In this document: piece by piece, positions 1-64,000 of the stretch
Position numbering within the stretch: position 1 is the first letter of the stretch
Layout: every line of letters begins with the position of its first letter
Source: Polyangiaceae bacterium
GTDB lineage: Bacteria > Myxococcota_A > Polyangia > Polyangiales > Polyangiaceae
Assembly: GCA_019637295.1 (NCBI GenBank)
Contig: JAHBVX010000007.1
Span: 186,001 to 250,000 of the forward strand
DNA length: 64,000 bases
Reading direction: 5' to 3'
Notes under the pieces: generated by a model
What the model was told of the DNA's origin: nothing
Databases searched by the model: none
What the model saw: only the letters and a program-made list of their open reading frames with translations
Position numbers and translations under genes: made by a program

Positions 1-1019
1 GAGCCCAGCGCGAGCTGCTCGACTTCGAGGGGACGGGGATGAGCATCATGGAGCACAGCCACCGGGGCAAGGCCTACGAGGGCGTGCACAACCAAGCCAT
101 CGCGCTGGTACGCGAGCTGCTCGCCGTGCCCGACGACTACGACGTGCTCTTGCTGCAGGGCGGGGCCAGCGCACAGTTCGCGATGGTGCCGATGAACCTG
201 CTCTCGCCGCCGGCGTCGGCAGACTACGTGCTGACGGGCGCTTGGTCGAAGAAGGCCTACAAGGAAGCGCTGACGATCGGGGCGGCGCGGGTGGCGGGGA
301 CCACGGAGCAGGACGGCAAGTTCGCGCGCGTCCCGAGCGCGAGCGAGCTGAAGCTCGACCCGCAGGCGGCCTACGCGCACATCACCACCAACAACACCAT
401 CTTCGGTACTCAGTGGCACGAGTTCCCAGACACCGGCGCGGTGCCGCTGGTCGCTGACATGTCGAGTGACATCCTGTGGCGGTCCATCGACGTCTCGCGC
501 TTCGGCCTGATCTACGCGGGGGCGCAGAAGAACCTGGGGCCGAGCGGCGTCACCTTGGTGATCGTGCGGAAGGCGCTGGTGGCGGCGGGGCGCAAGGACA
601 TCCCGACCGTGTTTCAGTATCGCACCCACGCGGAGAACGACTCCCTCTACAACACGCCGCCGACGTTTGGCATTTACCTTCTGCGCAACGTGCTCGATGT
701 CGTCAAGAACGGCGGCGGCATGGCCGCGCTGGAGCAGCGCAACCGCGACAAGGCGGCCCTGCTCTACGCGGCGATCGACGAGCGCGCCGACTTCTATCGC
801 TGTCCGGTGGAGCGCGGCAGCCGCAGCGTGATGAACGTGGTCTTCACGCTGCCCACCGCCGAGCTCGAAGCGAAGTTCCTCGCCGAGGCACAGAAGCGAA
901 ACATGGTCGGGCTGAAGGGGCACCGCAGCGTCGGCGGCATCCGCGCCAGCATCTACAACGCCGTGCCGCGCGAGTGGGTCGAGGCCCTGGTCGACTTCAT
1001 GCGCAAGTTCGAGGCCTGA
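1..1019 (+). CDS. serC: Phosphoserine aminotransferase, 5' end cut by window
   Basis: Class V PLP aminotransferase that converts 3-phosphohydroxypyruvate and glutamate to O-phosphoserine (serine and pyridoxine synthesis, cytoplasm). The frame is open from base 3 with no start codon in the window; the first readable residues, [20 protein letters not shown], match the region just after the N-terminal NFSAGPA segment of SerC, so roughly 20 residues are missing on the left. The PLP lysine lies in the [11 protein letters not shown] motif near base 520-545, and the C-terminal [14 protein letters not shown] substrate-phosphate motif is present near base 910-950. Length and motifs are normal for the family. 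The next gene is convergent, and a 9-bp inverted repeat (1066-1090) inside its 3' end could act as a terminator. Confidence 0.95.
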
Positions 1020-1063
1020 AGGCTGTCAAGCCGTCGCATGCTCGACCGTGGGCGTTCGGCACC

Positions 1064-1762
1064 TCAGAAGGCCGGTGCGAACGGCCTTCTCGCGATCACT
1101 CGCCCTTCTCCGTCTCGCACCCGCGTCTTGCCGGCGGCGAGCAGCGGCAAGGAGCCGAGTACGGCGACGCCGCCGGCGACGAGCACGACGATGCCCGCCG
1201 TCGTCAGCGTAGAGGACTCCTTCAATCGCCCGTAGCCCAAGATGCCCATGCCCGTGAGCGTCACCGGAATGCCGACGGACAAGGCGATCAACCCGGCGTC
1301 GCGATAGGTCTTGGAGCCGCCCTCGACCCGAAGTCGCGCCGTACCGGAACCCGGATCGATGCGAAAGACGTTCGACGCCGTCATGTCCGGCGCGGTGACG
1401 CGGGCCTCGCTGGCGGCCACCCGGATCGGCAGGCCGCAGGGCGCCGAGCAGACGCGCTCGAACGATCCCCGCTTCATCAGGTCTTTCAGCTCGAGCCACG
1501 CTCCCGGGTAGGTCACGTGCAGCGTCACCACGGCGATGTCGGGATTGCCGGGTGGCTTGGACCCAGCGGGGGGCTCCTTGGCGGGGGCGTCCGCCGGGGG
1601 CGTGGGCTGGGGGGCCGGGGGTGGCGGCTCGGCATCCGACGCCGCCCCCGGCAGTAGCTTCGGTGGGCCTGGCGGCTCGGCCTCGGTGGGCTCGGCGCGC
1701 ACGGGCGTCACCCACAGCAGCAGCCACGGCAGCACCCAGAGACCACGAGACCGAGCGGGCAT
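1064..1762 (-). CDS. Exported Pro-rich protein with two C-terminal membrane segments
   Basis: Predicted 232-residue envelope protein of unknown function. The start is placed at the ATG at 1762 because it gives a clean signal peptide (MPARSRGLWVLPWLLLWVTP, then VRA cleavage). A Pro/Ala-rich stretch (about residues 30-75) follows, then a small beta-type domain with a Cys pair (CSAPC, about residue 110), resembling PEGA-type carbohydrate-binding-like domains, then two hydrophobic segments (about 160-185 and 192-215). This arrangement recurs in myxobacterial envelope proteins; that is family impression rather than a search result. It is divergent from the SCP2-like gene. An open frame extends further upstream to 2041 but is Arg/Ser-rich and antisense to the neighbouring gene, so it is not used. 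Confidence 0.7.
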   Translation of the reverse strand: MPARSRGLWVLPWLLLWVTPVRAEPTEAEPPGPPKLLPGAASDAEPPPPAPQPTPPADAPAKEPPAGSKPPGNPDIAVVTLHVTYPGAWLELKDLMKRGSFERVCSAPCGLPIRVAASEARVTAPDMTASNVFRIDPGSGTARLRVEGGSKTYRDAGLIALSVGIPVTLTGMGILGYGRLKESSTLTTAGIVVLVAGGVAVLGSLPLLAAGKTRVRDGEGRVIARRPFAPAF

Positions 1763-1847
1763 GGGCCCATGCTGGCCGCCCGACGCTCCCGGTTCAAGGG
1801 GTATGGGCCCTGGCACGACGAGGGGTTTTGAAAGATGCTCCGATGCC

Positions 1848-2312
1848 GTGGAGCCCATCGTCGATCTGGCACCGGGCGCCGAGCACGAACCGCTCGCCGT
1901 CACCCTGGCCGAGGCCGTCCGCGACGGGCTCGGAGACCCCGGGCGCCGTCGCGCGTTCGAGCGCCTGAGAGGGGCCGTTGGCGTCGTGATCGACGACGCC
2001 GCGACCGCGCTGACCTTGCGCTTCGACTTCGGTCGCCTCACCGTTCACGAAGGGCTGGTGGGAGTACCCACGGTGACCCTCCGCGGGCCGCGTGCCGAGC
2101 TCGAGGGCCTCACCCGTCTGGTGCTGGTACCGAGCGGTGTGCCGGACGTGACGTCCCGTGGTGGTTGGCGCGGGCTCCGCCGGGTGGCTCGAGTGCTCTG
2201 GGCGCGCAAGCTCGTCATCTACGGGCTGTTTGCGCACCCGCGCTTCGTCCTACGCCTGCTGCACGTGCTGTCCGGGGAAGCCGTTTTTGACGCGGGGGAC
2301 CGGGAAGGCTAG
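1848..2312 (+). CDS. SCP2 sterol-binding-like domain protein
   Basis: Small protein (154 residues from the GTG at 1848) with the fold pattern of the SCP2 sterol/lipid-binding family: an alternating hydrophobic beta/alpha pattern with the sequence ALTLRFDFGRLTVHEG followed by PTVTLRGPRAELEGL, which is where SCP2-like proteins carry the strand and the lipid-cavity helix. No signal peptide or membrane segment is seen. An in-frame ATG at 1803 would add 15 residues; I prefer 1848 because it leaves room for a promoter between this gene and the divergent gene at 1762. It lies 35 bp upstream of the FHA cluster on the same strand and may be its first gene. Function is inferred only at the fold level; a lipid ligand is not established. 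Confidence 0.6.
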   Translation: MEPIVDLAPGAEHEPLAVTLAEAVRDGLGDPGRRRAFERLRGAVGVVIDDAATALTLRFDFGRLTVHEGLVGVPTVTLRGPRAELEGLTRLVLVPSGVPDVTSRGGWRGLRRVARVLWARKLVIYGLFAHPRFVLRLLHVLSGEAVFDAGDREG

Positions 2313-2347
2313 CTTCTCCGTACGCGCCCGCAACGGCCGCTCGATCC

Positions 2348-3229
2348 GTGACCCGCTACCGCCTCCGCTTCCTGCTGCAGGAAATCGATCTCCCCCCCGG
2401 CGAGACGGTGCTTGGGCGTAGCGCATCCTGTCACGTCACCATCGAAGACCCTCTCGTCTCGCGGCAGCACGCCCGCATCGTCGTCAGTGGGGACCGCGCC
2501 ACCATCGAAGACATGGGCTCGCGCAACGGTCTGCTCATCAACGCACGCGCGGCCGGAGGGCAGGCGGTGCTGCAGGACGGCGATCGTATCCGGATAGGTA
2601 CCCAGGAGCTCGTGTTCTGCGCGGTGCGCGGCCACGGCGGTGCGCACGCGGGTCCGGGCTCGCGGCCCACGGGCTTCATGTGTCACTGCGCGCACTGCGG
2701 ATTGCCCTACCCGGCAGAGCTGATCTTGTGCCCCTCCTGTGGCTCCCGCGATCGGATGGACGAGGACACCATCAGCGGTATCGTCGGTGAGAACGACAAG
2801 AACTGGACCCTCGAGCTCTTGGTCGACGTGCTCGACAAGGCCGTGTCCCTCGAGCGGTGGGAGGACGTGGAGCGCATGCTGCGTCGTTCGCAGGGCAACG
2901 TTGACGAGCGGGTGACCTCCGGGCAGGTCATTGCCCGTGAGCATCTGGATCGGCTGGCGGCGGCCGCAGCGGCGCTCGCAGCCGCGCGAAGTGAGGCGGA
3001 GTGGGGTTGCTGGGTGCTCGAGGTGTACGCCACCCTGGGCTTGGTCCCGCGCGAAGAAGTGATCGGGCGCTTGAGCACGCTGCCCCCCGCCGAGCGTGCG
3101 TCGCTCGCGCCCATGGCGGACCGCATGGTTCGCAGCGTCGAGGCGCGTGGAGCGGTGGCCGATGACGAACGTGCGTGCATGGCGAAGGTCGCTTCGTTGT
3201 CGATTCCGCCGCACGAAGCCGGCGGGTGA
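2348..3229 (+). CDS. FHA-domain protein with rubredoxin-like zinc ribbon
   Basis: Predicted phosphothreonine-peptide-binding signalling protein, 293 residues, GTG start. The N-terminal FHA domain (about residues 5-95) shows the conserved GRS...SRQHA...GSRNG residues that contact phosphothreonine. It is followed by a four-cysteine zinc ribbon (CHCAHCG at about 111 and CPSCGS about 16 residues later), then an alpha-helical C-terminal domain (about 155-290) also recognisable, more weakly, in the next two proteins. No membrane segment. First of three tandem FHA genes; its stop overlaps the GTG of the next gene (GTGA), which indicates translational coupling. In this lineage FHA proteins usually read out Ser/Thr kinase signalling; a soluble kinase is encoded at 21694-22560, but a direct link is only a possibility. 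Confidence 0.85.
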   Translation: MTRYRLRFLLQEIDLPPGETVLGRSASCHVTIEDPLVSRQHARIVVSGDRATIEDMGSRNGLLINARAAGGQAVLQDGDRIRIGTQELVFCAVRGHGGAHAGPGSRPTGFMCHCAHCGLPYPAELILCPSCGSRDRMDEDTISGIVGENDKNWTLELLVDVLDKAVSLERWEDVERMLRRSQGNVDERVTSGQVIAREHLDRLAAAAAALAAARSEAEWGCWVLEVYATLGLVPREEVIGRLSTLPPAERASLAPMADRMVRSVEARGAVADDERACMAKVASLSIPPHEAGG

Positions 3230-3969
3230 CGGTGCTCAGGCTGCGTTTTCGTGATCGAGACGTAGACCTGGTCGACGGCCAGTTCGTGATCGGGCGCGCC
3301 GCGAGCTGCCAGATTTCGCTGGATGACCCGATGGTCTCGCGCAGCCACGCTACTCTCCTGGTCCAGGGCAACCGAGTGGTGCTCGAGGACTTGGGCAGTC
3401 GAAACGGCGTGTCGGTCAACGGACAGCGGGTGACGGGCTCCCGACAGCTCGAGCCCGGCGACCAGATCACGGTGGGCAGTCAGCAGCTGCAGCTGCTGGC
3501 ACAAGAGGAGCCGGAGGCTGCCGTCTCGCGCGGCGCACCCACGCAGCGCTTCGACCGCTACGACGTGATCGGCGGCCTGGTGGACAAGGCCTTGGCGCTT
3601 GGACGGGGCGAGGAAGCCGAGCGGCTGCTCGAGCGCCTGCTGCTCGATTCGCTCGCGGACGCCCGCGCCGGGCGCGCCAGTGCGAGCGTCGATCAGGCGG
3701 GCCTGTACGCTGCGCGGATGATCGGCGTCACGGGGCGGAGCGCGCATTTCGACTACGTCGTGGACCTGTATCAGGCTCTCGGGCGCCTTCCCCCGGTGGC
3801 CGTAGTGGACGCCCTGTACGAGGGACAACGGCAGCTGGCAGGGGTGGAGTTGGGCAAGTTTCGCCGCTATCTGGCGGGTCTGCGCGACAACCCGGAGCCC
3901 ATGTCCCCGGCCCAGCGCTTCGTCTTCGGACGCCTCGAGGGGCTCGGGCGGGCGCTTGGGGCCCGCTGA
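3226..3969 (+). CDS. FHA-domain protein, second tandem paralogue
   Basis: Predicted phosphopeptide-binding protein, 247 residues. The start is set at GTG 3226 because it overlaps the previous stop in a GTGA arrangement and places the first FHA strand (VLRLRFRDRDVDL) at the N terminus; an earlier in-frame ATG at 3175 would add residues inside the upstream gene. FHA residues are intact (GRAASC, SRSHA, GSRNGVSVNG). The zinc ribbon of the first paralogue is absent: a short linker (about 95-105) leads directly into the helical C-terminal domain, which carries the shared GRGEEAE motif and a conserved PAQRFVFGRLEGL-type ending seen again in the third paralogue. Cytoplasmic by sequence. Partner protein unknown. 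Confidence 0.85.
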   Translation: MTVLRLRFRDRDVDLVDGQFVIGRAASCQISLDDPMVSRSHATLLVQGNRVVLEDLGSRNGVSVNGQRVTGSRQLEPGDQITVGSQQLQLLAQEEPEAAVSRGAPTQRFDRYDVIGGLVDKALALGRGEEAERLLERLLLDSLADARAGRASASVDQAGLYAARMIGVTGRSAHFDYVVDLYQALGRLPPVAVVDALYEGQRQLAGVELGKFRRYLAGLRDNPEPMSPAQRFVFGRLEGLGRALGAR

Positions 3970-3977
3970 GGGGCGCT

Positions 3978-4007
3978 TTGATCGGCGCCGGTCCTCCGCG
4001 CTATGGT
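3978..4007 (+). promoter_or_regulatory. Candidate sigma-70-type promoter for third FHA gene
   Basis: TTGATC at 3978-3983 and TATGGT at 4002-4007 are separated by 18 bp, an acceptable housekeeping-type spacing, and lie 40 bp upstream of the GTG at 4047. This would let the third FHA gene be transcribed independently of the first two. Based on consensus matching by eye only. Confidence 0.35.
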
Positions 4008-4046
4008 TCGCCGCTCCGACCTGCCTGAGACAGGAACACCCGACGA

Positions 4047-4865
4047 GTGGCCGATTCGCAGACTTCCTTCATGGTGCGCTATCAGGGCCGGACGCTCCCC
4101 CTGAAGTCGGGCACCTACGTGCTCGGCCGCAGCGCGAGCGCCCAGATCGTCCTCGATGACGCACTCGCGTCGCGTCGGCACGCGCAACTGGTGGTCCAAT
4201 CGTCCGGCGTCAGCGTCGAGGATCTCGGCAGCATCAACGGTGTGTTCGTGAACGGCCGGCGTATCCAAGGACGGCAAGAGCTCGAGGTCGGAGACCGCGT
4301 CGTGATCGGCAAGCAAGAGCTCGTGTTGCTCAGTGAGGGCTCCCCGGTCTCCGATGCTCCAAATCGAATGGCGGCGGTGACCTTGGCCGGTCTCGACATG
4401 TCCAAGGTAGCGCCCGACGACTCGGAGTCCACACACCAGGCGGACGTGCTCGAGCTGCTCGGGGGCGTAGCCGAGAAGGTGCTGCGCCTCGGTCGCGGCG
4501 AGGAAGCCGAGAAGATCCTGGCCACACGTCTGGCCAGTACCCTCGACCGCGCTCGAGCCGGGAAGCTGCCGCCCAGCGAGGAGGCAATCCGCGCGACCGC
4601 CCTCGCCGTGAAGCTCGCGGTCGCAACCAAGAAGGGCTCCTGGATCGACTACGCCGTGGAGCTCCATACGCTCCTCAAGCGCCCCCTGCCGGGCGACGTG
4701 GTCGACGAGCTCTTCAACGTGCTCCGGCTGGTGTCCCCCGTCGATCTGCCGCTCCTTCGTGGGTATGTGGCGCTGCTCAAGACTCTGAGCCCGAACCTGG
4801 GTCCAGCGGAGCGCTTCGTGGCGCAGCGCATCGAGGGCCTCGAGCGTCAAGCCTCCGCAAAGTGA
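4047..4865 (+). CDS. FHA-domain protein, third tandem paralogue
   Basis: Predicted phosphopeptide-binding protein, 272 residues, GTG start with an upstream AGGA (about 4031). FHA domain at about residues 8-95 with GRSASAQ, SRRHAQ and GSINGVFVNG; the usual SRNG is SING here, so the Arg next to the loop asparagine is replaced. A linker (about 100-135) leads into the same helical C-terminal domain as the second paralogue, with matching LRLGRGEEAE and GPAERFVAQRIEGLER segments. The pairwise similarity between paralogues two and three over both domains, and the looser match of paralogue one, suggests tandem duplication with later insertion or loss of the zinc ribbon. It is convergent with the DUF721 gene at 4872, only 6 bp away. 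Confidence 0.85.
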   Translation: MADSQTSFMVRYQGRTLPLKSGTYVLGRSASAQIVLDDALASRRHAQLVVQSSGVSVEDLGSINGVFVNGRRIQGRQELEVGDRVVIGKQELVLLSEGSPVSDAPNRMAAVTLAGLDMSKVAPDDSESTHQADVLELLGGVAEKVLRLGRGEEAEKILATRLASTLDRARAGKLPPSEEAIRATALAVKLAVATKKGSWIDYAVELHTLLKRPLPGDVVDELFNVLRLVSPVDLPLLRGYVALLKTLSPNLGPAERFVAQRIEGLERQASAK

Positions 4866-4871
4866 CTGGGC

Positions 4872-5435
4872 TCACCGACGGCGCTTCGGCGACTTGGGGG
4901 CGGCGCGCGAGCGCGGCGTCCGCTGGTCGAGGTTGAGCCACTCGCTGGCAGCCTCGGCGATCGCCTCGCGCAGCTCGAGATCCTCGACTCGAGCGAGGCG
5001 AACCTCTAGCTCCGCAGGCAGCGGCGCTCGGGCGGAGGCGGGCGGGGGCGGACGTCGCGCGGGCGTAGCCCGCTCGGCGGTCCTCGGTCTGACGCGAAAC
5101 CGGAGCTGCGAGACGGCGATCCCGCGCTCGCGCAGCCGCTCGCACAAGGTTCGTGAGAGCAGCGACAGCTCTTGAGCCCACACCGACGACTCCACCTGGA
5201 CCTCGAGCGTGCGGCCCTCCACGCGTCCGGGGCGGGTACGCTCGGCGATGCGCAGCCCGACCGCCTCTCGCCACACCAGCGGATCGACGCCCTGCCCCGC
5301 GCGCCGCGCGGCGATCGCTCGGGTGTCGTCCAGTAGCGTGCCCAGCGGCGTGGGCTGCCGCACAGCCGGTGGTTGGCTCGGTCGCCACGCGCGGGCGAGG
5401 GGACGGTTGCGCGCGGCTGCCATGGTGAGTTGCAT
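4872..5435 (-). CDS. DUF721 / DciA-like protein
   Basis: 187-residue protein with the DUF721 signature: a basic N terminus, then a helical-strand module (about residues 30-110) with DPLVWREAVGLRIAERTRP, the RTLEVQVESSVWAQEL strand pair and the LCERLRERGI-x-V helix. DUF721 proteins include DciA, which loads or assists the replicative helicase in bacteria lacking DnaC; that is family knowledge. The C terminus is a low-complexity Pro/Arg/Ala region with a helical stretch (AEVRLARVEDLELREAI-like) and a basic tail. Start at ATG 5435; a second in-frame ATG 12 bp downstream (5423) is equally possible, and neither has a clear ribosome-binding site. Longer upstream frame is Pro-rich antisense noise and was left out. 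Confidence 0.75.
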   Translation of the reverse strand: MQLTMAAARNRPLARAWRPSQPPAVRQPTPLGTLLDDTRAIAARRAGQGVDPLVWREAVGLRIAERTRPGRVEGRTLEVQVESSVWAQELSLLSRTLCERLRERGIAVSQLRFRVRPRTAERATPARRPPPPASARAPLPAELEVRLARVEDLELREAIAEAASEWLNLDQRTPRSRAAPKSPKRRR

Positions 5436-5565
5436 GACAGGGGTCCGCCGCCGCGGCAAGTCGTGTCCTGGAGGGTTGGTCCGATGCGGGCACGGCGACT
5501 GCCGCTGCAGGGCGTGGTCGGGGCGTGCTTGCGCTCGAGCGAGTTCGACGCTGTACTGACCTCCG

Positions 5566-7200
5566 ATGCGCTGGCTGCCGTGCTTGGGCTTCGTGTTGTC
5601 GTGTCTGGGGTGCGCCGGAGAGGAGGCTCGCAAGCCCAACGGCAACACCGGTGCTGTCGGAGGCAGCGGGGGTGCGGGCGGAGGTGCGAGCGGAGCGGCT
5701 GGCTCGGGCGCGTCGGCGGGCAGCGGCGGTTCGGTCAGCGACTCCGGCATCGGGGGCGCTCCGGCGGATGGGGCCGCGGGCGCGCCAAGCTACTACGGCA
5801 GCTACCTGGGTGGCGCTGCGCTCAGTGACCAGTTGCGGGGCGCCGCGCTCGATCAGCATGGCAACACCTACGTCGCGGGTGGCACGTTCACGAGCAATCT
5901 CGCGGGTTGTTCTGGCGCTCACCAAGGCAACATGGACGGCGTCATCGCGCGCATCGACGCGGACGGGAGCCTGGCCTGGTGTCGATACGTGGGCGGCACG
6001 GGTTACGATCGTTTCTATGACGTCGCGGTGAACTCTCTGGGTACGCAGGTCATCGTCGCGGGGCGCGCGTCGTCGGGGTTCCCGGTCACCACGGGCGCCT
6101 GGGACGCCACGTTCAACACGGCCCAGAGTATGTGCGCGGGGGGTGGCTACGGCCGTCAAGACGGTGGCGTCTGCGCGCTCGACGCCGCGACCGGAGCCAT
6201 CGCGTGGTGTACCTACGTCGGCTACTCCGACGGCTGCGACTTCATTCGCACCATCGCGCTCGACGGCAATGACGACGTGATCGTCGGTTCGGGTGTCGTC
6301 GGCTCGGTGCAAGACCCCGAGTACTCGGCCAAGTTCCTCAATGCTCCCGGCGGCGGACAGGACGGCATCGTGGCCAAGCTCGCCAAGGACGGCGGCAATC
6401 TGCTGTGGGCCCGCTACGTCGGTGGCTCGGGTGACAGCGCCGTGGAGGGCATGGTCGCCGTCGATTCCTTGGGTATCTACTACATGCCCGCGTGGACGAA
6501 CGATCCCGGCCACACCATCGTCGGGGGGTTCGACAGCACGTACTCTCCTGGCGCGAGCGACATCTATCTCACTCGCCTGAGCCTGGATGGAGCGACGATC
6601 CAGTATGCCACGTACGCGGGCGGCAGTGGCAACGAGGACGCTGGCATGTACGGTGTGATGGCCAGCGACACCCCTGGTGTCGTGTACGTGAAAGTCGGCA
6701 CGAACTCGGCCGACTTTCCCACGTCCGTCGGCGCCGTCGCCGAGGCGCGTAACGGACCAAGCGACTGCGGAGTGATCGCCATCGACACGACGAAGACCGG
6801 TGCCGCGTCGTTCGTCGCCGGCACCTATCTCGGTGGGTCAGGGACGGACTTCTGTGAGGGCGCCGCTTGGGTGACCGGCGTCGGACTGGCGCTGAGCGGC
6901 AGCACCGCGTCCCTCGACTTCCCTGGCGTCGCAGGTGGACGGTTTCCCGCCCACTCGGGCAGTGGCAACGATGGCTGGGTAGCGATCCTCAGCCCCGGGC
7001 TCACGAGCGTCGTCTATTCCAGCTACCTCGGTGGCGCTGGAGGCGACGACTCGGCGCGCGCCATCGACGTTCGCGGTCAACGGATCGCCGTCGCGGGGAC
7101 GTCCCGCTCGACCACCTTCCCGGTGTCGGCGAACGCGCACCAGCTCGCCTTCTCCGGTGGGGCAGAGGACGACGCCATCATCGCCATCTTGCCGTTCTGA
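5566..7200 (+). CDS. Surface lipoprotein with SBBP-type beta-propeller repeats
   Basis: 544-residue predicted outer-surface lipoprotein. The lipobox is LSCLGC (acylated Cys about residue 16), followed by a Gly/Ser/Ala-rich linker (about 28-70). The remainder is built of repeats of the type YLGG(S/A)G-x-D...D-x-x-G-x-x-YVAGGT, the seven-bladed beta-propeller (SBBP) repeat; copies can be seen at about residues 82, 144, 237, 296, 365, 440 and 500. Such repeats form non-enzymatic propellers in secreted bacterial proteins. The several Cys residues in the repeats suggest an oxidising extracellular location. It is transcribed away from the DUF721 gene, so the 5436-5565 gap holds a divergent promoter region. 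Ligand unknown. Confidence 0.8.
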   Translation: MRWLPCLGFVLSCLGCAGEEARKPNGNTGAVGGSGGAGGGASGAAGSGASAGSGGSVSDSGIGGAPADGAAGAPSYYGSYLGGAALSDQLRGAALDQHGNTYVAGGTFTSNLAGCSGAHQGNMDGVIARIDADGSLAWCRYVGGTGYDRFYDVAVNSLGTQVIVAGRASSGFPVTTGAWDATFNTAQSMCAGGGYGRQDGGVCALDAATGAIAWCTYVGYSDGCDFIRTIALDGNDDVIVGSGVVGSVQDPEYSAKFLNAPGGGQDGIVAKLAKDGGNLLWARYVGGSGDSAVEGMVAVDSLGIYYMPAWTNDPGHTIVGGFDSTYSPGASDIYLTRLSLDGATIQYATYAGGSGNEDAGMYGVMASDTPGVVYVKVGTNSADFPTSVGAVAEARNGPSDCGVIAIDTTKTGAASFVAGTYLGGSGTDFCEGAAWVTGVGLALSGSTASLDFPGVAGGRFPAHSGSGNDGWVAILSPGLTSVVYSSYLGGAGGDDSARAIDVRGQRIAVAGTSRSTTFPVSANAHQLAFSGGAEDDAIIAILPF

Positions 7201-7342
7201 GCCCCGGCGCTCGCGCGGGCAGGGCGCACGTCTTGGCTGGCTGGCTCGCCTCGACTCTGCTATTGGGGGCTCCCGCGCGCCCCGAGTCGGACCGCGGGCA
7301 ACAGACAGCAGCACGCATCCAAGTCATCGAAATCACTTCAAA

Positions 7343-7430
7343 GCCGAAGTGGCGGAATCGGCAGACGCGGCGGATTCAAAATCCGTTGGGGCAACCCCCC
7401 GTGAGAGTTCAAGTCTCTCCTTCGGCACCA
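7343..7430 (+). tRNA. trnL: tRNA-Leu (anticodon CAA)
   Basis: Class II tRNA with encoded CCA. Acceptor strands GCCGAAG (7343-7349) and CTTCGGC (7420-7426) pair perfectly and are followed by A and CCA. The anticodon stem GCGGA/TCCGT encloses the loop TTCAAAA, giving anticodon CAA (Leu, UUG codons). The long variable arm (TGGGGCAACCCCCC region) is typical of leucine tRNAs, and the T arm GAGAG-TTCAAGT-CTCTC is complete. It is a single tRNA between two protein genes; no other tRNA was seen in the window. Confidence 0.95.
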
Positions 7431-7437
7431 CGCAGCC

Positions 7438-9063
7438 TCAAGGCACGGCGTGCGCGTAGAGTCGCGCCACCCCCGCACTCCGCTGCAGCCAGAGGATGAG
7501 GATGCGGGAGCCGAAGCCCAGCGCCGCCACGGGGGTCGCGCCCGGGTCGCCGACGGTGACCACGCGATCGAACACCCACGACTCGGCAGTCGTGGTCTGA
7601 ACCACCATCCCCCTGCTGGTGGCGTAGGCGAGGGTCATGCGGTCGGTGCTGCAGGCGGCGACGAGCGGTGAGCTCGGCGTCGCCGAGAAGGCGGCGACCG
7701 TGTCCACCCCGAGCGGCGCGAGGGAGCGCCGTACCGGCAGGAGTAGCTTGACCGCGCCGTCGCTCAGCTCGAGGACGCCGGGCGGACAGGTGCCACACAG
7801 CGCACGCAGTGTCGACGCCGGCTGCGGTTCGAAGCGAAACGGGTACAGCGCGTCCGCGGACAGGGCGACGAAGGCGTCGTCCTTCGGCCCTCGCGCGATG
7901 AGCGGAGTGAAACGCTCGAGGACGGGGCCGCAACGAACCTCGGCGGCCGGCTCGAAGGTCAGGGCGTCGACGTACGGCACCGTGGTGCTGTGCGCGTCGG
8001 TGAAGGGGTCGCTCGCCGCGCTGAGCCGAACCTCGGCGAGTCGCAAGAAGCCGGTGGCTGCCCTGGACGCGAGCAGGACACGGACTGGAGGCTCGCCGAG
8101 CAGCGCGACCAGCGCCTGGCCCGGGGGTGGGCTTCGGCGCCGCCAACCCGCCGCGTCGGCGTACGCGAGAGTGACCGAGGCGTCGCGCCGCAGGAGCGTG
8201 AGCCACTCTCCGCTCGGCAGCAGGGCGAGGGGCGCGCCCACCGCGAGGGGGGCGCCGCCGGGTGGGAGCGGCGGAAGCTCGCCGAGCTCGGCGACGCCTG
8301 CGCGGAGCACGATCGGAACGAGTCGCGTGGTCGTGCCGTCGCTAAGGGTGACGGTGACGCGATCCGCGCTCGCCACGTCCAGCGCCGTCACGCGCCCGGC
8401 CAGAGTGATGCCGGCCTTGGACGTGACGGGCGTGAGATCGCTCCCCGCGCCGCGACCGCGCACCAGGTGCAAGCTCGCGCCAGTCGCCGAGGGCAGCGCG
8501 AGGGCGAGCAGCGCGCTCTCGTCGTCGAAGGCGCGAGCAGCGAAGCGCACTGGCGCGAGCGGGTCCGGATCGACGAGCTCGAGGATGGGAGAGGGCCCGG
8601 GCGGTGGCGGCGTCGCGGGCGGGCAGCTCTGCGCACCGCAAGCCGCGGCCTCGAGCTGCGCCAAGCTCCGGTCTAGCTCGTTCACGGCCCCTCGCCAGGC
8701 GTCAGAGGTGACGATGTCGCGCGCGGTCTGGTCGAAGGGAAAACGCGCCAGACGGTGCCGGAGTTCACCGGCTGTTGGCTCGGCGGTCGTCGAGAGCGCG
8801 CCGGCGAGCCGGTCGCCGAGCTCCACGCAGGCCGCGTAGGGGCGCGCGCTCGCTGGGCTGAGCTCCGCCTTCGACAGCGCCGTGCGTCTCGGACCCTGCA
8901 GGCAGCGCGCGAGCTCGCCCGCGTCCGGGCCTGGCGCGGCGGAGACGCCGGACGTGGCCTCCGCGGGCGGCCTTAGCCGCACCAGCGCCGCGACCGCCAC
9001 CGCGATCACGACGCTACCGAAAACGAGCGGAAGCCAGGGTCGTTGGACTCGTCGAGCGAGCAT
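7438..9063 (-). CDS. Membrane-anchored protein of unknown function
   Basis: 541 residues from the ATG at 9063 (MLARRVQRPWLPLVFGSVV), which gives an N-terminal positively charged region and a single membrane anchor (about residues 9-29); the larger ORF start at 9123 adds residues antisense to the divergent lipoprotein gene. After the anchor comes a helical segment with a few Cys (CLQGP, CVELG, ACGAQSC), a Pro-rich linker (about 150-160), then a long beta-rich region of repeated short strands (VTLSDGTTTRLVPIVL, LLASRAATGFLRLAEVRL) compatible with a propeller. It is probably periplasmic or exposed. The 3' end is immediately downstream of tRNA-Leu on the opposite strand. No known family was recognised. 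Confidence 0.6.
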   Translation of the reverse strand: MLARRVQRPWLPLVFGSVVIAVAVAALVRLRPPAEATSGVSAAPGPDAGELARCLQGPRRTALSKAELSPASARPYAACVELGDRLAGALSTTAEPTAGELRHRLARFPFDQTARDIVTSDAWRGAVNELDRSLAQLEAAACGAQSCPPATPPPPGPSPILELVDPDPLAPVRFAARAFDDESALLALALPSATGASLHLVRGRGAGSDLTPVTSKAGITLAGRVTALDVASADRVTVTLSDGTTTRLVPIVLRAGVAELGELPPLPPGGAPLAVGAPLALLPSGEWLTLLRRDASVTLAYADAAGWRRRSPPPGQALVALLGEPPVRVLLASRAATGFLRLAEVRLSAASDPFTDAHSTTVPYVDALTFEPAAEVRCGPVLERFTPLIARGPKDDAFVALSADALYPFRFEPQPASTLRALCGTCPPGVLELSDGAVKLLLPVRRSLAPLGVDTVAAFSATPSSPLVAACSTDRMTLAYATSRGMVVQTTTAESWVFDRVVTVGDPGATPVAALGFGSRILILWLQRSAGVARLYAHAVP

Positions 9064-9104
9064 GGTGTAAAGGTGGGGCTCGGTCCCGAGCGGGTCGTGA
9101 TACC

Positions 9105-9806
9105 ATGAGCCTCGTGAGGGCATGGCACTGGCCGCTCGGTTCGATGGCGATGCTCGCGGTGGTGGCCTGCGCGGGTGGCTCGGATCCGGATCCCTCGGCG
9201 TCCGGTGGGCAGAGCAGCGGTGGCCAGGCCGGGGGCGGCGGCGTCGGGGGTTCTGCCGGGGCGGCTGGTGGCGGCGGCGCGACCGGCGGGCAGGGCGGCA
9301 GCGCGGGAGCGGCTGGCAGCGGGGGTAGCCAGTGCGCGGATCCCGGGCCGGAGCCCAACGACAGCATCGCCCTGGCCTCGCCGGCCTGCGGCACGTTCCC
9401 CTGCGTGGTCACCGACTGCGACAACACCGGCTCGACCGGCTACGGCGGGAGCCTCGCGCCCATCGCCGGTGTGATCGGCCCCGGGGACGTGGACTTCTTC
9501 CGCTATGACGGCGAAGACAAGGTGGGCCTGTGCACCGTCAACGCCGCGGCCAGGACCACCGACACGGGGTTCCGGCTGTGCTTGTTCCCCAGCTGTCCCG
9601 CGGCGACGAAGCTGAACGGGTGCAAGAAGGGAGCGCTCGTCACGGTCGCGGGCGGACTACAGGGCTGCTGCGTGCAAGCGCCGGGGGAGGTGGAGGCCGA
9701 CCACGACTGCACCGCGTCCACGACCGACGACGACTCGGCGGAGGTCTTCGTCCGTATCGACGAAGCGTCCGAGTGCGCCCCGTACGCGGTGGACTACCAC
9801 TTCTGA
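9105..9806 (+). CDS. Lipoprotein with PPC-like domain
   Basis: 233-residue predicted lipoprotein. A signal sequence with the lipobox LAVVAC (Cys about residue 22) is followed by an extreme Gly/Ser/Ala linker (about 30-75). The mature domain starts EPNDSIALA and continues with IAGVIGPGDVDFFRYDGED, the pattern of bacterial pre-peptidase C-terminal (PPC) domains, small beta sandwiches of secreted proteins. Ten or more Cys residues in the mature part suggest disulphides. An alternative ATG (MAMLAVVACAGG) 14 codons downstream would also give a lipobox, but the upstream start supplies the Arg of the n-region. Divergent from the 9063 gene, 41 bp apart. Function unknown. Confidence 0.7.
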   Translation: MSLVRAWHWPLGSMAMLAVVACAGGSDPDPSASGGQSSGGQAGGGGVGGSAGAAGGGGATGGQGGSAGAAGSGGSQCADPGPEPNDSIALASPACGTFPCVVTDCDNTGSTGYGGSLAPIAGVIGPGDVDFFRYDGEDKVGLCTVNAAARTTDTGFRLCLFPSCPAATKLNGCKKGALVTVAGGLQGCCVQAPGEVEADHDCTASTTDDDSAEVFVRIDEASECAPYAVDYHF

Positions 9807-9819
9807 CGAGAGCCGAGGT

Positions 9820-11280
9820 TCAGGGCTTGCCGGTACCCGGCGGGTTGTTGTGGCACCACTGCACGCCCGCGGCGTCCGGCTCGGCGGACGGCGCCCCCGT
9901 GGGTGGCTCCAGGAAGGGCGGGTTGTCGAAGTCGAACAGGTCGAGCATGGGCCACGCGTTGGCGTCGCGCCGAGTCATCGCGGGCAGGTCGAAGCGATTC
10001 TGGATGAAACGGGTGACGCTGGTGATGTCGGTCACGACGTGACTGACGAACCCCTTCTTCGCGAACGGCGAGGCGACGATCAGCGGCGTGCGCGGTCCGA
10101 GCCGATCGAACTTCCAGTCCGGAGGCACGAGGTTGTCTGGCTCGCAGGCCTCCGGCGGAGGGACGGAGTCGTAGAAGCCGCCGTGCTCGTCGTAGAACAG
10201 GATGAAGACGGTCTTCTTCCAGACGTTCGGACGGCTCATCAGCTTGCCCAGGACCCGCGCGGTGAACTGCTGCCCGAGCTGGATGTTTGCGGGAGGATGC
10301 TCGTCGTTCTGACCGCTGCCGGTGAAGGAGGGATCGATGATGGCGACGTTCGGCAGCGTGTCGTTGTCCACGTCCTGCTCGAACTGCGCCATGTTGCTGC
10401 CCAGGTACTGGGAGTTCTGCTTGAACACGACAGCGAAGGAGGTGATGCCGTCGCGGTACACCTTCCAGGTCCGCCCAGCGTTCTCGAGTTGGTCCATCAG
10501 CTTGGTGGACGTCCGGTATTGGTCGTTGACCAACACACCAATGTCTCCGGTCTTCGTGTTGCCCCAGGAGGTGGCGCCGAAGAAGTAGAATCGGTTGGGC
10601 CAGGTGGGGCCCAGGAGCGAGCAGAAGTGCATGTCGCTCATGGCGAAGGTCTTCGCCATCCAGTAGTAGTACGGCAGATCCGCGTCCGTGTAGTAGCCCA
10701 TGGCGCGCGCGCCGCCCGGGTTGTTGGTCGCGACGAAGCCGCTCATCTTGCCGTCGTCGTACTGGAAGTGGACGCCGTTCCACTCGTGATTGACGTCGAC
10801 GATGCAATAGCGGCTCTCGTGGTAGCGGTGGACCTTCTCGGGCGGATTGGTGGACGGGTCGTAGTTGAAGTCCTGGTCCGTTGCGACCGTCACGTCAGTC
10901 ACTCCGTAGGCCGGCAGCGACGAGAAGTAGTGGTCGAAGGAGCGGTTCTCCTGCATCAGCACCACTATGTGCTCGAAGGGCAGCGCGTCGCCGTGGGGAA
11001 CGCTCGGTCCCACGGTCTTCGTCGTCTTGTCGCCGGGGCCGAAGGAACAGCCCTGGCGCGCCTCGGCGCCGACGTCGTAGGGCGCCGTCGCTCCCGTCGC
11101 TCCGGTGCCGCCGCTGCCGCCCGTCGCCGCGGCGCCGCTGCCTCCACTGCCGCTGGCCGCGCCGGTCCCGCCCCCGGTGCCGCCGGTCGACTTGGCGCCG
11201 GACGAGTCGCTGCTGCCGCAGGCCGCCTGAAGTAGACCGAGAGCGAGCGCGGCGGACGCTCGCGAGAACTGCGTGCCCAT
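9820..11280 (-). CDS. Phospholipase C / acid phosphatase family lipoprotein
   Basis: 486-residue member of the phosphoesterase family that includes phospholipase C and AcpA-type acid phosphatases, which hydrolyse phosphodiester or phosphomonoester bonds outside the cytoplasm. Seen directly: signal peptide with lipobox LLQAAC at the N terminus, a Gly/Ser/Thr linker, then the diagnostic metal and nucleophile motifs HIVVLMQENRSFDHYF, LGPTWPNR, FYDEHGGFYDSV and GPRTPLIVASPFAKKG with VTDITSVTRFI near the end. The start ATG at 11280 is chosen because it begins directly at the signal peptide; the upstream extension to 11328 has no such character. Likely role: phosphate or lipid scavenging from prey or debris (inference). 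Convergent with the PPC-like lipoprotein, 13 bp away. Confidence 0.9.
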   Translation of the reverse strand: MGTQFSRASAALALGLLQAACGSSDSSGAKSTGGTGGGTGAASGSGGSGAAATGGSGGTGATGATAPYDVGAEARQGCSFGPGDKTTKTVGPSVPHGDALPFEHIVVLMQENRSFDHYFSSLPAYGVTDVTVATDQDFNYDPSTNPPEKVHRYHESRYCIVDVNHEWNGVHFQYDDGKMSGFVATNNPGGARAMGYYTDADLPYYYWMAKTFAMSDMHFCSLLGPTWPNRFYFFGATSWGNTKTGDIGVLVNDQYRTSTKLMDQLENAGRTWKVYRDGITSFAVVFKQNSQYLGSNMAQFEQDVDNDTLPNVAIIDPSFTGSGQNDEHPPANIQLGQQFTARVLGKLMSRPNVWKKTVFILFYDEHGGFYDSVPPPEACEPDNLVPPDWKFDRLGPRTPLIVASPFAKKGFVSHVVTDITSVTRFIQNRFDLPAMTRRDANAWPMLDLFDFDNPPFLEPPTGAPSAEPDAAGVQWCHNNPPGTGKP

Positions 11281-11352
11281 CGCGTGATCGTAGATCAACC
11301 GGGCGGCGGCGTCGAAGCCTTCGAGCACCGCGGAGGCGAACGACGCGCGGAA

Positions 11353-12132
11353 TCAGGTCGCCTTGCGGACGATCAGGATGGCGTCGTCGAGCACGTACAG
11401 CGCCCGCGCCGCGTCGCCGACGGACAGGTAGGGCGCTCGGGAGACGCTGAGCAGCTCGCCGCCAAGGGGCGCCACTTCGTTGTGGTAGAGGCGGCCGAGG
11501 CTGTGCTCCCAGCTGCGGCCGGACGCGCGCAGGGGCTGCTCGGGATCCCGAGTTCGACCGCCGTCGTAGACCATCGGATCGTAGGGCAGGGGGGTCGCGA
11601 GGATGAGCAGACCGCCGGGCCGGAGCGCCTCGAAGCTGCGCTCGAGCAGGATGCGAGGGCGATCGCAGCGGTCGACCACGTTCAGGACGCTGACGGCGTC
11701 ATAGGGAGGGGCCGGGACTTCGCTCTCGGTGATGTCCAAGAGGTGACACTCGATGCCGCGTCGCGCGAGGCGTCGCGCCAGCGGCGGCGAGGTCTCCGTC
11801 GCGACGATCTGGTCGAACTCGGCGCCGATGCGTGCCGTGACCTCGCCGAGGCCCGCGCCCACGTCGAGCAGGCGGCCCCCGGTGCGGGACGCGAGCAGCG
11901 TCGCCCATTGCTCGCGGCTCAGGAGGAAGAGCGGATAGGTGCCGAGCCAGCCGTTGATGTCGAAGTCCGACCAGAACGGTCGCAGGAGCGCGTGGAGCGC
12001 GGTCGTGAGACGGCCGTGCCGCGAGCGAGGCGCGTCGTCGATGAACCGTCGCGTCTCGTCGTCCAGCGCCAGTTGTCTGAATCGCTCGCGTAGCTCCCGC
12101 GGCAGCTCGGCGCTTCGGGCGCGATACTTCAC
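11353..12132 (-). CDS. METTL9/DREV-like methyltransferase
   Basis: 259-residue class I SAM-dependent methyltransferase closely resembling the eukaryotic DREV/METTL9 family, which makes 1-methylhistidine in HxH motifs of proteins (family knowledge). Seen here: SAM motif I RLLDVGAGLGEVT (about 87-99), acidic post-II segment IVATETS, motif LNVVDRCDRP (150-159), and a C-terminal APYLSVGD...YVLDDAILIV block; I recall the human protein having closely similar LLDLGAGDGEVT, LNLLDRCDQP and YVLDDAVFVL segments. GTG start at 12132 is chosen over GTG 12186 because the latter would overlap the well-supported start of the divergent gene. No signal peptide, so cytoplasmic. An unrelated small-molecule substrate cannot be excluded. 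Confidence 0.8.
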   Translation of the reverse strand: MKYRARSAELPRELRERFRQLALDDETRRFIDDAPRSRHGRLTTALHALLRPFWSDFDINGWLGTYPLFLLSREQWATLLASRTGGRLLDVGAGLGEVTARIGAEFDQIVATETSPPLARRLARRGIECHLLDITESEVPAPPYDAVSVLNVVDRCDRPRILLERSFEALRPGGLLILATPLPYDPMVYDGGRTRDPEQPLRASGRSWEHSLGRLYHNEVAPLGGELLSVSRAPYLSVGDAARALYVLDDAILIVRKAT

Positions 12133-12165
12133 GGTGTGATCGTGGTATCGCTCGGAGCTCGAGTT

Positions 12166-12170
12166 GGAGG
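12166..12170 (+). promoter_or_regulatory. Ribosome-binding site deciding the start at 12179
   Basis: GGAGG at 12166-12170 lies 8 bases before the GTG at 12179. The alternative TTG start at 12164 overlaps this site, so the GTG is preferred; it also leaves 46 bp to the divergent methyltransferase start. Confidence 0.55.
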
Positions 12171-12178
12171 ACGGCGCG

Positions 12179-12727
12179 GTGGTCACGGTTGCAGAGCGGC
12201 TTGCGGCGCTAGGGGCGCATCACGACGTGGTGACGTGGGCGGCAGGGTACGGCACGGACTTTCGCGCAGCCTTCCGCGAGTGTCCACGAGGGGACTGGCT
12301 GCTCGGCGTGGCCGCTCGCCGTGCGGTGCCGTGGCGGCGCGTGGCGCGCGCCGCGGCGGCCTGTCTGCGGGTGGGTCTGGACGGGCGCGCGCCCCCAGAC
12401 CTGCTGCTCGACGCGGCGGAGGTGGCTGACGGGTGGGCCTGCGCTGTCGTGGAACCGGGTGCGCGGGAGTCGACCCGCGCGCTCCTCCGGGCGCTGGAAC
12501 CACCGGATGCGGCGACGGCTGCCCTCGCGTCAGCGGCGCTCTTGTGCGTCGAGCTCGACGATGGCTCTCTGGACTCGGCGGCCCTCGTCCCCGCGCTGGT
12601 GGTCGAGGCGTCGCTGGCCGGTACCATCGACTGCGCGTGGACCAGCATCGTCCGCCACACGCAGCTGGCGACGGCGAGCGCCGTCCGCGAGCACATCGAC
12701 TGGGAGTCGCTTGGCTGTGGGCGGTGA
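12179..12727 (+). CDS. Helical cytoplasmic protein of unknown function
   Basis: 182-residue Ala/Arg-rich helical protein. The sequence contains repeated helix-turn patterns with conserved-looking DWLLGVAARRAVPWRRVARA, DAAEVADGWACAVVEPGARE and a Cys-containing ALLCVELDDGS segment. No signal peptide, membrane segment or known catalytic motif. The repeated Ala-rich helices recall small myxobacterial proteins that begin with a similar DWLxWxAAR element, sometimes annotated as putative immunity proteins, but I cannot confirm this. It is divergent from the METTL9-like gene and convergent with the PhoX-like gene. It contains two adjacent His (AHHD) but no HxH motif, so it is not an obvious substrate of the neighbouring methyltransferase. 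Confidence 0.65.
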   Translation: MVTVAERLAALGAHHDVVTWAAGYGTDFRAAFRECPRGDWLLGVAARRAVPWRRVARAAAACLRVGLDGRAPPDLLLDAAEVADGWACAVVEPGARESTRALLRALEPPDAATAALASAALLCVELDDGSLDSAALVPALVVEASLAGTIDCAWTSIVRHTQLATASAVREHIDWESLGCGR

Positions 12728-12751
12728 CGCCGAGCGCGACGCTCCGAGTGC

Positions 12752-14035
12752 TCAGGCGCCGCGAACCTTCGGGGCGTCAGCCCGGACTCTCGCGAAGTCC
12801 CCCGAGATGGCCAGCGTGAGCCCTTCTCGCTGCAAGTTGGCGAACATCACCCGCCCATCCGGCGAGAAGCAGACGCCGGCGATCTCGCCGCGGCTCTTGG
12901 CGTTGCAGGCGATGTCGTAGACGCGCCCGTCGAGGGTGATGCCACGGATCAACTGCTCACCGCTGCCGTCTTCGGCGATGATCACGTCGCCGGACGGCGC
13001 GATGGTCAGGTTGTCCGGGCAGTCGAGGACGTCCTCCCCGGGGGACTCGGCGAGCAGTTCGAAGGTGTCCCCGCGCGGCTCGAGGTGCAGCCGGAAGATC
13101 TGTCCCACGCCCGCGCTGCCGCCCGTGGTCGCGGCCAGGTACAGCACGCCCTGCGCGAGCCACAGGCCCTCGCCCCGTCGGATCTTCGCCGCGCCGCGCG
13201 CGTGCGCCTGTTTGCGCACGGTGTCCGTCTTGGGATCGGGCTCGTCGATGTCCACCCACTCCACCCGCTGGCGCCGGCCGAGCGGGAACCCCCTCGCGGT
13301 GTCTTGGCTCGGCGCGTCCGGCAGCGCCATGGCCTGCAGCCTACCCTCGAAGGGACGACCCGAGGCCTTGGGTACGAAGCGGTACAGGCAGCCGTCCGAG
13401 CGGTCCTCACTCAGGTAGGCGACGAGGTTCGTCGGATCCACCACCGCGGCCTCGTGGTTGAAGCGTCCATAGCTGGGGATCTTGTGCGGCGCGGCGACGC
13501 GGGTGGCATCCGTGCGACACAAAAAGACGTAGCCATGCCCAGCCTCGACGCTCTCCTCGCAGGAGAGCCAGCCCCAGGGGCTCACGCCGCCGGCGCAGTT
13601 GCGCAGGGTGCCGGTCAGCACCAGGTTCTCGCTCTCGACCGAGAGCGCCTTCGGCTCGAGTACGACGCGGGTCACGCCGCCGTGCGCCGTGGGATCGTAC
13701 GCTTCGGTGGGGGGCGTCTGGCTCGGCCCGACCGCGCCCTGACCGACCATCCGCCCCACCTCGTGGTTGCGCATCAACACCCAGCGCTCGGCGCCCAGGG
13801 GAAAGCACGCCATGCCGTCGGGCATCCCGGGCACGCGCAGGCCGTCGCTCATGGTGCTGCCGGTGCGGCTCAGGACCCGGTAGCTCAGGCCGGGCGCGAG
13901 ATCCAGCACTCCCGACGGGTCCCGGACCAGGTGGCTCGCCCGCTCGCGCCTCCTGCCGAGGATCAGCGGCAACGGCAGCGCGGCGAGCGCTGCGGCGCCG
14001 CCGAGCTTGAGCCAGGTGCGACGGGGCAGCGTCAT
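12752..14035 (-). CDS. Tat-exported PhoX-like (DUF839) protein
   Basis: 427-residue protein of the DUF839/PhoX family. PhoX enzymes are calcium/iron-dependent alkaline phosphatases exported folded through the Tat system. The N terminus has a twin-arginine signal (LPRRTWLKLGG followed by an Ala/Leu-rich segment), and the mature part shows family-type stretches PGMPDGMACFPLG, MRNHEVGR, AGGVSPWGWLSCEES, FNHEAAVVDP and CFSPDGRVMFANLQREG. The start ATG at 14035 is used because it begins four codons before the twin arginines; the upstream frame adds only 12 residues. Phosphatase activity is the family default, but many DUF839 proteins are uncharacterised. With the phospholipase C-like gene it gives two exported phosphoesterases within 5 kb. 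Confidence 0.85.
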   Translation of the reverse strand: MTLPRRTWLKLGGAAALAALPLPLILGRRRERASHLVRDPSGVLDLAPGLSYRVLSRTGSTMSDGLRVPGMPDGMACFPLGAERWVLMRNHEVGRMVGQGAVGPSQTPPTEAYDPTAHGGVTRVVLEPKALSVESENLVLTGTLRNCAGGVSPWGWLSCEESVEAGHGYVFLCRTDATRVAAPHKIPSYGRFNHEAAVVDPTNLVAYLSEDRSDGCLYRFVPKASGRPFEGRLQAMALPDAPSQDTARGFPLGRRQRVEWVDIDEPDPKTDTVRKQAHARGAAKIRRGEGLWLAQGVLYLAATTGGSAGVGQIFRLHLEPRGDTFELLAESPGEDVLDCPDNLTIAPSGDVIIAEDGSGEQLIRGITLDGRVYDIACNAKSRGEIAGVCFSPDGRVMFANLQREGLTLAISGDFARVRADAPKVRGA

Positions 14036-14098
14036 GGGCTTCAATCTTCGCACCCCTGCGCCTGCTGGCAACCAGCGAAGGAGCCCCCGGCGGCTGGA

Positions 14099-14461
14099 TC
14101 ACATGCGAAACAGCATCAACACGACGGCGACGCCGCCGATGACCAGCGCGAGCACGATGGGGATGACCACCGCGATGACCGTGATCATGCCGGCCCGCTT
14201 CAGCGCCTGGCTGGTCTGGTGCGCGGCGAACTGATCGAAGCTGGCGTTCATCGGTGCCCCGAACTGGTGCCCGATCTGGGGGATCTGCCCGGGGGGGATG
14301 CCGGGGTACTGCGCGTTGAAGCGGTCCGCCATGATCTTGTTCACGAGCACCGCGTGCTCCGCCGCCTGCGCGTGGTGCTTGAGGACGTTGTGGCAGAACG
14401 GACAGTTCGGCTTGGTCATGTCCTCGAGCGTGAGCGTGCCGCCGCAGTGTGCGCAGTTCAT
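14099..14461 (-). CDS. Small zinc-ribbon membrane protein
   Basis: 120 residues: an N-terminal zinc ribbon (CAHC at 3-6 and CPFC about 14 residues later), a helical region with many His/Gln, and one C-terminal membrane segment (about 91-116, rich in Ile/Val/Leu). The topology is a soluble zinc-binding head on a tail anchor. It starts 4 bp after the stop of the upstream gene (14466-15293), so the two are co-transcribed. Sequence around the tail segment resembles many small myxobacterial membrane proteins; function unknown. Confidence 0.75.
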   Translation of the reverse strand: MNCAHCGGTLTLEDMTKPNCPFCHNVLKHHAQAAEHAVLVNKIMADRFNAQYPGIPPGQIPQIGHQFGAPMNASFDQFAAHQTSQALKRAGMITVIAVVIPIVLALVIGGVAVVLMLFRM

Positions 14462-14465
14462 GGGA

Positions 14466-15293
14466 CTACGCCTTCACCAGAGCATTCTCCGGGATCCACT
14501 GCTGCGAGCCGTTGTCGAACTGGACCAAGAACTGGCCGACGCCCGCCTGCAGCACCTTGCCGGGATACTGATTGCCGTCCGACCACTTCACGCCCACGCG
14601 CGAGCCGGCCACGATGCCGCCGGTGAAGAAGTTGCCGACCTGGCCCGCGGTGAAGCCGATTGGATTGGCGAGGATCGCGGCTTGCTGCGCCTGAGCCTGC
14701 TGCATGACTGGATTTTGCATGGCCGCCGCGAGGGGGTCCATCTGCGCCTGCGCCATCACCGCCTGCGCGTTGGGCTGCGCCATCGCCGCCGCGCTCGTGT
14801 CGCGTTGCACGGTGATCTTGCGCGGCGGCGCGCCGCCGCGAATGCGCCCCTCTTCGGCGGTCACGTTCCCGTGGTGGCCTGCGTACTGCATCATGTTCGC
14901 CGACATCTGCGAGGTCCAGTAGCCGGCAGCTTCGGTCCACTCGCCCATGGACAGGCCCGAGGCGTGCATGGCCCCCTCGAAGCTGTAGATCTTGATCAGC
15001 GCGCTGACGTGCACGAACTCCTCGTAGCTGACGCGCGCCGCGCCACCCTTCTTCTTGGCCAGGGCCGCCTGATACAGCGGCATGAACGCGGTGGCGACCC
15101 GACCCATGAGCGACATGTCTTGCATGCGCGCGGTCCAGCCCGCCTTGGCGGCCTCGTAGTCCTGGGCGCTGACGCCCTCCTGCGCCAACACGTCCGCGGT
15201 CGCCTTCCTGTCTTTGTCGAGTCCGTCCAGTGCGGCTCCGAGCTCCGCGTAGCGCTCCAGCGAAATTCCGTTGATTGGGGCAAATGGATCCAT
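14466..15293 (-). CDS. Protein with C-terminal Tudor-like domain
   Basis: 275 residues from the ATG at 15293 (MDPFAPINGISLERYAE); the longer frame adds an unlikely Arg-rich lead. The N-terminal two-thirds is helical and contains an ERYAELGAALDGLDKDR segment and a Met/Gln/Ala-rich low-complexity stretch (about 175-210). The last 50 residues (GSRVGVKWSDGNQYPGKVLQ, then FLVQFDNGSQQWIP) have the compact five-strand pattern of Tudor/agenet-like barrels, where aromatic and acidic residues bind ligands in other families. No membrane segment. Operon partner of the zinc-ribbon membrane protein. The Tudor-like assignment is a fold-level inference from residue pattern. Confidence 0.65.
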   Translation of the reverse strand: MDPFAPINGISLERYAELGAALDGLDKDRKATADVLAQEGVSAQDYEAAKAGWTARMQDMSLMGRVATAFMPLYQAALAKKKGGAARVSYEEFVHVSALIKIYSFEGAMHASGLSMGEWTEAAGYWTSQMSANMMQYAGHHGNVTAEEGRIRGGAPPRKITVQRDTSAAAMAQPNAQAVMAQAQMDPLAAAMQNPVMQQAQAQQAAILANPIGFTAGQVGNFFTGGIVAGSRVGVKWSDGNQYPGKVLQAGVGQFLVQFDNGSQQWIPENALVKA

Positions 15294-15365
15294 GGCTCTC
15301 GCTCGCTCCTCGGCCCAAGGGGGCACCGGCGTCGCCGCGGCTTCAAGAAAAAACGATGGGCGCCC

Positions 15366-16892
15366 TCAGCCCGGCAAGGGCTGCTCGCGCAGATGCCAAG
15401 CGATGCGCAGGGCCATGCTCATGATCGATTGCTGGGGATTCACGCCCAGGCTCGAGGGCAGAATGCTGCCGTCGGCGACGTAGAGGTCCCTCAGGTCCCA
15501 GGCCTGCCCCCAGGGATCCACGACCGAGTTCGCTGCGTTGACCCCCATCCGGCAGGTGCCCAGCGGATGCTGCGAGCCGCACTCCAGGTCACGCCCCTTG
15601 ATCCGGGTGAGATCGATGCGTGCGAGGTCGTCCGCGTCGATGCCGCCCAGCCCGAGCACGGGTAGGAAGACTTCGCGGGCCCCCGCGGCGAAGTAGATCT
15701 CGGCCATCCGGCGCATCAAGACGGGTACCGCAGCGCGGTCGCGGGGGCTCATTCGGTACGTCATCAGGGGTCGCCCGAAGAGGTCGATGATGCGCCCGCC
15801 GCCGTCGTCGTGGATCATGCCGCCGAAGATGGCCAGGTTGGGGATGGTGCGCGCGCGAGCCACGTGCGCGCGGCCGATGCCCGGCATCGTGGCTGCCAGC
15901 ACACCCGGTGGGACGAACAGTCCCACCATCGTGATGCGCTCCGCCTCGAAGGCGTCGAGGTAGACGCTCTGGAGCGCACCTTGCCAGCCGCGGACTGGTT
16001 CGTCGAAGCGAGCCATGACGCGGAAGCCCGGGTGGACGGTGAGATTGCGACCGACCTGCCCGGAGCGGACGCCGATCCCGTTGCGCATGAGCAACAGGGG
16101 AGACGCGAACGCCCCCGCCGCGACGACGACTCGTCGCGCACGGATGGTGAGTCGGCTGCCGGGGGTGCGGGCGGAGCCGGTGAGCGCGCGTCCGCTCACC
16201 CCCGCGACGCGGTCGCCTTTGCGTAGCACGCGATCGACGCGAAGGTCGGAGAAGACGCGTGCGCCGGCGGCCAGCGCTCTGGGCAAGTAGGTCACATCCA
16301 CCGACAGCTTGGCGCCATGGGGGCAGCCGAAATTGCAGCGTCCGCAGCCGTTGCAGCCGCGGGTGTTGCGCCGCACGGGGTGGACCGGGTAGCCGAGCTT
16401 CTGGGCTCCGGCGACGAACAGGGCGGACCCGCGGGAGCGCATCTCCGCAGGCACTTCCTCGACGTGGATGGCTCGCTCCACCTCTTCGAAGTAGGGCGTC
16501 ATGGCCTCTTCCCGCAGCCCCTGAAGTCCGTGCTGCGTCGACCACTCGCGCATGACCGAGCCAGGAATGCGAAAACACACGCCTCCGGTCAGCACGCTCG
16601 ACCCCCCGACACACTGACCCATCATCACGTTGATCATCGGCGTGTCGCCGAGCCCGAGGGCGAAGGTGAGCCCGGCATCTCGCCACATGTGCCGCATGTT
16701 CTCCGACGGTCGCATGTGTGCGTAGCGCTCCGGCGCGACGTGAGCGCCCTCTTCCACGACGATCACGCGCTGTCCGGCCTCGGCGAGCTCCGCGGCGACC
16801 ACGGCGCCGCCCGCGCCTGACCCGACCACGACCACGTCAGCGTCGAGGGCCTCCCGGGCGCTCAGCGCGCTGGCCGACAGCACTTCGCTCAC
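15366..16892 (-). CDS. GMC-family FAD-dependent oxidoreductase
   Basis: 508-residue FAD-dependent alcohol or sterol oxidase of the glucose-methanol-choline (GMC) family. Seen: FAD-binding GSGAGG at about residues 24-29 with VIVVEEG at the end of the second strand, a cysteine cluster GCNGCGRCNFGCPHGAK of the type found in long-chain fatty-alcohol oxidases, and the C-terminal GSQHPLGTCRMG and PQQSIMSMALR motifs containing the catalytic His region. GTG start at 16892 overlaps the stop of the upstream gene (GTGA), indicating translational coupling. The longer upstream frame belongs to that gene's antisense shadow. Substrate not determinable; long-chain alcohol or sterol is the family-based guess. 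Confidence 0.9.
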   Translation of the reverse strand: MSEVLSASALSAREALDADVVVVGSGAGGAVVAAELAEAGQRVIVVEEGAHVAPERYAHMRPSENMRHMWRDAGLTFALGLGDTPMINVMMGQCVGGSSVLTGGVCFRIPGSVMREWSTQHGLQGLREEAMTPYFEEVERAIHVEEVPAEMRSRGSALFVAGAQKLGYPVHPVRRNTRGCNGCGRCNFGCPHGAKLSVDVTYLPRALAAGARVFSDLRVDRVLRKGDRVAGVSGRALTGSARTPGSRLTIRARRVVVAAGAFASPLLLMRNGIGVRSGQVGRNLTVHPGFRVMARFDEPVRGWQGALQSVYLDAFEAERITMVGLFVPPGVLAATMPGIGRAHVARARTIPNLAIFGGMIHDDGGGRIIDLFGRPLMTYRMSPRDRAAVPVLMRRMAEIYFAAGAREVFLPVLGLGGIDADDLARIDLTRIKGRDLECGSQHPLGTCRMGVNAANSVVDPWGQAWDLRDLYVADGSILPSSLGVNPQQSIMSMALRIAWHLREQPLPG

Positions 16893-17359
16893 GGCGGCGC
16901 TCCTGGCGCGCGAAGCGGGACCAAGCACTGGCCGTCGAAGCCGATCTCGCGCGCGACGTCCGGGTGTTCGTAATAGTGAACGCACAGCAGCGCCTTGACC
17001 GCCAAGACGGGGGCACCGAAGCGATCCTCGAGGTGTGACAAGGCATACGCTCGCTCGCGGATTGGCAGGCTCGCGAGCGAACGAAACCGCCCGCAGGAGA
17101 GCGGCGCGAGGAGCCACACCGCCCAGACCGCGAGGGAGAGCACGAGCCGCGTCTGACCGCCCGCGCGCGAGAGGAAGTCGTCGAGCTCGCGCCGCAGCCA
17201 GTCGAGGCGTTCGGGCGGCGGACCCAGGTCGCCTACCGAGAACACGGCCTCGGCGATCACGCTCAACCGGCGGACCAGCCCGGGCGAGTCCCGCTGCCGG
17301 CCGTGCGGGTCGTGCGCGGGGAGCCGCTCGGGCGGGTCGGCGACGTCACGCTCGGTCAT
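16889..17359 (-). CDS. Small partner protein of the GMC oxidoreductase
   Basis: 156-residue helical protein starting at ATG 17359. It has one hydrophobic segment (LVLSLAVWAVWLLAPLSC, about residues 76-93) and a C-terminal part (RERAYALSHLEDRFGAPVLAVKALLC, HYYEHPDVAREIGFDGQC in order) that occurs as an N-terminal or separate module in long-chain alcohol oxidase-like GMC proteins, by my recollection. It is coupled to the GMC gene by a 4-bp overlap, so the two proteins probably act together. The call as a partner rests on that linkage and pattern. Membrane association through the hydrophobic segment is likely. Divergent from sodB. Confidence 0.7.
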   Translation of the reverse strand: MTERDVADPPERLPAHDPHGRQRDSPGLVRRLSVIAEAVFSVGDLGPPPERLDWLRRELDDFLSRAGGQTRLVLSLAVWAVWLLAPLSCGRFRSLASLPIRERAYALSHLEDRFGAPVLAVKALLCVHYYEHPDVAREIGFDGQCLVPLRAPGAPP

Positions 17360-17542
17360 GGGCGGCGCGAAGCCTGGCACGGCGGGGCGCGGGCCCACAA
17401 GCGCACTCGCCCGTTGCTGGACCGCGACCGCGTCCCTATACTGCGCGACCCGGGATGAGGGGCGCACGCTGCGGCGTGCCCTTCGTGACCGCCCGCGGCC
17501 ATTCGGCCAGATCTGACCACGAGACGAAAAGAGGAAACACCG

Positions 17543-18133
17543 ATGGACTTCGTCGTTCCGCCGCTACCGTACGCCAAGGACGCACTCGAACCCGTGATGA
17601 AGCAGGAGACGCTCGAGTTTCATTACGAGAAGCACCACAAGGGGTACATGACGAAGCTCGCCGGGCTGCTCGAAGGCAAGCCAGAAGCCAGCAAGTCCCT
17701 GGTCGAGGTGATCAAGACCAGCTCCGGGGGAGTGTTCAACAACGCGGCGCAGATCTACAACCACACCTTCTTCTGGGACGGGCTCGCGCCCGGGGGCGGC
17801 GGAGCGCCGCCTGCAGGTGCCGTCGCGGATCTCATCGCGCGCGACTTCGGCAGCTGGGAGAAGTTTCGAGAGGAGTGGATCCGGGTGGGTGCCGGTCGCT
17901 TCGGGAGCGGCTACGTGTGGCTCGTACTCGACGGCGGCAGCGCGAAGGTGCTCGACACGCCGAACGCGGAGACTCCCCTCACGACCCAGGCGACCCCGCT
18001 GCTCACGACCGACGTGTGGGAGCACGCGTACTATCTGGATCACCGCAACAATCGCAACGCGTTCCTCGAGATCTTCTGCGACAAGCTCATCAACTGGGAG
18101 TTCGTCAGCAAGAACCTCGCTACCGCCAGGTGA
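17543..18133 (+). CDS. sodB: Iron superoxide dismutase
   Basis: 196-residue cytoplasmic superoxide dismutase that converts superoxide to hydrogen peroxide and oxygen. All four metal ligands are in place: His27, His74 (YNHTFFW), Asp157 and His161 (DVWEHAYYLDH). Gln70 in the NNAAQ motif is the residue that marks the iron type rather than manganese type. The ATG follows GAGGA with 7-base spacing. It is divergent from the GMC operon and convergent with 18191-18661; an inverted repeat between them (18145-18179) is a candidate terminator. Length and motifs are fully typical. Confidence 0.95.
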   Translation: MDFVVPPLPYAKDALEPVMKQETLEFHYEKHHKGYMTKLAGLLEGKPEASKSLVEVIKTSSGGVFNNAAQIYNHTFFWDGLAPGGGGAPPAGAVADLIARDFGSWEKFREEWIRVGAGRFGSGYVWLVLDGGSAKVLDTPNAETPLTTQATPLLTTDVWEHAYYLDHRNNRNAFLEIFCDKLINWEFVSKNLATAR

Positions 18134-18144
18134 CGGCGCGGGGC

Positions 18145-18179
18145 GCCGCCAAGCTGCCGGGTGACCGCGGCTTGGCGGC
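18145..18179. terminator. Inverted repeat between convergent genes
   Basis: GCCGCCAAGC (18145-18154) pairs perfectly with GCTTGGCGGC (18170-18179) across a 15-base loop. It lies between sodB and the convergent gene ending at 18191, so it could terminate either transcript. There is no T run, so intrinsic termination is uncertain. Confidence 0.45.
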
Positions 18180-18190
18180 CCGCCGGGGCG

Positions 18191-18661
18191 TCAACCCGAG
18201 GTCTTGGGTACCGGCAGGATGGGTGCCCAGATCAGCCGCTCGAGCAGCGAGTCGCTCGCCATCATTCCGCGATCGCTGAAGTACAAGGCGTTGGTCTCAT
18301 CGCCCTCGCGTTGCTCGCCGACGAAGACGATGCCCTGGCCGCTCTCGTTGTACCCCAGCTGTACGATGGCGTTCTTGAGCCAACGCCCACCCCCTTCGAA
18401 CTCGAGAGTCTCCGGCAGCGTGTAGTAGCCCTCGGACGGCAACGCCTTGAGCGTCTTGGCCCAGGTCGGGGACCGGAGCGGCGTGGTGGGCTCGCCCCAG
18501 AACCAACGGTTGTTCCGGTTTTGTCCGGGCCGCACGACGAACTTGAGCCCGCCGTTCTGGGGCTGTCCGACGTAGACCAACACCCCCGCCGGGAAGGCGT
18601 CTTCGTGACCAGGGTAGGGCTGAGTGGTGCGATACAGGCCGGGATCGGGAAGGTCGAGCAT
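18191..18661 (-). CDS. Conserved-looking protein of unknown function
   Basis: 156-residue soluble protein beginning MLDLPDPGLYRTTQPYPGHE. It is rich in aromatic residues and glycine (NNRWFWGEP, GYYTLPETLEF, NESGQGIVFVGE) with an even spread of strands, and has no signal peptide, Cys pair or known active site. The look is of a compact beta protein. Codon use and reading frame are clean, and no overlapping alternative is better. The ATG is close to a GAGG-like site on the minus strand (about 18668-18672). No family recognised. It stands alone between sodB and the CAP-domain lipoprotein. Confidence 0.65.
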   Translation of the reverse strand: MLDLPDPGLYRTTQPYPGHEDAFPAGVLVYVGQPQNGGLKFVVRPGQNRNNRWFWGEPTTPLRSPTWAKTLKALPSEGYYTLPETLEFEGGGRWLKNAIVQLGYNESGQGIVFVGEQREGDETNALYFSDRGMMASDSLLERLIWAPILPVPKTSG

Positions 18662-18777
18662 TGTGAAGAGGGGCTCCTGCTGGTGAAAACGGAGCGCAAT
18701 CTAACCCATCGCGTCCCGAGCACAACCCACCCGTGTGTCGCTTTGCCCAGACCCTGCGGCTGACGTAGAAGTGGGCC

Positions 18778-19701
18778 ATGTCGACGCGCGCCGCGGCCTT
18801 CTGCCTCGGACTTCTCGCCTGTGGATGCAACGCTCCTGGTCACAGCGGGGGCGGAAAGCTGAGCCCGGGGGATTTGGCCGAGACCCCCCTCGGTCTCGAA
18901 GCCGCGCGTCGCTACGTCCTCGACGCCGTGAACCGGGATCGCCGCGCCGCCGGACTGCAGCCGGTGGTTCGCGACGAGGCTGCCGAGCGAGCAGCCCAGC
19001 GCCACGTCGCCGACATGATCGCCCAGGGCTTCACGGCCCACTGGGGCAGCGACGGCTCCGTCCCCGAGCAGCGCTACACGGAAGCAGGCGGCGAAGACTT
19101 CGTGCAAGAGAACGCCGCGTGCTTCTTCGACGGCATCCCCCGCGAGCTCGACCCCGAGCCCGAGTTCTCCGCAGACCAGCTCGATCGTATCCAGAGCGCG
19201 TTCCTGAACGAGCTGCCCCCCGCTGACGGTCACCGGCAAAACATCCTCAAGCCGGCGCACAACCTGCTGGGGGTTGGTCTCGCCAAGCCGGTCGGCGTCG
19301 ATCAGCCCTGCATGGCGCAAGAGTTCGTGGACCGCTACGGCACCTACGAGCCGCTGCCGGCGAGGGCGCGCGTCGGCCAGGAGCTCGAGGTGCGCGGCAG
19401 CGTCCACCCGCCCGTGGAGTTCGGTGGCATCGGCGTCTCACGCATCGATTTGGCGCGCAGCTTGCCCCCGGCGCACCTCAACGCGACGAGCGTGTACGCG
19501 GTCCCGGAGCCCTTCGTCCTGTACTTCCCCGCAGGCTTCAAGACGCCGAAGCCCGTGGCGCTCGACGGCGCTCGCTTCTCTGTCGTGTTGCCGCTCTCCG
19601 AGGACGGAAGGCCCGGCCGCTATGGGGTCAGCGTGTGGGTTCGACACCCTCAGAGCGAGGTCCTGGTCATGACCAGCCTGCGCACCGTGCTGGTGGACTG
19701 A
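18778..19701 (+). CDS. CAP/SCP-domain lipoprotein
   Basis: 307-residue secreted lipoprotein of the CAP (SCP/PR-1) superfamily. The N terminus carries a lipobox LLACGC. The CAP domain (about residues 40-190) shows the patterned helix ARRYVLDAVNRDRRAAGLQP, HWGSDGSVPEQRYTEAGG with the first His, and DGHRQNIL followed by NLLGVGLA, which correspond to the CAP cavity His/Glu residues. The C-terminal part (about 200-307) is a separate beta-rich domain. Bacterial CAP proteins are extracellular, often of unknown activity. There is no obvious operon; the next gene, a MerR regulator, follows after 72 bp. Confidence 0.85.
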   Translation: MSTRAAAFCLGLLACGCNAPGHSGGGKLSPGDLAETPLGLEAARRYVLDAVNRDRRAAGLQPVVRDEAAERAAQRHVADMIAQGFTAHWGSDGSVPEQRYTEAGGEDFVQENAACFFDGIPRELDPEPEFSADQLDRIQSAFLNELPPADGHRQNILKPAHNLLGVGLAKPVGVDQPCMAQEFVDRYGTYEPLPARARVGQELEVRGSVHPPVEFGGIGVSRIDLARSLPPAHLNATSVYAVPEPFVLYFPAGFKTPKPVALDGARFSVVLPLSEDGRPGRYGVSVWVRHPQSEVLVMTSLRTVLVD

Positions 19702-19773
19702 GCAGGCAGGGCAGGGCGCCAGAAGAGCCCTTGCCGTCTCGAGCAAGATGTGAGAAGTTCGACTTCCTACTTC

Positions 19774-20517
19774 ATGCAGGAACCCGAGCTCCTCCGGATG
19801 GCGGATCTGGCGCGCCAGAGCGGCGTGCCCGCGGCGACCATCAAGCACTACATGCGCGAAGGGCTCTTACCCGGGCCCCGCCGCAAGACGGCCCGCAACA
19901 TGGCCTACTACGACGCCGCGCTGGTGGAGCGGATCGCGGCCATCAAGCGGCTGCAGCGCGAGCAGTTCCTCCCCTTGGGGGTGATCCGAACCGTGCTCGA
20001 CGCCTCCGGCGAGCTGCCCCCCGAGTGGGTGGCGGCGCGCAGCATCGAGCGAACGCTGGCCGAGTCGAACGACGAGCGGTCCAAGACCCGCGCCGAGCTG
20101 CTCGCTGCCGGGGTCGCGGAGCGGGAGCTCGAGTTCCTCGAGGAGCTCGGGGCGGTGCGCGCCGCGGGCACGGGCGACCAGGCGCGCTACGCGAGCGACG
20201 ACGTGGAGTTGCTCCGGACACTAGGTGCAGCGAGGCGAGCAGGGATCGATGCCACCATGCTGCCGGTCGAGGTGCTGTCGCGCTACGTCGAAGCCATCAG
20301 TGCGCTCGTGCGCGCCGAGGTCGAGCTGTTCCGGGACGGCGTGCTGCCTCGGGCCGGTGATCGCCTCGAGGGCTTGTCGGAAGTCGCGATCACGCTGAGC
20401 GAGCGGCTGGTCGTGCTGCTCCGGCGCAAGCTCATCCCCCGCACGTTCGAAGCAATGGTCGGCGACGCGGGCGCACCGGCGACCGCGCGCAGGCGAACTC
20501 CCAGGAGAAGTCGATGA
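19774..20517 (+). CDS. MerR-family transcriptional regulator
   Basis: 247-residue regulator with an N-terminal MerR winged helix (about residues 5-75: LLRMADLARQSGVPAATIKH, YMREGLLPGP, then AIKRLQ). The middle is helical, and a second segment (AGVAERELEFLEELGAVRAA, YASDDVELLRTL) looks like another DNA-binding or dimer module. No Cys metal-binding motif typical of metal-sensing MerR. ATG at 19774 is preferred; an in-frame GTG at 19750 adds eight residues. The stop overlaps the ATG of the hydrolase gene (ATGA), so the regulator and lipoprotein hydrolase are translated together, which suggests regulation of the same function. Confidence 0.85.
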   Translation: MQEPELLRMADLARQSGVPAATIKHYMREGLLPGPRRKTARNMAYYDAALVERIAAIKRLQREQFLPLGVIRTVLDASGELPPEWVAARSIERTLAESNDERSKTRAELLAAGVAERELEFLEELGAVRAAGTGDQARYASDDVELLRTLGAARRAGIDATMLPVEVLSRYVEAISALVRAEVELFRDGVLPRAGDRLEGLSEVAITLSERLVVLLRRKLIPRTFEAMVGDAGAPATARRRTPRRSR

Positions 20518-21620
20518 AACACGGATTGGGATTGGTCGGGGTCGGGTTGCTGCTCACCGCCTGTGGCGGCTCGGACTCGAGCCCGCTCTCGGGCTCGGGG
20601 GGCCAGGGCGGCGGCGCCGGCTCGAGCGGCGCGTCGGCGGCCGGGGGACAGGCGGGGATCGGCGGACAGGGCGGGCTGTCGGGACAGGGTGGGGCAGGCG
20701 CGGCCGGGGCGAGCGGGGGCTCCGGTGGCAGCCCGACGACGCCGAGCCCCCTCGGCGAGGGGCCGCTCGCCACCACCGTGTACACCGCCAACGCGACGGT
20801 TGGCGCGACGGGCAGCACCGTGCCGCTGCGCTGCCACGTGCCCGAAGGCAGCGGGGCGGTGCCGTTGGTCGTGGTCGCCCACGGCTTTCAGCTGCCGGCG
20901 TCCCAGTACGAAGTGACCACCCGCCACCTCGCGGGATTTGGCTTCGTCACGTGCACCGCGGACTACCCCGCGGGGTTCATCCCCAACCACGCGAACAGCG
21001 CCAAGGATCTGCTCGGAGCCATCGACTACCTCCTCGGCGCCTCGAAGGCCGCGGGCAACCCGTTGAGCGGTCGCATCGACGAGAGCCAGATTGGCCTGAC
21101 CGGGCATAGCCTGGGTGGCAAGCTGAGCGTGCTCGCGGCTGCAGCCGACGCGCGGGTTCGAGCCGTGCTCGGTCTCGACCCGGTGGACTCCTCCATGCTG
21201 TGCTCGCCGACCGACTGCCCGGACGCCAGCGACAAGTTGCCGCTGCCGATCCCCACGGCCTTCCTCGGCGAGACGCTGGACTCGACCGCCACTGGCTTCG
21301 GCCAGGCCTGCGCGCCCGCGGCCGACAACTTTCAGACCTTCTACGCCAAGGCGTCGGCGCCGAGCCTGGAGGTGACGCTGATCGGCGCCAATCACATGAG
21401 CTTCCTCGACGACCCGAGCACCTGCGGGACGGTCTGCTCGTTCTGCAAGCAGCCCACCAAGCCCCACGCCGAGCTGATCGCCGTGACGCGCGCCTACCTG
21501 GTCGCCTTCTTCAGCCGCTATTTGCGGGGTGAACTCGGCTATGACTCCTGGCTCGTGGGCGCCGACGCTCAGGCGAACTTCGTGGCTCCCGGCCGGGTCA
21601 CGCTGGCCTCCAAACCCTGA
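20514..21620 (+). CDS. Lipoprotein alpha/beta hydrolase
   Basis: 368-residue predicted surface lipoprotein with an alpha/beta hydrolase domain. The lipobox is LLTACG at the end of an N-terminal signal, followed by a Gly/Ser/Ala linker (about 25-75). The hydrolase has the oxyanion segment VVVAHGFQ, the nucleophile elbow GHSLGG, and a late ANHMSFLD segment carrying the likely catalytic His, with an Asp or Glu in between. The pattern is closest to dienelactone hydrolase/chlorophyllase-type esterases with a TADYPAGF strand-turn. Substrate is probably an ester; lipase or polyester activity is speculation. Its start overlaps the MerR stop by 4 bp. Confidence 0.85.
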   Translation: MKHGLGLVGVGLLLTACGGSDSSPLSGSGGQGGGAGSSGASAAGGQAGIGGQGGLSGQGGAGAAGASGGSGGSPTTPSPLGEGPLATTVYTANATVGATGSTVPLRCHVPEGSGAVPLVVVAHGFQLPASQYEVTTRHLAGFGFVTCTADYPAGFIPNHANSAKDLLGAIDYLLGASKAAGNPLSGRIDESQIGLTGHSLGGKLSVLAAAADARVRAVLGLDPVDSSMLCSPTDCPDASDKLPLPIPTAFLGETLDSTATGFGQACAPAADNFQTFYAKASAPSLEVTLIGANHMSFLDDPSTCGTVCSFCKQPTKPHAELIAVTRAYLVAFFSRYLRGELGYDSWLVGADAQANFVAPGRVTLASKP

Positions 21621-21693
21621 GGCGTGCGCCCGGTGTTGGCGGGCGTGGGCTTGCATCGCTTGGCCGGGCGGGCGAGAAGCACGGACGATTGCC

Positions 21694-22560
21694 ATGTCCG
21701 TGCAGGTCGGTGACGTCATTCGGGAGCGCTGGGAGCTCGCCGAGATCGTGGGTCGCGGCGGTCACTCGGTCATCTACCGCGCCCGGGACCGGGAGACGGG
21801 CGCGGAGGTCGCGGTCAAGGTCTTGCACCAAGTCGCGGCGGAGAGTCCGGAGCTGTCGATTCGCTTGGTGCGAGAGCACCGCATCCTCGGTCGGCTCGCG
21901 GGCTCCGCAGCAGTCCAGGTTCATCGGCTGACCAGCACACCCGACGGTGTGTTGTGTCTGGTGATGGAGCTGCTTCGCGGTGAAGACTTGGACGAGCAAC
22001 TGGCGCGCCTCGAGCGAACCGGTGAGCGATTGTCGGTGAATCGACTGCTCGAGCTGCTCGACCCCATCGTGGAGACGCTGGATTTGGCGCACGAGCACGA
22101 CATCGTTCATCGGGATCTGAAGCCCGGGAACATCTTCGTGTTGGAGCGCAGCGGGGCGGGTCAGGTCCCGGTCCGACTGCTCGACTTCGGGCTGGCCAAG
22201 TTGGGTTCGGCCAGCCCGCTCACCAGCGCGGAGATGGTCATCGGCTCGCCGAGCTACATCGCCCCGGAGGTCTGGCAGGGGAACGGGACGAAGGCCGACC
22301 ATCGGATGGACGTGTACTCCCTCGGCGCCATCGTCTTTCGTGCCCTCGCCGGGCGTGTACCCTTCGAGGGTGAGTCCCTGCGCGCCAAGGTGCAGAAGGT
22401 GATCCACGCCCCCCGCCCGAGCCTAAGGGCACTGAGGCCGGACCTGCCCGAGGAGATCGACCGCTGGGTAGCGCAGGCCCTCGCGGTCGATCCTGCGCGA
22501 CGATTCTCCCGAGCCGGGGCGCTGTGGACCGCGCTCGGCGCGGTCCTGACGGCAGGCTGA
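21694..22560 (+). CDS. Soluble Ser/Thr protein kinase
   Basis: 288-residue eukaryotic-type kinase consisting of little more than the catalytic domain. Seen: Gly-rich loop GRGGHSVIYRA, lysine in VAVKVLHQ, the HRDLKPGNIF catalytic loop (His-Arg-Asp and Asn), the DFGLAK magnesium motif, and IAPEVWQG. There is no membrane segment or extracellular sensor domain, so it is cytoplasmic and must be controlled by other proteins. The start is the ATG at 21694 in front of SVQVGDVIRERWELAEIVGR; the upstream frame is the 3' end of the hydrolase shadow. Candidate readers of its phosphorylation are the FHA proteins at 2348-4865, but there is no sequence link. Confidence 0.92.
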   Translation: MSVQVGDVIRERWELAEIVGRGGHSVIYRARDRETGAEVAVKVLHQVAAESPELSIRLVREHRILGRLAGSAAVQVHRLTSTPDGVLCLVMELLRGEDLDEQLARLERTGERLSVNRLLELLDPIVETLDLAHEHDIVHRDLKPGNIFVLERSGAGQVPVRLLDFGLAKLGSASPLTSAEMVIGSPSYIAPEVWQGNGTKADHRMDVYSLGAIVFRALAGRVPFEGESLRAKVQKVIHAPRPSLRALRPDLPEEIDRWVAQALAVDPARRFSRAGALWTALGAVLTAG

Positions 22561-22642
22561 CGCCCGGCCCGGCAACCCAGCTGACGCTCGCGCGGATTTG
22601 CAGTAGGGGTCGTCGGCGATCGCCGTCGCCCGAGGAGACCCC

Positions 22643-23353
22643 ATGGCACCACCCAAGAAGAGCGCATCGAAGACTCCGACCGCCAAGCCGAGCGCGGCGA
22701 AGAAGGTGACGAAGAAGACCGCCGCCAAGCCGAGCGCGGCGAAGAAGGTGGCGAAGAAGACCGCCGCCAAGCCGACTGCGGCGAAGAAGGTGACGAAGAA
22801 GACCGCCGCCAAGCCGACCGCGGCGAAGAAGCCGGCCGCCAAGCCGACCGCGGCGAAGAAGAGCGCGGCGCCGCCGATAGGCGCCCTGGCGGTTGCCGCG
22901 GGCCAGCGGGCCCCCGAGTTCGAGCTGCCCGATCAGGACGGCGCGCTGGTGCGCTCGTCCGAGCTCACGGGCACGCGCTATGTACTGTACTTCTACCCCA
23001 AGGACGACACGCCAGGCTGTACCGTGGAGGCCTCGGACTTCCGCGAGCTGCTGCCGGCGTTCAAGCGGGCCGGGGTGCGGGTGCTGGGGGTCAGCCCGGA
23101 CTCTTGCGGCAGTCACGCCCGCTTCGCGCGCAAGCACCGACTGTCGTTCACGCTGCTCTCGGACGAGGCCAAGGTCCTCGCGGGCCGCTACGGCGTGTGG
23201 GTAGAGAAGAAGCAATACGGCCGAGCGTACATGGGCATCGAGCGCAGCACCTTCCTGGTGGGCGCCGATGGCGTCATACGTCGCGTTTGGCGCAGCGTCA
23301 AAGTCGCGGGACACGCGTCGTCGGTGCTCGCGGCGGCGCGCGAGCGTGGCTGA
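22643..23353 (+). CDS. bcp: Peroxiredoxin (BCP/PrxQ) with histone-H1-like tail
   Basis: 236-residue thiol peroxidase of the BCP/PrxQ type joined to a long basic tail. Residues 1-76 are repeats of AKP(S/T)AAKKVTKKTA-like blocks, similar to histone H1 and bacterial HU-type lysine/alanine-rich tails, which bind nucleic acid without sequence specificity. Residues 80-236 are the peroxiredoxin: peroxidatic Cys126 in DTPGCT. The usual resolving Cys five residues on is replaced (EAS), and Cys155 in SPDSCGSH is the only other candidate partner. The family domain is otherwise normal in length. The ATG has GAGGA 8 bases upstream. The tail would place the enzyme on the nucleoid; this is an inference. It is followed 22 bp later by a lipoprotein gene. 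Confidence 0.92.
   Translation: MAPPKKSASKTPTAKPSAAKKVTKKTAAKPSAAKKVAKKTAAKPTAAKKVTKKTAAKPTAAKKPAAKPTAAKKSAAPPIGALAVAAGQRAPEFELPDQDGALVRSSELTGTRYVLYFYPKDDTPGCTVEASDFRELLPAFKRAGVRVLGVSPDSCGSHARFARKHRLSFTLLSDEAKVLAGRYGVWVEKKQYGRAYMGIERSTFLVGADGVIRRVWRSVKVAGHASSVLAAARERG
22677..22866 (+). repeat. Imperfect coding repeat of the Lys/Ala tail
   Basis: About four and a half copies of an imperfect unit of roughly 42 bp encode the AAKP-AAKK-VTKK blocks of the peroxiredoxin tail. Copies differ at a few third positions and at one or two codons, so the array is under protein-level selection rather than a recent perfect duplication. Such arrays expand and contract readily, so tail length may vary between strains. 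Confidence 0.7.
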
Positions 23354-23375
23354 TGGAGCAGCGCCGGAGCGAGCC

Positions 23376-24224
23376 ATGAAGCCATCGACGACCCGACTGC
23401 TCACGCTGTTCATCGCCGTCGCGCTCGCCCTCGCGTGTAGCCGCGACAAGGAGAAGAGTCCGGCCCGCGCTCTCGAGCACGCAGCCGCGCTCGCCAAGAC
23501 CGTCGAGACGGATGTGGGCGAGGTCCGCGCAGGGCTGCCCGAGGGAGCCAAGCTGCTCGTTCGCTTGGTCTCGTCCGACAAGCCCTTGCAGGACGATCTG
23601 CAGGCCGTGCGCGAGGCACTCGAGCGCGCGCGGGACAAGGTCCAGGATCTGCGCGTGGCAAAGAGCACGTTCTTCGCCTTGGCGGAGCCATCGGGCGTCG
23701 TCCTGCGCAACGACCAGGCTCAGGACTCCATGGCCGGCAAGAACCTGTTCGAGAGCTTCCCCGCACTGCGGGGCGCGCTCGAGGGCAAGCGTGTGGAGAC
23801 CATCGGCCAGATGCCCGAGGCGGCGCGAGTCAAGGGCCCCGACGGCCAGTGGGTGACTGCTGCGCCCGTGCTCGTGGACGGCAAGGCGCGCGCGCTGTAC
23901 GTCACCGGCTGGTCCTGGTCTGCGTACGCGTACCGCCTGGAGAACTCGCTGCGCAGCGAAGTCAGGAGTCAGGTGGGCGAGCAGGGCAAGATGCCGCTAC
24001 TGTATGTGTACATGGTCGTGACCGACGCGGCCTATGGCGCGCCGGTGTCGCCGGAGGTCAACGCCTCCGCCATCGTCGGGGAGAAGCCGCTCGAGAAGCT
24101 CGACGCGGCTGGACAGTGGTCGACGCGCATCGAGATCACCGGGCGAGACTTCGGGCTCGCCGTCCAGCGTACGCCCATCCTGGGCGAAGGTGTCGCGATC
24201 GCGGTGCTGCGCACCGAGACGTGA
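23376..24224 (+). CDS. Lipoprotein with cache-like sensor domain
   Basis: 282-residue predicted lipoprotein with lipobox ALALAC (Cys about residue 21), a helical region (about 25-95, with ERARDKVQDLRVAK), then a beta-rich domain with the pattern FFALAEPSGVVLRNDQ and GQWVTAAPVLVDGKARALYV, which resembles the extracellular cache or PAS-like domains of chemoreceptors and sensor kinases. No signalling output domain is attached, so it may be a ligand-binding subunit or a stand-alone sensor. ATG at 23376 is chosen since it begins at the signal peptide. It is convergent with the 24233-24909 genes, with a hairpin (24220-24237) in between. Confidence 0.65.
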   Translation: MKPSTTRLLTLFIAVALALACSRDKEKSPARALEHAAALAKTVETDVGEVRAGLPEGAKLLVRLVSSDKPLQDDLQAVREALERARDKVQDLRVAKSTFFALAEPSGVVLRNDQAQDSMAGKNLFESFPALRGALEGKRVETIGQMPEAARVKGPDGQWVTAAPVLVDGKARALYVTGWSWSAYAYRLENSLRSEVRSQVGEQGKMPLLYVYMVVTDAAYGAPVSPEVNASAIVGEKPLEKLDAAGQWSTRIEITGRDFGLAVQRTPILGEGVAIAVLRTET

Positions 24225-24237
24225 GCCTCGGCTCACG
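24220..24237. terminator. Hairpin between convergent genes
   Basis: CGTGAGC (24220-24226) and GCTCACG (24231-24237) form a perfect 7-bp stem with the tetraloop CTCG, spanning the stop codon of the plus-strand gene and next to the stop of the minus-strand gene. No T run follows, so it is a candidate only. Confidence 0.4.
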
Positions 24238-24415
24238 CCTCGTCCGGTCCCGAGCGGCCGAAGCGATGTATGGCGTACACCGTCAAGATCAGCCCGCCCA
24301 GCGCGACGAAGCTGCCGAAGCCTGCTTGCTCGGACGCACTGAAGGCGATCCCGACGAGGGTGGCCGTCGTCGCGACCGCTAGCAGCGTGCGCGTGGTCTG
24401 CACCGTCAGCGCCAC
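24233..24415 (-). CDS. Small two-segment membrane protein
   Basis: 60 residues with two hydrophobic segments (about 6-26 and 33-50) and a short charged C terminus (HRFGRSGPDEA). The gene overlaps the stop of the lipoprotein gene upstream by 10 bp, so it belongs to the same transcript. No family recognised. Small membrane proteins next to lipoproteins are often partners in the envelope, but nothing in the sequence says how. Confidence 0.55.
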   Translation of the reverse strand: MALTVQTTRTLLAVATTATLVGIAFSASEQAGFGSFVALGGLILTVYAIHRFGRSGPDEA

Positions 24416-24909
24416 CTCTCCGCGTGCGCCCGCACCACGAAGTCCCGAACATCGCGCTCGAGCTTGCGCTCGGCCGTGATGGTGCTGGCGGACCGGCCCG
24501 AGCCCACGTGGTCGTCGTGGACATAGTCGACGTCGTGCAGCACGAGCACCGTGGCGTCCTCGTCGTCGCCCACCCCCCGCACCAACTGCAAGGCATCGCC
24601 CTGGGTTCGATCACGCGGGGGCAGCGCCGCCCCGAGGTTCCGGCGCTCGTTCTCCGTCAGATAAGCGACGCCGTACTTGCGGCCGCTCGCGACGATGTCG
24701 ACCTCGAGCGCCTTGCCGTCCGCGAGCTGGATGGGCTCGCCCGGCACGGGCTGGTCCCGCTCCGCCCGGAACGCCTTGGCGATGATCTCGACCGCGCGGC
24801 GCTCGTCCAGGCGCCGGGTGGGGTTGGCAGATTTGGCAGGAGGTCCGCCGCACGCGGTCAGCAGCAGCGCGAGCCAGCAGCAAGCGAAAGCGAGCCAAGT
24901 TCGAGTCAT
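24406..24909 (-). CDS. Lipoprotein of unknown function
   Basis: 167 residues with a lipobox LLLTACG near the N terminus. The mature part has a helix (ERRAVEIIAKAFRAER) and a strand-rich segment (LEVDIVASGRKYGVAYLTE, DATVLVLHDVDYVHDDHVG in sequence) with clustered Asp/His that might bind a metal. The ATG at 24909 is used since the larger frame to 25614 is antisense to the next gene. Its stop overlaps the following small membrane gene by 10 bp, an operon arrangement. It is divergent from 25021. Family unknown. Confidence 0.65.
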   Translation of the reverse strand: MTRTWLAFACCWLALLLTACGGPPAKSANPTRRLDERRAVEIIAKAFRAERDQPVPGEPIQLADGKALEVDIVASGRKYGVAYLTENERRNLGAALPPRDRTQGDALQLVRGVGDDEDATVLVLHDVDYVHDDHVGSGRSASTITAERKLERDVRDFVVRAHAERWR

Positions 24910-25020
24910 GGTGAGGGCGAGCGTACCAACAGGACAGCGGCAGGCAAAGGGCGCCGTCGGCCCAGGCGCGCAGCTGCGCGGGTTTGCCTCCGGCGCGCAT
25001 GCAAGGTAGCACCTCGGTCC

Positions 25021-25668
25021 ATGGTCCGGTTGTTTCCGGCGTCTCGGGTCCACCGCCCGATGGGCTTCGTCGCGGTGCTGGTCACACTGACCGCGTGCGC
25101 GCCCGCGGCGCTGCCGGATCCGCGCGCGGCCGCCGCCGACTACAAGCGCGCGCTCGAGCGCAACGATGCGGACGGGGTGTACGCGATGTTGTCTGCTGAC
25201 GCGCGCCGCGCCCACGGGCGCAAGGGGACTGCTCGCTTGGTGCAGGACGCCAGGAAGGAGCTGGTTCACAACGCAGAGAGCGTCTCCAAGCCCGATGCCA
25301 GAGTGGAGGCCACTGCGGTGCTTCGTTACGGGGATGGTGAGCAGGTCGAGCTTGCGCTCGAGGACGGCCGCTTTCGCATCGCCGCCGCCGGGACGCTGCC
25401 CGCCGGCGCGCGTACGCCCTCGCAGGCGCTGGCGGAGCTCCGGCGCGCTCTGGCCAGGCGCAGCTACTCTGGGCTGTTGCGGGTGCTCTCCACAGAGCGT
25501 CAAGGCGCGGTCGAGAACGACATGCGCAGTTTGGTGGAGGGACTCGAGCAGCCCGAGACCCTCGACGTGAAGGTCTCCGGGGATCGCGCCGAGGTGCGGG
25601 TACCGGGCGGCCATCGCGTCGTGCTCAAGCGGGAGTCGGGCGTCTGGCGGGTCGAAGACTTCGACTGA
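25021..25668 (+). CDS. Lipoprotein, first gene of a three-gene operon
   Basis: 215 residues with a 26-residue signal ending in the lipobox TLTACA. The mature part has a helix-rich duplicated look: AAADYKRALERNDADGVYAM, then later ALAELRRALARRSYSGLLRV, each followed by a strand pair; it may contain two copies of a small NTF2-like or DUF4878-like module. ATG at 25021 is used because it supplies Arg residues to the n-region; ATG 25060 would give a signal without positive charge. The stop overlaps the next start (TGATG). A TAGCAC element about 8 bases ahead suggests a short or leaderless transcript. Confidence 0.65.
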   Translation: MVRLFPASRVHRPMGFVAVLVTLTACAPAALPDPRAAAADYKRALERNDADGVYAMLSADARRAHGRKGTARLVQDARKELVHNAESVSKPDARVEATAVLRYGDGEQVELALEDGRFRIAAAGTLPAGARTPSQALAELRRALARRSYSGLLRVLSTERQGAVENDMRSLVEGLEQPETLDVKVSGDRAEVRVPGGHRVVLKRESGVWRVEDFD

Positions 25669-26441
25669 TGAGCGCGGGCCTTCTCATTCGCCGTCGTCAC
25701 GCCCTCGGGCTGTTCGCCGCCCTTGGTCTGGGCAGTCAGCGCGCCAGTGGGTTCGGCCAAGCTGGGGCGTTCTCCGTTCGCTTGCTGGCGACCGGCGGGA
25801 AGCTGCCCGCGCCGCCACGCAGCTCGGGCGCCGAGCGCTGGGCCTATGAGCTGGTGCGACGTACCAGCGCGCCGGCGCGGCTCGCACCCGAGCGCGTGAG
25901 CGCGGACGCGCCGAAACTGCTGGAGGAGCCCTTTGCGCTCTGGGCCGGCAGCGGGGACATGCCGCCGCTGTCCCGGCCGGAGCTGCGCGGCCTGGAGCAG
26001 TTCCTCAAGTTGGGTGGCTTGCTCGTGGTCGATGACCTCGACCCCGCGGGCGGAGGCTTCGGCAAGGCGGCGCGCCGCGAGCTGGCGCGTGTGCTCCCCG
26101 CGTCCCCGCCGGTGCGGCTCGATGCGAGCCACGTCTTGTTCAAGAGCTACTACATCATCGATCGTCCGGTCGGGCGAGTGCTCGGGCCGTCGCACCTCGA
26201 CGCGATCGTGCGGGGGAAGTCGGCGCAGGTGCTGTTTCTGAGCCATGACTTGCTCGGCGCGCTGGCGCGTGCTCGTGGTGGCGTGTGGTCGCTCGAGGTC
26301 GAGCCGGGGGGAGCGCGACAGCGCGAGCTCGCCATCCGGCTCGCCGTCAACATCGCCATGTACGTGCTGTGCTCGGACTACAAGGACGATCAGGTGCACG
26401 CGCCATTCTTGATGCGCAGGCGGGCGCGCCGCGGACCATGA
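25668..26441 (+). CDS. DUF4159-type secreted protein
   Basis: 257-residue DUF4159-type protein. The N terminus RRRHALGLFAALGLGSQRA is a signal or twin-arginine-like leader. The rest shows the family pattern: a GSGDMPPLSRPELRGLEQFL-type segment, a GGLLVVDD strand, an HVLFKSYYIID motif and an RELAIRLAVNIAMYVLCSDYKDD ending. DUF4159 proteins look like small GATase-like folds and are usually linked to membrane proteins of the same operon (family knowledge). It overlaps the preceding stop by 1 bp and its own stop overlaps the next ATG (ATGA). No catalytic Cys is obvious. Confidence 0.7.
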   Translation: MSAGLLIRRRHALGLFAALGLGSQRASGFGQAGAFSVRLLATGGKLPAPPRSSGAERWAYELVRRTSAPARLAPERVSADAPKLLEEPFALWAGSGDMPPLSRPELRGLEQFLKLGGLLVVDDLDPAGGGFGKAARRELARVLPASPPVRLDASHVLFKSYYIIDRPVGRVLGPSHLDAIVRGKSAQVLFLSHDLLGALARARGGVWSLEVEPGGARQRELAIRLAVNIAMYVLCSDYKDDQVHAPFLMRRRARRGP

Positions 26442-28630
26442 CCCGCGCGTGGGCGCTGAGTGATGACTTGTCCCGCGCGGTCACCGTTGGGGCGCTCGTC
26501 CTGGCCGCGGTCTCGATCCTGCTGCTCGCGCTCGAGACCAACCGCGCCGAGCGCCAGCGTTGGCTCGTGCTCTCGAGCGGCGTGCTCGGAGTGCTGCTGG
26601 TGCTGGGAGCCGTGCTACGGCCCGTGCGGGTGGACGTGCGCGGCACCGAGCTCGGTCCGCTGTTGGTCGTGTTGGTCGATGGCTCCCGGCGCCTGCTGCT
26701 GCCTCAGGGGGAAGCCACGCGTCGAGCGGCGGCGCTCGACGCCAGCGACCAGCTCCGGAGTCACTTCGGCACGGCGCGGCTCGTCGTGCTCGAGTTGGTC
26801 GACGGAGTGGCGCGACCTCTCGCGGAGCCGCCGCAAGTCCCACGCGCCGTGGAGAGCGATCTGTCGAGCGCCTTGGCGCGCGTCGCCTCGACGGCGGGCG
26901 GGCGCCCCGAGGCCGTCGTCGTCGTCAGCGATGGGCGTCTGACCCGACCGAGCGAGTCGGCGGACGACGGCGCGCTCGAGCGCGGGGCGGGTGGCGCTGG
27001 GCTGCCCATTCACACCGTGCGCGTTACCGAAGGGAGCCCACCGGACGCGAGCATCCGTCGCGTGCGGACGGCCAGCGCGGCGGTCGCCCATCAGCCCCTC
27101 GCGCTCACCGTCGAGATTGGCTGCAGCGGCGGGCTCCGCTGCGGACGCATCCCGGTCGCCGTTCGCGAGCTCAGGCATGGCAGCGCCCCGGCACTGCTCG
27201 CCAGCGGTGTCGCCGACGTTCAATCGGACCTCGCGACGGTCGAGCTCGGGATCACCCTCGAGCGCGCCGGAGATCGCATCCTGGAGATCGCAATCGACTC
27301 TCCACCCGGTGACGCGGTGCCAGAGAACGATCGACGCCTGTTGCCGTTCCGCGTGACGCGCGAGCGCTTGAGACTACTGCACGTGGCGGGGCGCCCGACG
27401 TACGACGTGCGAGCCCTACGCACTTGGCTCAAGAGCGACGAGTCCGTGGATCTGATTGCTTTCTTCATTCTGCGTTCGAACACGGACGACCCCAACACGG
27501 ACGACGAGAGCGAGCTGGCGCTCATCCCGTTCCCCGTGGACGAGCTCTTCACCGAACACCTGCCCAGTTTCGACGCGGTCGTTCTGCAGGACATCGACGC
27601 GAACGAGTACAAGCTGGCACGGCACCTTCCGGCGCTCGCCAGCTACGTGGAGACGGGCGGGGGGCTGATCATGGTGGGTGGACCGTCCGCCTTCGCGGGT
27701 GGGGGCTACGCGGGGTCGGCACTGGGGCGCGTGCTGCCCGTCGAACTGTCCGAGACCGAGCGCCCTTTCGACACGCTGGAGCTGGTGCCCCGGGTCACGG
27801 AGGTGGGGCGGGCGGCTCCCGTGTTGCGCGGCGTGCGTGACGTGTTCGCCGACGACTTGCCCGTGTTCGTGGGCTCGAGCACGCTGGGCCGCTCACGCGC
27901 CGGCAGCCTGGTGCTGTGGGAGCATCCGCACCGGCGGGCCGGCGAGCTGCCCATGCCGGTGCTCGCTCTGGGCGAGGCCGGTGACGGTCGCAGCATCGCG
28001 CTCGGGCTCGACGCGACCTACCGCCTCGCCTGGAGCGAGCTCGGCGCCGCCGCTGGTGGCCGCGCCTACGGTGCGCTGTGGGACGGTCTGCTCGGCTGGC
28101 TCATGCGCGACCCTCGCTACGAGTCCGCGCGCGTGGAGCTGACCGCGCCGTGCGTAGCGGGGCTCGCGACCGAGCTGTCCGTCACCCGGCTGCCGGGCAC
28201 GCCGGGCGTCGTGCAGGTCGAGATCGAGCGATTGGGCGAGGTCGAGCCGAAGCCCGTCGTCACGCGCGAACAGCACTCCAGCGCGACGGTGGTGACCGTG
28301 GATCTTGGCCCGCTCGAAGAGGGGGGATACGCCGCGCGAGTGCGCATCGGTTCGACGCCTCCCACGCGACTGGACTTCGCTTGCGAGAAAGGGGGAGAGG
28401 CCTGGGCAGACTCGCGTCCGGATCCCGCGCGTCTCGAGCGCATCTCTCGCGTCACTGGCGGTCGCTCGGTGACCGCGGCGGAGATCCGCCGGCTGCCGCT
28501 ACCGACGGCGACTCTGGTCGCGACCGAACGACAGGTCACGGCCGTGCTGCCGCCTTGGCTGTGGGCGCTCGGCGGCTCGATAGCGATCGGAGCGCACTGG
28601 TACGCGCGTCGGCGCGCGGGTCTCGGCTGA
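26438..28630 (+). CDS. Membrane protein with GATase-like domain
   Basis: 730 residues. Two membrane segments at the N terminus (about 14-32 and 42-60), then a soluble part starting with VVLVDGSRRLLL and a DxSx(S)-like pattern that suggests a von Willebrand A-type fold, a middle region, and then an ETGGGLIMVGGPSAFAGGGY motif that matches class I glutamine amidotransferase-like membrane proteins. Another membrane segment lies at the C terminus (about 706-722). ATG 26438 overlaps the DUF4159 stop (ATGA). The layout, membrane anchors plus VWA-like and GATase-like domains next to DUF4159, is a known bacterial envelope gene set of unclear function. It ends 1 bp before the convergent inositol-phosphate synthase gene. 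Confidence 0.75.
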   Translation: MTRAWALSDDLSRAVTVGALVLAAVSILLLALETNRAERQRWLVLSSGVLGVLLVLGAVLRPVRVDVRGTELGPLLVVLVDGSRRLLLPQGEATRRAAALDASDQLRSHFGTARLVVLELVDGVARPLAEPPQVPRAVESDLSSALARVASTAGGRPEAVVVVSDGRLTRPSESADDGALERGAGGAGLPIHTVRVTEGSPPDASIRRVRTASAAVAHQPLALTVEIGCSGGLRCGRIPVAVRELRHGSAPALLASGVADVQSDLATVELGITLERAGDRILEIAIDSPPGDAVPENDRRLLPFRVTRERLRLLHVAGRPTYDVRALRTWLKSDESVDLIAFFILRSNTDDPNTDDESELALIPFPVDELFTEHLPSFDAVVLQDIDANEYKLARHLPALASYVETGGGLIMVGGPSAFAGGGYAGSALGRVLPVELSETERPFDTLELVPRVTEVGRAAPVLRGVRDVFADDLPVFVGSSTLGRSRAGSLVLWEHPHRRAGELPMPVLALGEAGDGRSIALGLDATYRLAWSELGAAAGGRAYGALWDGLLGWLMRDPRYESARVELTAPCVAGLATELSVTRLPGTPGVVQVEIERLGEVEPKPVVTREQHSSATVVTVDLGPLEEGGYAARVRIGSTPPTRLDFACEKGGEAWADSRPDPARLERISRVTGGRSVTAAEIRRLPLPTATLVATERQVTAVLPPWLWALGGSIAIGAHWYARRRAGLG

Positions 28631-28631
28631 T

Positions 28632-29945
28632 TCAGTCGTAGTACTCGCGCCCCAGGTGCGTGATGAGCTGCTCACCGCGCAGCCAACGCAGGGTGTTCTT
28701 CAGCTTCATCGACTGGATGAACAGGTCGTGCTCCGGGTACAGGCCTTCGGCCACCATCGGACTCTTGAAGTAGAACGACAGCCACTCCTGCACGCCCCGC
28801 ATGCCGGAGCGCTTGGCCAGGTCCATGAACAGCGCCAGATCCAGCACGATCGGGGCCGCGAGGATCGAGTCCCGGCAGAGGAAGTCCACCTTGATCTGCA
28901 TCGGGTAGCCGAGCCACCCGAAGATGTCGAGGTTGTCCCAGCCCTCCTTCGCGTCGCCGCGGGGCGGGTAGTAGTTGATGCGCACCTTGTGGTAAACGTC
29001 GCCGTAGAGAGAGGGGTAGACCTCGGGCTGCAGGATGTGCTCGAGCACACCGAGCTTGCTGACCTCTTTGGTCTTGAAGTTCTCCGGGTCGTCCAGCACT
29101 TCCCCGTCCCGGTTGCCCAGGATGTTGGTGGAGAACCAGCCCGCCAGGCCGAGCATTCGCGCCTTGAGACCGGGCGCCAGGATGGTCTTCATCAAGGTCT
29201 GGCCGGTCTTGAAGTCCTTGCCCGCGACGGGGGTGTTCGTCTCTCGTGCGAGCGCCATCGCGGCGGGGAAGTCGACGCTGAGGTTGGGCGCGCCGTTGGC
29301 GTACGGGATACCCTCCTTCATGCAGGCCCAGCCGTACAGCATCGAGCTGGTGATGGCCGGATCATTCGCAAGCAGGCCCTTCTCGAAGCTCTGGATGGTT
29401 TGGTGAACCGCGCTCGGTTCGACGTAGGTCTCCGTCGAGCCACACCACACCGCGACGCCGCGAGCACAGTTGCGATCACGCAGGGTCTTGCGAATGTCGT
29501 CCCGCAGCGCCTCTACCATGTCCGCCTTGGTGGGCGCCTGCTTGACGTGCGTGCCGGCCAGACGCTTGACGTACTCCGGGTAGAACACCGCTTGCATCGG
29601 CGCGATGGAACTGAGCTCCTCTCGAATCGGATCGAGGTGGCGGGACTCGAGCACCTGGGCGGTGCGCGCCGACTCGTAGGCGTTGTCGGAGAACAGATCC
29701 CAGCTGGCGAACTCCAGTTGGTCCAGACTGGCGAGCGGTACGAAGTCCTTGATCTTCGGGGTGCGATCCTCCGTCCGCTTGCCCAAGCGCAGGGTGCCCA
29801 GTTGGGTGAGGGAGCCCACGGGCTCGGCCAAGCCCTGTCGGGCCAGCAGGCACCCCGCGATGAAGGTAGTGGAGACTGCGCCGAGCCCGGGTAGGAACAC
29901 GGCGAGCTTTCCGTCGGCGGGCAGGATCGATTGGGGAGAGGTCAT
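28632..29945 (-). CDS. ino1: myo-Inositol-1-phosphate synthase
   Basis: 437-residue NAD-dependent enzyme that cyclises glucose 6-phosphate to L-myo-inositol 1-phosphate, the committed step of inositol synthesis (cytoplasm). Seen: an NAD-binding start LPGLGAVSTTFIAGCLLARQ, the GKDFKTGQTLMKTILAP motif typical of the family, NILGNRDGEVL, and the later HKVRINYYPPRGD and IKVDFLCRDSILAAPIVLDL segments that carry active-site lysines and aspartates. Shorter than the ~510-residue eukaryotic enzyme but of usual length for bacterial forms. It is divergent from the cytidylyltransferase at 29995, with a 49-bp gap holding both promoters; that head-to-head placement suggests joint control. Confidence 0.93.
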   Translation of the reverse strand: MTSPQSILPADGKLAVFLPGLGAVSTTFIAGCLLARQGLAEPVGSLTQLGTLRLGKRTEDRTPKIKDFVPLASLDQLEFASWDLFSDNAYESARTAQVLESRHLDPIREELSSIAPMQAVFYPEYVKRLAGTHVKQAPTKADMVEALRDDIRKTLRDRNCARGVAVWCGSTETYVEPSAVHQTIQSFEKGLLANDPAITSSMLYGWACMKEGIPYANGAPNLSVDFPAAMALARETNTPVAGKDFKTGQTLMKTILAPGLKARMLGLAGWFSTNILGNRDGEVLDDPENFKTKEVSKLGVLEHILQPEVYPSLYGDVYHKVRINYYPPRGDAKEGWDNLDIFGWLGYPMQIKVDFLCRDSILAAPIVLDLALFMDLAKRSGMRGVQEWLSFYFKSPMVAEGLYPEHDLFIQSMKLKNTLRWLRGEQLITHLGREYYD

Positions 29946-29994
29946 TGAGCGGGGCGTCTAGCAAGGGGTGTGCCCGTATGCAATCTTCGGTGTG

Positions 29995-30723
29995 ATGAAG
30001 ACTCGACTTGCCGTCGTGCTCGCCGCCGGCCTGGGCAGCCGACTTCGGCCATTGACCGACGATCGCCCCAAGGCGCTCGTCGCGGTGGGAGGTCGCTCTC
30101 TGCTCGGGCGCGCGCTCGACAACTTGGCCGAGCAGGGCGTGGAGCACCTGGTGGTCGCAACGGGATACCGTGGGGACGCCGTCGCCGCCGCCCTGCGCGA
30201 CGCACCGCTTCGCGTCACCCTACGTCCGAACCCGGACTACGATACGACTCAGAACGTGACGTCCTTCGCGCTCTGCGCCGACGACCTGAGGGGCGAGGCC
30301 TTCTTCAAGCTGGACGGCGACGTGCTCTTCATGCCGGAGGTTTTGCGGCGACTCGAGTCGTCCGACGCCGATCTCGCGGTGGCCATTGACGGGCGAGAAC
30401 GTGTGGATGCGGAGGCCATGAAGGTGGTCGTGGAGGGCGAACGCATCTGCCGCTTCGGCAAGCAGCTCGCGCCGGCGCAGGCGGCGGGTGAGACGATTGG
30501 CATCGAGAGGATCTCCGCAGACGCGAGCGCGGTGGTGGTGGACGGACTCATCCGCGCGGTCGCCGAGGGCCGCACGGACGTCTACTACGAGGACGTGTAC
30601 GACGAGCTCGTACGCCGGAAGCAGCTGATCGCTGCGCCCGTCGAGGTGGGCGATCTGCCGTGGACCGAGGTGGACGACCCCGCCGATCTCGCGCGCGCCG
30701 AGCGCCTCTTCGGGCAGGGCTGA
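29995..30723 (+). CDS. Phosphocholine/AEP-type cytidylyltransferase
   Basis: 242-residue nucleotidyltransferase. The N-terminal NTP-binding motif is AAGLGSRLRPLTDDRPKAL (11-28). Residues NPDYDTTQNVTS, KLDGDVLF (105-112), EAMKVVVEGERICRFGKQL, ETIGIERIS and VYYEDVYDELV followed by LPWTEVDDPADLARAE match the LicC/PntC family that makes CDP-choline, CDP-ethanolamine or CMP-aminoethylphosphonate. The substrate is therefore probably a small phosphorylated amino alcohol, or an alternative such as inositol phosphate. ATG at 29995 is preferred (an adjacent GTG lies 3 bp upstream). TATGCA at about 29978 may be the -10. No membrane segment. Not a LicA/kinase fusion. Confidence 0.85.
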   Translation: MKTRLAVVLAAGLGSRLRPLTDDRPKALVAVGGRSLLGRALDNLAEQGVEHLVVATGYRGDAVAAALRDAPLRVTLRPNPDYDTTQNVTSFALCADDLRGEAFFKLDGDVLFMPEVLRRLESSDADLAVAIDGRERVDAEAMKVVVEGERICRFGKQLAPAQAAGETIGIERISADASAVVVDGLIRAVAEGRTDVYYEDVYDELVRRKQLIAAPVEVGDLPWTEVDDPADLARAERLFGQG

Positions 30724-30774
30724 GCGCCTCGGCGGGAGCTCGACCGTGCCGTCCTCGGGATCGGGACGTCACGG

Positions 30775-30791
30775 TGTGCCCATCGGGCACA
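30775..30791 (+). terminator. Hairpin after the cytidylyltransferase gene
   Basis: TGTGCCC (30775-30781) and GGGCACA (30785-30791) form a perfect 7-bp stem with a three-base loop, 52 bp past the stop codon. There is no T tract, so it is a weak terminator candidate or an RNA structure. Confidence 0.35.
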
Positions 30792-31094
30792 AGGGTGTCG
30801 CCGGCCGTTCGCACGCCGGTCCGCGGGGATCAGTCCCGAAAATTAGCCGTGGATTCACGGAACTGCGTAGCGCCTGACGCACTTTGGCGCTGGCATCCGA
30901 GTTGCTCCTAGGGCTGGGCGAACGAACCCCTGCTTCCGCGAAGTGAGACAAATTCCCAACACCTTTGTGTAGATCCCGGCTCAACGGCGTGACGAGCGCC
31001 GGCACGGGCCCGGGCCCGAGGTGTGGTCGTCTCGCAACACTGTGGTGTGTGCGCCACACCTACACCCTTGTAAGTTACTAGAACGAAAAAGAAT

Positions 31095-31124
31095 TTGTCT
31101 GTTTAACGCGCCGCGTGGTATCTG
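31095..31124 (+). promoter_or_regulatory. Candidate promoter of the fusion gene
   Basis: TTGTCT (31095-31100) and TATCTG (31119-31124) are 18 bp apart and lie 38 bp before the ATG at 31163, in an AT-richer stretch. The inverted repeat GGTGTG/CACACC at 31044-31060 is just upstream and could be an activator or repressor site. Read by eye only. Confidence 0.35.
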
Positions 31125-31162
31125 GCGGCGGCTTACAGATCTTGGTTTGGAAAGTAATCGAC

Positions 31163-33070
31163 ATGACCACTAGACGAGCAGTGACACGAGCGGTCGTGCT
31201 GGCAGCCGGCACCGGGTCACGGCTCGGCAATGGCGGTGCGCCGGCCCCCAAGCCCCTGCGCCGGGTCGCCGGCGTCCCGATGATCGTGCGGGTGCTGCGC
31301 ACGCTCCAGGAGGCGGGCATCCGCCAAGCGGTGGTGGTGGTGGGCCACCGAGCCGAGGAGATCCGCGAGGTGCTCAGCGCCGACCCGAGTCTGCTGCTCG
31401 AGATCGAGTTCCTGCACAACGAGCGGTACCTGCACAAGAACGGTGTCTCGCTCCTCGCTGCGCGACAGTTCGTCGATCAGGAGTGCATCCTGACGATGTC
31501 CGATCACCTCTACTCGCCCGAGCTGGTCCGTCGCCTGCTCGCGGTCGAGTTGCCCGCGGGCCACAGCGCGCTGGCGGTGGACTACGACGTGCCTCGCTGC
31601 TTCGACCTCGACGATGCGACCAAGGTTCGGGTCGATGGCGGCGCGATCGTCGACATCGGCAAGGAGCTGGAGACCTACGACGCGATCGACACCGGCGTGT
31701 TCCGCATCACCTCGGCGCTGCTCGACGAGCTCGGTCGGCTCGACACGGAGCTTGGCGATTGCTCCCTCTCGGACGGCGTTCGTGCGCTCGCCTCGCGCGG
31801 CCAGTTCACCACCGTGGACGTGGGGGACGTGCGTTGGATCGACGTGGACACGCCGGAGGCGCTGGAGCGCGCCGAAGCGATGCTGCGTGTGTACGGAGAG
31901 AGTCTGGGAGACGAGCCCGGTACCGGCGCTCGCAGCGTGGACCCGGAGGCTCTGGAAATCTTCGCGCCGAGCTGGGTGCGCGCCTGCAAGCCCTACGACG
32001 AAGCGCACTTTGCGACGGCGGAGCAGGGCGACGTGCTGCGCATGATGTCGAACGAGAGCCCCTACGCCCCGAGTGAGCGAGTGGTGCAAGCCATCCTGGC
32101 GGCGGCTTTGCGGGGCAATTTGTATCCGTCGGGCGCTCCCACCCTGCGCGAGCGGCTCGGCGCTCGCGCGCTGCTGACGAAGGAACACGTGATCCTGGGT
32201 TCGGGGTCCACGGAGCTCATCGACGTCATCATTCGCACCTTCGTGGCGCCCGGCGAGGAAGTGCTGCTCAGCGTCCCGACCTTCAGCATGTACGAGGCGC
32301 GGACTCGGGCGGCCGGCGGTATCCCAGTGCTCGTGCCAATGCGCAGCGATCAAGAACACGATGTGCTCGGCATGCTGCGGGCCGTTACCGAGCGGACCAA
32401 GGTGCTGTTCCTGTGCACCCCGAACAACCCCACGGGCAACCGGGTCCCCGAGGCCGAGCTGGTCCGATTGCTCGGGCTCGGCCTGCCTACGGTGATCGAC
32501 GAGGCGTACGTGGAGCTCGGGGATGGAACGTCCCTCGTGCATTTGGTGCGGGAGTTCCCCAATGCCATCGTGCTCCGGACGTTCTCCAAGGCTTACGGAT
32601 TGGCAGGCATGCGGCTCGGTTACGCGATGGCCAACCCGGTCGTCATCCGGCTGCTCGAGCGCGTGAAGGTCCCGTGGAACATTCCCGAGGTCACCATCGC
32701 CGCTGCGCTCGCCGTGCTCGAGGACGAGGTCGAACAGCGGCAGCGGGTCGAGCAGCTACGCGACGCGCGGCAGGTCCTGTTCAGCCGGCTCGCCGGGTTG
32801 CCGGGGGTGGAGCCGGTGCCGAGCGACGGGAACTTCGTGCTGCTCGACGTGTCGGCGACCGGGCTGCGCGCCGACGATCTCGTGGCCAGAATGCTGGGCG
32901 AGGGTGTCCTGATCCGCTCGCTGTCTTCCCACCACGCGGACCGGACCTACGTTCGCGTGACGGTCGGTACGGCGGCGCAGAACGCTCGCTGCGTGGCGGG
33001 CATGAAACGCGTGCTGGCGAGCGCGGCTCGGGAGACGGCTGCGCCGGCATACGTGACGGACGCGGAGTGA
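31163..33070 (+). CDS. Inositol-phosphate cytidylyltransferase-like / HisC-like aminotransferase fusion
   Basis: 635-residue two-domain enzyme. Residues 8-245 are a nucleotidyltransferase whose motifs match inositol-1-phosphate cytidylyltransferases of the di-myo-inositol-phosphate pathway: AAGTGSRLG (14-22), NGVSLLAAR (93-101), MSDHLYSPEL (112-121), DDATKVRVDGGAIVDIGKEL and YDAIDTGVF (172-180). These domains couple CTP to L-myo-inositol 1-phosphate. Residues about 290-620 form a fold-type I PLP aminotransferase close to HisC, with SNESPYAP, NNPTG (421-425), IDEAYVE, and the PLP lysine K476 in TFSKAYGLAG. The ATG at 31163 gives the first strand intact. Product of the aminotransferase is unclear: an imidazole-acetol-phosphate-like substrate, or CobD-type decarboxylation of phosphoserine or phosphothreonine, are options. 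Confidence 0.85.
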   Translation: MTTRRAVTRAVVLAAGTGSRLGNGGAPAPKPLRRVAGVPMIVRVLRTLQEAGIRQAVVVVGHRAEEIREVLSADPSLLLEIEFLHNERYLHKNGVSLLAARQFVDQECILTMSDHLYSPELVRRLLAVELPAGHSALAVDYDVPRCFDLDDATKVRVDGGAIVDIGKELETYDAIDTGVFRITSALLDELGRLDTELGDCSLSDGVRALASRGQFTTVDVGDVRWIDVDTPEALERAEAMLRVYGESLGDEPGTGARSVDPEALEIFAPSWVRACKPYDEAHFATAEQGDVLRMMSNESPYAPSERVVQAILAAALRGNLYPSGAPTLRERLGARALLTKEHVILGSGSTELIDVIIRTFVAPGEEVLLSVPTFSMYEARTRAAGGIPVLVPMRSDQEHDVLGMLRAVTERTKVLFLCTPNNPTGNRVPEAELVRLLGLGLPTVIDEAYVELGDGTSLVHLVREFPNAIVLRTFSKAYGLAGMRLGYAMANPVVIRLLERVKVPWNIPEVTIAAALAVLEDEVEQRQRVEQLRDARQVLFSRLAGLPGVEPVPSDGNFVLLDVSATGLRADDLVARMLGEGVLIRSLSSHHADRTYVRVTVGTAAQNARCVAGMKRVLASAARETAAPAYVTDAE

Positions 33071-33080
33071 GAGGCTGATC

Positions 33081-34091
33081 GTGAGCTCGACATTCGACAT
33101 CGCCAGCGAGGAGCCGAGCAGGAGCGTCGCAGCGCGCCCAGAGCCCGAGGGCTTCTGGGCGGCCTACAAGCGCAGCCTCAAGCCGCTCGAGGTCGAAGAG
33201 CCAATCGACGTGTGGATCCATCGCCCGCTGGCCTACCTGCTGGCCAAGGCCCTCATGCCCACGCCTGTCTCGCCCAACGCGGTGACGGTGATCTCCATCC
33301 TCTTCGGCATCGCCGGTGGTATCGCGCTCCTCTCCAGCTTCCCCCATCACATGTTGGTGGGTGGCCTGTGTATCTTCGCGTCGGCAGTGTTCGATTGCGC
33401 GGACGGTCAACTCGCTCGGATGCGAGGCACGTCGAGCTTGCTCGGGCGCATGCTCGATGGCTCTGCGGATCTCATCGTCAGCGTGGTGGCGGTCGGCGGC
33501 GGGACGTACGTCGTGTGGAGCAAGTTCAACGACACGCCCTGGATGGGGGCGCTCGCGCTGTTGCTGTGCGTGCTCACTGCGGTGACCGGCTCGTTCCACA
33601 CGGGCATGTACGACCATTACAAGAACGTCTTTCTGCGCCTGACCAATGCCAAGTACCAGGAGGCAGAGGACTACGAGACCGCGCTGGCCCGCTTCCGCGA
33701 GCGCCAGGACGCCCCGCTCTTCGTACGCCTGGCGTGGTACCCCTACCTCTTTTACGTGAAGAGTCAGGAAGACTACAGCCGCCGGTTCGACCCCTATACC
33801 AGCGCGTCGTTCTCTCGCTTCCCGGCCTTCGACGAGGAACGCGCGCGCATCTACCGCCGGCACGCGGAAGCACCCATGCGTCTCTTTCGCGCCGCCTTCG
33901 GCTTCGGCTCGCTGGTGTTCGGGATCGCGCTCTTCTGCGCGCTCGACCTGCTCGAGTGGTACATGCTCGTGCGCCTCGTGCTGCAGAACGCGGTGTTCTA
34001 CGGCTACCTCCGGCCGCTGCAGCGGCGCGCCTCGCGCGAGGCGTTTCGCGAGATGGGCTTCTCGCTCTCGCCCCCGGTCCACGCCACCTGA
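33081..34091 (+). CDS. CDP-alcohol phosphatidyltransferase family membrane protein
   Basis: 336-residue integral membrane enzyme that moves a phosphoalcohol from a CDP-activated donor. The invariant signature is exact: D105-x2-D108-G109-x2-A112-R113-x8-G122-x3-D126-x3-D130. The N-terminal extension (1-50) and the SPNAVT segment before the first membrane helix are typical of the branch that includes the phosphodiester-forming DIPP synthase-like enzymes; membrane helices are near residues 66-85, 90-104, 132-150 and 158-172, with two more hydrophobic segments near 273-295 and 300-318. GTG start at 33081 has GAGAGG upstream. It follows the fusion gene by 10 bp, so it is its operon partner; the donor is thus probably CDP-inositol. 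The acceptor could be inositol phosphate, a diacylglycerol-type alcohol or another headgroup. Confidence 0.85.
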   Translation: MSSTFDIASEEPSRSVAARPEPEGFWAAYKRSLKPLEVEEPIDVWIHRPLAYLLAKALMPTPVSPNAVTVISILFGIAGGIALLSSFPHHMLVGGLCIFASAVFDCADGQLARMRGTSSLLGRMLDGSADLIVSVVAVGGGTYVVWSKFNDTPWMGALALLLCVLTAVTGSFHTGMYDHYKNVFLRLTNAKYQEAEDYETALARFRERQDAPLFVRLAWYPYLFYVKSQEDYSRRFDPYTSASFSRFPAFDEERARIYRRHAEAPMRLFRAAFGFGSLVFGIALFCALDLLEWYMLVRLVLQNAVFYGYLRPLQRRASREAFREMGFSLSPPVHAT

Positions 34092-34155
34092 CGTGGCTCG
34101 CCGCGGCTTGGCCCCGGGGTGACTTGCTGGGTCGCTTGCGCTAGCCTGGCGGCTC

Positions 34156-36612
34156 GTGCGACGAACGCTCGCCTGGCTGCTGTTCCCGCTCGTGCTCGCG
34201 CCCGCGTCGCACGTCGAGGCCTCCATCTGGCCCAACGCCGTCCAACGCGTGGAGGCCCAGCTCCGCAGCGACGACGTGAGTCAGCGGCGGAGAGCCGCCA
34301 AGCGTCTGAGTGAGCTGCCCGAGGGCGTCGGGCGCCGCCTCGGGCTTGGCGCGCTCGATGATCCGGACGTGGAGGTGAAATTGGCCGCGCAGGCCGCGCT
34401 GCGGGCGCTCGGTGAGCGGACGGCGAGCGCGCGAGTGGTTGCCTGGCTCTCGGATCCCGAGCGCCGCTTGCGCCTGGCGGCCGCGGAGTTGCTCGCCTGG
34501 AGTCCAGCGCCGTCGGCGCTGCTCGCGCTGTCTCGGTCCCTGGCTGACCCGGATCCGACGGTGCGCAGCGCGGCTGCCATCGCGCTCGGCGCCTCGGGTC
34601 GGGCGGAGGCCGTGCTGCCACTGCTGGGCCACCTGGACGACGACTCCCCCGTGGTCCGCGGGCAGATCGTGCTGGCGCTCGCTCGCTCGGCGGATCCCCG
34701 CGCGGTCGTACCGCTGATTGGCAAGATTCAAGACGCACGACCGGAGGTCCGCCGCGCGGTCGCTCTTGCGCTCGGGGATCTCGGCGATCCGCGCGCGACG
34801 AGTGCGCTGATCCTGGCGCTGCGCGACAGTGACGAGTCCGTCAAGGTCGCGGCGCTCGAGTCCCTGGGGCGGCTTGGGGATGTGCAGGCGCTGCTCGCGA
34901 TCGCGACCGCCGTCGACGAGGCCGACGCGCGCTCGCCGGTGCGAAGCGCTGGACTGGTCGCGCTCGCGCGTCTGGGCACGCCGGAGGCGCTCGATCGGGT
35001 CATCGCGGCTCTCGGTCGTGACGACTCGCAACGGCCCGCCGCGCTGGAGGCTCTCGCGGTCGCGGGCGCGGCTGCCGTACCCAAGCTCGTGCAGTGCCTG
35101 CAGGGGCAGCCCGCGGCGGCGTTGGCAGACGGCTGCGCGCGAGGCTTGTCTCACAGCGGCGAGCGAGGGGGGAGCGCGGCCGTGGCCGCAGCGCTGCGCC
35201 GCGGCGCGGTGGGGCCGGCAGCGGCGCTGGAGTCGCTCGGACGCATGGGCGACAAGGCGCTGCTGCCGACGGTGCTCGAGTACCTCGAGAGCGCTGCGCC
35301 CGACGTGCGGCGGGCTGCCATCGCGGCCGCGGCAGCGTTGCTCGATCCCAGCCAGCCCGATGGGCGCGCCGTCGACCCCATCGAGCGCGCGCTGGAGCGC
35401 GCTCGGTCGACGCCGGCCGAGCATTTGGCGTTGGTGCAGTTGCTCGGTCGCACCGGAGCTCCGCGGGCCGCGCGAGTCTTGGTGCCCTTGGCGGTGCACT
35501 CGGATCCTGCCTCGGTACGCGTCGCCGCGCTCGAGGCGCTGGGCCGAACAGGTGGACCAGGCAGCGACCAGGCGCTGCTCGAGTCGCTCAGCGCGGAGGA
35601 CGGCGCCGTTCGCATGGCTGCCGCGGTGGCGGCGTGGCGCAAAGCCTCTGGCGCGAGCGCGCGAGTGCTGCTGGACCGACTCGCGCGCGCCGCCGAGCAG
35701 GATCGGGTGGCACTCGCGCTCGCGCTTGGCGGCGCACTCTCGCGCTCAAAGGACGAGCGGGACGTCACTCGGGCGCTCGTCCTGCTGCGCGCGAGTCGGG
35801 GCGGGGAGCGGGACGCCTACATCGAGGCCATTGGGCGGCATTCGGGCGTGGTCTCTCTGAACGCCCTCGAACGCCTGGTGGACTCGACCGTGGACGTGGC
35901 AGACCGCGCCAAGGTCGCCGAGGTCTTGGCCGGGCGGGCCGACGGCCGCGCGCTCGCGGCTCGCCTCGCCCGAGACGTGGACGGAGCCGTGCGAGCGAAC
36001 GCTCTGTGGGCCCTCGGAGTCATCGGAGCGGGTGCGGACCGCGGTGTGTTGATCGCGGGGCTGACGGATCGTGACCCGGTGGTGGCGGCCAACGCTGCCG
36101 TCGCGCTCGGTCGGCTCACGCGAGCCTCGCCGACCGCGGCGAGCAAGGCGGCGCTGTGCAAGGCGCTCGACGACACGCGCTCTGCCGTGCGCGCCGGGGC
36201 TCTGGCGGGACTCCGCTCCGCCGGTCATCGCTGCCGGGTCGAGCTGGACTTGCTGGAGCACGATGGCAGCGAGGTGGTGCGAGAGGCTGCGGCTCGGCTC
36301 GTGGCCCGGGTCGCCGGACCCGCGAAGCCGCGCGATAGCCAAGCGCTCGGGCGCTGCGCCAAGGAGGATGTGTCGAGTCGGGTGGCCGCCGCGTGTAGCG
36401 AGCGCCAGCGCCCAGATCCGGTCCGCACCGAGCCCGTCGCCGTGTTCGTCGTGCCGCTCGGTGAGAGCACGCCGGTCCCACGCGCGCCGTTCGCGCTCAG
36501 GCTCGCAGACGGCACGACGCGGCTCGGCCTCACGGATCGGAGAGGTCTCGTGCTCGAGCTCGCGGCGCCCCGCGGCGAGGTCTCCCTGGACGTGCCAGCG
36601 CCCTTGCGCTGA
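34156..36612 (+). CDS. Exported HEAT-repeat protein
   Basis: 818-residue protein with an N-terminal signal peptide (RRTLAWLLFPLVLAPASHVEA) and then a chain of 30-residue helical HEAT/PBS-lyase-type repeats: the pattern DPxPxVRxAAAxALGxxG-type occurs at least 15 times (for example LSDPERRLRLAAAELLAW, DSDESVKVAALESLGRLG, DPASVRVAALEALGRTG). Such repeats form a scaffold for protein binding, not an enzyme. The last 70 residues are a separate beta-rich domain (VAVFVVPLGESTPVPRAPF, TRLGLTDRRGLV). Likely periplasmic because of the signal. GTG start at 34156; TAGCCT at 34142 sits 8 bases ahead, so the transcript may be leaderless. The partner protein is not known. Confidence 0.85.
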   Translation: MRRTLAWLLFPLVLAPASHVEASIWPNAVQRVEAQLRSDDVSQRRRAAKRLSELPEGVGRRLGLGALDDPDVEVKLAAQAALRALGERTASARVVAWLSDPERRLRLAAAELLAWSPAPSALLALSRSLADPDPTVRSAAAIALGASGRAEAVLPLLGHLDDDSPVVRGQIVLALARSADPRAVVPLIGKIQDARPEVRRAVALALGDLGDPRATSALILALRDSDESVKVAALESLGRLGDVQALLAIATAVDEADARSPVRSAGLVALARLGTPEALDRVIAALGRDDSQRPAALEALAVAGAAAVPKLVQCLQGQPAAALADGCARGLSHSGERGGSAAVAAALRRGAVGPAAALESLGRMGDKALLPTVLEYLESAAPDVRRAAIAAAAALLDPSQPDGRAVDPIERALERARSTPAEHLALVQLLGRTGAPRAARVLVPLAVHSDPASVRVAALEALGRTGGPGSDQALLESLSAEDGAVRMAAAVAAWRKASGASARVLLDRLARAAEQDRVALALALGGALSRSKDERDVTRALVLLRASRGGERDAYIEAIGRHSGVVSLNALERLVDSTVDVADRAKVAEVLAGRADGRALAARLARDVDGAVRANALWALGVIGAGADRGVLIAGLTDRDPVVAANAAVALGRLTRASPTAASKAALCKALDDTRSAVRAGALAGLRSAGHRCRVELDLLEHDGSEVVREAAARLVARVAGPAKPRDSQALGRCAKEDVSSRVAAACSERQRPDPVRTEPVAVFVVPLGESTPVPRAPFALRLADGTTRLGLTDRRGLVLELAAPRGEVSLDVPAPLR

Positions 36613-36630
36613 TCGGGGAGGAGCGCGTGC

Positions 36631-38016
36631 TCAGCCGCCCGCGGCGCAGCGCATGGCGCACTGCAGATCGCCGGTGGCGCAGCCGCAGGGATTGCCCGCT
36701 GGCTTCTTCGGGGTGGCGGCTGGCGCCGGCGCTCCGGTAGCGGTCTGGCCGGGCTGCTTGGCGACGGGCCGTCCACCGCCGGGCTTGACCACCGGCTTCT
36801 TCTCCGGGGGCTTGTCCTCGCCCTCTTCGGCGGTCCCCGTGGCTGGCGGCTTGGCGGCCACCGTGGCTTCCGGCTCGGGGGTCGGCACGGGCGCCGGCGT
36901 GGGGGTCGGGGCCGGCGTCGCGACCGGGGCCGGGGCTGGTTCCTTGCCGCTCGTGGCGATGATGGCGCCGGCGATCACGACGCACCCGAGCAACACGCCA
37001 CCGCCGATGAAGAGCCCCATCTTGCTCTTCTTCTCGGGCATGGCAGTCGGCGATGCCAGCATCCCGTCCATCGCAGGAGCGCCCAGTGGCGAGCCGCCGA
37101 GTGGGGGTGCGAAGCCCAGCGGCGCGGGCGCCAACGGGGCTACGGGCGCGGCGGCGGCGTCGGCCTGCGCCGTCAGGGCCTTCAGATCGATCAGCCCCGA
37201 GTCCTCCCGCGTGCCGGCCGGGGCGCTGAACTGGCTGGGCGACGGCGCGCTGTCCTTCGCCGCCGTGAGCGCCGAGAGGGAGAACAACACGGAGGACTCG
37301 TTGCGCGCGCCCGTCGCCGCGGGCGCGCCGGCCGCCGCCCCAAGGTCCGGCTGCGGCGCGCTGGTCATCACGTCCGACTCGCTGCCGGCGGAGTCGAAGC
37401 CACCGAACAAGTCCGCCGCTGCGCCACGGCCCACCGCTGCCCGCGGGGCGGACGGCTCGGCCTGCGGTGCGGAGCCCCACGCGGGTGCGGGCGCCGCGGC
37501 GAAGGGACTCGGGGTGGGCTCCGCTCGAGGAGTCGCGCCCCACGGCGCCGCCGGCTCGGGAGCCGCGAACGGAGTCGGAGCGGATGCCTCTGCTGCGGGC
37601 GCCTCGGCTGCGGACGCGCTCCCTGTGGATGCGTGCAGCGCCTCTACGATCTCGGGCACCTCACCGAGGGCGGTCCAGTCTCCCATGCCCTCGGCCCACA
37701 CGTACGTCTCGGCCGTGACCTCGCCGGCGTTGTACGCCGTGATCAGAGCGGCCAAGGACAAGTTGCGCTGATCGTTGTCGCCGAAGTCGACCGAGTACTC
37801 GGCGACGGCAGCACCCGACCCACTCGCCGCCGGCGGTGGTGCCGCTGGCGCTTCGGCTGCAGCGCCTTCCGCTGCATACACGCTGGGGGGATCGACCTTC
37901 CCATCGATGACGATCGTCGTACCGCACTTGCGACAGCGGATCTTCGCGAGTCGGCTTTGAACCTTGTCGTCAGCGATTGAGTACTTTGCCGCACACGACG
38001 GGCAGGAAATCTTCAC
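36631..38016 (-). CDS. Zinc-ribbon/GYF-domain membrane protein (GltJ-like N terminus)
   Basis: 461 residues with a single membrane segment (about 330-353). N-terminal MJ0042-type zinc ribbon: C5-x2-C8 and C28-x2-C31. Next a GYF_2-like domain (about 70-125) with AAEYSVDFGDND, SLAALITAYNAGEVTAETYVWAEGMGDWTALGEV. A long Ala/Pro-rich linker follows, then the membrane helix, a Pro-rich periplasmic segment and a Cys-rich tail (CGCATGDLQCAMRC). The zinc-ribbon plus GYF order on the cytoplasmic side matches the N terminus of myxobacterial GltJ, a gliding focal-adhesion protein, but the TonB-like C terminus is replaced by a short Cys-rich tail. ATG at 38016. Function by analogy: a switch linked to a small GTPase or signalling partner. 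Confidence 0.85.
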   Translation of the reverse strand: MKISCPSCAAKYSIADDKVQSRLAKIRCRKCGTTIVIDGKVDPPSVYAAEGAAAEAPAAPPPAASGSGAAVAEYSVDFGDNDQRNLSLAALITAYNAGEVTAETYVWAEGMGDWTALGEVPEIVEALHASTGSASAAEAPAAEASAPTPFAAPEPAAPWGATPRAEPTPSPFAAAPAPAWGSAPQAEPSAPRAAVGRGAAADLFGGFDSAGSESDVMTSAPQPDLGAAAGAPAATGARNESSVLFSLSALTAAKDSAPSPSQFSAPAGTREDSGLIDLKALTAQADAAAAPVAPLAPAPLGFAPPLGGSPLGAPAMDGMLASPTAMPEKKSKMGLFIGGGVLLGCVVIAGAIIATSGKEPAPAPVATPAPTPTPAPVPTPEPEATVAAKPPATGTAEEGEDKPPEKKPVVKPGGGRPVAKQPGQTATGAPAPAATPKKPAGNPCGCATGDLQCAMRCAAGG

Positions 38017-38322
38017 AGCTCGGCCTTCCTGATGAGCCTCGCCCTTCTTGGCGACGAGGATTCACGGGTGGGTTTAGCCATATATTACCAGGAGATACGA
38101 TTCACTCCAGCTTTCGGTCTGAAACGAACCGCGAGACCGGGGTTCTAGCATCCGGACCCGCCAGGAACCAAGGGTAAGGTCGCTCGGGAAAACACGCGAG
38201 ATTTCCGTGTCCTTGGCTGGCTGCACGGCCGTCGAATCGCCGGCGCTCTTGGGCTACGATGCCATGCGGCCGGCTGCCCGGCGCGCCACCCGGACCGCCC
38301 GGGTCCCTCTGGAGCACTCCTC
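38017..38322. promoter_or_regulatory. 306-bp divergent intergenic region
   Basis: Holds the promoters of the zinc-ribbon gene (minus) and deoC (plus). The stretch 38070-38110 has an AT-rich core (TATATTACC), likely part of the minus-strand promoter. Near deoC, GGACC/GGTCC (38292-38306) forms a short hairpin in the leader, and GGAG at 38311 precedes the ATG by 8 bases. No ORF was supported here. Confidence 0.4.
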
Positions 38323-39261
38323 ATGCAATCGACCCACGGCGGGGGATCCCCCGCACTGAGCGGCATGCTCGCGCCCCTCGAACCGTCTCCGCCCGTCGAT
38401 CGGATCGCCGCCGAGGAGAGGGCGCAGTCCCTCGCCAAGCGCAGCATCAAGAAGTCCGCCAAGGTCGCCGGCCTGCGTCTGGCCATCCAGATGATGGACC
38501 TCACCACGCTCGAGGGCAGCGACTCCCGAGGCAAGGTGAGCGCGCTGTGCATGAAGGCGCGAAGTCCTTCGCCGGGTGACCATGGGATCCCCTCTTGCGC
38601 GGCGGTGTGCGTCTATCCGAACCTGGTGCCCATCGCGAAGGAGGCGCTCGCCGGATCGAGCGTGAAGGTGGCGAGCGTGGCGACGGCCTTCCCGAGTGGC
38701 CTCTCGGCGCTGTCGGTCCGGCTGGATGACACCAGGCGCGCCGTCGATGCGGGCGCTGACGAGATCGACATGGTGATCGATCGCGGCGCCTTCCTCTCCG
38801 GCGAGCACGCGCGAGTCGCAGACGAAATCGCAGCGGTGAAGGAAGCCTGCGGCGACGCCCACCTCAAGGTCATCCTGGAGACGGGAGAGCTCGGCAGCTA
38901 TGACAACGTGCGGCGCGCCAGCGATCTGGCCATGTACTCGGGCGCGGACTTCATCAAGACCAGCACGGGCAAGATACAGCCGGCGGCTACGCCACCGGTG
39001 ACGCTGGTGATGCTGGAGGCGATCCGGGACTTCTACTTCGCGACGGGCCGGCGCATCGGCATGAAGCCGGCGGGCGGTATCCGAACGGCGAAGCAAGCGC
39101 TTCACTACTTGGTGCTGGTGAAGGAGACCCTGGGCGATGCGTGGCTCCATCCCGACTTGTTCCGACTGGGAGCGAGCACCCTGCTCAACGACGTGCTCAT
39201 GCAGCTGAAGAAGGAAGAGTCCGGCGCCTATCAAGGCGACGAGTACTTCACCAAGGACTGA
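38323..39261 (+). CDS. deoC: Deoxyribose-phosphate aldolase
   Basis: 312-residue class I aldolase that cleaves 2-deoxyribose 5-phosphate to glyceraldehyde 3-phosphate and acetaldehyde. Seen: the DLTTLEG segment, CVYPNLVP, VASVATAFPSG, the EIDMVIDRG strand, the Schiff-base lysine in DFIKTSTGK and the second lysine in IGMKPAGGIRT. The N-terminal 50 residues are an extra helical extension. ATG at 38323 with GGAG upstream. It is the first gene of a three-gene set: the aldehyde dehydrogenase gene starts 14 bp after it, and the pseudo-dehydrogenase follows 4 bp later. The acetaldehyde made here is the natural substrate of the dehydrogenase, so the genes form one catabolic unit. Confidence 0.95.
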   Translation: MQSTHGGGSPALSGMLAPLEPSPPVDRIAAEERAQSLAKRSIKKSAKVAGLRLAIQMMDLTTLEGSDSRGKVSALCMKARSPSPGDHGIPSCAAVCVYPNLVPIAKEALAGSSVKVASVATAFPSGLSALSVRLDDTRRAVDAGADEIDMVIDRGAFLSGEHARVADEIAAVKEACGDAHLKVILETGELGSYDNVRRASDLAMYSGADFIKTSTGKIQPAATPPVTLVMLEAIRDFYFATGRRIGMKPAGGIRTAKQALHYLVLVKETLGDAWLHPDLFRLGASTLLNDVLMQLKKEESGAYQGDEYFTKD

Positions 39262-39274
39262 AGGCGAGGCATCC

Positions 39275-40789
39275 GTGACCATCAAGCTCGTGGAAGAGAA
39301 GGCCCTGATGGGCCAGGATCGCCGGCGCGCGGAGCGACGGCTCGACTTCGGGCACGCGTGGGACTACGCGCCCGCACCCGAGGGCACCGATCACGTCCGC
39401 CTGGCGTCACGCTACGACTTGTTCATCGACGGTCGGTTCGAGCCGCCCGGAGCGGGGCGGTACTTCGAGACCATCAACCCGGCGACGGAGGCCAGGCTCG
39501 CGGAGGTTGCGGACGCGGACGAGCGGGACGTGGATCGCGCGGTCGCGGCGGCTCGGCGGGCGTACGACCAGGTTTGGGCGCGCATGGCGCCACTCGAGCG
39601 CGGCAAGTACATCTATCGCATTGCCCGGGTGATCCAGGAGCGGGCCCGAGAGTTGGCGGTCGTGGAGAGCTTGGACGGCGGCAAGCCCATCAAGGAGAGC
39701 CGCGACTTCGACGTGCCCACTGCGGCGGCGCACTTCTTCTACTACGCGGGTTGGGCAGACAAGCTGCGTTACGCGTTTCCCGGACACGCGGTCCGGCCCC
39801 TTGGCGTCGCTGGGCAAGTGATCCCCTGGAACTTCCCACTGCTCATGGCCGCGTGGAAGATCGCTCCGGCGCTGGCGTGCGGCAACACCGTCGTGCTCAA
39901 GCCGGCCGAGACGACGCCGCTGACGGCGCTCTTGCTCGCCGAGATCATCCAGGAGGCGGACCTGCCGCCGGGGGTCGTGAACATCATCACCGGCGCAGGC
40001 AAGACCGGGGCCGCCCTGGTCGGCCACCCGGGCGTGGACAAGGTAGCCTTCACGGGCTCGACCGCGGTCGGTAAGCACATTCAGCGCGCGCTCGCGGGGA
40101 CCGGCAAGCGCATGACGATGGAGCTTGGGGGCAAGGCCGCCAACATCGTGTTCGCGGACGCGCCCATCGATCAAGCCGTCGAGGGGGTGATCAGCGGCAT
40201 CTTCTTCAACCAGGGGCACGTGTGCTGTGCCGGCTCGCGGCTGCTCTTGGAGGAGGGCGTGCACGACACCTTCGTGAGGAAGCTGCGCGATCGCATGGCG
40301 ACGCTGCGCGTCGGCGATCCGCTCGACAAGAACACCGACGTCGGAGCGATCAACTCCAAAATGCAGCTCGAGAAGATCCGCGAGCTGGTGGCCAGCGGCG
40401 AGGAAGAGGGCGCCGAGCGCTTCAGCGCTCCCTGCGAGCTGCCCGAGCGCGGGTACTTCTTTGCCCCGACCATCTTCACGGGCGTCGCGCAGTCCCATCG
40501 CATCGCTCGAGAGGAGATCTTCGGTCCAGTGCTCAGCGTGCTCACCTTCCGCACCGATGCCGAAGCGGTGGAGAAGGCGAACAACACGTTCTACGGGCTG
40601 TCCGCGGGTGTGTGGTCGAACAAGGGCGCGCGCTTGTTCAAGATGGCGAGCCAGCTCGAAGCGGGCGTCGTCTGGGGGAACACGTACAACAAGTTCGATC
40701 CGAGCTCGCCCTTCGGTGGCTACAAGGAGAGTGGGTTCGGTCGTGAAGGTGGTCGCCAGGGTCTGGCCGCGTACCTGGTGGTGGAGTGA
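39275..40789 (+). CDS. NAD(P)-dependent aldehyde dehydrogenase
   Basis: 504-residue aldehyde dehydrogenase that oxidises acetaldehyde, or a related aldehyde, to its acid. Family marks are intact: PWNFPLLM, KPAETTPLTA, FTGSTAVGKHI, the general-base Glu in MELGGKAA, and the catalytic Cys in GHVCCAGSRLL. The C-terminal FGREGG motif is also present. The first 45 residues are unusual for the family (Arg-rich DRRRAERRLDFGH). GTG start at 39275. Linked to deoC (14 bp) and the next gene (3 bp). The arrangement deoC-ALDH-ALDH recurs in actinobacteria and myxobacteria in my recollection. Cytoplasmic. Confidence 0.95.
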   Translation: MTIKLVEEKALMGQDRRRAERRLDFGHAWDYAPAPEGTDHVRLASRYDLFIDGRFEPPGAGRYFETINPATEARLAEVADADERDVDRAVAAARRAYDQVWARMAPLERGKYIYRIARVIQERARELAVVESLDGGKPIKESRDFDVPTAAAHFFYYAGWADKLRYAFPGHAVRPLGVAGQVIPWNFPLLMAAWKIAPALACGNTVVLKPAETTPLTALLLAEIIQEADLPPGVVNIITGAGKTGAALVGHPGVDKVAFTGSTAVGKHIQRALAGTGKRMTMELGGKAANIVFADAPIDQAVEGVISGIFFNQGHVCCAGSRLLLEEGVHDTFVRKLRDRMATLRVGDPLDKNTDVGAINSKMQLEKIRELVASGEEEGAERFSAPCELPERGYFFAPTIFTGVAQSHRIAREEIFGPVLSVLTFRTDAEAVEKANNTFYGLSAGVWSNKGARLFKMASQLEAGVVWGNTYNKFDPSSPFGGYKESGFGREGGRQGLAAYLVVE

Positions 40790-40792
40790 GTC

Positions 40793-41728
40793 ATGACGCA
40801 AAGACGACAAGTCGGCTCTGATCGCAGGCGACCCGCAGCGGAGCTCGAGCCAAGCGAACAGCTCGGTGTCGCGGGTCCGGCCCGGTTGGGCGTGAAGAAG
40901 ACCTGGAAGCTCTTCCTGGGTGGGGCGTTCGTGCGCAGCGAATCGGGTCGCTATCTCGTCACCGCGGACGGCAACGACAACTACCCGCACGCGTCGCGCA
41001 AGGACGCGCGGGACGCGGTGAAGGCGGCGCAGGGGGCGCTCTCGGGGTGGGCCGGGCGCAGTGGCTACAACCGCGGGCAGATATTGTATCGCCTCGCGGA
41101 GGTGATGGAGGGGCGCCGCGAAGAACTGATGGAGAGCCTCGAGCGCGGCGGGGCGAGCGCTGCTCGAAGCGAGGTGGACGCGGCCATCGACCGAGCCGTC
41201 AGCCACGCGGGCTGGTGCGACAAGCTGCAGAGCCTGCTCGCGAGCAGCAACCCTGTCGCCGGTCCACACTTCGGTTTCAGCATTCCGGAGCCAATCGGCG
41301 TCGTCGCGATCGCTGCACCGGATCGCCCGACCCTGCTCGGACTCGTCGGCAGCATCTGTCCGGTGATCGTCTCGGGCAACGTCGCCGTCGTGGTGGTGTC
41401 CGAGTCGGATCCCCGGACGACGTTGGTGTTCGCGGAGTGCCTCGCGACGAGCGACATGCCCGGCGGCGTCGTGAATCTACTCACCGGACCGCGGCAAGAG
41501 CTGCTCACCCCCCTGGCCAAGCACATGGCCGTGCGAGCGCTCGACCTGTGGAACGTGGCGGGTGAACTCGCGGTTTCGCTCGAGCGGGACGCGGCAGACA
41601 ACGTCAAGCGCGTCAGCCGCCGGGAGGCGGACGAGTCTGCCTGGTTCGACGCGGAGCGCGGTGCCGCGCTCACGGGCATCGAACGCTTCGTCGAGACCAA
41701 GACCGTGTGGCACCCCATGGGCGCCTGA
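40793..41728 (+). CDS. Truncated aldehyde dehydrogenase-like protein without catalytic domain
   Basis: 311 residues. The start (TWKLFLGGAFVRSESGRYL) and middle (IPEPIGVVAIAAPDRPTLL, PVIVSGNVAVVVVSES) are recognisable ALDH sequence for the NAD-binding domain, but the catalytic Cys domain is absent: after about residue 230 the sequence ends in a short tail (WNVAGELAVSLERDAADNVKR, then KTVWHPMGA). The frame is intact with no stop inside, so it is not a recent break. It starts 3 bp after the active ALDH gene. It may form hetero-oligomers with the full-length enzyme or act as a scaffold. It probably cannot oxidise aldehydes alone. ATG at 40793. Confidence 0.8.
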   Translation: MTQRRQVGSDRRRPAAELEPSEQLGVAGPARLGVKKTWKLFLGGAFVRSESGRYLVTADGNDNYPHASRKDARDAVKAAQGALSGWAGRSGYNRGQILYRLAEVMEGRREELMESLERGGASAARSEVDAAIDRAVSHAGWCDKLQSLLASSNPVAGPHFGFSIPEPIGVVAIAAPDRPTLLGLVGSICPVIVSGNVAVVVVSESDPRTTLVFAECLATSDMPGGVVNLLTGPRQELLTPLAKHMAVRALDLWNVAGELAVSLERDAADNVKRVSRREADESAWFDAERGAALTGIERFVETKTVWHPMGA

Positions 41729-41738
41729 GTCCGCCATC

Positions 41739-41754
41739 GCTGAAATAGTTCAGC
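41739..41754 (+). terminator. Candidate terminator after the deoC operon
   Basis: GCTGAA (41739-41744), loop ATAG, and TTCAGC (41749-41754) form a perfect 6-bp stem, followed within 6 bases by the T-rich TTCATTTT. This is the most intrinsic-like terminator in the window, 11 bp past the stop codon. Confidence 0.5.
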
Positions 41755-41888
41755 ACCGATTCATTTTCGCGTGAATTTTTCGACCCCTAGGGCAATTTCC
41801 CCGTGCCCGCGGCGATTTTTTCGCTACTCTTCCGCGTCCCGAACCGGACAGCCGGCCGGGTTTCTCTAGACGCAGGGGAATACTCACC

Positions 41889-43412
41889 ATGCTCGACTCT
41901 CACTCCACTCCGTCCAACTCGAAGCCCGACAACGAGCTATTTCCAGAGCTCAACAAGAAGCCCGGCGCCGCCACCGCGATGCCCAGCATCAAGCTCGGCA
42001 AGAGCCTCCCTCCGCCGCCGCCCAGCAAGCGTGTGGCGGTAGCGCCAGCGATCGAGACCATCGACGCCACCGAGGTCGAGGAAGAGCCCGAAGAAGGGGA
42101 GACCCTCGACGCTCGCGACGTGTCGGACGACGCAGACGACATCGAGACGGTCGGGGCTCACGACGTGTCGGACGCAGCGGACGATGTCGAGACCGTGGAC
42201 GCGCGCGATGTACAGGTGGACGAAGCGGAGACGCTCCCGCTCGAGGCCGTGGCCGACGCCGACGTCGAGGACGAGAAGACGCCTGCCGCAATGAGCGCGC
42301 TCGACGCTCTTGGCGCGTCAGTCAGTTCATCTCGCGCGATCCTGCCCCGGTACGACGCGGAGGTCGACGACGGACCCACCGTCGCGCTGCCGTCGTCGGT
42401 GGTGCACGACGAGCCCGTGATGCCGCGGTCGGTCCGGCCGATGTCGTTGCCGCGTCCGAGCGTTCGACCCCTGTCGCTGCCGCCCATCCCCACGCCGCGT
42501 CCCTCGCAGCCCGCGCTGTCGGCGCCGGTGCCGAGTGCACGCGTGCCCGGAGCGCTGCTGCGCTCGGGCAGCCCCGCTAGCGTGCCGCCGCCCGCGTCCG
42601 CGCAGCCCGCCGTAAGCACCTCGAGCATCGACTCGGGGCGCCTGTCGATCCCGCCGGTTGCGGACTCGGTGTTGCCGCCGCCTCCGCAGGCGCGCGCCCC
42701 GAGTCGGTGGCCGCTGCTGGCCGCTGCGGCTGCGTTGCTCGTGGTGGTGGGCGGAGGAGCGGCCGCGGTCGGCGCCCGGGCGCTGGGTCTCGGCGCGAGC
42801 CATGACGCGACGATCGTCGTTACCGCAGCTGGGGCGTCGGGCAAGGCGCTCGACGGCGTGCGCATCCTGGTCGACGGACAGCAGCGTTGCGCGTCATCGC
42901 CGTGCCGAGTCGACGGCCTGACGGCGGGCACTCACATCGTGCAGGCCGAGGCGCCCGGCCATGAGCCGACTGCGGGGCGCGCCGTCGCCGTCGCCCGCGG
43001 CGGCGAGGCTGCGCTGCACGTCGAGCTGGTGGCCGTGGCCAGCGAGGTGAAGCCCGAAGTCGCGAGCGCAGCAGTCGCGCAGCCCCTGGCAGATGCGCCG
43101 CCCGCGTCAGCGAGCCCAGCACCGATCGCCAAGGGGAACCCAAAGCCGGTGGTCGCGAAGACGGGCGACACGAAGGCGCCGGCTGCGGCCAAGCCCGAGC
43201 CTGCCGCTCAAGGCACGCTGAACATCAACTCGATCCCGCGCGCGAACGTGGTCGTGAACGGCCGACCAATGGGCATGACGCCCGTGATGGGCCTCAGCGT
43301 CGCGCCCGGGCCTCAGACGGTGGTGTTCGTTCACCCCGAGCTCGGTCGCAAGGTCGGCAGCGCGAACGTGCAAGCGGGTGGCTCGGCCACCATCGCCGTG
43401 CGCTTCGAGTGA
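41889..43412 (+). CDS. PEGA-domain protein with acidic repeat region
   Basis: 507 residues. Acidic region (about 58-128) contains three to four copies of an ETLDARDVSDDADD-like repeat (DNA about 42060-42260). A Pro/Ser-rich stretch follows, then a single membrane segment (about 272-293), then two PEGA-type beta domains: the first near residues 302-360 (DGVRILVDGQ, CRVDGLTAGTHIV) and a second near 436-505 (LNINSIPRANVVVNGRPMG, TPVMGLSVAPGPQTVVFV). PEGA domains occur on the outside of the membrane. The ATG is 160 bp past the pseudo-ALDH gene, in its own AT-richer upstream region (41756-41830). Topology therefore: acidic cytoplasmic tail, periplasmic PEGA. Function unknown. Confidence 0.8.
   Translation: MLDSHSTPSNSKPDNELFPELNKKPGAATAMPSIKLGKSLPPPPPSKRVAVAPAIETIDATEVEEEPEEGETLDARDVSDDADDIETVGAHDVSDAADDVETVDARDVQVDEAETLPLEAVADADVEDEKTPAAMSALDALGASVSSSRAILPRYDAEVDDGPTVALPSSVVHDEPVMPRSVRPMSLPRPSVRPLSLPPIPTPRPSQPALSAPVPSARVPGALLRSGSPASVPPPASAQPAVSTSSIDSGRLSIPPVADSVLPPPPQARAPSRWPLLAAAAALLVVVGGGAAAVGARALGLGASHDATIVVTAAGASGKALDGVRILVDGQQRCASSPCRVDGLTAGTHIVQAEAPGHEPTAGRAVAVARGGEAALHVELVAVASEVKPEVASAAVAQPLADAPPASASPAPIAKGNPKPVVAKTGDTKAPAAAKPEPAAQGTLNINSIPRANVVVNGRPMGMTPVMGLSVAPGPQTVVFVHPELGRKVGSANVQAGGSATIAVRFE
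42060..42260 (+). repeat. Coding repeat of the acidic region
   Basis: Imperfect copies of a unit of about 45 bp (ETLDARDVSDDADD, ETVGAHDVSDAADD, ETVDARDVQVDEAE) encode the acidic N-terminal part of the PEGA protein. The copies have diverged at several positions, so they are old. Confidence 0.55.
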
Positions 43413-43424
43413 GCCCAAACGCCC

Positions 43425-43448
43425 GGGTGACCGGCGCTCCGGTCACCC
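43425..43448. terminator. Perfect hairpin between convergent genes
   Basis: GGGTGACCGG (43425-43434), loop CGCT, and CCGGTCACCC (43439-43448) form a perfect 10-bp stem between the ends of the PEGA gene (43412) and the J-domain gene (43457). It can work in both directions. A partial repeat, GGGTCACCCATGG, follows at about 43461. No T run is present. Confidence 0.55.
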
Positions 43449-43456
43449 ACGTCGCG

Positions 43457-43999
43457 TCACGGGTCACCCATGGCGAACAGGGCGAGCTCCAACGCCGCGA
43501 TGCGTTCGGAGAGTTCCGCGCTCCGTCCGCCCTCGAAGGCAAGGGCGCGCTCGAGCTCGGCCTTGGCGCCCGCCAGGTCGCCCTCGTCGATCAAGCGACT
43601 CGCCTTCTTGGCGCTGGCTCGCCCGCCGGCGCTGCGACAGATGTCTGCGAGCGGCCTCGCGGGTCCTGGCGCGAGGCTCGGCCGCTTGGGTACCTTCGCC
43701 TTGTCCAAACGCAGCACGCCCTTGTCGAGCCCCATGTCGTAGTAGAGGCGAAGGTCCGAGTCCGAGAGCACGCGATACGCCTCGGCGCCGCGCTGAAAGA
43801 TGCGCTGTAGCGACAGACGCAACTCCGAGCTGGCGTCCGGGTGCACGTCCGGGTGGAACGCCAGCGCGAAGTCGCGGAACGCCTCGCGAATCGCCAAGGC
43901 GTCTGCGATGGGGAGCACGCCGAGCAGCTCGTAGTACGTCGAGTCGTCGAGGACCTCGGCCCACTCGGTGATGCGCGAGAGCTCCGCCGGCGAGGTCAT
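43457..43999 (-). CDS. J-domain co-chaperone
   Basis: 180-residue protein with an N-terminal J-domain (about 18-85): the HPD motif is at 49-51 in AFHPDVHPD, and the helix II/III pattern (IREAFRDFAL, FQRGAEAYRVLSD, LRLYYDMG) is normal. J-domains stimulate ATP hydrolysis of Hsp70 partners. No Gly/Phe or zinc region, so it is a type III-like co-chaperone; the rest is helical (SAKKASRLIDEGDLAGAKAELERAL, a TPR-like helix pair at about 130-160). Its ATG at 43999 overlaps the stop of the Hsp70 gene (ATGA), so the two proteins are made together, and the partner is very likely that Hsp70. Confidence 0.9.
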   Translation of the reverse strand: MTSPAELSRITEWAEVLDDSTYYELLGVLPIADALAIREAFRDFALAFHPDVHPDASSELRLSLQRIFQRGAEAYRVLSDSDLRLYYDMGLDKGVLRLDKAKVPKRPSLAPGPARPLADICRSAGGRASAKKASRLIDEGDLAGAKAELERALAFEGGRSAELSERIAALELALFAMGDP

Positions 44000-46551
44000 C
44001 CGACGACGTTGTGGGTCGCCTGGCGGGCAGCGAGTGCGGCGATGTCCCCGTGCCCGGGCACGGCCACCAAGCGCACGGTGGCCGTCGCTGCCCGCCCAGT
44101 GGCCACGTCTTGGGCGCGCACGTTGAGGATGCCGTCGGTGTCGAGCGCGAAGGTGACCGAGATGCTCACCCGCCCACGCGGTGCGGGAGCGAGCCCCGAG
44201 AGCTCCACCTCGCCGAGCAGGGTATTGTCCTGGAAGCGCTTGGACTCCCCCTGGGCCACACGCACACGCACGCTGGTTTGGTTGTCCATCGCGGTGGCGA
44301 AGGCGCGCGTCTCTTCGCAGGGCACTGGCGTGTTGCGCGCGATGATCGCGTCACAGAAACCGCTGACGGTCTCCACCGCGAGGGAGAGTGGGGTCACGTC
44401 TACGAGCAGCGGCGCCGGGGGGACCGGCTTGTCTTGAATGAAGGGAGGCGCAAACACTGGCGCTGGCGGCATCACCGGCGCGGGAGCCTGAGGCAGCGGC
44501 GGCGCCTGCCAAGGCGGAGCCACCTGCGGCATCGCGGTCGTCCCCGTTGGACCCGAGTGCGTCGCCGCTGGCTGCTCCGTGAGCGGCTCTTCGGGGATGG
44601 GGAGCGCCATCTCGTCGATGATCGGACCCGTCTTGCGCTGCTTGCTGACCCACGTCACCTCCTCGGTGGACAGCGGCGCGGTCAAGCTCTTGATGGGCGC
44701 CGCATCGTCAGAGAGCGCGAACATGTTGGAGCCGCCCGTCTGCAATAGCTCGTTCTCGTCGAGCTCGTACACGGGCACGGCGTCGGGGGTAACCGCGCCG
44801 AGGGTGTTGCGCGCGAAGTTCGCGGTCGTCTCTTGGGTGATCTCGGCCGGGGAGCTGTCCACCAGCGGTAGCTCGACGCCCGCGTCCGCGACGCTCGGCA
44901 GCCGCTGCCTTCCGGTCGTTTGCTCCAAGCGCGCTTGGGCTTCTCGCGCGGCGTCCGCGGCGCTCATCAGCGTGCCGTCCGGCCGACTACCGAGCCGCGC
45001 GCGAGCCTGCGCCTGCTCGGCGGCTGGTCCGAGGCCCCGACCCGTGTCGCGGGGGAGGCTGCCGAGCCCCGCGATCGTGCTCGGCCCCGTCGTACTCCCC
45101 GGCAGGGTCCCGCGACTCACCCCGTGGTCCAGAGTGTTCGGCGCGCGGCTGGCCGCGCCCGCGGGAGAGGGCACGACCAAGGGGCGTCGGGGCGGGGGAG
45201 CGTGGTGGCCGGTCTGCTCGTCGTTGAGGCCTGGCGAGGTCGGAATGCGCGCGCGGGCCGGGCCCCCGTAGGGCTGCGTGTTCGGATCTTCCGAGCCGGA
45301 GGGGCGGGCGACGTGCGGCGGCCAGGTACCGCCGCGCCGGGCGGGTGGCACGCTGCGCGGCCGGCGGGACGGATTGGGCGCCTGGGGCACGTCGCCGCGT
45401 CGCCGCTCGGCGCCCGTGAGCGCGGCCGCTTGAATCGCGGCACCGATCGCGACCACCTCGTCCGGGCTGATGTGGCCAAGGACGGGGCGCTTGAAGAAGT
45501 CCTCGACGCGGTCGCGCACCGCCGGGATGCGGGTAGAGCCGCCCACCAGGAGGACCTGGTCGAAGTCCCCGGGCTGCAGCCGGGCCACGCCCAGGGCCTC
45601 GCGGCAGACGTCGAAGGTCTGATCCACGAGCGGTCCGGTGATCGAGTCGAACTCCGCGCGAGTCATGCGAAACTCGAGATCGAGCGCGTGGCCGTGCGCG
45701 CCGTGAGCGACCTCCGCCACCGTGACGGTGACGTCCTCTTCGGAAGACAGGCGCATCTTGAGCACCTCCGCGCTGGCCCGCAGGCGCTCGAAGGATTGGG
45801 GGTTCTCGCGGGGATCGTAGCGGTGCTTGCGGAGGAACTCGTCTGCCATGCGCTCGGCGATGAGCAGGTCCACGTCGTCGCCGCCGAGGAAGGTGTTGCC
45901 GGCGGTGGCGAGGACTTCGAACACGTTCTCCGAGAGGTCGAGCAGCGTCACATCGAAGGTGCCACCGCCGAAGTCGTACACGGCGATGCGCTCGTTGGTG
46001 CCCTTGCCGTAGCCGTAGGCCAGCGCCGCCGCGGTTGGCTCGTTCAGAATGCGTAGAACCTCGAGACCAGCCACGCGGCCGGCAACCTTCGTGGCGGCGC
46101 GCTGCAAGTCGTTGAAGTTCGCGGGCACCGTGACCACGGCGCGCTCGATGGACTCACCCAGGCTGGCCTCGGCGATGGCCTTGGCGCGTCGCAGCACGAA
46201 CGCGCTGATCTCCGGCAGGGTGTAGGTCTCTCCCCGCGCCACGACGAGGGTGGCTTGGCCCGGACCCTCCCGCATCTCGAAGGGAAAACGGGTGCGGGCG
46301 CGGCGGACCTCCTCCGAGTCCCAGCTGCGACCGATCAGTCGCTTGATGGAATAGATGGTGTTGGTCGCGTCGACGAGCCGGCGCTCCTTGGCCGCGCGCC
46401 CCACCAGCACGTTGCCAGTCGGGTGAAAGGACACCACCGAGGGCAGCAGTCGCTCTCCGTGCTCGTCCGCGAGCGCGGAGGCCTGTCCGTCACGGACGAC
46501 TCCCACGACAGTGTTGGTGGTTCCGAGATCGATGCCGACGACCGATGCCAT
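43996..46551 (-). CDS. Atypical Hsp70 (DnaK-like) with long insert and no lid
   Basis: 851-residue Hsp70. The ATPase domain (1-380) is intact: GIDLGTTNTVV, IAVYDFGGGTFDVTLLD (189-205), VLLVGGSTRIPAV (333-345). A Pro/Ala/Ser-rich, apparently disordered segment of about 330 residues (381-712) then separates it from the conserved linker and substrate-binding sheet (LLVDVTPLSLAVETVSG from about 715). The beta domain ends at about 830, and the usual helical lid is missing. So this is not housekeeping DnaK. ATG 46551 overlaps the upstream gene's TAA by 1 bp, and its stop overlaps the J-domain gene. With these neighbours it forms a dedicated chaperone unit. The insert's role is unknown. Confidence 0.9.
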   Translation of the reverse strand: MASVVGIDLGTTNTVVGVVRDGQASALADEHGERLLPSVVSFHPTGNVLVGRAAKERRLVDATNTIYSIKRLIGRSWDSEEVRRARTRFPFEMREGPGQATLVVARGETYTLPEISAFVLRRAKAIAEASLGESIERAVVTVPANFNDLQRAATKVAGRVAGLEVLRILNEPTAAALAYGYGKGTNERIAVYDFGGGTFDVTLLDLSENVFEVLATAGNTFLGGDDVDLLIAERMADEFLRKHRYDPRENPQSFERLRASAEVLKMRLSSEEDVTVTVAEVAHGAHGHALDLEFRMTRAEFDSITGPLVDQTFDVCREALGVARLQPGDFDQVLLVGGSTRIPAVRDRVEDFFKRPVLGHISPDEVVAIGAAIQAAALTGAERRRGDVPQAPNPSRRPRSVPPARRGGTWPPHVARPSGSEDPNTQPYGGPARARIPTSPGLNDEQTGHHAPPPRRPLVVPSPAGAASRAPNTLDHGVSRGTLPGSTTGPSTIAGLGSLPRDTGRGLGPAAEQAQARARLGSRPDGTLMSAADAAREAQARLEQTTGRQRLPSVADAGVELPLVDSSPAEITQETTANFARNTLGAVTPDAVPVYELDENELLQTGGSNMFALSDDAAPIKSLTAPLSTEEVTWVSKQRKTGPIIDEMALPIPEEPLTEQPAATHSGPTGTTAMPQVAPPWQAPPLPQAPAPVMPPAPVFAPPFIQDKPVPPAPLLVDVTPLSLAVETVSGFCDAIIARNTPVPCEETRAFATAMDNQTSVRVRVAQGESKRFQDNTLLGEVELSGLAPAPRGRVSISVTFALDTDGILNVRAQDVATGRAATATVRLVAVPGHGDIAALAARQATHNVVG

Positions 46552-47099
46552 TACTCACTCACCCCTCGAGTTGGTGACGCGATGGACCGCAGTGCTTGAT
46601 CGTACCAGGAGCTTACCTGACTTTCGAAGGGCCACATGTAGCCATAGTCCGCGCTCGTGAAACGGCGAACGATTTCTCGCTTCAGGGCTGGGTTGCGCGC
46701 GGCGGCGGGCCCCTTCAGTTCGAGCGTCGCGCGCAGGGTCTCCTCGTAGGCTTCCCACTCGATGCGTGCCCGACCGTAGGCCAAGCCGATGGGGAACAGG
46801 GGGACCAGGTAGATGAGCGCCATGAGGGGCAGCGTGTAGCGCCGGCGCTGCCTCAGGTGAACCCGCTCGTGTCGGAGCGTGATCACCCGGTCCACTTCGT
46901 CCGTCTCGTCCCAACTCTCCGGCACGTACAACGTGTCGCCGATCACCGTGTGGTAGTGGGTCAGGTAGTCGCGCATCCGCCCAAGGGTCACGACGCGCAG
47001 CGCGACGTCGATCACGCGGCTCAAGCGGTCGCCCTTCTTGCTCACGATGCGAAAGTTCGGAAACTCGTCGCGAACCTCTCGAATGAAGGCGGCAAGCAC
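46551..47099 (-). CDS. Membrane protein with HExxH zinc-protease-like motif
   Basis: 182 residues. HERVH (His77, Glu78, His81) is the HExxH zinc-metalloprotease signature, followed by a membrane segment (about 90-108) and acidic residues Glu114/Glu116/Glu119 that could supply the third ligand. The soluble N-terminal part has a mixed alpha/beta look with HYHTVIGDTLYVPESW. This layout is like small membrane-linked zincins of unknown substrate. GTG start at 47099; its TAA overlaps the ATG of the Hsp70 gene (TAATG), so it is the first gene of a three-gene operon. fmt ends 49 bp upstream on the same strand, so it might be part of the same transcript. Activity is untested. Confidence 0.65.
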   Translation of the reverse strand: MLAAFIREVRDEFPNFRIVSKKGDRLSRVIDVALRVVTLGRMRDYLTHYHTVIGDTLYVPESWDETDEVDRVITLRHERVHLRQRRRYTLPLMALIYLVPLFPIGLAYGRARIEWEAYEETLRATLELKGPAAARNPALKREIVRRFTSADYGYMWPFESQVSSWYDQALRSIASPTRGVSE

Positions 47100-47148
47100 G
47101 GGTGATCATCATACTCGCTTGGGGCTGTGGGCCGGAGGAGGGCGCCCC

Positions 47149-48078
47149 TCAGGCTCCCAGCACGTCACCGTCGCCGAGGACGCGGCCGTTGGCCAAGTCC
47201 TGGGCGCTCAGCTCGCGTCGGCCCTCCAGCTGGGCTCGCAGGATCTCGACGCTGCCCGAGGGGGTGGCCACCAGCACCCGGCGGCGGTCCCAGAGGGTGA
47301 CTCGACCGGGCGGTCCGGCGGCGGGCAAGTCGCCGATCGCCGCCTCGGTGACCCGCAGGCGCTTGCCGCAGAGCAGCGTGGAGGCCCCTGGCCGTGGCGC
47401 CATCGCCCGCACGCGCCGGACCACCTCGCTGGCGGGCCGGGTGAAATCGAGTCGGGCGTCCTTCGCGCCGAGCAGCGGCGCGTAGGTCGCCAGCTCGGCG
47501 CGTTGCGGCTCGGCGGACAGCTCGCCCCGCAGAGCGGCCGGGAGGTCCAGCCGGACCACGTCCGCGGCGAGATTGGCCAGTCGCTCGGACAGCGAGCCGG
47601 TCGTGTCATTCGGCCGGATCTCCAGCCGCCGCACCGCGAGAACCGGGCCGGTATCCAGCCCCTCATCCATCTGCATCAGCGAGACCCCGGTCTCCGTCTC
47701 CCCCTCGAGGATCGCCCACTGGATGGGCGCCGCTCCCCGATAGCGGGGCAGCACGGAGGCGTGCAGGTTCAGGCAGCCCAGTGCGGGCGCCTGCAGCACC
47801 GGCGCGGGCAAGATGCGGCCGTAGGCCATGACCACGGCGACGTCGACGCGCCGCTCCCGCAGCCACTCGTGCACGGTTCCGGTCCGAACCTTGGTTGGCT
47901 GGTGAACGGGCAGACCGCGCCGCTCGGCTGCCTGCTTCACGGCCGGCGCCTGCACGGCCAGGCCCCGGCCCGCGGGGCGGTCCGGCTGACAGATGACGCC
48001 CACGACCTCGGTGACGGCGCAGAGCGCCTCGAGGGCGGGGACGGCGATGGCGGGAGTGCCGAAGAACACGGAGCGCAC
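47149..48078 (-). CDS. fmt: Methionyl-tRNA formyltransferase
   Basis: 309-residue enzyme that formylates initiator Met-tRNA using 10-formyltetrahydrofolate, in the cytoplasm. Seen: FFGTPAIAVPALEAL at the N terminus, the active-site segment LNLHASVLPRYRGAAPIQ with the conserved Asn and His, QMDEGLDTGPV with the catalytic Asp, and the C-terminal OB-like domain (about 210-309). Normal family length. It is divergent from lon, 167 bp away. No def (peptide deformylase) gene is adjacent within the window, although fmt and def are often neighbours. Confidence 0.95.
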   Translation of the reverse strand: MRSVFFGTPAIAVPALEALCAVTEVVGVICQPDRPAGRGLAVQAPAVKQAAERRGLPVHQPTKVRTGTVHEWLRERRVDVAVVMAYGRILPAPVLQAPALGCLNLHASVLPRYRGAAPIQWAILEGETETGVSLMQMDEGLDTGPVLAVRRLEIRPNDTTGSLSERLANLAADVVRLDLPAALRGELSAEPQRAELATYAPLLGAKDARLDFTRPASEVVRRVRAMAPRPGASTLLCGKRLRVTEAAIGDLPAAGPPGRVTLWDRRRVLVATPSGSVEILRAQLEGRRELSAQDLANGRVLGDGDVLGA

Positions 48079-48245
48079 AGGCCCATTCTATGCAGCCCTT
48101 GGGCGCTCTCCGCAATGTCCGTGCCAGCCCACTGGACGAGCCAGCGGGTGGTGCTTAGCTTGACCCCAATGCCTGAACGTCGGAAAAGGAGCCGGGCGAC
48201 CAGCCTGAACATCCGTCTGGTCCGCTTCAGCAGCGAGGTAGACTC

Positions 48246-50690
48246 ATGAGTGAACGCAAGAAGCGCGAGCCCCAGCCCCCCGCGCCGGCCGAAGACGACA
48301 TCCAGTTCGGTGACGAGCTCGCCGTACTGCCCATCCGCAACGCCGTGCTCTTCCCCGGGGCGGTGGCGCCCTTCGACGTGGGCCGCGAGAAGTCCGTGGC
48401 GCTGGTCGAGGACGTTCACAACCTCACCTCGCCGGTGATCGCGATCTTTGCCCAGCGGGATCCCTCCACCGACGATCCGGGCGGCGACGACCTGTACCCG
48501 GTGGGCTGTGCCGCGCGGGTGCTCAAGGCGCTCAAGCACAGCTCCGGCAACTACTCGCTCATCCTACAAGGACTCACCCGCATCCGACTCGACGAGATGA
48601 CGGAGACCGCGCCTTACCTCAAGGCCAAGGTCACCCGGGTGGAGGCCGGTGCGCTCGAGGACGTCGAAGCCGAAGCGCTCGCGATGAGCCTCCGGGACGT
48701 GGCCAAGCAGGTGATACAGCTCATGCCCGAGCTCCCGCGCGAGGCGGGCTCGCTGATTGACTCCATTCAGGCGCCTGGGGCACTCGCCGATCTCGTCGCT
48801 GCCAATCTGGACGCACCCGTCGAGGAGAAGGCGCAGCTGATCGAGACCATCGACGTGAAGGAGCGTATTCGCAAGGTCCTGCGGCTGCTCACGCGCCAGC
48901 TCGAGATCCTCAAGATGCGCGAGCGAATCAACTCGCAGATCAAGGAGGAGATGGGCAAGAACCAGCGCGAGTACGTGCTGCGCCAGCAGCTCAAGGCGAT
49001 CAAGGAAGAGCTCGGCGAGGATGAGGGCGATCAGGGTGACCTCGACGGCCTCGAGGAGCGCATCGCCAAGGCCAACCTACCGAACGAGGCGGACAGCGTC
49101 GCCAAGAAGCAGCTCAAGCGGCTGCGCAGCATGCAAGTCGGCAGCGCAGAGTACACGGTGGTCCGCACCTACCTCGACTGGATCCTGGACGTGCCTTGGT
49201 CGGCCAGCACCGATGACAACATGGAGATCGCGGCGGTCCGGGCGGTGCTCGACGAAGACCACTACGGGCTCGAGAAGGTCAAGAAGCGCATCGTGGAGTA
49301 CCTCGCGGTGCGCAAGCTCAAGAAGGACAAGAAGGGTCCGATCTTGTGTCTGCTCGGGCCTCCAGGTGTGGGCAAGACGAGCCTCGGACGCAGCATCGCG
49401 CGCGCGCTCGGTCGCAAGTTCGTGCGCATCAGCCTCGGCGGCGTGCACGACGAGGCCGCCATCCGCGGACATCGCCGCACCTACGTCGGAGCGCTGCCCG
49501 GCCAGATCATCCAGGGCATGAAGAAGGCCAGCACCATCAACCCAGTGTTCATGATGGATGAGGTCGACAAGATCGGGCACGACTTCCGCGGTGACCCGAG
49601 CGCGGCGCTGCTCGAGGTGCTCGACCCGGAGCAGAACAATGCCTTTGCCGATCACTATCTCGAGATCGCGTACGACCTGTCCAACGTGATGTTCGTGGCC
49701 ACCGCCAACATCGCGGATCCCATCCCGCCGCCGCTGCGGGATCGCATGGAGATCCTCGAGATCCCCGGCTACACCCGGCGCGAGAAGCTCGCCATCGCTC
49801 GCCAGCACTTGATCCCCAAGCAGCTCGAGGAGCACGGCTTGACGGCCGAGCGGCTCACCATCACCGACGAGGCCATTGAGGAAATCATCGAGCACTACAC
49901 GCGGGAGGCCGGCGTTCGCTCGCTGGAACGACAGGTCGCCAGCGTGATCCGCGGGGTCGCCGTCAAGGTCGCCGAGGGCGACGACACGGCCCGTACGATC
50001 AAGACCGAGGACGACCTGCGCGAGTACCTCGGCCCCATCAAGTACACGAGCGAAGTCGCGGAACGCACCGAAGAGACCGGCGTCGCGACGGGGCTCGCGT
50101 GGACCAGCGTCGGCGGTGAAATCCTGTTCATCGAGGCGACGCGCATGTTCGGCTCCGGTAAGTTGCAGCTGACCGGCCAACTCGGGGACGTGATGAAGGA
50201 GAGCGCGCACGCCGCGCTGTCCTACGTGCGCACCAACGCCGAGAAGTACGGCATCGCCAAGGACTTCCTGGAGAAGAGTGACATTCACATCCACATCCCC
50301 GCTGGCGCGATGCCCAAGGACGGACCGAGCGCGGGCATCACCATGCTGTCGTCGCTCGTCAGTCTGCTCACGGGCACACGGGTGCGGCACGATGTGGCCA
50401 TGACCGGTGAAATCTCGCTGCGGGGCCGCGTTCTGCCGATCGGTGGCCTCAAAGAGAAGACGCTGGCCGCCCACCGCGCGGGTATCAAGCGCGTCATCGT
50501 GCCCGAGCGGAACAAGGCCGACATCGACGAGGTTCCGAAGGAGATCCGCGACGAGCTCGAGTTCGTGTTCGTGACGAAGCTCGACGAAGTGCTCGAGGCC
50601 GCCCTCGAGACGATGCCGCAGCCGTCCCAGGCGTACCTCGACGAGGTGGCCCAGAAGGAAGCGGGCACGACGCAGACGTCGACCAACTGA
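48246..50690 (+). CDS. lon: ATP-dependent protease Lon
   Basis: 814-residue AAA+ serine protease that degrades damaged and regulatory proteins. All parts are in place: N-terminal substrate domain (DELAVLPIRNAVLFPG, about 24-39), coiled-coil (about 210-270), Walker A GPPGVGKTS (at about 374-382), Walker B MMDEVDKIG, the sensor FVATANI, and the protease domain with catalytic Ser in KDGPSAG and Lys in GLKEKTLAAHRAG. ATG at 48246 has a GAGG seven bases upstream. Myxobacteria carry two Lon-type proteins, one for development; which one this is cannot be told from sequence alone. It is divergent from fmt and convergent with the ROK kinase gene. Confidence 0.97.
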   Translation: MSERKKREPQPPAPAEDDIQFGDELAVLPIRNAVLFPGAVAPFDVGREKSVALVEDVHNLTSPVIAIFAQRDPSTDDPGGDDLYPVGCAARVLKALKHSSGNYSLILQGLTRIRLDEMTETAPYLKAKVTRVEAGALEDVEAEALAMSLRDVAKQVIQLMPELPREAGSLIDSIQAPGALADLVAANLDAPVEEKAQLIETIDVKERIRKVLRLLTRQLEILKMRERINSQIKEEMGKNQREYVLRQQLKAIKEELGEDEGDQGDLDGLEERIAKANLPNEADSVAKKQLKRLRSMQVGSAEYTVVRTYLDWILDVPWSASTDDNMEIAAVRAVLDEDHYGLEKVKKRIVEYLAVRKLKKDKKGPILCLLGPPGVGKTSLGRSIARALGRKFVRISLGGVHDEAAIRGHRRTYVGALPGQIIQGMKKASTINPVFMMDEVDKIGHDFRGDPSAALLEVLDPEQNNAFADHYLEIAYDLSNVMFVATANIADPIPPPLRDRMEILEIPGYTRREKLAIARQHLIPKQLEEHGLTAERLTITDEAIEEIIEHYTREAGVRSLERQVASVIRGVAVKVAEGDDTARTIKTEDDLREYLGPIKYTSEVAERTEETGVATGLAWTSVGGEILFIEATRMFGSGKLQLTGQLGDVMKESAHAALSYVRTNAEKYGIAKDFLEKSDIHIHIPAGAMPKDGPSAGITMLSSLVSLLTGTRVRHDVAMTGEISLRGRVLPIGGLKEKTLAAHRAGIKRVIVPERNKADIDEVPKEIRDELEFVFVTKLDEVLEAALETMPQPSQAYLDEVAQKEAGTTQTSTN

Positions 50691-50749
50691 TCGCGCTCCC
50701 TCCGCGCTCGCGGTCCGCCCCAAGCAGGGCGGCCGCGGGCAGGGCTTGG

Positions 50750-51487
50750 CTACGACGGGGTCGCCGCGCTGCGAGCACCCTCCTGCGCGCGCCGCCACAC
50801 CCACAGTCCTCCCCGCAGGCCCTCGGCGTTGGCGAACACGCGAACCTTCGCCGGAAGAGCGCCGCGCAGGTGTCGAACATTGCCGCCGCCGAGGTGCAGG
50901 CGATCGTAGTTGAACACCGGCTCGAGGACCTCGAACATCGCCTGCACGCGGGTCGTCCAGCGTTGCTTGCCGATCCGCCGTAGCTCCGCGTCGCACACGC
51001 GTTGCTCGTAGGTCTTGCCCTTGGTGAAAGGGTGGTGGCCGAGCTCGAGGTTGGGCACCAGGTGTCCGTCGACGAAGAGCGCTGCGCCGAGGCCCGTGCC
51101 CAGGGTCAGGACCATCTCGACTCCCTGGCCATCCACCACGCCATAGCCCTGCAGGTCGGCGTCGTTCACCACACGTGCCGGCCGCCCGGTTCGCGTCTGA
51201 AGCTCGAGCTCCAGCGGGACGCCGCGCCAGAGCGCCGTCCCGAGGTTGGGCGCCGTGTGCACGATCCCGTGCCGGACGACGCCGGGGAAGCCGAAGGCGA
51301 TGCGGTCGAAGGGTTCGTGGGCAGCGGCGCGTGTCAGCAGCGACCCCAGCACGCTTTCGGGCGAGGCAGGCTTGGGCGTCGGCTCTCGGGTCCGCTCGTC
51401 GATCGGCTTGCCCTCGGCGTCGAGGACCAACATCTTCATCCCGGTTCCACCGAGATCCACCGCGAGTGTTCGAGGGCCGTCGGTCAT
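50750..51487 (-). CDS. ROK-family sugar kinase, polyphosphate glucokinase-like
   Basis: 245 residues from the ATG at 51487. ROK kinase with ATP/phosphate motif LAVDLGGTGMKMLVLD, the catalytic base in RVVNDADLQGYG, and LTLGTGLGAALFVDGHLVPNLELGHHPF. The ROK zinc motif (CxCGxxGC) is missing, as in polyphosphate/ATP glucokinases (PpgK), which share this ELGH pattern. The likely reaction is glucose to glucose 6-phosphate using polyphosphate or ATP. The upstream ATG (MLPGM at 51499) adds four residues. Convergent with lon. Confidence 0.85.
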   Translation of the reverse strand: MTDGPRTLAVDLGGTGMKMLVLDAEGKPIDERTREPTPKPASPESVLGSLLTRAAAHEPFDRIAFGFPGVVRHGIVHTAPNLGTALWRGVPLELELQTRTGRPARVVNDADLQGYGVVDGQGVEMVLTLGTGLGAALFVDGHLVPNLELGHHPFTKGKTYEQRVCDAELRRIGKQRWTTRVQAMFEVLEPVFNYDRLHLGGGNVRHLRGALPAKVRVFANAEGLRGGLWVWRRAQEGARSAATPS

Positions 51488-51578
51488 CCCCGGCAGCATA
51501 GAACGACAGCGACTTGAGCCGCAAAGCGCGGGTGCGGAGCGGATGAGCTAGCTCGGCAAGAGCGTTTGACGTAGCGTC

Positions 51579-53216
51579 ATGCGCCGCACCATGACCCGTG
51601 GGCTACTCGTGCTGATGCTCCTGGGCTGCGAGCCTCGCGGCGGACGTGTGGATGATCCAGCGCCCGCCGCCCCGGCCGAAGTTCCCGCCGCCGCCGCGCC
51701 GGAGCCTGCACCGAGCCCCGAGGCACGCTGCCAGACCAAGATCGAGGCCCATCGCCGGCTCCCCGCGCTGCCCGGCGCGCCGGAGCTGGAGCGGCGTCGC
51801 GCGGAGCTGCTCGCGCGAGCCAAGGCGGAGCCGGTGATCTTCTTGCGGCTGCCGCAGTTCGACCCGAACGCGCCCGCGGAGGCGGGCATGTACCGCGCCG
51901 AGATCGAGCGCAACCCCTCGCCGGGTTGGGCACTGCATCGGCTCTACAAGAACTGGGCCAATCGTCCGGAGATTGCCCGGGCGCTGCTGCTGCGAGAGGG
52001 CTACCTGTTCGCCGACTCTCCCGCGCTTGGCGCGGCGCTGGTGGACCGAGTGGAGCTACACCACCTCTATCGGGACGGGGACCTCGTGATCGAGCGAGGC
52101 GATCAGCGACTCCTCGCCCGCAAGGGGAACAACCCCTGGTACGAGTACGTCGACGGGCCCGAAGCAGGAGCGCGGGCACGCTTGCTGCTGTTCGATCGGG
52201 TCTCCCCCGTGGACGCGCCGCTGGGGGCGCCGCTGCACGTCAGCGCGCGCGAGGTCGCCGTGACCCTCGGATTCGAGCGACTTCGCCGGATGCACGTCAC
52301 GGACGACGCGGTGCTGGCCGAGGCCCGCTATGGACCGGACTGGGTGCCGACCCTCTTTCACGTACGTGGCACGCGGCTCGAACTCGACTGCGAGCTGGTC
52401 GACGAAGCAGCCAAGACCCGGGTGGCGCGGGCACGCGAGCTCGCGGTCCGCCGTGCGCGAATGCTGGGCGTCAAGCGCGGAGCCATCGTGAGCATGGTCC
52501 GCGAGGCGCTGCCCTTCGACGAGCCCATCACGGAGATTGGCCAACAAGACGGCAATTTGCGCCCCGCGTGGCTATGGGCGTACCGCCGCGGTTGGGACAT
52601 GTACACCTTCAACGACGACCACTACCTCGTGTTCGATGGCAGTGGTCGGCCCAAGGTGCCCCAAGTGTGCATCGACTTCATCACCGACACGCTCGAGCGC
52701 GCGAGCGGCACGTGGTTCGCGCCGAAGAGCGAAGGGGAGCGGCGCCGCACGAGCGGCGGCGTGGATTTCGACCAGCTACCGATCGAGAACCGGCGCAGCG
52801 TAGAGGTGTTCAATCGCTTCACCCGGGAGCGTCCCGAGTGGTTCGACGTCTACGACCTGGCACCCAGCGAGCGGGTGCGCTTCGTTCAGCGGGAACAGTT
52901 CTTCGCCGAGCTGGCGGCCAACGCCGACCGCTACCTGCCCGGAGACGTGGTGACCATCCTCGGTCCCCGGAGCGACGGAGAGAGCCATTGGCACTCGTTC
53001 TTCGTGTACGATTCGGATCCCGTCACGGGCATGCCGCTGTTGCTCGCGAGTAACGCGGGTCGGCCTCGCATCCGCACCTGGGAGGCCGAGATGCGCAGCG
53101 CGCCGCTGCGCAGCATCCAGACGCGGATCCGCTTCCGCTTGGAGTGGCTGGAGCGGGTGCTGCCGCAGTCCTCGGAGGGGCTCTTGCCCGCTCCGCTGAT
53201 CTCGGCTCCGATATGA
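51579..53216 (+). CDS. Lipoprotein with papain-fold (NlpC/DUF1287-like) C terminus
   Basis: 545 residues. Lipobox LMLLGC at the N terminus, followed by a Pro/Ala linker (about 25-50). The middle is of unknown fold. The C-terminal third has the pattern of a papain-like cysteine hydrolase as in NlpC/P60 or DUF1287: Cys in PQVCIDFITDTL (about residue 365), a GDVVTILGP strand, and His in SHWHSFFVYDSD, in the right order. This would be a peptidoglycan or amide hydrolase in the envelope. The stop overlaps the start of the M1 aminopeptidase gene (ATGA). Start MRRTMTRGLL at 51579. Hydrolase call is from motif order, not search. Confidence 0.7.
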   Translation: MRRTMTRGLLVLMLLGCEPRGGRVDDPAPAAPAEVPAAAAPEPAPSPEARCQTKIEAHRRLPALPGAPELERRRAELLARAKAEPVIFLRLPQFDPNAPAEAGMYRAEIERNPSPGWALHRLYKNWANRPEIARALLLREGYLFADSPALGAALVDRVELHHLYRDGDLVIERGDQRLLARKGNNPWYEYVDGPEAGARARLLLFDRVSPVDAPLGAPLHVSAREVAVTLGFERLRRMHVTDDAVLAEARYGPDWVPTLFHVRGTRLELDCELVDEAAKTRVARARELAVRRARMLGVKRGAIVSMVREALPFDEPITEIGQQDGNLRPAWLWAYRRGWDMYTFNDDHYLVFDGSGRPKVPQVCIDFITDTLERASGTWFAPKSEGERRRTSGGVDFDQLPIENRRSVEVFNRFTRERPEWFDVYDLAPSERVRFVQREQFFAELAANADRYLPGDVVTILGPRSDGESHWHSFFVYDSDPVTGMPLLLASNAGRPRIRTWEAEMRSAPLRSIQTRIRFRLEWLERVLPQSSEGLLPAPLISAPI

Positions 53217-55921
53217 GCGGGGCGTGGCGCTTCGGCTCGTGCCGGCGGTGGCTGGCAATCGGCCTGCTGGGCTTCGGCCTGGGCTGCGGGGGCCCGGGAC
53301 CGGCTCGAGGCCGGGGCACCCCTGCTCCGCCGGCGCCGTCGCTGCTGCCCACGCCGCCGCCACCTCGGGCCGACGGGCGCTTGCCCAGCGGGGTCAGACC
53401 GCTAGCCTATCGCGTCGATCTGAGCGTCGACCCTCGCGAGCGCACCTACTTCGGGCGAGTGCGGATCGACGTGGAGCTCGAGCGAGAGACCCGCACCATC
53501 GTCCTGCATGCGCATGGTCCGCGCGTGCTGACGGCAGTCGTTCGCACAGCGGCCAGCAGCGACTGGCCCGTCGTGGCGCAGAGACCGAGCACCGGCTCGA
53601 CGGAAGCCGACGAACTGGTGTTGATGCTGAGCGCGGCTCGGCGCGGCCGAGTGGAGGTAGACCTCGAGTTCGAGGCGCCCTTCTCGGATGGGCTGCGGGG
53701 ACTGTATCGAGTTCGGGATGGAGGGCGTTGGTACGCATTCACGCAGATGCAGCCGGCGGATGCGCGGCGTGCCATCCCGTGCTTCGACGAGCCCGGCTTC
53801 AAGACGCCCTTCGAGTTCACCATCACGGTGCCGGACGGCGACGCGGCGTTCGCCAATCAGCCCGAGGTGTCGAGCCGGGTCCACCTGGACAGCGGGCTCC
53901 GCAGCTACTCGTTCAGCAAGAGTCCACCCTTGCCGACCTATCTGCTTGCGCTCGCGACGGGCCCGCTGGTGACCCTCGCCGCCGGAGCGGGTCAGCCGCC
54001 GATGCGCCTGATCGCGACGACCGAAGCGAAGGCTGCGCGAGGAGCGGACTCGCTGCAAGTCGCGCGCGCCCAACTGAGACACGCCGAGGAGTACTTCGGT
54101 GAGCCCCATCCCTACGACAAGTTGGATCTCGTCGCGGTCCCCGAGTTTGGCGCCGGCGCGATGGAGAATCCGGGGCTGATGACGTTTCGTGAAGAGCTGG
54201 TCCTCGTCGACTCGACCAGCGCATCCGCCGAGGCCCGCCGCGGCCAGATCGGCATCATTGCCCACGAGCTCGCCCACCAGTGGCTGGGCAACGTCGTCTC
54301 GCCGAGGTGGTGGGACGACTTGTGGCTGAACGAGGGCCTGGCGACCTGGATGGCGACTCGCCTGGCGCACGATCACGCCCCCGGGTTCGGCTTTCTGGAA
54401 GAGCGCGCGAACGGCAAGTCCGTCGCCATGGGCGTCGACGTGCTCGAGAGCGCGCGCCGGGTGCGCGAGGCGGTGCCGTCGGCCCGCAGCGCGCGGGAAG
54501 CCTTCGACACCATCACCTACGTCAAAGGCGCCAGCCTGATGCACATGCTCGAGGCTTGGCTCGGTCCCGACGTGATGCAGCACGCGCTGCGCGCTCACGT
54601 GGCAGCTCACCGCCACGGCAGCGCGACGTCGGCCGACCTCGGCGCGGCCCTCGATCGCGCGAGCGGGAAGCCGGCATCACGCACCCTCGGCAGCTTCGTG
54701 GACCAAACCGGCGTGCCGCGGGTGGCGCTCACGGTGAACTGCTCGGCGACGGGCGCGGAGCTACTGCTCGAGCAGGCCGAGTATCGGCCGCTCGGACGCC
54801 CGGAGCGGAGCGAGAAGCTCTGGGCCGTCCCCGTGTGCGTACGCGCGAGCGACGGCAAGAAGCGCACGCACAGGACCTGCGTGGAGCTGGTCGAGCGTCG
54901 AGCGACGGTCGCGCTCCCGTTCTGCCCAGCCCTGGTGGTGCCCAACGACGCGGAGTCCGGCTACTACCGCGCCGCGCTGCCGCGCCCACGGCTGACGGCG
55001 TTGTTTCGCGCCGCGCGCCAGGTGCTCAGCCCGATCGAGCGGATCGGGCTGGTGGCCAACACCCGGGCGCTGGTGGAAGCGGGAGAGCTCACGCTCGACG
55101 AGCTGTCCGCTCTACTCGGGCTGCTGGCGGGCGAGACCGAACGGGGCGTGTGGGAAGAGGTCGTTCGCGCCCTCGAGCGGATGGAGCGCAGCGCCCCGCC
55201 GGCCGCGCGGGCGCGCCTGGCCGTCACGGCGCGTCAGCTGCTGGGGCCGGTGTCGAAGCGCCTCGGGCTCCTGCCCAAGGCGGGCGAATCCGAGTCCAGC
55301 CGGTTGATGCGCCTGACGGTGCTGCGCGGCCTGGTCGGCGTGGGCCGAGATCCGGCAACCGAGCAAGCGCTCGCGGAGGTGGGGGCGCGCTGGCTCACCG
55401 AGCCCGGGTCGGTCCCCGCGGATGTGGCGCGACTCGGGCTCGCGGCCCACGCACGGACGCTGGAAGCCGACGGGCTCGACGGGCTTGCCGCTCGGCTCGA
55501 CGCCGCGCGGGACGACGCCGCGGTCCGGATGGTGCTGCTCGCCGGACTGACCGGTGTGCGTCGGGCGGATCTGCTCGACCGGGTGCTGAGCCTCACCCTC
55601 GAGGAGCGGCTCAAGGTGCAGGATCTTCGCTACGTGTTCCCGCCGCTGCTCGCCGGCACGGACACCGGGGCGGCGGTGAGTCGCTGGATCGTCGCCAACT
55701 TCGACGCCTTGGTCCGGCGCGTCCCGAGCTTCGTCATGGGCCGCATGCTCGCGGGCTTCGGAGAGCTGTGCGACGCGGAGCTCGTCCCGGCCCACGAGAG
55801 CGCGCTCCGGAGCCGGCTCGGTCAGGTGGAGGGTGGTCAGAAGGCCCTTACGCAGGCCATGGAGCGAGCTAAGCTGTGCGCCTCGCTCAGCGAGGCGCTC
55901 GCGGAGCCGCCCACCGACTGA
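53213..55921 (+). CDS. M1-family zinc aminopeptidase lipoprotein
   Basis: 902-residue zinc aminopeptidase of family M1. Lipobox LLGFGLGC anchors it in the envelope. Zinc site HELAHQW with the third ligand Glu 18 residues on in WLNEG, and the exopeptidase GAMEN motif before it. N-terminal beta domain (about 55-250) and C-terminal helical HEAT-like domain (about 600-900) are both complete. It removes N-terminal residues from peptides; in a predatory or scavenging organism that fits the degradation of extracellular protein (inference). ATG at 53213 overlaps the stop of the upstream papain-fold lipoprotein, so the pair may work on the same material. Confidence 0.93.
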   Translation: MSGAWRFGSCRRWLAIGLLGFGLGCGGPGPARGRGTPAPPAPSLLPTPPPPRADGRLPSGVRPLAYRVDLSVDPRERTYFGRVRIDVELERETRTIVLHAHGPRVLTAVVRTAASSDWPVVAQRPSTGSTEADELVLMLSAARRGRVEVDLEFEAPFSDGLRGLYRVRDGGRWYAFTQMQPADARRAIPCFDEPGFKTPFEFTITVPDGDAAFANQPEVSSRVHLDSGLRSYSFSKSPPLPTYLLALATGPLVTLAAGAGQPPMRLIATTEAKAARGADSLQVARAQLRHAEEYFGEPHPYDKLDLVAVPEFGAGAMENPGLMTFREELVLVDSTSASAEARRGQIGIIAHELAHQWLGNVVSPRWWDDLWLNEGLATWMATRLAHDHAPGFGFLEERANGKSVAMGVDVLESARRVREAVPSARSAREAFDTITYVKGASLMHMLEAWLGPDVMQHALRAHVAAHRHGSATSADLGAALDRASGKPASRTLGSFVDQTGVPRVALTVNCSATGAELLLEQAEYRPLGRPERSEKLWAVPVCVRASDGKKRTHRTCVELVERRATVALPFCPALVVPNDAESGYYRAALPRPRLTALFRAARQVLSPIERIGLVANTRALVEAGELTLDELSALLGLLAGETERGVWEEVVRALERMERSAPPAARARLAVTARQLLGPVSKRLGLLPKAGESESSRLMRLTVLRGLVGVGRDPATEQALAEVGARWLTEPGSVPADVARLGLAAHARTLEADGLDGLAARLDAARDDAAVRMVLLAGLTGVRRADLLDRVLSLTLEERLKVQDLRYVFPPLLAGTDTGAAVSRWIVANFDALVRRVPSFVMGRMLAGFGELCDAELVPAHESALRSRLGQVEGGQKALTQAMERAKLCASLSEALAEPPTD

Positions 55922-55928
55922 GCGCCGC

Positions 55929-55935
55929 GAGGTGA
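55929..55935 (+). promoter_or_regulatory. Ribosome-binding site deciding the TTG start of hom
   Basis: GAGGTGA at 55929-55935 lies immediately before the TTG at 55939, with six bases between GAGG and the start codon. This supports the rare TTG start over later in-frame candidates. Confidence 0.55.
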
Positions 55936-55938
55936 GTC

Positions 55939-57252
55939 TTGGACAAGGTCTTCATCAAGTTTCCGGTGCGGATCGCCCTGCTCGGCTGTGGCACTGTGGG
56001 GGGCGGCGTCATCCGCCTGATCGAGGAGAACCGGGAGTACCTGCAGTCACGGGTGGGCGCTCAGCTCGAGATCGTGCACGTGCTGGTGCGCGACATGGAG
56101 AAGGATCGCGTTCCCGAGTGTCGCCGCGAGTGGATCACGACGGATCCGGACGTAGCTCTTGGGGATGACGTGGACGTAGTCGTGGAGGTGATGGGCGGCG
56201 AGGAGCCTGCGCGCAGCTACTTCGAGCGCGCCATCGAGCGCGGCAAGTGCATCGTGACGGCGAACAAGCTCTTGCTGGCCAAGCACGGACCCGAGCTCGT
56301 GGAGCGCGCCATCGAGCGCGGCGTCGACTTGGCCTTCGAAGCCTCGGTCGGCGGTGGGATCCCCGTGATTCGCACGCTGCGTGAGGCGCTGACGAGCGAC
56401 TGGGTGGAGACGGTTCATGCCATCTTGAACGGTACCAACAACTACATCCTGACGCGGATGCGCGACGCTGGAGTGTCCTTCGAGACCGCGTTGGCAGAGG
56501 CGCAAGCGAAGGGCTACGCCGAATCGGATCCGACCCTCGACGTGAGCGGGCACGATGCGATGCAGAAGCTCGTGGTGCTGAGCATGCTCGCGTTCGGCGC
56601 CAAGGTGCCCTTGTCCGACGTGCCCGTGGAAGGCATCACCGAGATCGACCAGCTCGACTTTCACTTCGCGGATCGCTTTGGCTACACGATCAAGCACCTC
56701 GCCATCGGACGCGATGAAGGTGAGCGGCTGTCCCTGCGGGTTCACCCGGCGCTGATCCCCAAGTCGAGCGTGCTGGCCAACATCGACGGCGTGCTCAACG
56801 GCGTGTTCCTCCGCGGCCGAGCGCTGGGGCCGTGCCTGCTCGTGGGGCAAGGCGCGGGCGACATGCCCACGGCAGTGAGCGTGGTCGCCGACATCGTGGA
56901 CGTGGCACGCTCGAAGATCGAGGGCGAGCCCGGGCTATCGACTCGCGCCATCCAGATGAAGGTTCGGCCGCTGGTGCCGCCCTCCGAGACCACCGCGCGC
57001 TACTACCTTCGCTTCGACGTGGACGACGCGCCAGGCGTGCTCGGCCGGATCGCGTCCATCCTCGGAGAGCAGGGCGTGAGCATCGAGCAGATGATGCAGG
57101 AGGGGCGCGCTCTTGACGCAGGAGCGCCCGTGCCGGTGCTGATCATCACGCACGAGTGCCTGGAGGGTCGGCTCGGGCTCGCGCTCTCGGCCATTTCGCG
57201 CGAGCAGTTCCTGCGCGGCAAGCCTCGGCTGCTTCGCATCGAGGAGATCTGA
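55939..57252 (+). CDS. hom: Homoserine dehydrogenase
   Basis: 437-residue enzyme that reduces aspartate semialdehyde to homoserine (threonine and methionine branch). Seen: nucleotide-binding LLGCGTVGGGVI, the conserved GGIPVIRTLREAL segment, NGTNNYILTRM, the catalytic and substrate region YAESDPTLDVSGHDAMQKL, and a C-terminal ACT domain (about 350-430, YYLRFDVDDAPGVLGRIASI), where threonine feedback normally acts. TTG start with GAGGTGA upstream. The murI start follows the stop immediately. hom next to murI is not a known pathway link; they may simply share a promoter. Confidence 0.95.
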   Translation: MDKVFIKFPVRIALLGCGTVGGGVIRLIEENREYLQSRVGAQLEIVHVLVRDMEKDRVPECRREWITTDPDVALGDDVDVVVEVMGGEEPARSYFERAIERGKCIVTANKLLLAKHGPELVERAIERGVDLAFEASVGGGIPVIRTLREALTSDWVETVHAILNGTNNYILTRMRDAGVSFETALAEAQAKGYAESDPTLDVSGHDAMQKLVVLSMLAFGAKVPLSDVPVEGITEIDQLDFHFADRFGYTIKHLAIGRDEGERLSLRVHPALIPKSSVLANIDGVLNGVFLRGRALGPCLLVGQGAGDMPTAVSVVADIVDVARSKIEGEPGLSTRAIQMKVRPLVPPSETTARYYLRFDVDDAPGVLGRIASILGEQGVSIEQMMQEGRALDAGAPVPVLIITHECLEGRLGLALSAISREQFLRGKPRLLRIEEI

Positions 57253-58110
57253 GTGCCCCCGCGGGCCGAGTTGCCCCTGGGCGTATTCGACTCAGGGCTC
57301 GGTGGCCTCACGGTGGTCGGCGCGCTGGGCCGGGTGCTGCCCCGCGAGCGGTTCCTGTATCTGGGCGATACGGCGCGGGTACCCTACGGCACGCGCTCGG
57401 CCGAGACCATCGTGCGCTACTCCCGGGGGTGTGCGCGAGTGTTGGTCGAGCGCGGGATCAAGGCGCTGATCATCGCGTGCAACACAGCGAGCGCGGTGAG
57501 CGTCGAGATGCTGCGTGCGGAGCTCGATCTGCCCGTTCTGGGCGTGATTGAGCCAGGAGCGCAGGCGGCGGCCCGGGCCGCCGAGCAGAACGCGGAGCAG
57601 CACGGTGTGCTCGCGAAGATCGGTGTGCTCGGGACCCAGGGGACGATCGCGTCCGGCGCTTACCCGCGAGCGGTCAGCCAGATCTCGAGCCGGCTCGAGG
57701 TCGTGGGGCAGCCCGCACCGCTGCTCGTTCCGCTGGTCGAGGAGGGCTGGACCGAAGGCGAAGTCCCGCGCCTCGCCGTACGCCGCTACCTGACGCCGCT
57801 CATCGAGGCAGGGGCTGGGGTGATCGTGCTCGGCTGTACCCACTATCCGCTGCTGAGGGGCCTAATCGAGCAAGAGGCGGCCGCCCTCGCCGGACGCCGG
57901 GTGCCGGTGGTGGATAGCGCCCACGCCACCGCAGCGCAGGTAGAGGACTGGATCGAGCAGGGTCGCATCGAGGCGGCGCCTCCAGGCGAGGCAGCGTTGC
58001 TGAACGAGCTGTTGGTCACGGATCTGCCCGCGAGCTTCGAGGCCGTTGCCGGGCGCTTCCTGGACGGCACGCTGCCGCCCGTGACGCAGATCGACCTGAC
58101 CTCCGGCTGA
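57253..58110 (+). CDS. murI: Glutamate racemase
   Basis: 285-residue cofactor-independent racemase that supplies D-glutamate for peptidoglycan. Both catalytic cysteines are in place: the first in IACNTASAV, the second in LGCTHYPLLRG; the N-terminal VFDSGLGGLTVV with the general-acid Asp is also intact. GTG start directly after the hom stop (TGAGTG). Length is normal. It is convergent with pyrB, with a hairpin (58106-58128) spanning its stop codon. Confidence 0.95.
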   Translation: MPPRAELPLGVFDSGLGGLTVVGALGRVLPRERFLYLGDTARVPYGTRSAETIVRYSRGCARVLVERGIKALIIACNTASAVSVEMLRAELDLPVLGVIEPGAQAAARAAEQNAEQHGVLAKIGVLGTQGTIASGAYPRAVSQISSRLEVVGQPAPLLVPLVEEGWTEGEVPRLAVRRYLTPLIEAGAGVIVLGCTHYPLLRGLIEQEAAALAGRRVPVVDSAHATAAQVEDWIEQGRIEAAPPGEAALLNELLVTDLPASFEAVAGRFLDGTLPPVTQIDLTSG

Positions 58111-58128
58111 GCTCGCGGTCGGCTCAGC
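58106..58128. terminator. Hairpin between convergent murI and pyrB
   Basis: GCTGAGC (58106-58112) and GCTCAGC (58122-58128) form a 7-bp stem with a 9-base loop, overlapping the murI stop codon and reaching the pyrB stop. No T run. Confidence 0.4.
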
Positions 58129-59062
58129 TCTCGCGCTCGTCGGGATCCTGCGAGCACTGATAGAGCACGGCCATGCGCACGGCGACTCCAGCCTCGACCT
58201 GGGCCAAGACCACGCTGCGGGGACCATCGGCGACGTCGTCGGCGATCTCCACGCCGCGGTTCATGGGTCCGGGGTGCATCACGATGGCGTCCGGGGCGGC
58301 GCGCTCGAGGCGTTGGGCGCTGAGGCCGAACTGGCGCGCGTACTCGCGTAGGCTCGGCAGCAACGACACGCCCTGCCGCTCGCGCTGGATGCGCAGCATC
58401 ATGACCACGTCCGCCCCCTCGAGCGCGGGCTCGACGCGGTCGTAGCTGCGCACGCCGAGGGCTGCCGAGTCGTGGGGCAGCAGCGTCCGCGGGCCGGCGA
58501 CGCAAACCTCGGCTCCAAGCATGGGCAGCAGCAGCGCGTTCGAGCGAGCGACCCGGCTGTGAGCGATGTCCCCGAGGATCGCGACCTTGAGCCCCGCGAT
58601 GCGGCCCTTGGTGCGTCGGATCGTGAAGGCGTCGAGCAGCGCCTGGGTGGGGTGCTCGTGGGTGCCGTCCCCGGCGTTCACGACCGAGGCGCGCGTCCGC
58701 TCCGCCACGTAGGCCGGCGCTCCGCTCGCGCCGTGACGCACCACGATCACGTCTGCGTGCATCGCGTCCAGTGTCTTGACGGTGTCGCGCAGCGTCTCCC
58801 CCTTGGTGGTGCTGCTGCTGGACGCGCTGACGTTGACCACGTCCGCCGACAGGCGCTTGCCGGCGAGCTCGAAGCTCGTCCGCGTCCGCGTGGAGGCCTC
58901 GAAGAAGCAGTTGATCACGGTCTTGCCGCGCAAGGTGGGCACCTTGCGCACCGGACGCCGGCTGACCTCCAAGAACGCCTCGGCCGCGTCGAGCAAGCCG
59001 GTCGCGCTCTCGGCACAGAGATCGCTCACGCTGAGCAAGTGGCGAAGGCGCGCGTCGGTCAT
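58124..59062 (-). CDS. pyrB: Aspartate carbamoyltransferase catalytic subunit
   Basis: 312-residue enzyme that joins carbamoyl phosphate to aspartate in pyrimidine synthesis. Seen: the carbamoyl-phosphate site [23 protein letters not shown], the [11 protein letters not shown] segment, and [14 protein letters not shown] at 59062 overlaps the pyrR stop (ATGA). No pyrI or pyrC follows in the window on this strand. Together with pyrR upstream the operon is likely controlled by uridine nucleotides through PyrR. Confidence 0.95.
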
Positions 59063-59598
59063 GGCTGGCTCGATTCTCCCTCGGCAATCTGCAGGGCGAG
59101 CAGGCCTGCCGGCTCGTCACGTACCTCCACTCGGTCGCCCGCGCCGACGGCTGCCCGCAAGACGCAGTAGTCCGGTTGGACCGGGAGCTCACGGCCGCCG
59201 CGGTCGACGAGCACGCACAGCTCGATGCGCGCCGGCCGCCCGTAGTCCATCACCGCGTCGATGGCGGCACGCACCGTGCGACCCGTGAACACCACGTCGT
59301 CGCACAGGATCACGACCTTGCCTGCCACCGAGCCGGGGATGTCGCTGGGGCCGATGCGCGGGTTCGGCAGCGCGGTGGCGGCGTCGTCGCGGTACAGCGT
59401 GATGTCCACCTCGCCGCGCGAGGGCTCGGCGCCGTCCAGCTCGCGCAGCCAGTCGGCGAGCCCGCGGGCCACCGGCAGTCCACCGCGTCGGACCGCCACC
59501 AGCATCAGCTCGGCGGGCTTCGGGTGGCGCTCGAGGATCTCGCCGGCGATCCGTCTCAGTCCTCGGTTGCTGGCTTCGGCCTCGAGCAGGGTAGGCAT
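59059..59598 (-). CDS. pyrR: PyrR bifunctional regulator / uracil phosphoribosyltransferase
   Basis: 179-residue phosphoribosyltransferase-fold protein. The PRPP-binding motif is [16 protein letters not shown], and [16 protein letters not shown] and the basic [18 protein letters not shown] start are typical of PyrR, which binds pyr mRNA in some bacteria and also has weak uracil phosphoribosyltransferase activity. ATG at 59598 is preferred over the upstream frame to 59646 because it does not run into the rhomboid gene. Overlaps pyrB by 4 bp. A leader with an attenuator cannot be seen clearly, since the preceding gene ends only 10 bp upstream. Confidence 0.92.
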
Positions 59599-59608
59599 GA
59601 TCCGAATC

Positions 59609-60418
59609 TCAGTTGAGGAGCGTGCCGTCCGGGCCGCGGTCGTCATCGTCGTCGTCGCGACCGCCCTTGATCACCCTCAGCCCGGAGCTCTTGACCTTGG
59701 ACTTGCGCGCCGTGCGCTCGCGCTTCGCCTCCTGCTCGAGCCGCTGCAGCTTGAGCGAGAGCCAGAAGCGACGGATGGGGGAGGGCGTGCCACCGCCGAA
59801 GAGCCACCCGGCCAGCATCCCGCCGAAGGGCGCGAGCAGTCCGCAGGAAGGCACCTGCAGCGTGATGACGTACAGCACGCTCATACCCACGACGAACAGG
59901 ATGAGTCCGCGCGAGGTGACCGGAAGGACGAAGAACAGCCGCACCGTCTGGCCACGAAAGGTCATCGCCCACGCGATCGCCACCGCCTCCACGGCGGGCA
60001 GCGCACCGTGCCAGTAGGGAGGAACGAGCTTCGCTGCCAGTGCTTCCGGCAGCACGAGCTCGAACCCCATCTGGAAGCCGTACGCAAAGACACTGGACAC
60101 GATCAAGAAACGGATCAAGCGCTTGCCGCCCCACTCCTTCTCGAGGGTTGGGGTCAGGAAGTACAGCCCGAGCAGCACGAACGCGATGCCACCTACGCTC
60201 GGGACGTGCATCAGCGGCGCGGTGAACGGCCGCCACACCTCGCCCCGCAGAATGGCCGACGTGCTGCCCACGAACAGGGCGAAGGTCTCCTGGGGCACGC
60301 CGCCCCAGTTGAGGCCCAGGGCGAACGCGAGCCAGATCCCGAACAGCGCGAGCAGCACGCCCTTGAGCGCCCGGCCCGGCTTCGGGAGCACGAAGCTCTG
60401 CTCGCCGCCGTAGCTCAC
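59609..60418 (-). CDS. Rhomboid-like membrane protein lacking catalytic residues
   Basis: 269 residues from the GTG at 60418 with six probable membrane helices. The rhomboid fold is suggested by WRPFTAPLMH (62-71) and by APFGGMLAGWLFGGG (196-210) at the position of the HxxGxxxG helix. But the GxSG nucleophile motif reads GALP (138-141), and the His-bearing position in the last helix is Pro197, so neither catalytic residue is present. This is a pseudo-rhomboid, a class known to bind and route membrane proteins instead of cutting them. The C-terminal tail is basic then acidic (DDDDDD). It ends 10 bp before pyrR on the same strand. Confidence 0.75.
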   Translation of the reverse strand: MSYGGEQSFVLPKPGRALKGVLLALFGIWLAFALGLNWGGVPQETFALFVGSTSAILRGEVWRPFTAPLMHVPSVGGIAFVLLGLYFLTPTLEKEWGGKRLIRFLIVSSVFAYGFQMGFELVLPEALAAKLVPPYWHGALPAVEAVAIAWAMTFRGQTVRLFFVLPVTSRGLILFVVGMSVLYVITLQVPSCGLLAPFGGMLAGWLFGGGTPSPIRRFWLSLKLQRLEQEAKRERTARKSKVKSSGLRVIKGGRDDDDDDRGPDGTLLN

Positions 60419-60428
60419 CGGGCCTCCC

Positions 60429-61538
60429 TCACGACCCGACGCAGGTCGCCCTCCGCACCACACCAGGTTCGACCTGGACCTCGCACATCGCTGCGGCGCC
60501 AGGGCCGGCGGCGGTGGTGGTCGTGACGCTGAGCGCGTAGCCCCGGGGCTCCAGCTCCGAGAAGCGAATCAGCGCGCCGCACGGCACGGTCTTGGGGGCG
60601 CCGGTGGCGACGATGTCCGCCGAGACGCTGAGTAGGCCTCCGGGGCCGCAGCTGGTGCCGAGCACCGCCGCCACGGCGGAGGTGTCGAGCTCGATGCTGC
60701 CCGCAGCAGAGAGCGGGCCGCAGGCCGCTTCGACCAGCGCGCCGCTCTCCGCCTGACGCGTGCAGGCGGTACCCCAGGTCGGCGCAGGCTGGCCGGACTG
60801 AAACGCGAACACCTCGAAGTCGTAGATCCGACCGCCCTGCAGCGCCCCGAACACGAGGGCGTCCCCGCAGGCCGCGCTCTGCACCGAGCTCAGCTCGGAG
60901 CTCGGCTCGAGCAGGCGTCCTTCGAACAGCTCCACCTCGCCGGTGCCCGCGCCGCAAGTCAGGGCGCCGAGCAGGGACGATGTCTCGATGCGGATCAAGG
61001 TCTCGCTGCCCACGGCGTCAGCGAGCGGCTCGCAGCCCCGCAGGTAGCGGGTCCGGTACTGGACGGCGGTGACGGGACCCTCCGTCCCGAGCCCCTGTCC
61101 GCAGCGGGTGGTCCAGCGCGGTGGTGCGTAGGCGCCGCTCCCCTGCTCCACGAGGTAGCGACTGCCGGGCCCGAGCGCGCGGAGGTCGCTGCGATCGTAG
61201 GCGTCGATCTCCGCGACGTAGCGATGGCCCGGGACGACGAAGGCGAACGCCGCAGCCTGTTGACAGGGGATGGGCAAGTAGCCGCCGCTGGAGGCGACGA
61301 CCGAGCTCGGCAGCGTGAAGCTCAGCGGCGCGTCGGACGTGCCGATGTCCGTGAGCGTGGCCACGAAGGTGCGCATGGCGCCGAGCGCGGGCGCGCACGG
61401 CACGGCTCCGCGAAAGTCTTCCGCCGACACCGCGACCAGGGTGGGGCGCGCCGTGAAGGTGTCCCCCGACGAGCTGCCGCACGCGACGGCGCCCGGGGCG
61501 AGGGCGAAGACCACCAGCAGCGACGGGACTCTCGACAT
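60429..61538 (-). CDS. Cys-rich lipoprotein of unknown function
   Basis: 369 residues from the ATG at 61538, with signal peptide and lipobox PGAVACG. The mature part is beta-rich and has repeated segments (about 30-190 and about 200-369) in which pairs of Cys recur about every 40-50 residues (VPCAPALG, IPCQQAA, TRCGQGL, LRGCEPL, LTCGAG, ACGDALV). It looks like several small disulphide-stabilised units, consistent with an outer-surface location. No known family. The next gene on this strand, the pseudo-rhomboid, starts 10 bp after its stop, so co-transcription is likely. Confidence 0.65.
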   Translation of the reverse strand: MSRVPSLLVVFALAPGAVACGSSSGDTFTARPTLVAVSAEDFRGAVPCAPALGAMRTFVATLTDIGTSDAPLSFTLPSSVVASSGGYLPIPCQQAAAFAFVVPGHRYVAEIDAYDRSDLRALGPGSRYLVEQGSGAYAPPRWTTRCGQGLGTEGPVTAVQYRTRYLRGCEPLADAVGSETLIRIETSSLLGALTCGAGTGEVELFEGRLLEPSSELSSVQSAACGDALVFGALQGGRIYDFEVFAFQSGQPAPTWGTACTRQAESGALVEAACGPLSAAGSIELDTSAVAAVLGTSCGPGGLLSVSADIVATGAPKTVPCGALIRFSELEPRGYALSVTTTTAAGPGAAAMCEVQVEPGVVRRATCVGS

Positions 61539-61639
61539 GGCCGACAGGCTCTGTAGCGGAATCCGGTCGGGAAGCCCAGCCGTACCCCACCGAGCTCGGA
61601 CCCAAGCGGGGATTCGATGGTCTCGTGGCCCGCTCCCGC

Positions 61640-62119
61640 TCAGTCCGACGCAGTGCCATCCGGGAGGCTCGCCTCGGGCGGGGGGCTGGCCGCGTCGGGC
61701 GCGACGACGGGCTGGGCAGCCAGGAACTCGCACGCCTGGATGCCCTGTGGCTTCAAGACGACGTCGCAGACCGCGGTGTGCACCGTGAGCCGTCCCGTGA
61801 GCGCGGTGCACTCCGCGATGCTGGTCACGCCCTGCTGGGCGCACTCGCCGGCGTCCAGAATGGTCTGGGTGCACGCGGTGACCTGAGGCGCACCGGGACG
61901 GGAGTGGGTCAGGCCGTGCAGGCACTGGTCGCGGTAGAACCGCTTGCAGGCCTCGACGTCGTCCACCAAGCCGCAGTGCGCTCCGGCCTCGCAGCGGGCA
62001 TTCTCGATGTCTCGGCACTCGTCCACGCCCACGGCGTCCGTACCGCAGCCGGCCTGGACGACGGCGAAGGTGAGCGCGAACGAGAGGGTGGCGCTGGCCA
62101 GCCGGCGAAGCCGCATCAT
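61640..62119 (-). CDS. Cys-rich lipoprotein of unknown function
   Basis: 159 residues from the ATG at 62119 (an in-frame ATG at 62137 adds six). Lipobox VVQAGC after a hydrophobic signal. The mature part has about nine Cys (CRDIENARC, CGLVDDVEAC, CLHGL, CTQTI, CAQQG, CTALTG, VCDV, ACEF) in a regular spacing, a pattern of small disulphide-rich secreted proteins in myxobacteria. Function unknown. It is divergent from the nucleotidyltransferase at 62183. Many residues after the last Cys are Pro/Ala-rich. Confidence 0.65.
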   Translation of the reverse strand: MMRLRRLASATLSFALTFAVVQAGCGTDAVGVDECRDIENARCEAGAHCGLVDDVEACKRFYRDQCLHGLTHSRPGAPQVTACTQTILDAGECAQQGVTSIAECTALTGRLTVHTAVCDVVLKPQGIQACEFLAAQPVVAPDAASPPPEASLPDGTASD

Positions 62120-62182
62120 GTGAGCTCGGGGTATCATGCGCCCCGCGTCTGGGCCCAATTTTCGCGGGGCCGAGTCCCGGGT

Positions 62183-63076
62183 ATGCTGCGACGGGTGGCG
62201 AACGCGGCGATGATCTTGTGCGCGGGGCTCGGCACCCGCCTGCGCCCGCTGACCGACGAGCTGCCCAAGCCCCTGGTGCCGGTGGGCGATCGCCCAGTGC
62301 TGGCGTCCATCGCCGCGCGCCTGCGGGCGGCCGGGGTGCGGCGAGCGGTGGTGAACACCCACCACCTGGCCGCTGCATTCGCGAGCATCTACGAGTGGAT
62401 GGACGTCGAAGTGCAGGTGACTCACGAGCCACGGATCTTGGGCACCGCTGGAGGCATCGCCGCGTCGCGCCGGCGCCTCGGCGCCGCGCCGGTGGTGGTC
62501 TGGAACGGAGACATCTTGGCCAGCCCGCCGGTGGGCAGGCTCCTCGACCTCGCCGCGCCCGGGGGGCTGAGTCTGGCCGTCGCGCGACGCTCGGCGGGGG
62601 AGGGCACCGTCGGCGTGGACGCCGAGGGGCACGTCGTCAGGCTGCGAGGTGAGGTGTTCGGGCTCGAACACTTCGGGGGCGACTACATCGGCGTGGCGGC
62701 CGTCGGCGCGCGGGTGCTCGAGCAGCTGCCCGCCGAGGGATGCTTGATCGGCGACGTCGCCTTGCCCGAGCTGCGCCGCGGCGGTGTCGTCCCGACCGCG
62801 CGGGTGACCGCGCCGTGGTGCGACTTGGGCGACCCGGCGAGCTATCACGCCGCCAACATGCGCTGGCTGGACGAGCAGCGTCACGGCAGCTTCTCGGCCC
62901 CGAGCGCGAGCGTGTCGGCGGGCGTCCAGCTCAGCCGGTCGATCGTGGGCGCCGGAGCCGAGGTCGGCGGGCGCGGCGCGCTCAGCCGAGTCGTGGTGTG
63001 GCCGGGCGCTGCGGTCCGTGCTCCGCTCGCGGACGCCATCGTCCTGCGCTCGGGACGCGTCGTGCGGATCCGCTGA
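62183..63076 (+). CDS. Sugar-1-phosphate nucleotidyltransferase
   Basis: 297 residues. N-terminal nucleotidyltransferase domain with LCAGLGTRLRPLTDELPKPLV, ILGTAGGIAASR, VVWNGDIL and GDYIGVAAVGARVLEQLP; the order and spacing match the MurU/GlmU-like branch that makes UDP-MurNAc or NDP-sugars such as GDP-mannose. The C-terminal part (about 235-297) has a hexapeptide-like strand pattern (VSAGVQLSRSIVGAGAEVGG) typical of left-handed beta helices. Start ATG 62183; GTG 62195 is also possible. Sugar specificity cannot be told; the best guess is a MurNAc- or mannose-1-phosphate enzyme. No operon partner in the window. Confidence 0.85.
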   Translation: MLRRVANAAMILCAGLGTRLRPLTDELPKPLVPVGDRPVLASIAARLRAAGVRRAVVNTHHLAAAFASIYEWMDVEVQVTHEPRILGTAGGIAASRRRLGAAPVVVWNGDILASPPVGRLLDLAAPGGLSLAVARRSAGEGTVGVDAEGHVVRLRGEVFGLEHFGGDYIGVAAVGARVLEQLPAEGCLIGDVALPELRRGGVVPTARVTAPWCDLGDPASYHAANMRWLDEQRHGSFSAPSASVSAGVQLSRSIVGAGAEVGGRGALSRVVVWPGAAVRAPLADAIVLRSGRVVRIR

Positions 63077-63097
63077 CGCGCTCGCGGAGGTCGTCGC

Positions 63098-64000
63098 TCA
63101 GCGGCCGAACAGCTGCAGGACGAGCGGGTCGGGCGAGCCGGACGCGCGGGTGCCGCCGAAGACCCCCACGTGACCGGTGGGCAAGAGCAGCGCCAGCGCG
63201 TCGTGTCGGTCCTCCGCCAACGGCAGCTCCTCGACGCCGGTCGTGGACACGCGCCGCGCGCGCGTCACGCCGCTCGCGTCCAAGCCCACGACGAGCGCAG
63301 CAGGGTGCAGCGCGAACGCGTGGGCCGCGTCGAGCGCTACCGGCTCCGAGATTGGGACCGGGCTGCAGCTGGTGCCACACGCCAAGGCGAGCTCGACGGT
63401 CGGCGCGGCGCCCCCCGCGAGCTGACCTCCAACTCGCCACACGGCGTCGCCGATCTCCACGAGCGCCGCGCCCCGCACCGGATCGGGCGGGTAACCGAGG
63501 GGCGTGGCGGAGGTCGCGCCGACCGGGACCAGCTCCAGCCCCGCTGCCGTGTCGCTACCGCCTGCCACGAGCAAGCCGCGATCCCGGGGCCAGGTGGCGG
63601 CGGCACGCGCCCGGGGTGCGGTCAGACGCAGCGCGCTGAGCGCCAGATCGGCGCTGATCAGCAGCGCCCACTCACTCGGGGCGTCCCGGGTGGGGCCGAC
63701 GATGACGCGTGCGCCGCCGTCGCCGTCGATGGTTCGTCCTCCCGCGATCGAGCTCCACGACGGCAGCGCGTCCGGGCGAGTGACGTCGCCGCTCGTGCCG
63801 TCGAGCAGATCGAACCAAATGGCGAAGTCCTCGCCGATGGCGATGGCGACTCGGCCGACGATGGCCAGCGACCGAAACGCGCACGGCTCGCTGGGACAAG
63901 AAATCGCGATCGGCGCGCCGGCGCTGCGCCAGAAGCCGAGATCGTAGGCGTGGGCCCGAACGCGATCCCCCCCCGGCACCAGCACGGTGAGGTAGCGGTT
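63098..64000 (-). CDS. Kelch-like propeller protein, 5' end outside window
   Basis: The frame stays open to the right window edge, so the start is not seen (at least 300 residues). Segments such as RTIDGDGGARVIVG, GLLVAGGSDTAAGLELVPV, AVWRVGGQLAGGAAPTVEL and GHVGVFGGTRASGSPDPLV repeat a GG-x-x-(x) beta pattern, consistent with Kelch-type or related propeller repeats. A few Cys pairs (CPSEPC, ACGTSC) are present. Probably an exported surface protein like its neighbours. The 3' end is 21 bp from the convergent nucleotidyltransferase gene. Confidence 0.6.
   Translation of the reverse strand, partial: NRYLTVLVPGGDRVRAHAYDLGFWRSAGAPIAISCPSEPCAFRSLAIVGRVAIAIGEDFAIWFDLLDGTSGDVTRPDALPSWSSIAGGRTIDGDGGARVIVGPTRDAPSEWALLISADLALSALRLTAPRARAAATWPRDRGLLVAGGSDTAAGLELVPVGATSATPLGYPPDPVRGAALVEIGDAVWRVGGQLAGGAAPTVELALACGTSCSPVPISEPVALDAAHAFALHPAALVVGLDASGVTRARRVSTTGVEELPLAEDRHDALALLLPTGHVGVFGGTRASGSPDPLVLQLFGR

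Follow-up and report, generated by a model that had tools for sequence, protein, structure and literature searches.

Gene content and organization of the locus

Within the window (the whole analyzed stretch of 64,000 nucleotides), a gene for myo-inositol-1-phosphate synthase (MIPS) on the minus strand is divergent from genes for a COG1213-like cytidylyltransferase (NTP1), a 635-aa fusion protein and a CDP-alcohol phosphotransferase (CAPT) (Table 1). A preliminary description of this DNA had proposed a MIPS divergent from a cytidylyltransferase, an inositol-1-phosphate cytidylyltransferase (IPCT)-type protein and a CAPT with its signature, and Pfam and structure matches recovered all of them. 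The aminotransferase that it also noted is present, not as a separate gene but as the C-terminal half of the IPCT-type protein. For both NTP1 and the fusion we consider the ATG start likelier than the upstream GTG. The gap between these two genes may be a promoter site.

Table 1. Features of the locus (window coordinates)
Feature	Positions	Strand	Evidence or remarks
MIPS	28632-29945	-	PF07994 8.3e-92, 308.5 bits; PF01658 1.9e-31, 108.9 bits; both over cut-off
NTP1, cytidylyltransferase-like	29995-30723 (ATG 29995; frame from GTG 29968)	+	PF12804 1.4e-15
Gap between NTP1 and fusion gene, 439 bases	30724-31162	none	sequence; candidate promoter site
IPCT-HisC fusion, 635 aa from ATG 31163 (651 aa from GTG 31115)	31163-33070	+	Pfam, TIGRFAM and structure matches
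IPCT domain of fusion	31175-31885	+	2xme/4mnd matched by residues 21-257 (651-aa numbering)
HisC-type aminotransferase domain of fusion	31976-33007	+	TIGR01141, residues 288-631
CAPT, 336 aa	33081-34091	+	PF01066 5.9e-14; start 10 bases past fusion gene
CAPT signature D105..D130	33393-33470	+	invariant in 11/11 aligned relatives
HEAT-repeat protein, 818 aa, downstream	34156-36612	+	PF13646 5.4e-55

Other genomes keep the same gene order, and the arrangement is therefore not a matter of chance. Of 80 related loci, 57 include MIPS, and 52 of the 57 have it on the opposite strand; the HEAT-repeat gene is a conserved neighbor, found at most 6 kb away in 23 of 47 fusion loci. Two aldehyde dehydrogenases are encoded downstream in the window. 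Among the 20 window proteins scanned, which represent part of the window's frames, none was identified as a HAD hydrolase.

The IPCT-HisC fusion protein

The best solved match of the N-terminal domain is the A. fulgidus IPCT 2xme (3.1e-28; 5.1e-39 with the family profile), the scores against 2xme and 4mnd being 101.7 and 100.6 bits. When the family profile was run on solved cytidylyltransferases, three IPCT chains scored 137.2, 135.7 and 102.0 bits, and the next chain 58.6 bits. By its closest match among solved cytidylyltransferases this domain is an IPCT, predicted to form CDP-inositol. The label could mislead, since IPCT, LicC, PntC and CpgD make up one fold family and CpgD uses phosphoglycerate (PMC12275187).

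The C-terminal domain is a class I/II aminotransferase (PF00155, 7.5e-56) rather than a class V domain of the PntC-AEPT type. The Schiff-base lysine and nine more residues are conserved at E. coli HisC active-site positions. It also passes the TIGR01141 hisC cut-off (298.7 versus 276.55 bits); only 10 of the 14 control genomes contain a protein above this threshold. Together with the finding that no HisC match lies within ~9 kb of hisD in the window's genome, this could mean that the fused domain serves as the ordinary histidinol-phosphate aminotransferase of the cell, its fusion being an accident. We regard that as very improbable. Two other HisC-type genes of the genome exceed the cut-off (357.5 and 298.4 bits), and one of them groups with E. 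coli HisC. In the HisC tree, 23 stand-alone enzymes group with E. coli HisC (support 87/83), whereas the 45 fused domains lie on one side of a branch with low support (39/75), set off from the two stand-alone HisC classes and not among the enzymes grouping with E. coli HisC. Several residues fixed in the fused group, e.g. W287, R289, M311, E394, R396 and W521, differ in the stand-alone enzymes. Three of the 47 fused domains, being short or interrupted by a stop, were left out of both the tree and the residue counts, and the HisC tree, like the IPCT tree below, carries warnings of long branches meeting. A housekeeping role would, moreover, leave the tie to NTP1 (see below) unexplained. With the other HisC genes, the tree and the residue differences ruling it out as the main reading, the fused domain is probably not the housekeeping HisC.

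Threonine-phosphate decarboxylase (CobD, TIGR01140) was also considered and rejected, the score being 188.2 bits against a cut-off of 290.55. Foldseek with the fusion model does not tell HisC and CobD apart; since the fold does not separate them, decarboxylation by the HisC-type domain is still conceivable. The AF2 model of the fusion (pLDDT 79.8, pTM 0.56) is matched in its C-terminal part by HisC structures among the best 50 Foldseek rows. The only fusion among these 50 is PntC-AEPT, aligned over both domains (681-693 columns) but with a low TM-score by query of 0.35-0.38.

NTP1 and CAPT

The solved structures nearest to NTP1 are T. maritima IPCT 4jd0 (3.5e-15, 60.0 bits), PntC-AEPT 6pd1 (1.2e-11, 48.5 bits) and LicC 1jyk (1.6e-10, 44.8 bits). 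NTP1 had been described as LicC/PntC-type. This cytidylyltransferase-like protein scores no better with LicC or PntC than with IPCT and, as the score differences are small, that name is one among several near-equal labels. PK and DGD are invariant in the NTP1 alignment (17 rows).

CAPT exceeds the PF01066 cut-off (53.2 versus 22 bits) and carries the class I CDP-alcohol phosphotransferase signature, D105-x2-D108-G-x2-A-R-x8-G-x3-D126-x3-D130, the eight positions of which are invariant in all 60 CAPTs. The AF2 model (pLDDT 85.3) resembles AF2299 (VIA-align Z 18.3), the IPCT-DIPPS 4mnd (15.5), PIPS (14.3) and the choline phosphotransferases CHPT1 (12.2) and CEPT1 (10.8), a spread that argues against a firm assignment of the acceptor. 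The score against the phosphatidylinositol-phosphate synthase model NF045883 is 47.3 bits, below the cut-off of 170.

In hyperthermophiles the same three activities yield di-myo-inositol phosphate, and CAPT might likewise join CDP-inositol with a phosphorylated polyol or amino-alcohol into a soluble diester osmolyte. The closeness of CAPT to the DIPPS part of 4mnd and the IPCT-CAPT fusion frames of three related loci (see below) would suit such a product. On the other hand, the Thermococcales bifunctional IPCT/DIPPS model NF041135, with a cut-off of 580 bits, gives far lower scores for our separate genes (146.6 for the fusion, 32.8 for CAPT). Two arginines of PIP synthase bind inositol phosphate, according to PMC4634129; the CAPT position matching a phosphate-binding arginine of PIPS is not arginine in the 11 aligned relatives, which weakly disfavors the diester, the register having been set by eye and being unsure because profile alignments of CAPT stop before the PIPS arginine helix. 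All in all, we consider a soluble osmolyte improbable.

Co-occurrence of the fusion, NTP1 and CAPT subtype

We compared 80 related loci, 47 with the fusion and 33 without it, within a neighborhood of 6 kb. NTP1 is found in 34 of the 47 fusion loci and in none of the 33 others (22/27 versus 0/20 among loci with wide flanks); MIPS accompanies 34 of the 47. Genome-wide, within the window's own order, NTP1 occurs in 38 of the 41 genomes that have a frame of fusion length versus 4 of 33 with an unfused IPCT (Fisher test 9e-13, ignoring kinship; G224, in which the match ends at a contig end, was left out, and G207 was counted as unfused after reading L219). Of 11 examined fusion genomes in which NTP1, CAPT or both are absent from the fusion locus, seven have NTP1 and CAPT adjoining on another contig. 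Lack of co-occurrence in related genomes had been named beforehand as evidence against the cluster; co-occurrence is what we observed. Against a strict tie, the unfused locus L162 has an NTP1-like match (38%) 6.4 kb away.

CAPT sequences divide along the same line. All 47 CAPTs with the pattern ED-C-(Q/M)-K(N/T)-GG are from fusion genomes, and all nine with DNG-(I/L)-KES-A lie next to an unfused IPCT (9 of 15 CAPTs near unfused IPCTs passed the score and length filter), the 10 positions having been chosen after looking and many rows being near kin or duplicates. The subtype seen in the window was found only together with the fusion set, although L124 and L158, contrary to the subtype rule, have a third-type CAPT beside the fusion. 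Some of the partner genes are hardly ever seen without the fusion, and this suggests a second building block that carries an amine. The earlier guess of a second branch gains support, as the aminotransferase domain is accompanied by NTP1 and by a CAPT subtype of its own.

Should the CAPT subtype be the partner of NTP1, the enzyme that uses CDP-inositol would be in doubt, since six fusion genomes (G117-G122) have only one CAPT-like (P0004-like) match each at 1e-10. The window's genome has a second CAPT-like match, 34% identical. Phosphatidylserine decarboxylase is encoded in 7/7 unfused genomes and, with the sole exception of G134, in the fusion genomes as well (12 of 13), so the second branch is not needed for ordinary phosphatidylethanolamine.

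Presumed gain and loss, and variants, of the aminotransferase domain

An IPCT match was detected in 138 of 289 genomes of the class sample and in 64 of 187 of the phylum sample. The IPCT tree contains four label changes, which we read as one gain and three losses. Six loci were left out (L143 as incomplete; L098, L132, L134, L155 and L167 as lying on contigs already present), and near-duplicates such as L094 beside L048 stayed in. Elsewhere in the analysis an out-of-frame row of L224 was ignored. In L223 and Polyangium the IPCT lineage persists without the HisC domain, and Polyangium fumosum also has no NTP1 close by. Behind the unfused IPCT a HisC relic is clear in L223 (score 99 versus a maximum of 54 in 60 shuffles), whereas the signal is not significant in L119 (31, shuffle maximum 47) or in Polyangium L120 (35, shuffle maximum 54). 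No Pfam family matches the 656-aa frame that follows the Polyangium IPCT. The unfused IPCT tails of L120 and L119 end in DAE, as do those in fused proteins.

Other fusions were also identified. Two further loci with a MIPS-linked IPCT carry an unrelated aminotransferase, of class V, as the fused domain; in one such genome, G023, NTP1 was not detected at 1e-28. IPCT is fused to CAPT in three of the 80 related loci (L163, L164 and L170; L163 also by Pfam), and the proposed ‘split’ layout, i.e. separate IPCT and CAPT chains, is accordingly real but here the common state. In L215, a member of another family, an IPCT-like domain (~43% identical) is fused to a dehydroquinate-synthase-like cyclase.

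These variants bear on the possibility of substrate channeling, in which the aminotransferase would act on what the cytidylyltransferase domain of the same protein uses or makes, the fusion making one CDP-linked amine (e.g. a CDP-amino-alcohol or CDP-aminocyclitol) and NTP1 the other CDP-alcohol. Both activities of PntC-AEPT and of FrbH belong to one pathway (PMC6697681, PMC8007912); the Foldseek result for PntC-AEPT, at its low TM-score, goes in the same direction, and the cyclase fusion of L215 hints at cyclitol chemistry. However, the same IPCT lineage also exists unfused beside MIPS and CAPT, and without a HisC domain, so an amine is not required as its substrate. In addition, the scan of 20 window proteins named no inositol-dehydrogenase family, although it did show the two downstream aldehyde dehydrogenases. 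We therefore find channeling of this kind rather unlikely.

Proposed pathway and related systems

The domains, motifs, conservation and joint presence described above are directly established, and every substrate and product that follows is deduced from family chemistry. The cluster probably makes an unusual inositol-based membrane lipid. Our leading model, to which we give roughly even chances, is a Kennedy-like phospholipid pathway that runs through CDP-inositol and has a second branch coupled to it. MIPS would convert glucose 6-phosphate to inositol 1-phosphate, and the IPCT domain would use CTP to turn the latter into CDP-inositol. The HisC domain, of a kind acting on phosphorylated 2-keto-alcohols, may supply a phospho-amino-alcohol for activation by NTP1 with CTP. 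CAPT would then transfer phospho-alcohol headgroups from both CDP-alcohols to a lipid alcohol (diacylglycerol or ceramide), giving an inositol phospholipid plus a second, amine-bearing lipid, or a single lipid with both. ‘Amino-alcohol’, and ‘lipid’ over ‘soluble diester’, are the conjectural parts of this model.

A more specific version is tentative: in Polyangia, an as yet undescribed polar lipid or phosphodiester might have a headgroup combining inositol phosphate with an aminated phospho-alcohol, possibly an aminocyclitol, channeled by the IPCT-aminotransferase fusion. On this view the trait would have originated two or more times, from unrelated aminotransferases, and in the Polyangium and L119 lineages the HisC domain would have been lost along with the CAPT subtype that matches it and a nearby NTP1.

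The hyperthermophile comparison made earlier is weakened by closer precedents, the CDP-inositol lipids of Rhodothermus marinus and Bacteroides vulgatus. A CDP-inositol route to inositol phospholipids was reportedly described for R. marinus by Jorge in 2015; it shares CDP-inositol as the lipid headgroup donor and is not known to include an aminotransferase fusion or NTP1. The A. fulgidus IPCT and IPCT-DIPPS (2xme, 4mnd) resemble our proteins in the IPCT domain and the CAPT fold, but IPCT-DIPPS carries IPCT and CAPT on one chain, makes a soluble diester and has no aminotransferase. Treponema denticola PntC-AEPT (Tde1415; 6pd1/6pd2) likewise joins an N-terminal cytidylyltransferase to a PLP aminotransferase; the latter is of class V and acts on aminoethylphosphonate, whereas here it is of class I/II HisC type and lies beside MIPS.

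For B. vulgatus, a CDP-inositol lipid route has been proposed for an alternative cluster in which MIPS, an NTP transferase and CAPT also cluster; unlike ours it includes a HAD hydrolase, and the part of the source consulted mentions no aminotransferase or second cytidylyltransferase (PMC9246714). FrbH of FR-900098 biosynthesis combines cytidylyl transfer and PLP chemistry in one protein but, compared by description, decarboxylates a phosphonate amino acid on the way to an antibiotic (PMC6697681, PMC8007912). Caulobacter CpgD, also compared by description, is a COG1213-type cytidylyltransferase serving an anionic lipid headgroup, with TmIPCT as its top structural match; it differs in its substrate and its product, ceramide diphosphoglycerate (PMC12275187). 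CDP-inositol lipid synthesis and cytidylyltransferase-aminotransferase fusion are each already known; their combination did not turn up in the open-licence literature searched.

Ceramide phosphoinositol is reported for Myxococcus xanthus (PMC9246714, citing Lorenzen 2014), and the portion of that source consulted assigns no CDP-inositol pathway to myxobacteria. The cluster names candidate genes for one, and the fusion with its co-varying partners predicts a second, amine-containing headgroup. A natural experiment is offered by close relatives that either have or lack the aminotransferase domain, as their lipids should differ in one headgroup.

Organization of the gene cluster

Four genes make up the cluster at 28632-34091 of the window, which belongs to a 7.65 Mb genome of 25 contigs. 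Myo-inositol-1-phosphate synthase (MIPS) lies on the minus strand, while a second, COG1213-like cytidylyltransferase (NTP1), a 635-residue fusion of an inositol-1-phosphate cytidylyltransferase (IPCT) domain with a HisC-type aminotransferase domain, and a CDP-alcohol phosphotransferase (CAPT) are all on the plus strand. The likely ATG of the fusion is 439 bases from NTP1, and only 10 bases separate the fusion from CAPT. Other genes of the window encode a DeoC-type aldolase and two aldehyde dehydrogenases, consecutively (a set also found downstream in related loci L051 and L094), and a further NTP-transferase protein (PF00483, 1.7e-18).

Features of the window and of related loci (L numbers)
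Feature	Location	Strand	Remark
MIPS	window 28632-29945	-	
NTP1	window 29995-30723	+	
IPCT–HisC fusion	window 31163-33070	+	
CAPT	window 33081-34091	+	
HEAT-repeat protein	window 34156-36612		large; downstream of CAPT; conserved behind cluster
Aldolase, two aldehyde dehydrogenases	window 38323-41728		
NTP-transferase protein	window 61625-63076		
Radical SAM gene	L055 11412-12461		
Radical SAM gene	L057 3637-4686		
Second IPCT copy	L140 9899-10726		unfused
IPCT–class V fusion	L152/L210 3480-5330		
IPCT–class V fusion	L153 9959-11845		
IPCT-like–cyclase fusion	L215 5895-7895	+	
PEP mutase–NTP transferase fusion	L061 12179-13789	-	

Jorge reportedly described a CDP-inositol lipid route in 2015. 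Excerpts of PMC9246714 propose such a route for Bacteroides vulgatus and report ceramide phosphoinositol from Myxococcus xanthus. Known cytidylyltransferase–aminotransferase fusions, according to excerpts of PMC6697681 and PMC8007912, are PntC-AEPT and FrbH, and an excerpt of PMC13215547 describes a nucleotidyltransferase-like domain paired with an aminotransferase in Mycoplasma MetRS. In the open-licence literature searched, we found no description of a fusion between IPCT and an aminotransferase of the HisC type next to MIPS.

Properties of the IPCT–HisC fusion protein

Among solved cytidylyltransferases, the IPCTs are the best match for the N-terminal domain of the fusion, and the C-terminal domain scores above the NCBIfam hisC cut-off. 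As a CobD, the C-terminal domain did not reach the NCBIfam cut-off. In the predicted model (pLDDT 79.8, pTM 0.56) the second domain matches HisC structures; among the 50 structure matches listed, PntC-AEPT is the only fusion, with both domains aligned (TM-score 0.35-0.38).

When the fused domains of the window and 44 of 47 fusion loci were aligned, K492, Y337, N438, D462, Y465, S491, R500, R601 and R614 proved invariant in all 45, and Y294 was kept in 44. K492 is the Schiff-base lysine, and the conserved residues stand at active-site positions of E. coli HisC. Other residues, e.g. W287, R289, M311, E394, R396 and W521, are fixed among the fused domains and set them apart from two classes of stand-alone enzyme. 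The fused domain is probably not the housekeeping HisC. The window genome has two other HisC-type genes over the hisC cut-off, one located two genes from EPSP synthase and the other adjoining HMG-CoA reductase. A HisC tree of 71 rows places all 45 fused domains on one side of a branch, whose support is low (39/75).

Co-occurrence of the partner genes

Using a profile of nine IPCT domains, we took the best 80 of 368 matches as loci; these are not independent, several being contigs already taken from the genomes considered here. Their records name Polyangiaceae, Polyangia, Myxococcales and Deltaproteobacteria, and other phyla in four of the 80. An in-frame HisC domain follows IPCT in 47 loci, of which 45 have no stop between the domains and two (L096 and L141) have one each. 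Within 6 kb of IPCT, these 47 loci contain NTP1 in 34, CAPT in 36, MIPS in 34 and the HEAT-repeat gene in 23 cases; the corresponding numbers for the 33 loci without the HisC domain are 0 for NTP1, 15 for CAPT and 22 for MIPS. Some of the 80 loci are truncated; when only those with wide flanks (at least 5 kb before and at least 3.5 kb after IPCT) are considered, 22 of 27 loci with the HisC domain have NTP1 close by, versus none of 20 without. Unfused locus L162 has an NTP1-like match (38%) 6.4 kb away. The most common layouts are MIPS/NTP1/fusion/CAPT/HEAT (13 loci) and CAPT/NTP1/fusion, the latter with MIPS in eight loci, with both MIPS and HEAT in three more, and without MIPS in view in nine. 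Radical SAM genes were seen near two unfused IPCT/CAPT loci.

We also analyzed 13 genomes picked for a locus from which a partner gene or the HisC domain was missing; the fusion is present in 11 of them. CAPT is matched in all 13 and NTP1 in 10 of the 11 fusion genomes; in seven of the 11 the two genes adjoin each other on another contig. In the eleventh (G116) NTP1 was not found, and its CAPT match begins 296 bases into a contig. At 1e-20, NTP1 was not found in the remaining two of the 13, Polyangium genomes with unfused IPCT.

Across the class Polyangia, 138 of 289 genomes have an IPCT match. The tally for the order Polyangiales, which includes several of the 13 genomes and leaves out one hit cut by a contig end, comprises 41 genomes with a fusion-length frame (classed by length, at least 634 residues) and 33 unfused ones. 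NTP1 (≤1e-28) is present in 38/41 versus 4/33 (Fisher p 9e-13, ignoring kinship). Its identity to the window protein is 40-62% in the 38, the window itself excepted, and 34-40% in the four. At 1e-28, NTP1 was not found in fusion-length genomes G193, G301 and G246; it occurs without an IPCT match in four genomes of the order (G088, G247, G282 and G283).

Proposed pathway

Of the proposed steps, formation of CDP-inositol by MIPS and the IPCT domain is the best supported. The HisC domain and NTP1 may form one branch, a grouping made because they are jointly present and not on chemical grounds. HisC-type and PhnW-type enzymes both set the amine close to the phosphoryl group, two carbons along. By analogy, the simplest guess for the product of the HisC branch would be a phosphorylated amino alcohol, for instance phosphoethanolamine or serinol phosphate. 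Ordinary phosphatidylethanolamine is already accounted for, as 19 of 20 genomes, fused and unfused kinds together, contain the phosphatidylserine decarboxylase family.

CAPT subtypes

Filtering CAPTs by score and length left 60, among which ten positions, chosen after inspection, distinguish two main types. The first (44 exact and three with one change, some rows being one gene counted twice) comes from fusion genomes only, including those with the genes split between contigs. The second (nine) comes only from unfused-IPCT loci, including L119, whose IPCT sits within the fused clade of the IPCT tree. A third type (four) consists of two Polyangium CAPTs and those near fusion loci L124 and L158; the L124 genome holds a main-type CAPT too (L183). 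The predicted CAPT model (pLDDT 85.3) resembles, in descending order, AF2299, IPCT-DIPPS, PIP synthases and eukaryotic choline phosphotransferases. As judged from this model, fold likeness does not separate a lipid from a soluble acceptor.

Evolutionary history and other IPCT fusions

The IPCT tree (83 rows) contains a clade of 54 (support 100/99), composed of 47 fusion and seven unfused rows. The fused/unfused label requires four changes, three forced by well-supported branches; on these sequences we read them as a single gain plus three losses, in L119, in L223 together with Polyangium, and in L140. In L223 a stretch of the HisC arm remains behind IPCT. The L140 genome keeps the fusion elsewhere (L130), and no MIPS or CAPT match was found within locus L140 itself.

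In L152 and L153, IPCT beside MIPS shares its chain with a class V aminotransferase resembling PhnW/AepZ (336.6 bits, via copy L210, and 327.9 bits, below the model cut-off of 360.8). Both lie in another clade, and this fusion is independent of the HisC one. Class V domains are also fused to five more IPCT-like domains (L211-L214 and L216), with no MIPS in the retrieved stretches. In L215, from another family of the class, an IPCT-like domain is fused to a 3-dehydroquinate-synthase-like cyclase (PF01761, PF24621), making it a possible CDP-cyclitol enzyme. Latescibacterota and Gemmatimonadetes records (L163, L164 and L170) contain IPCT–CAPT frames of 483-485 residues, sharing with the hyperthermophile bifunctional enzyme the presence of both domains on one chain. 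IPCT-like domains also occur inside frames of ~500-750 residues in other classes of the phylum, where further fusions are likely. Finally, L061 encodes a PEP mutase–NTP transferase fusion close to a second CAPT of genome G094 and is likely a phosphonolipid locus.
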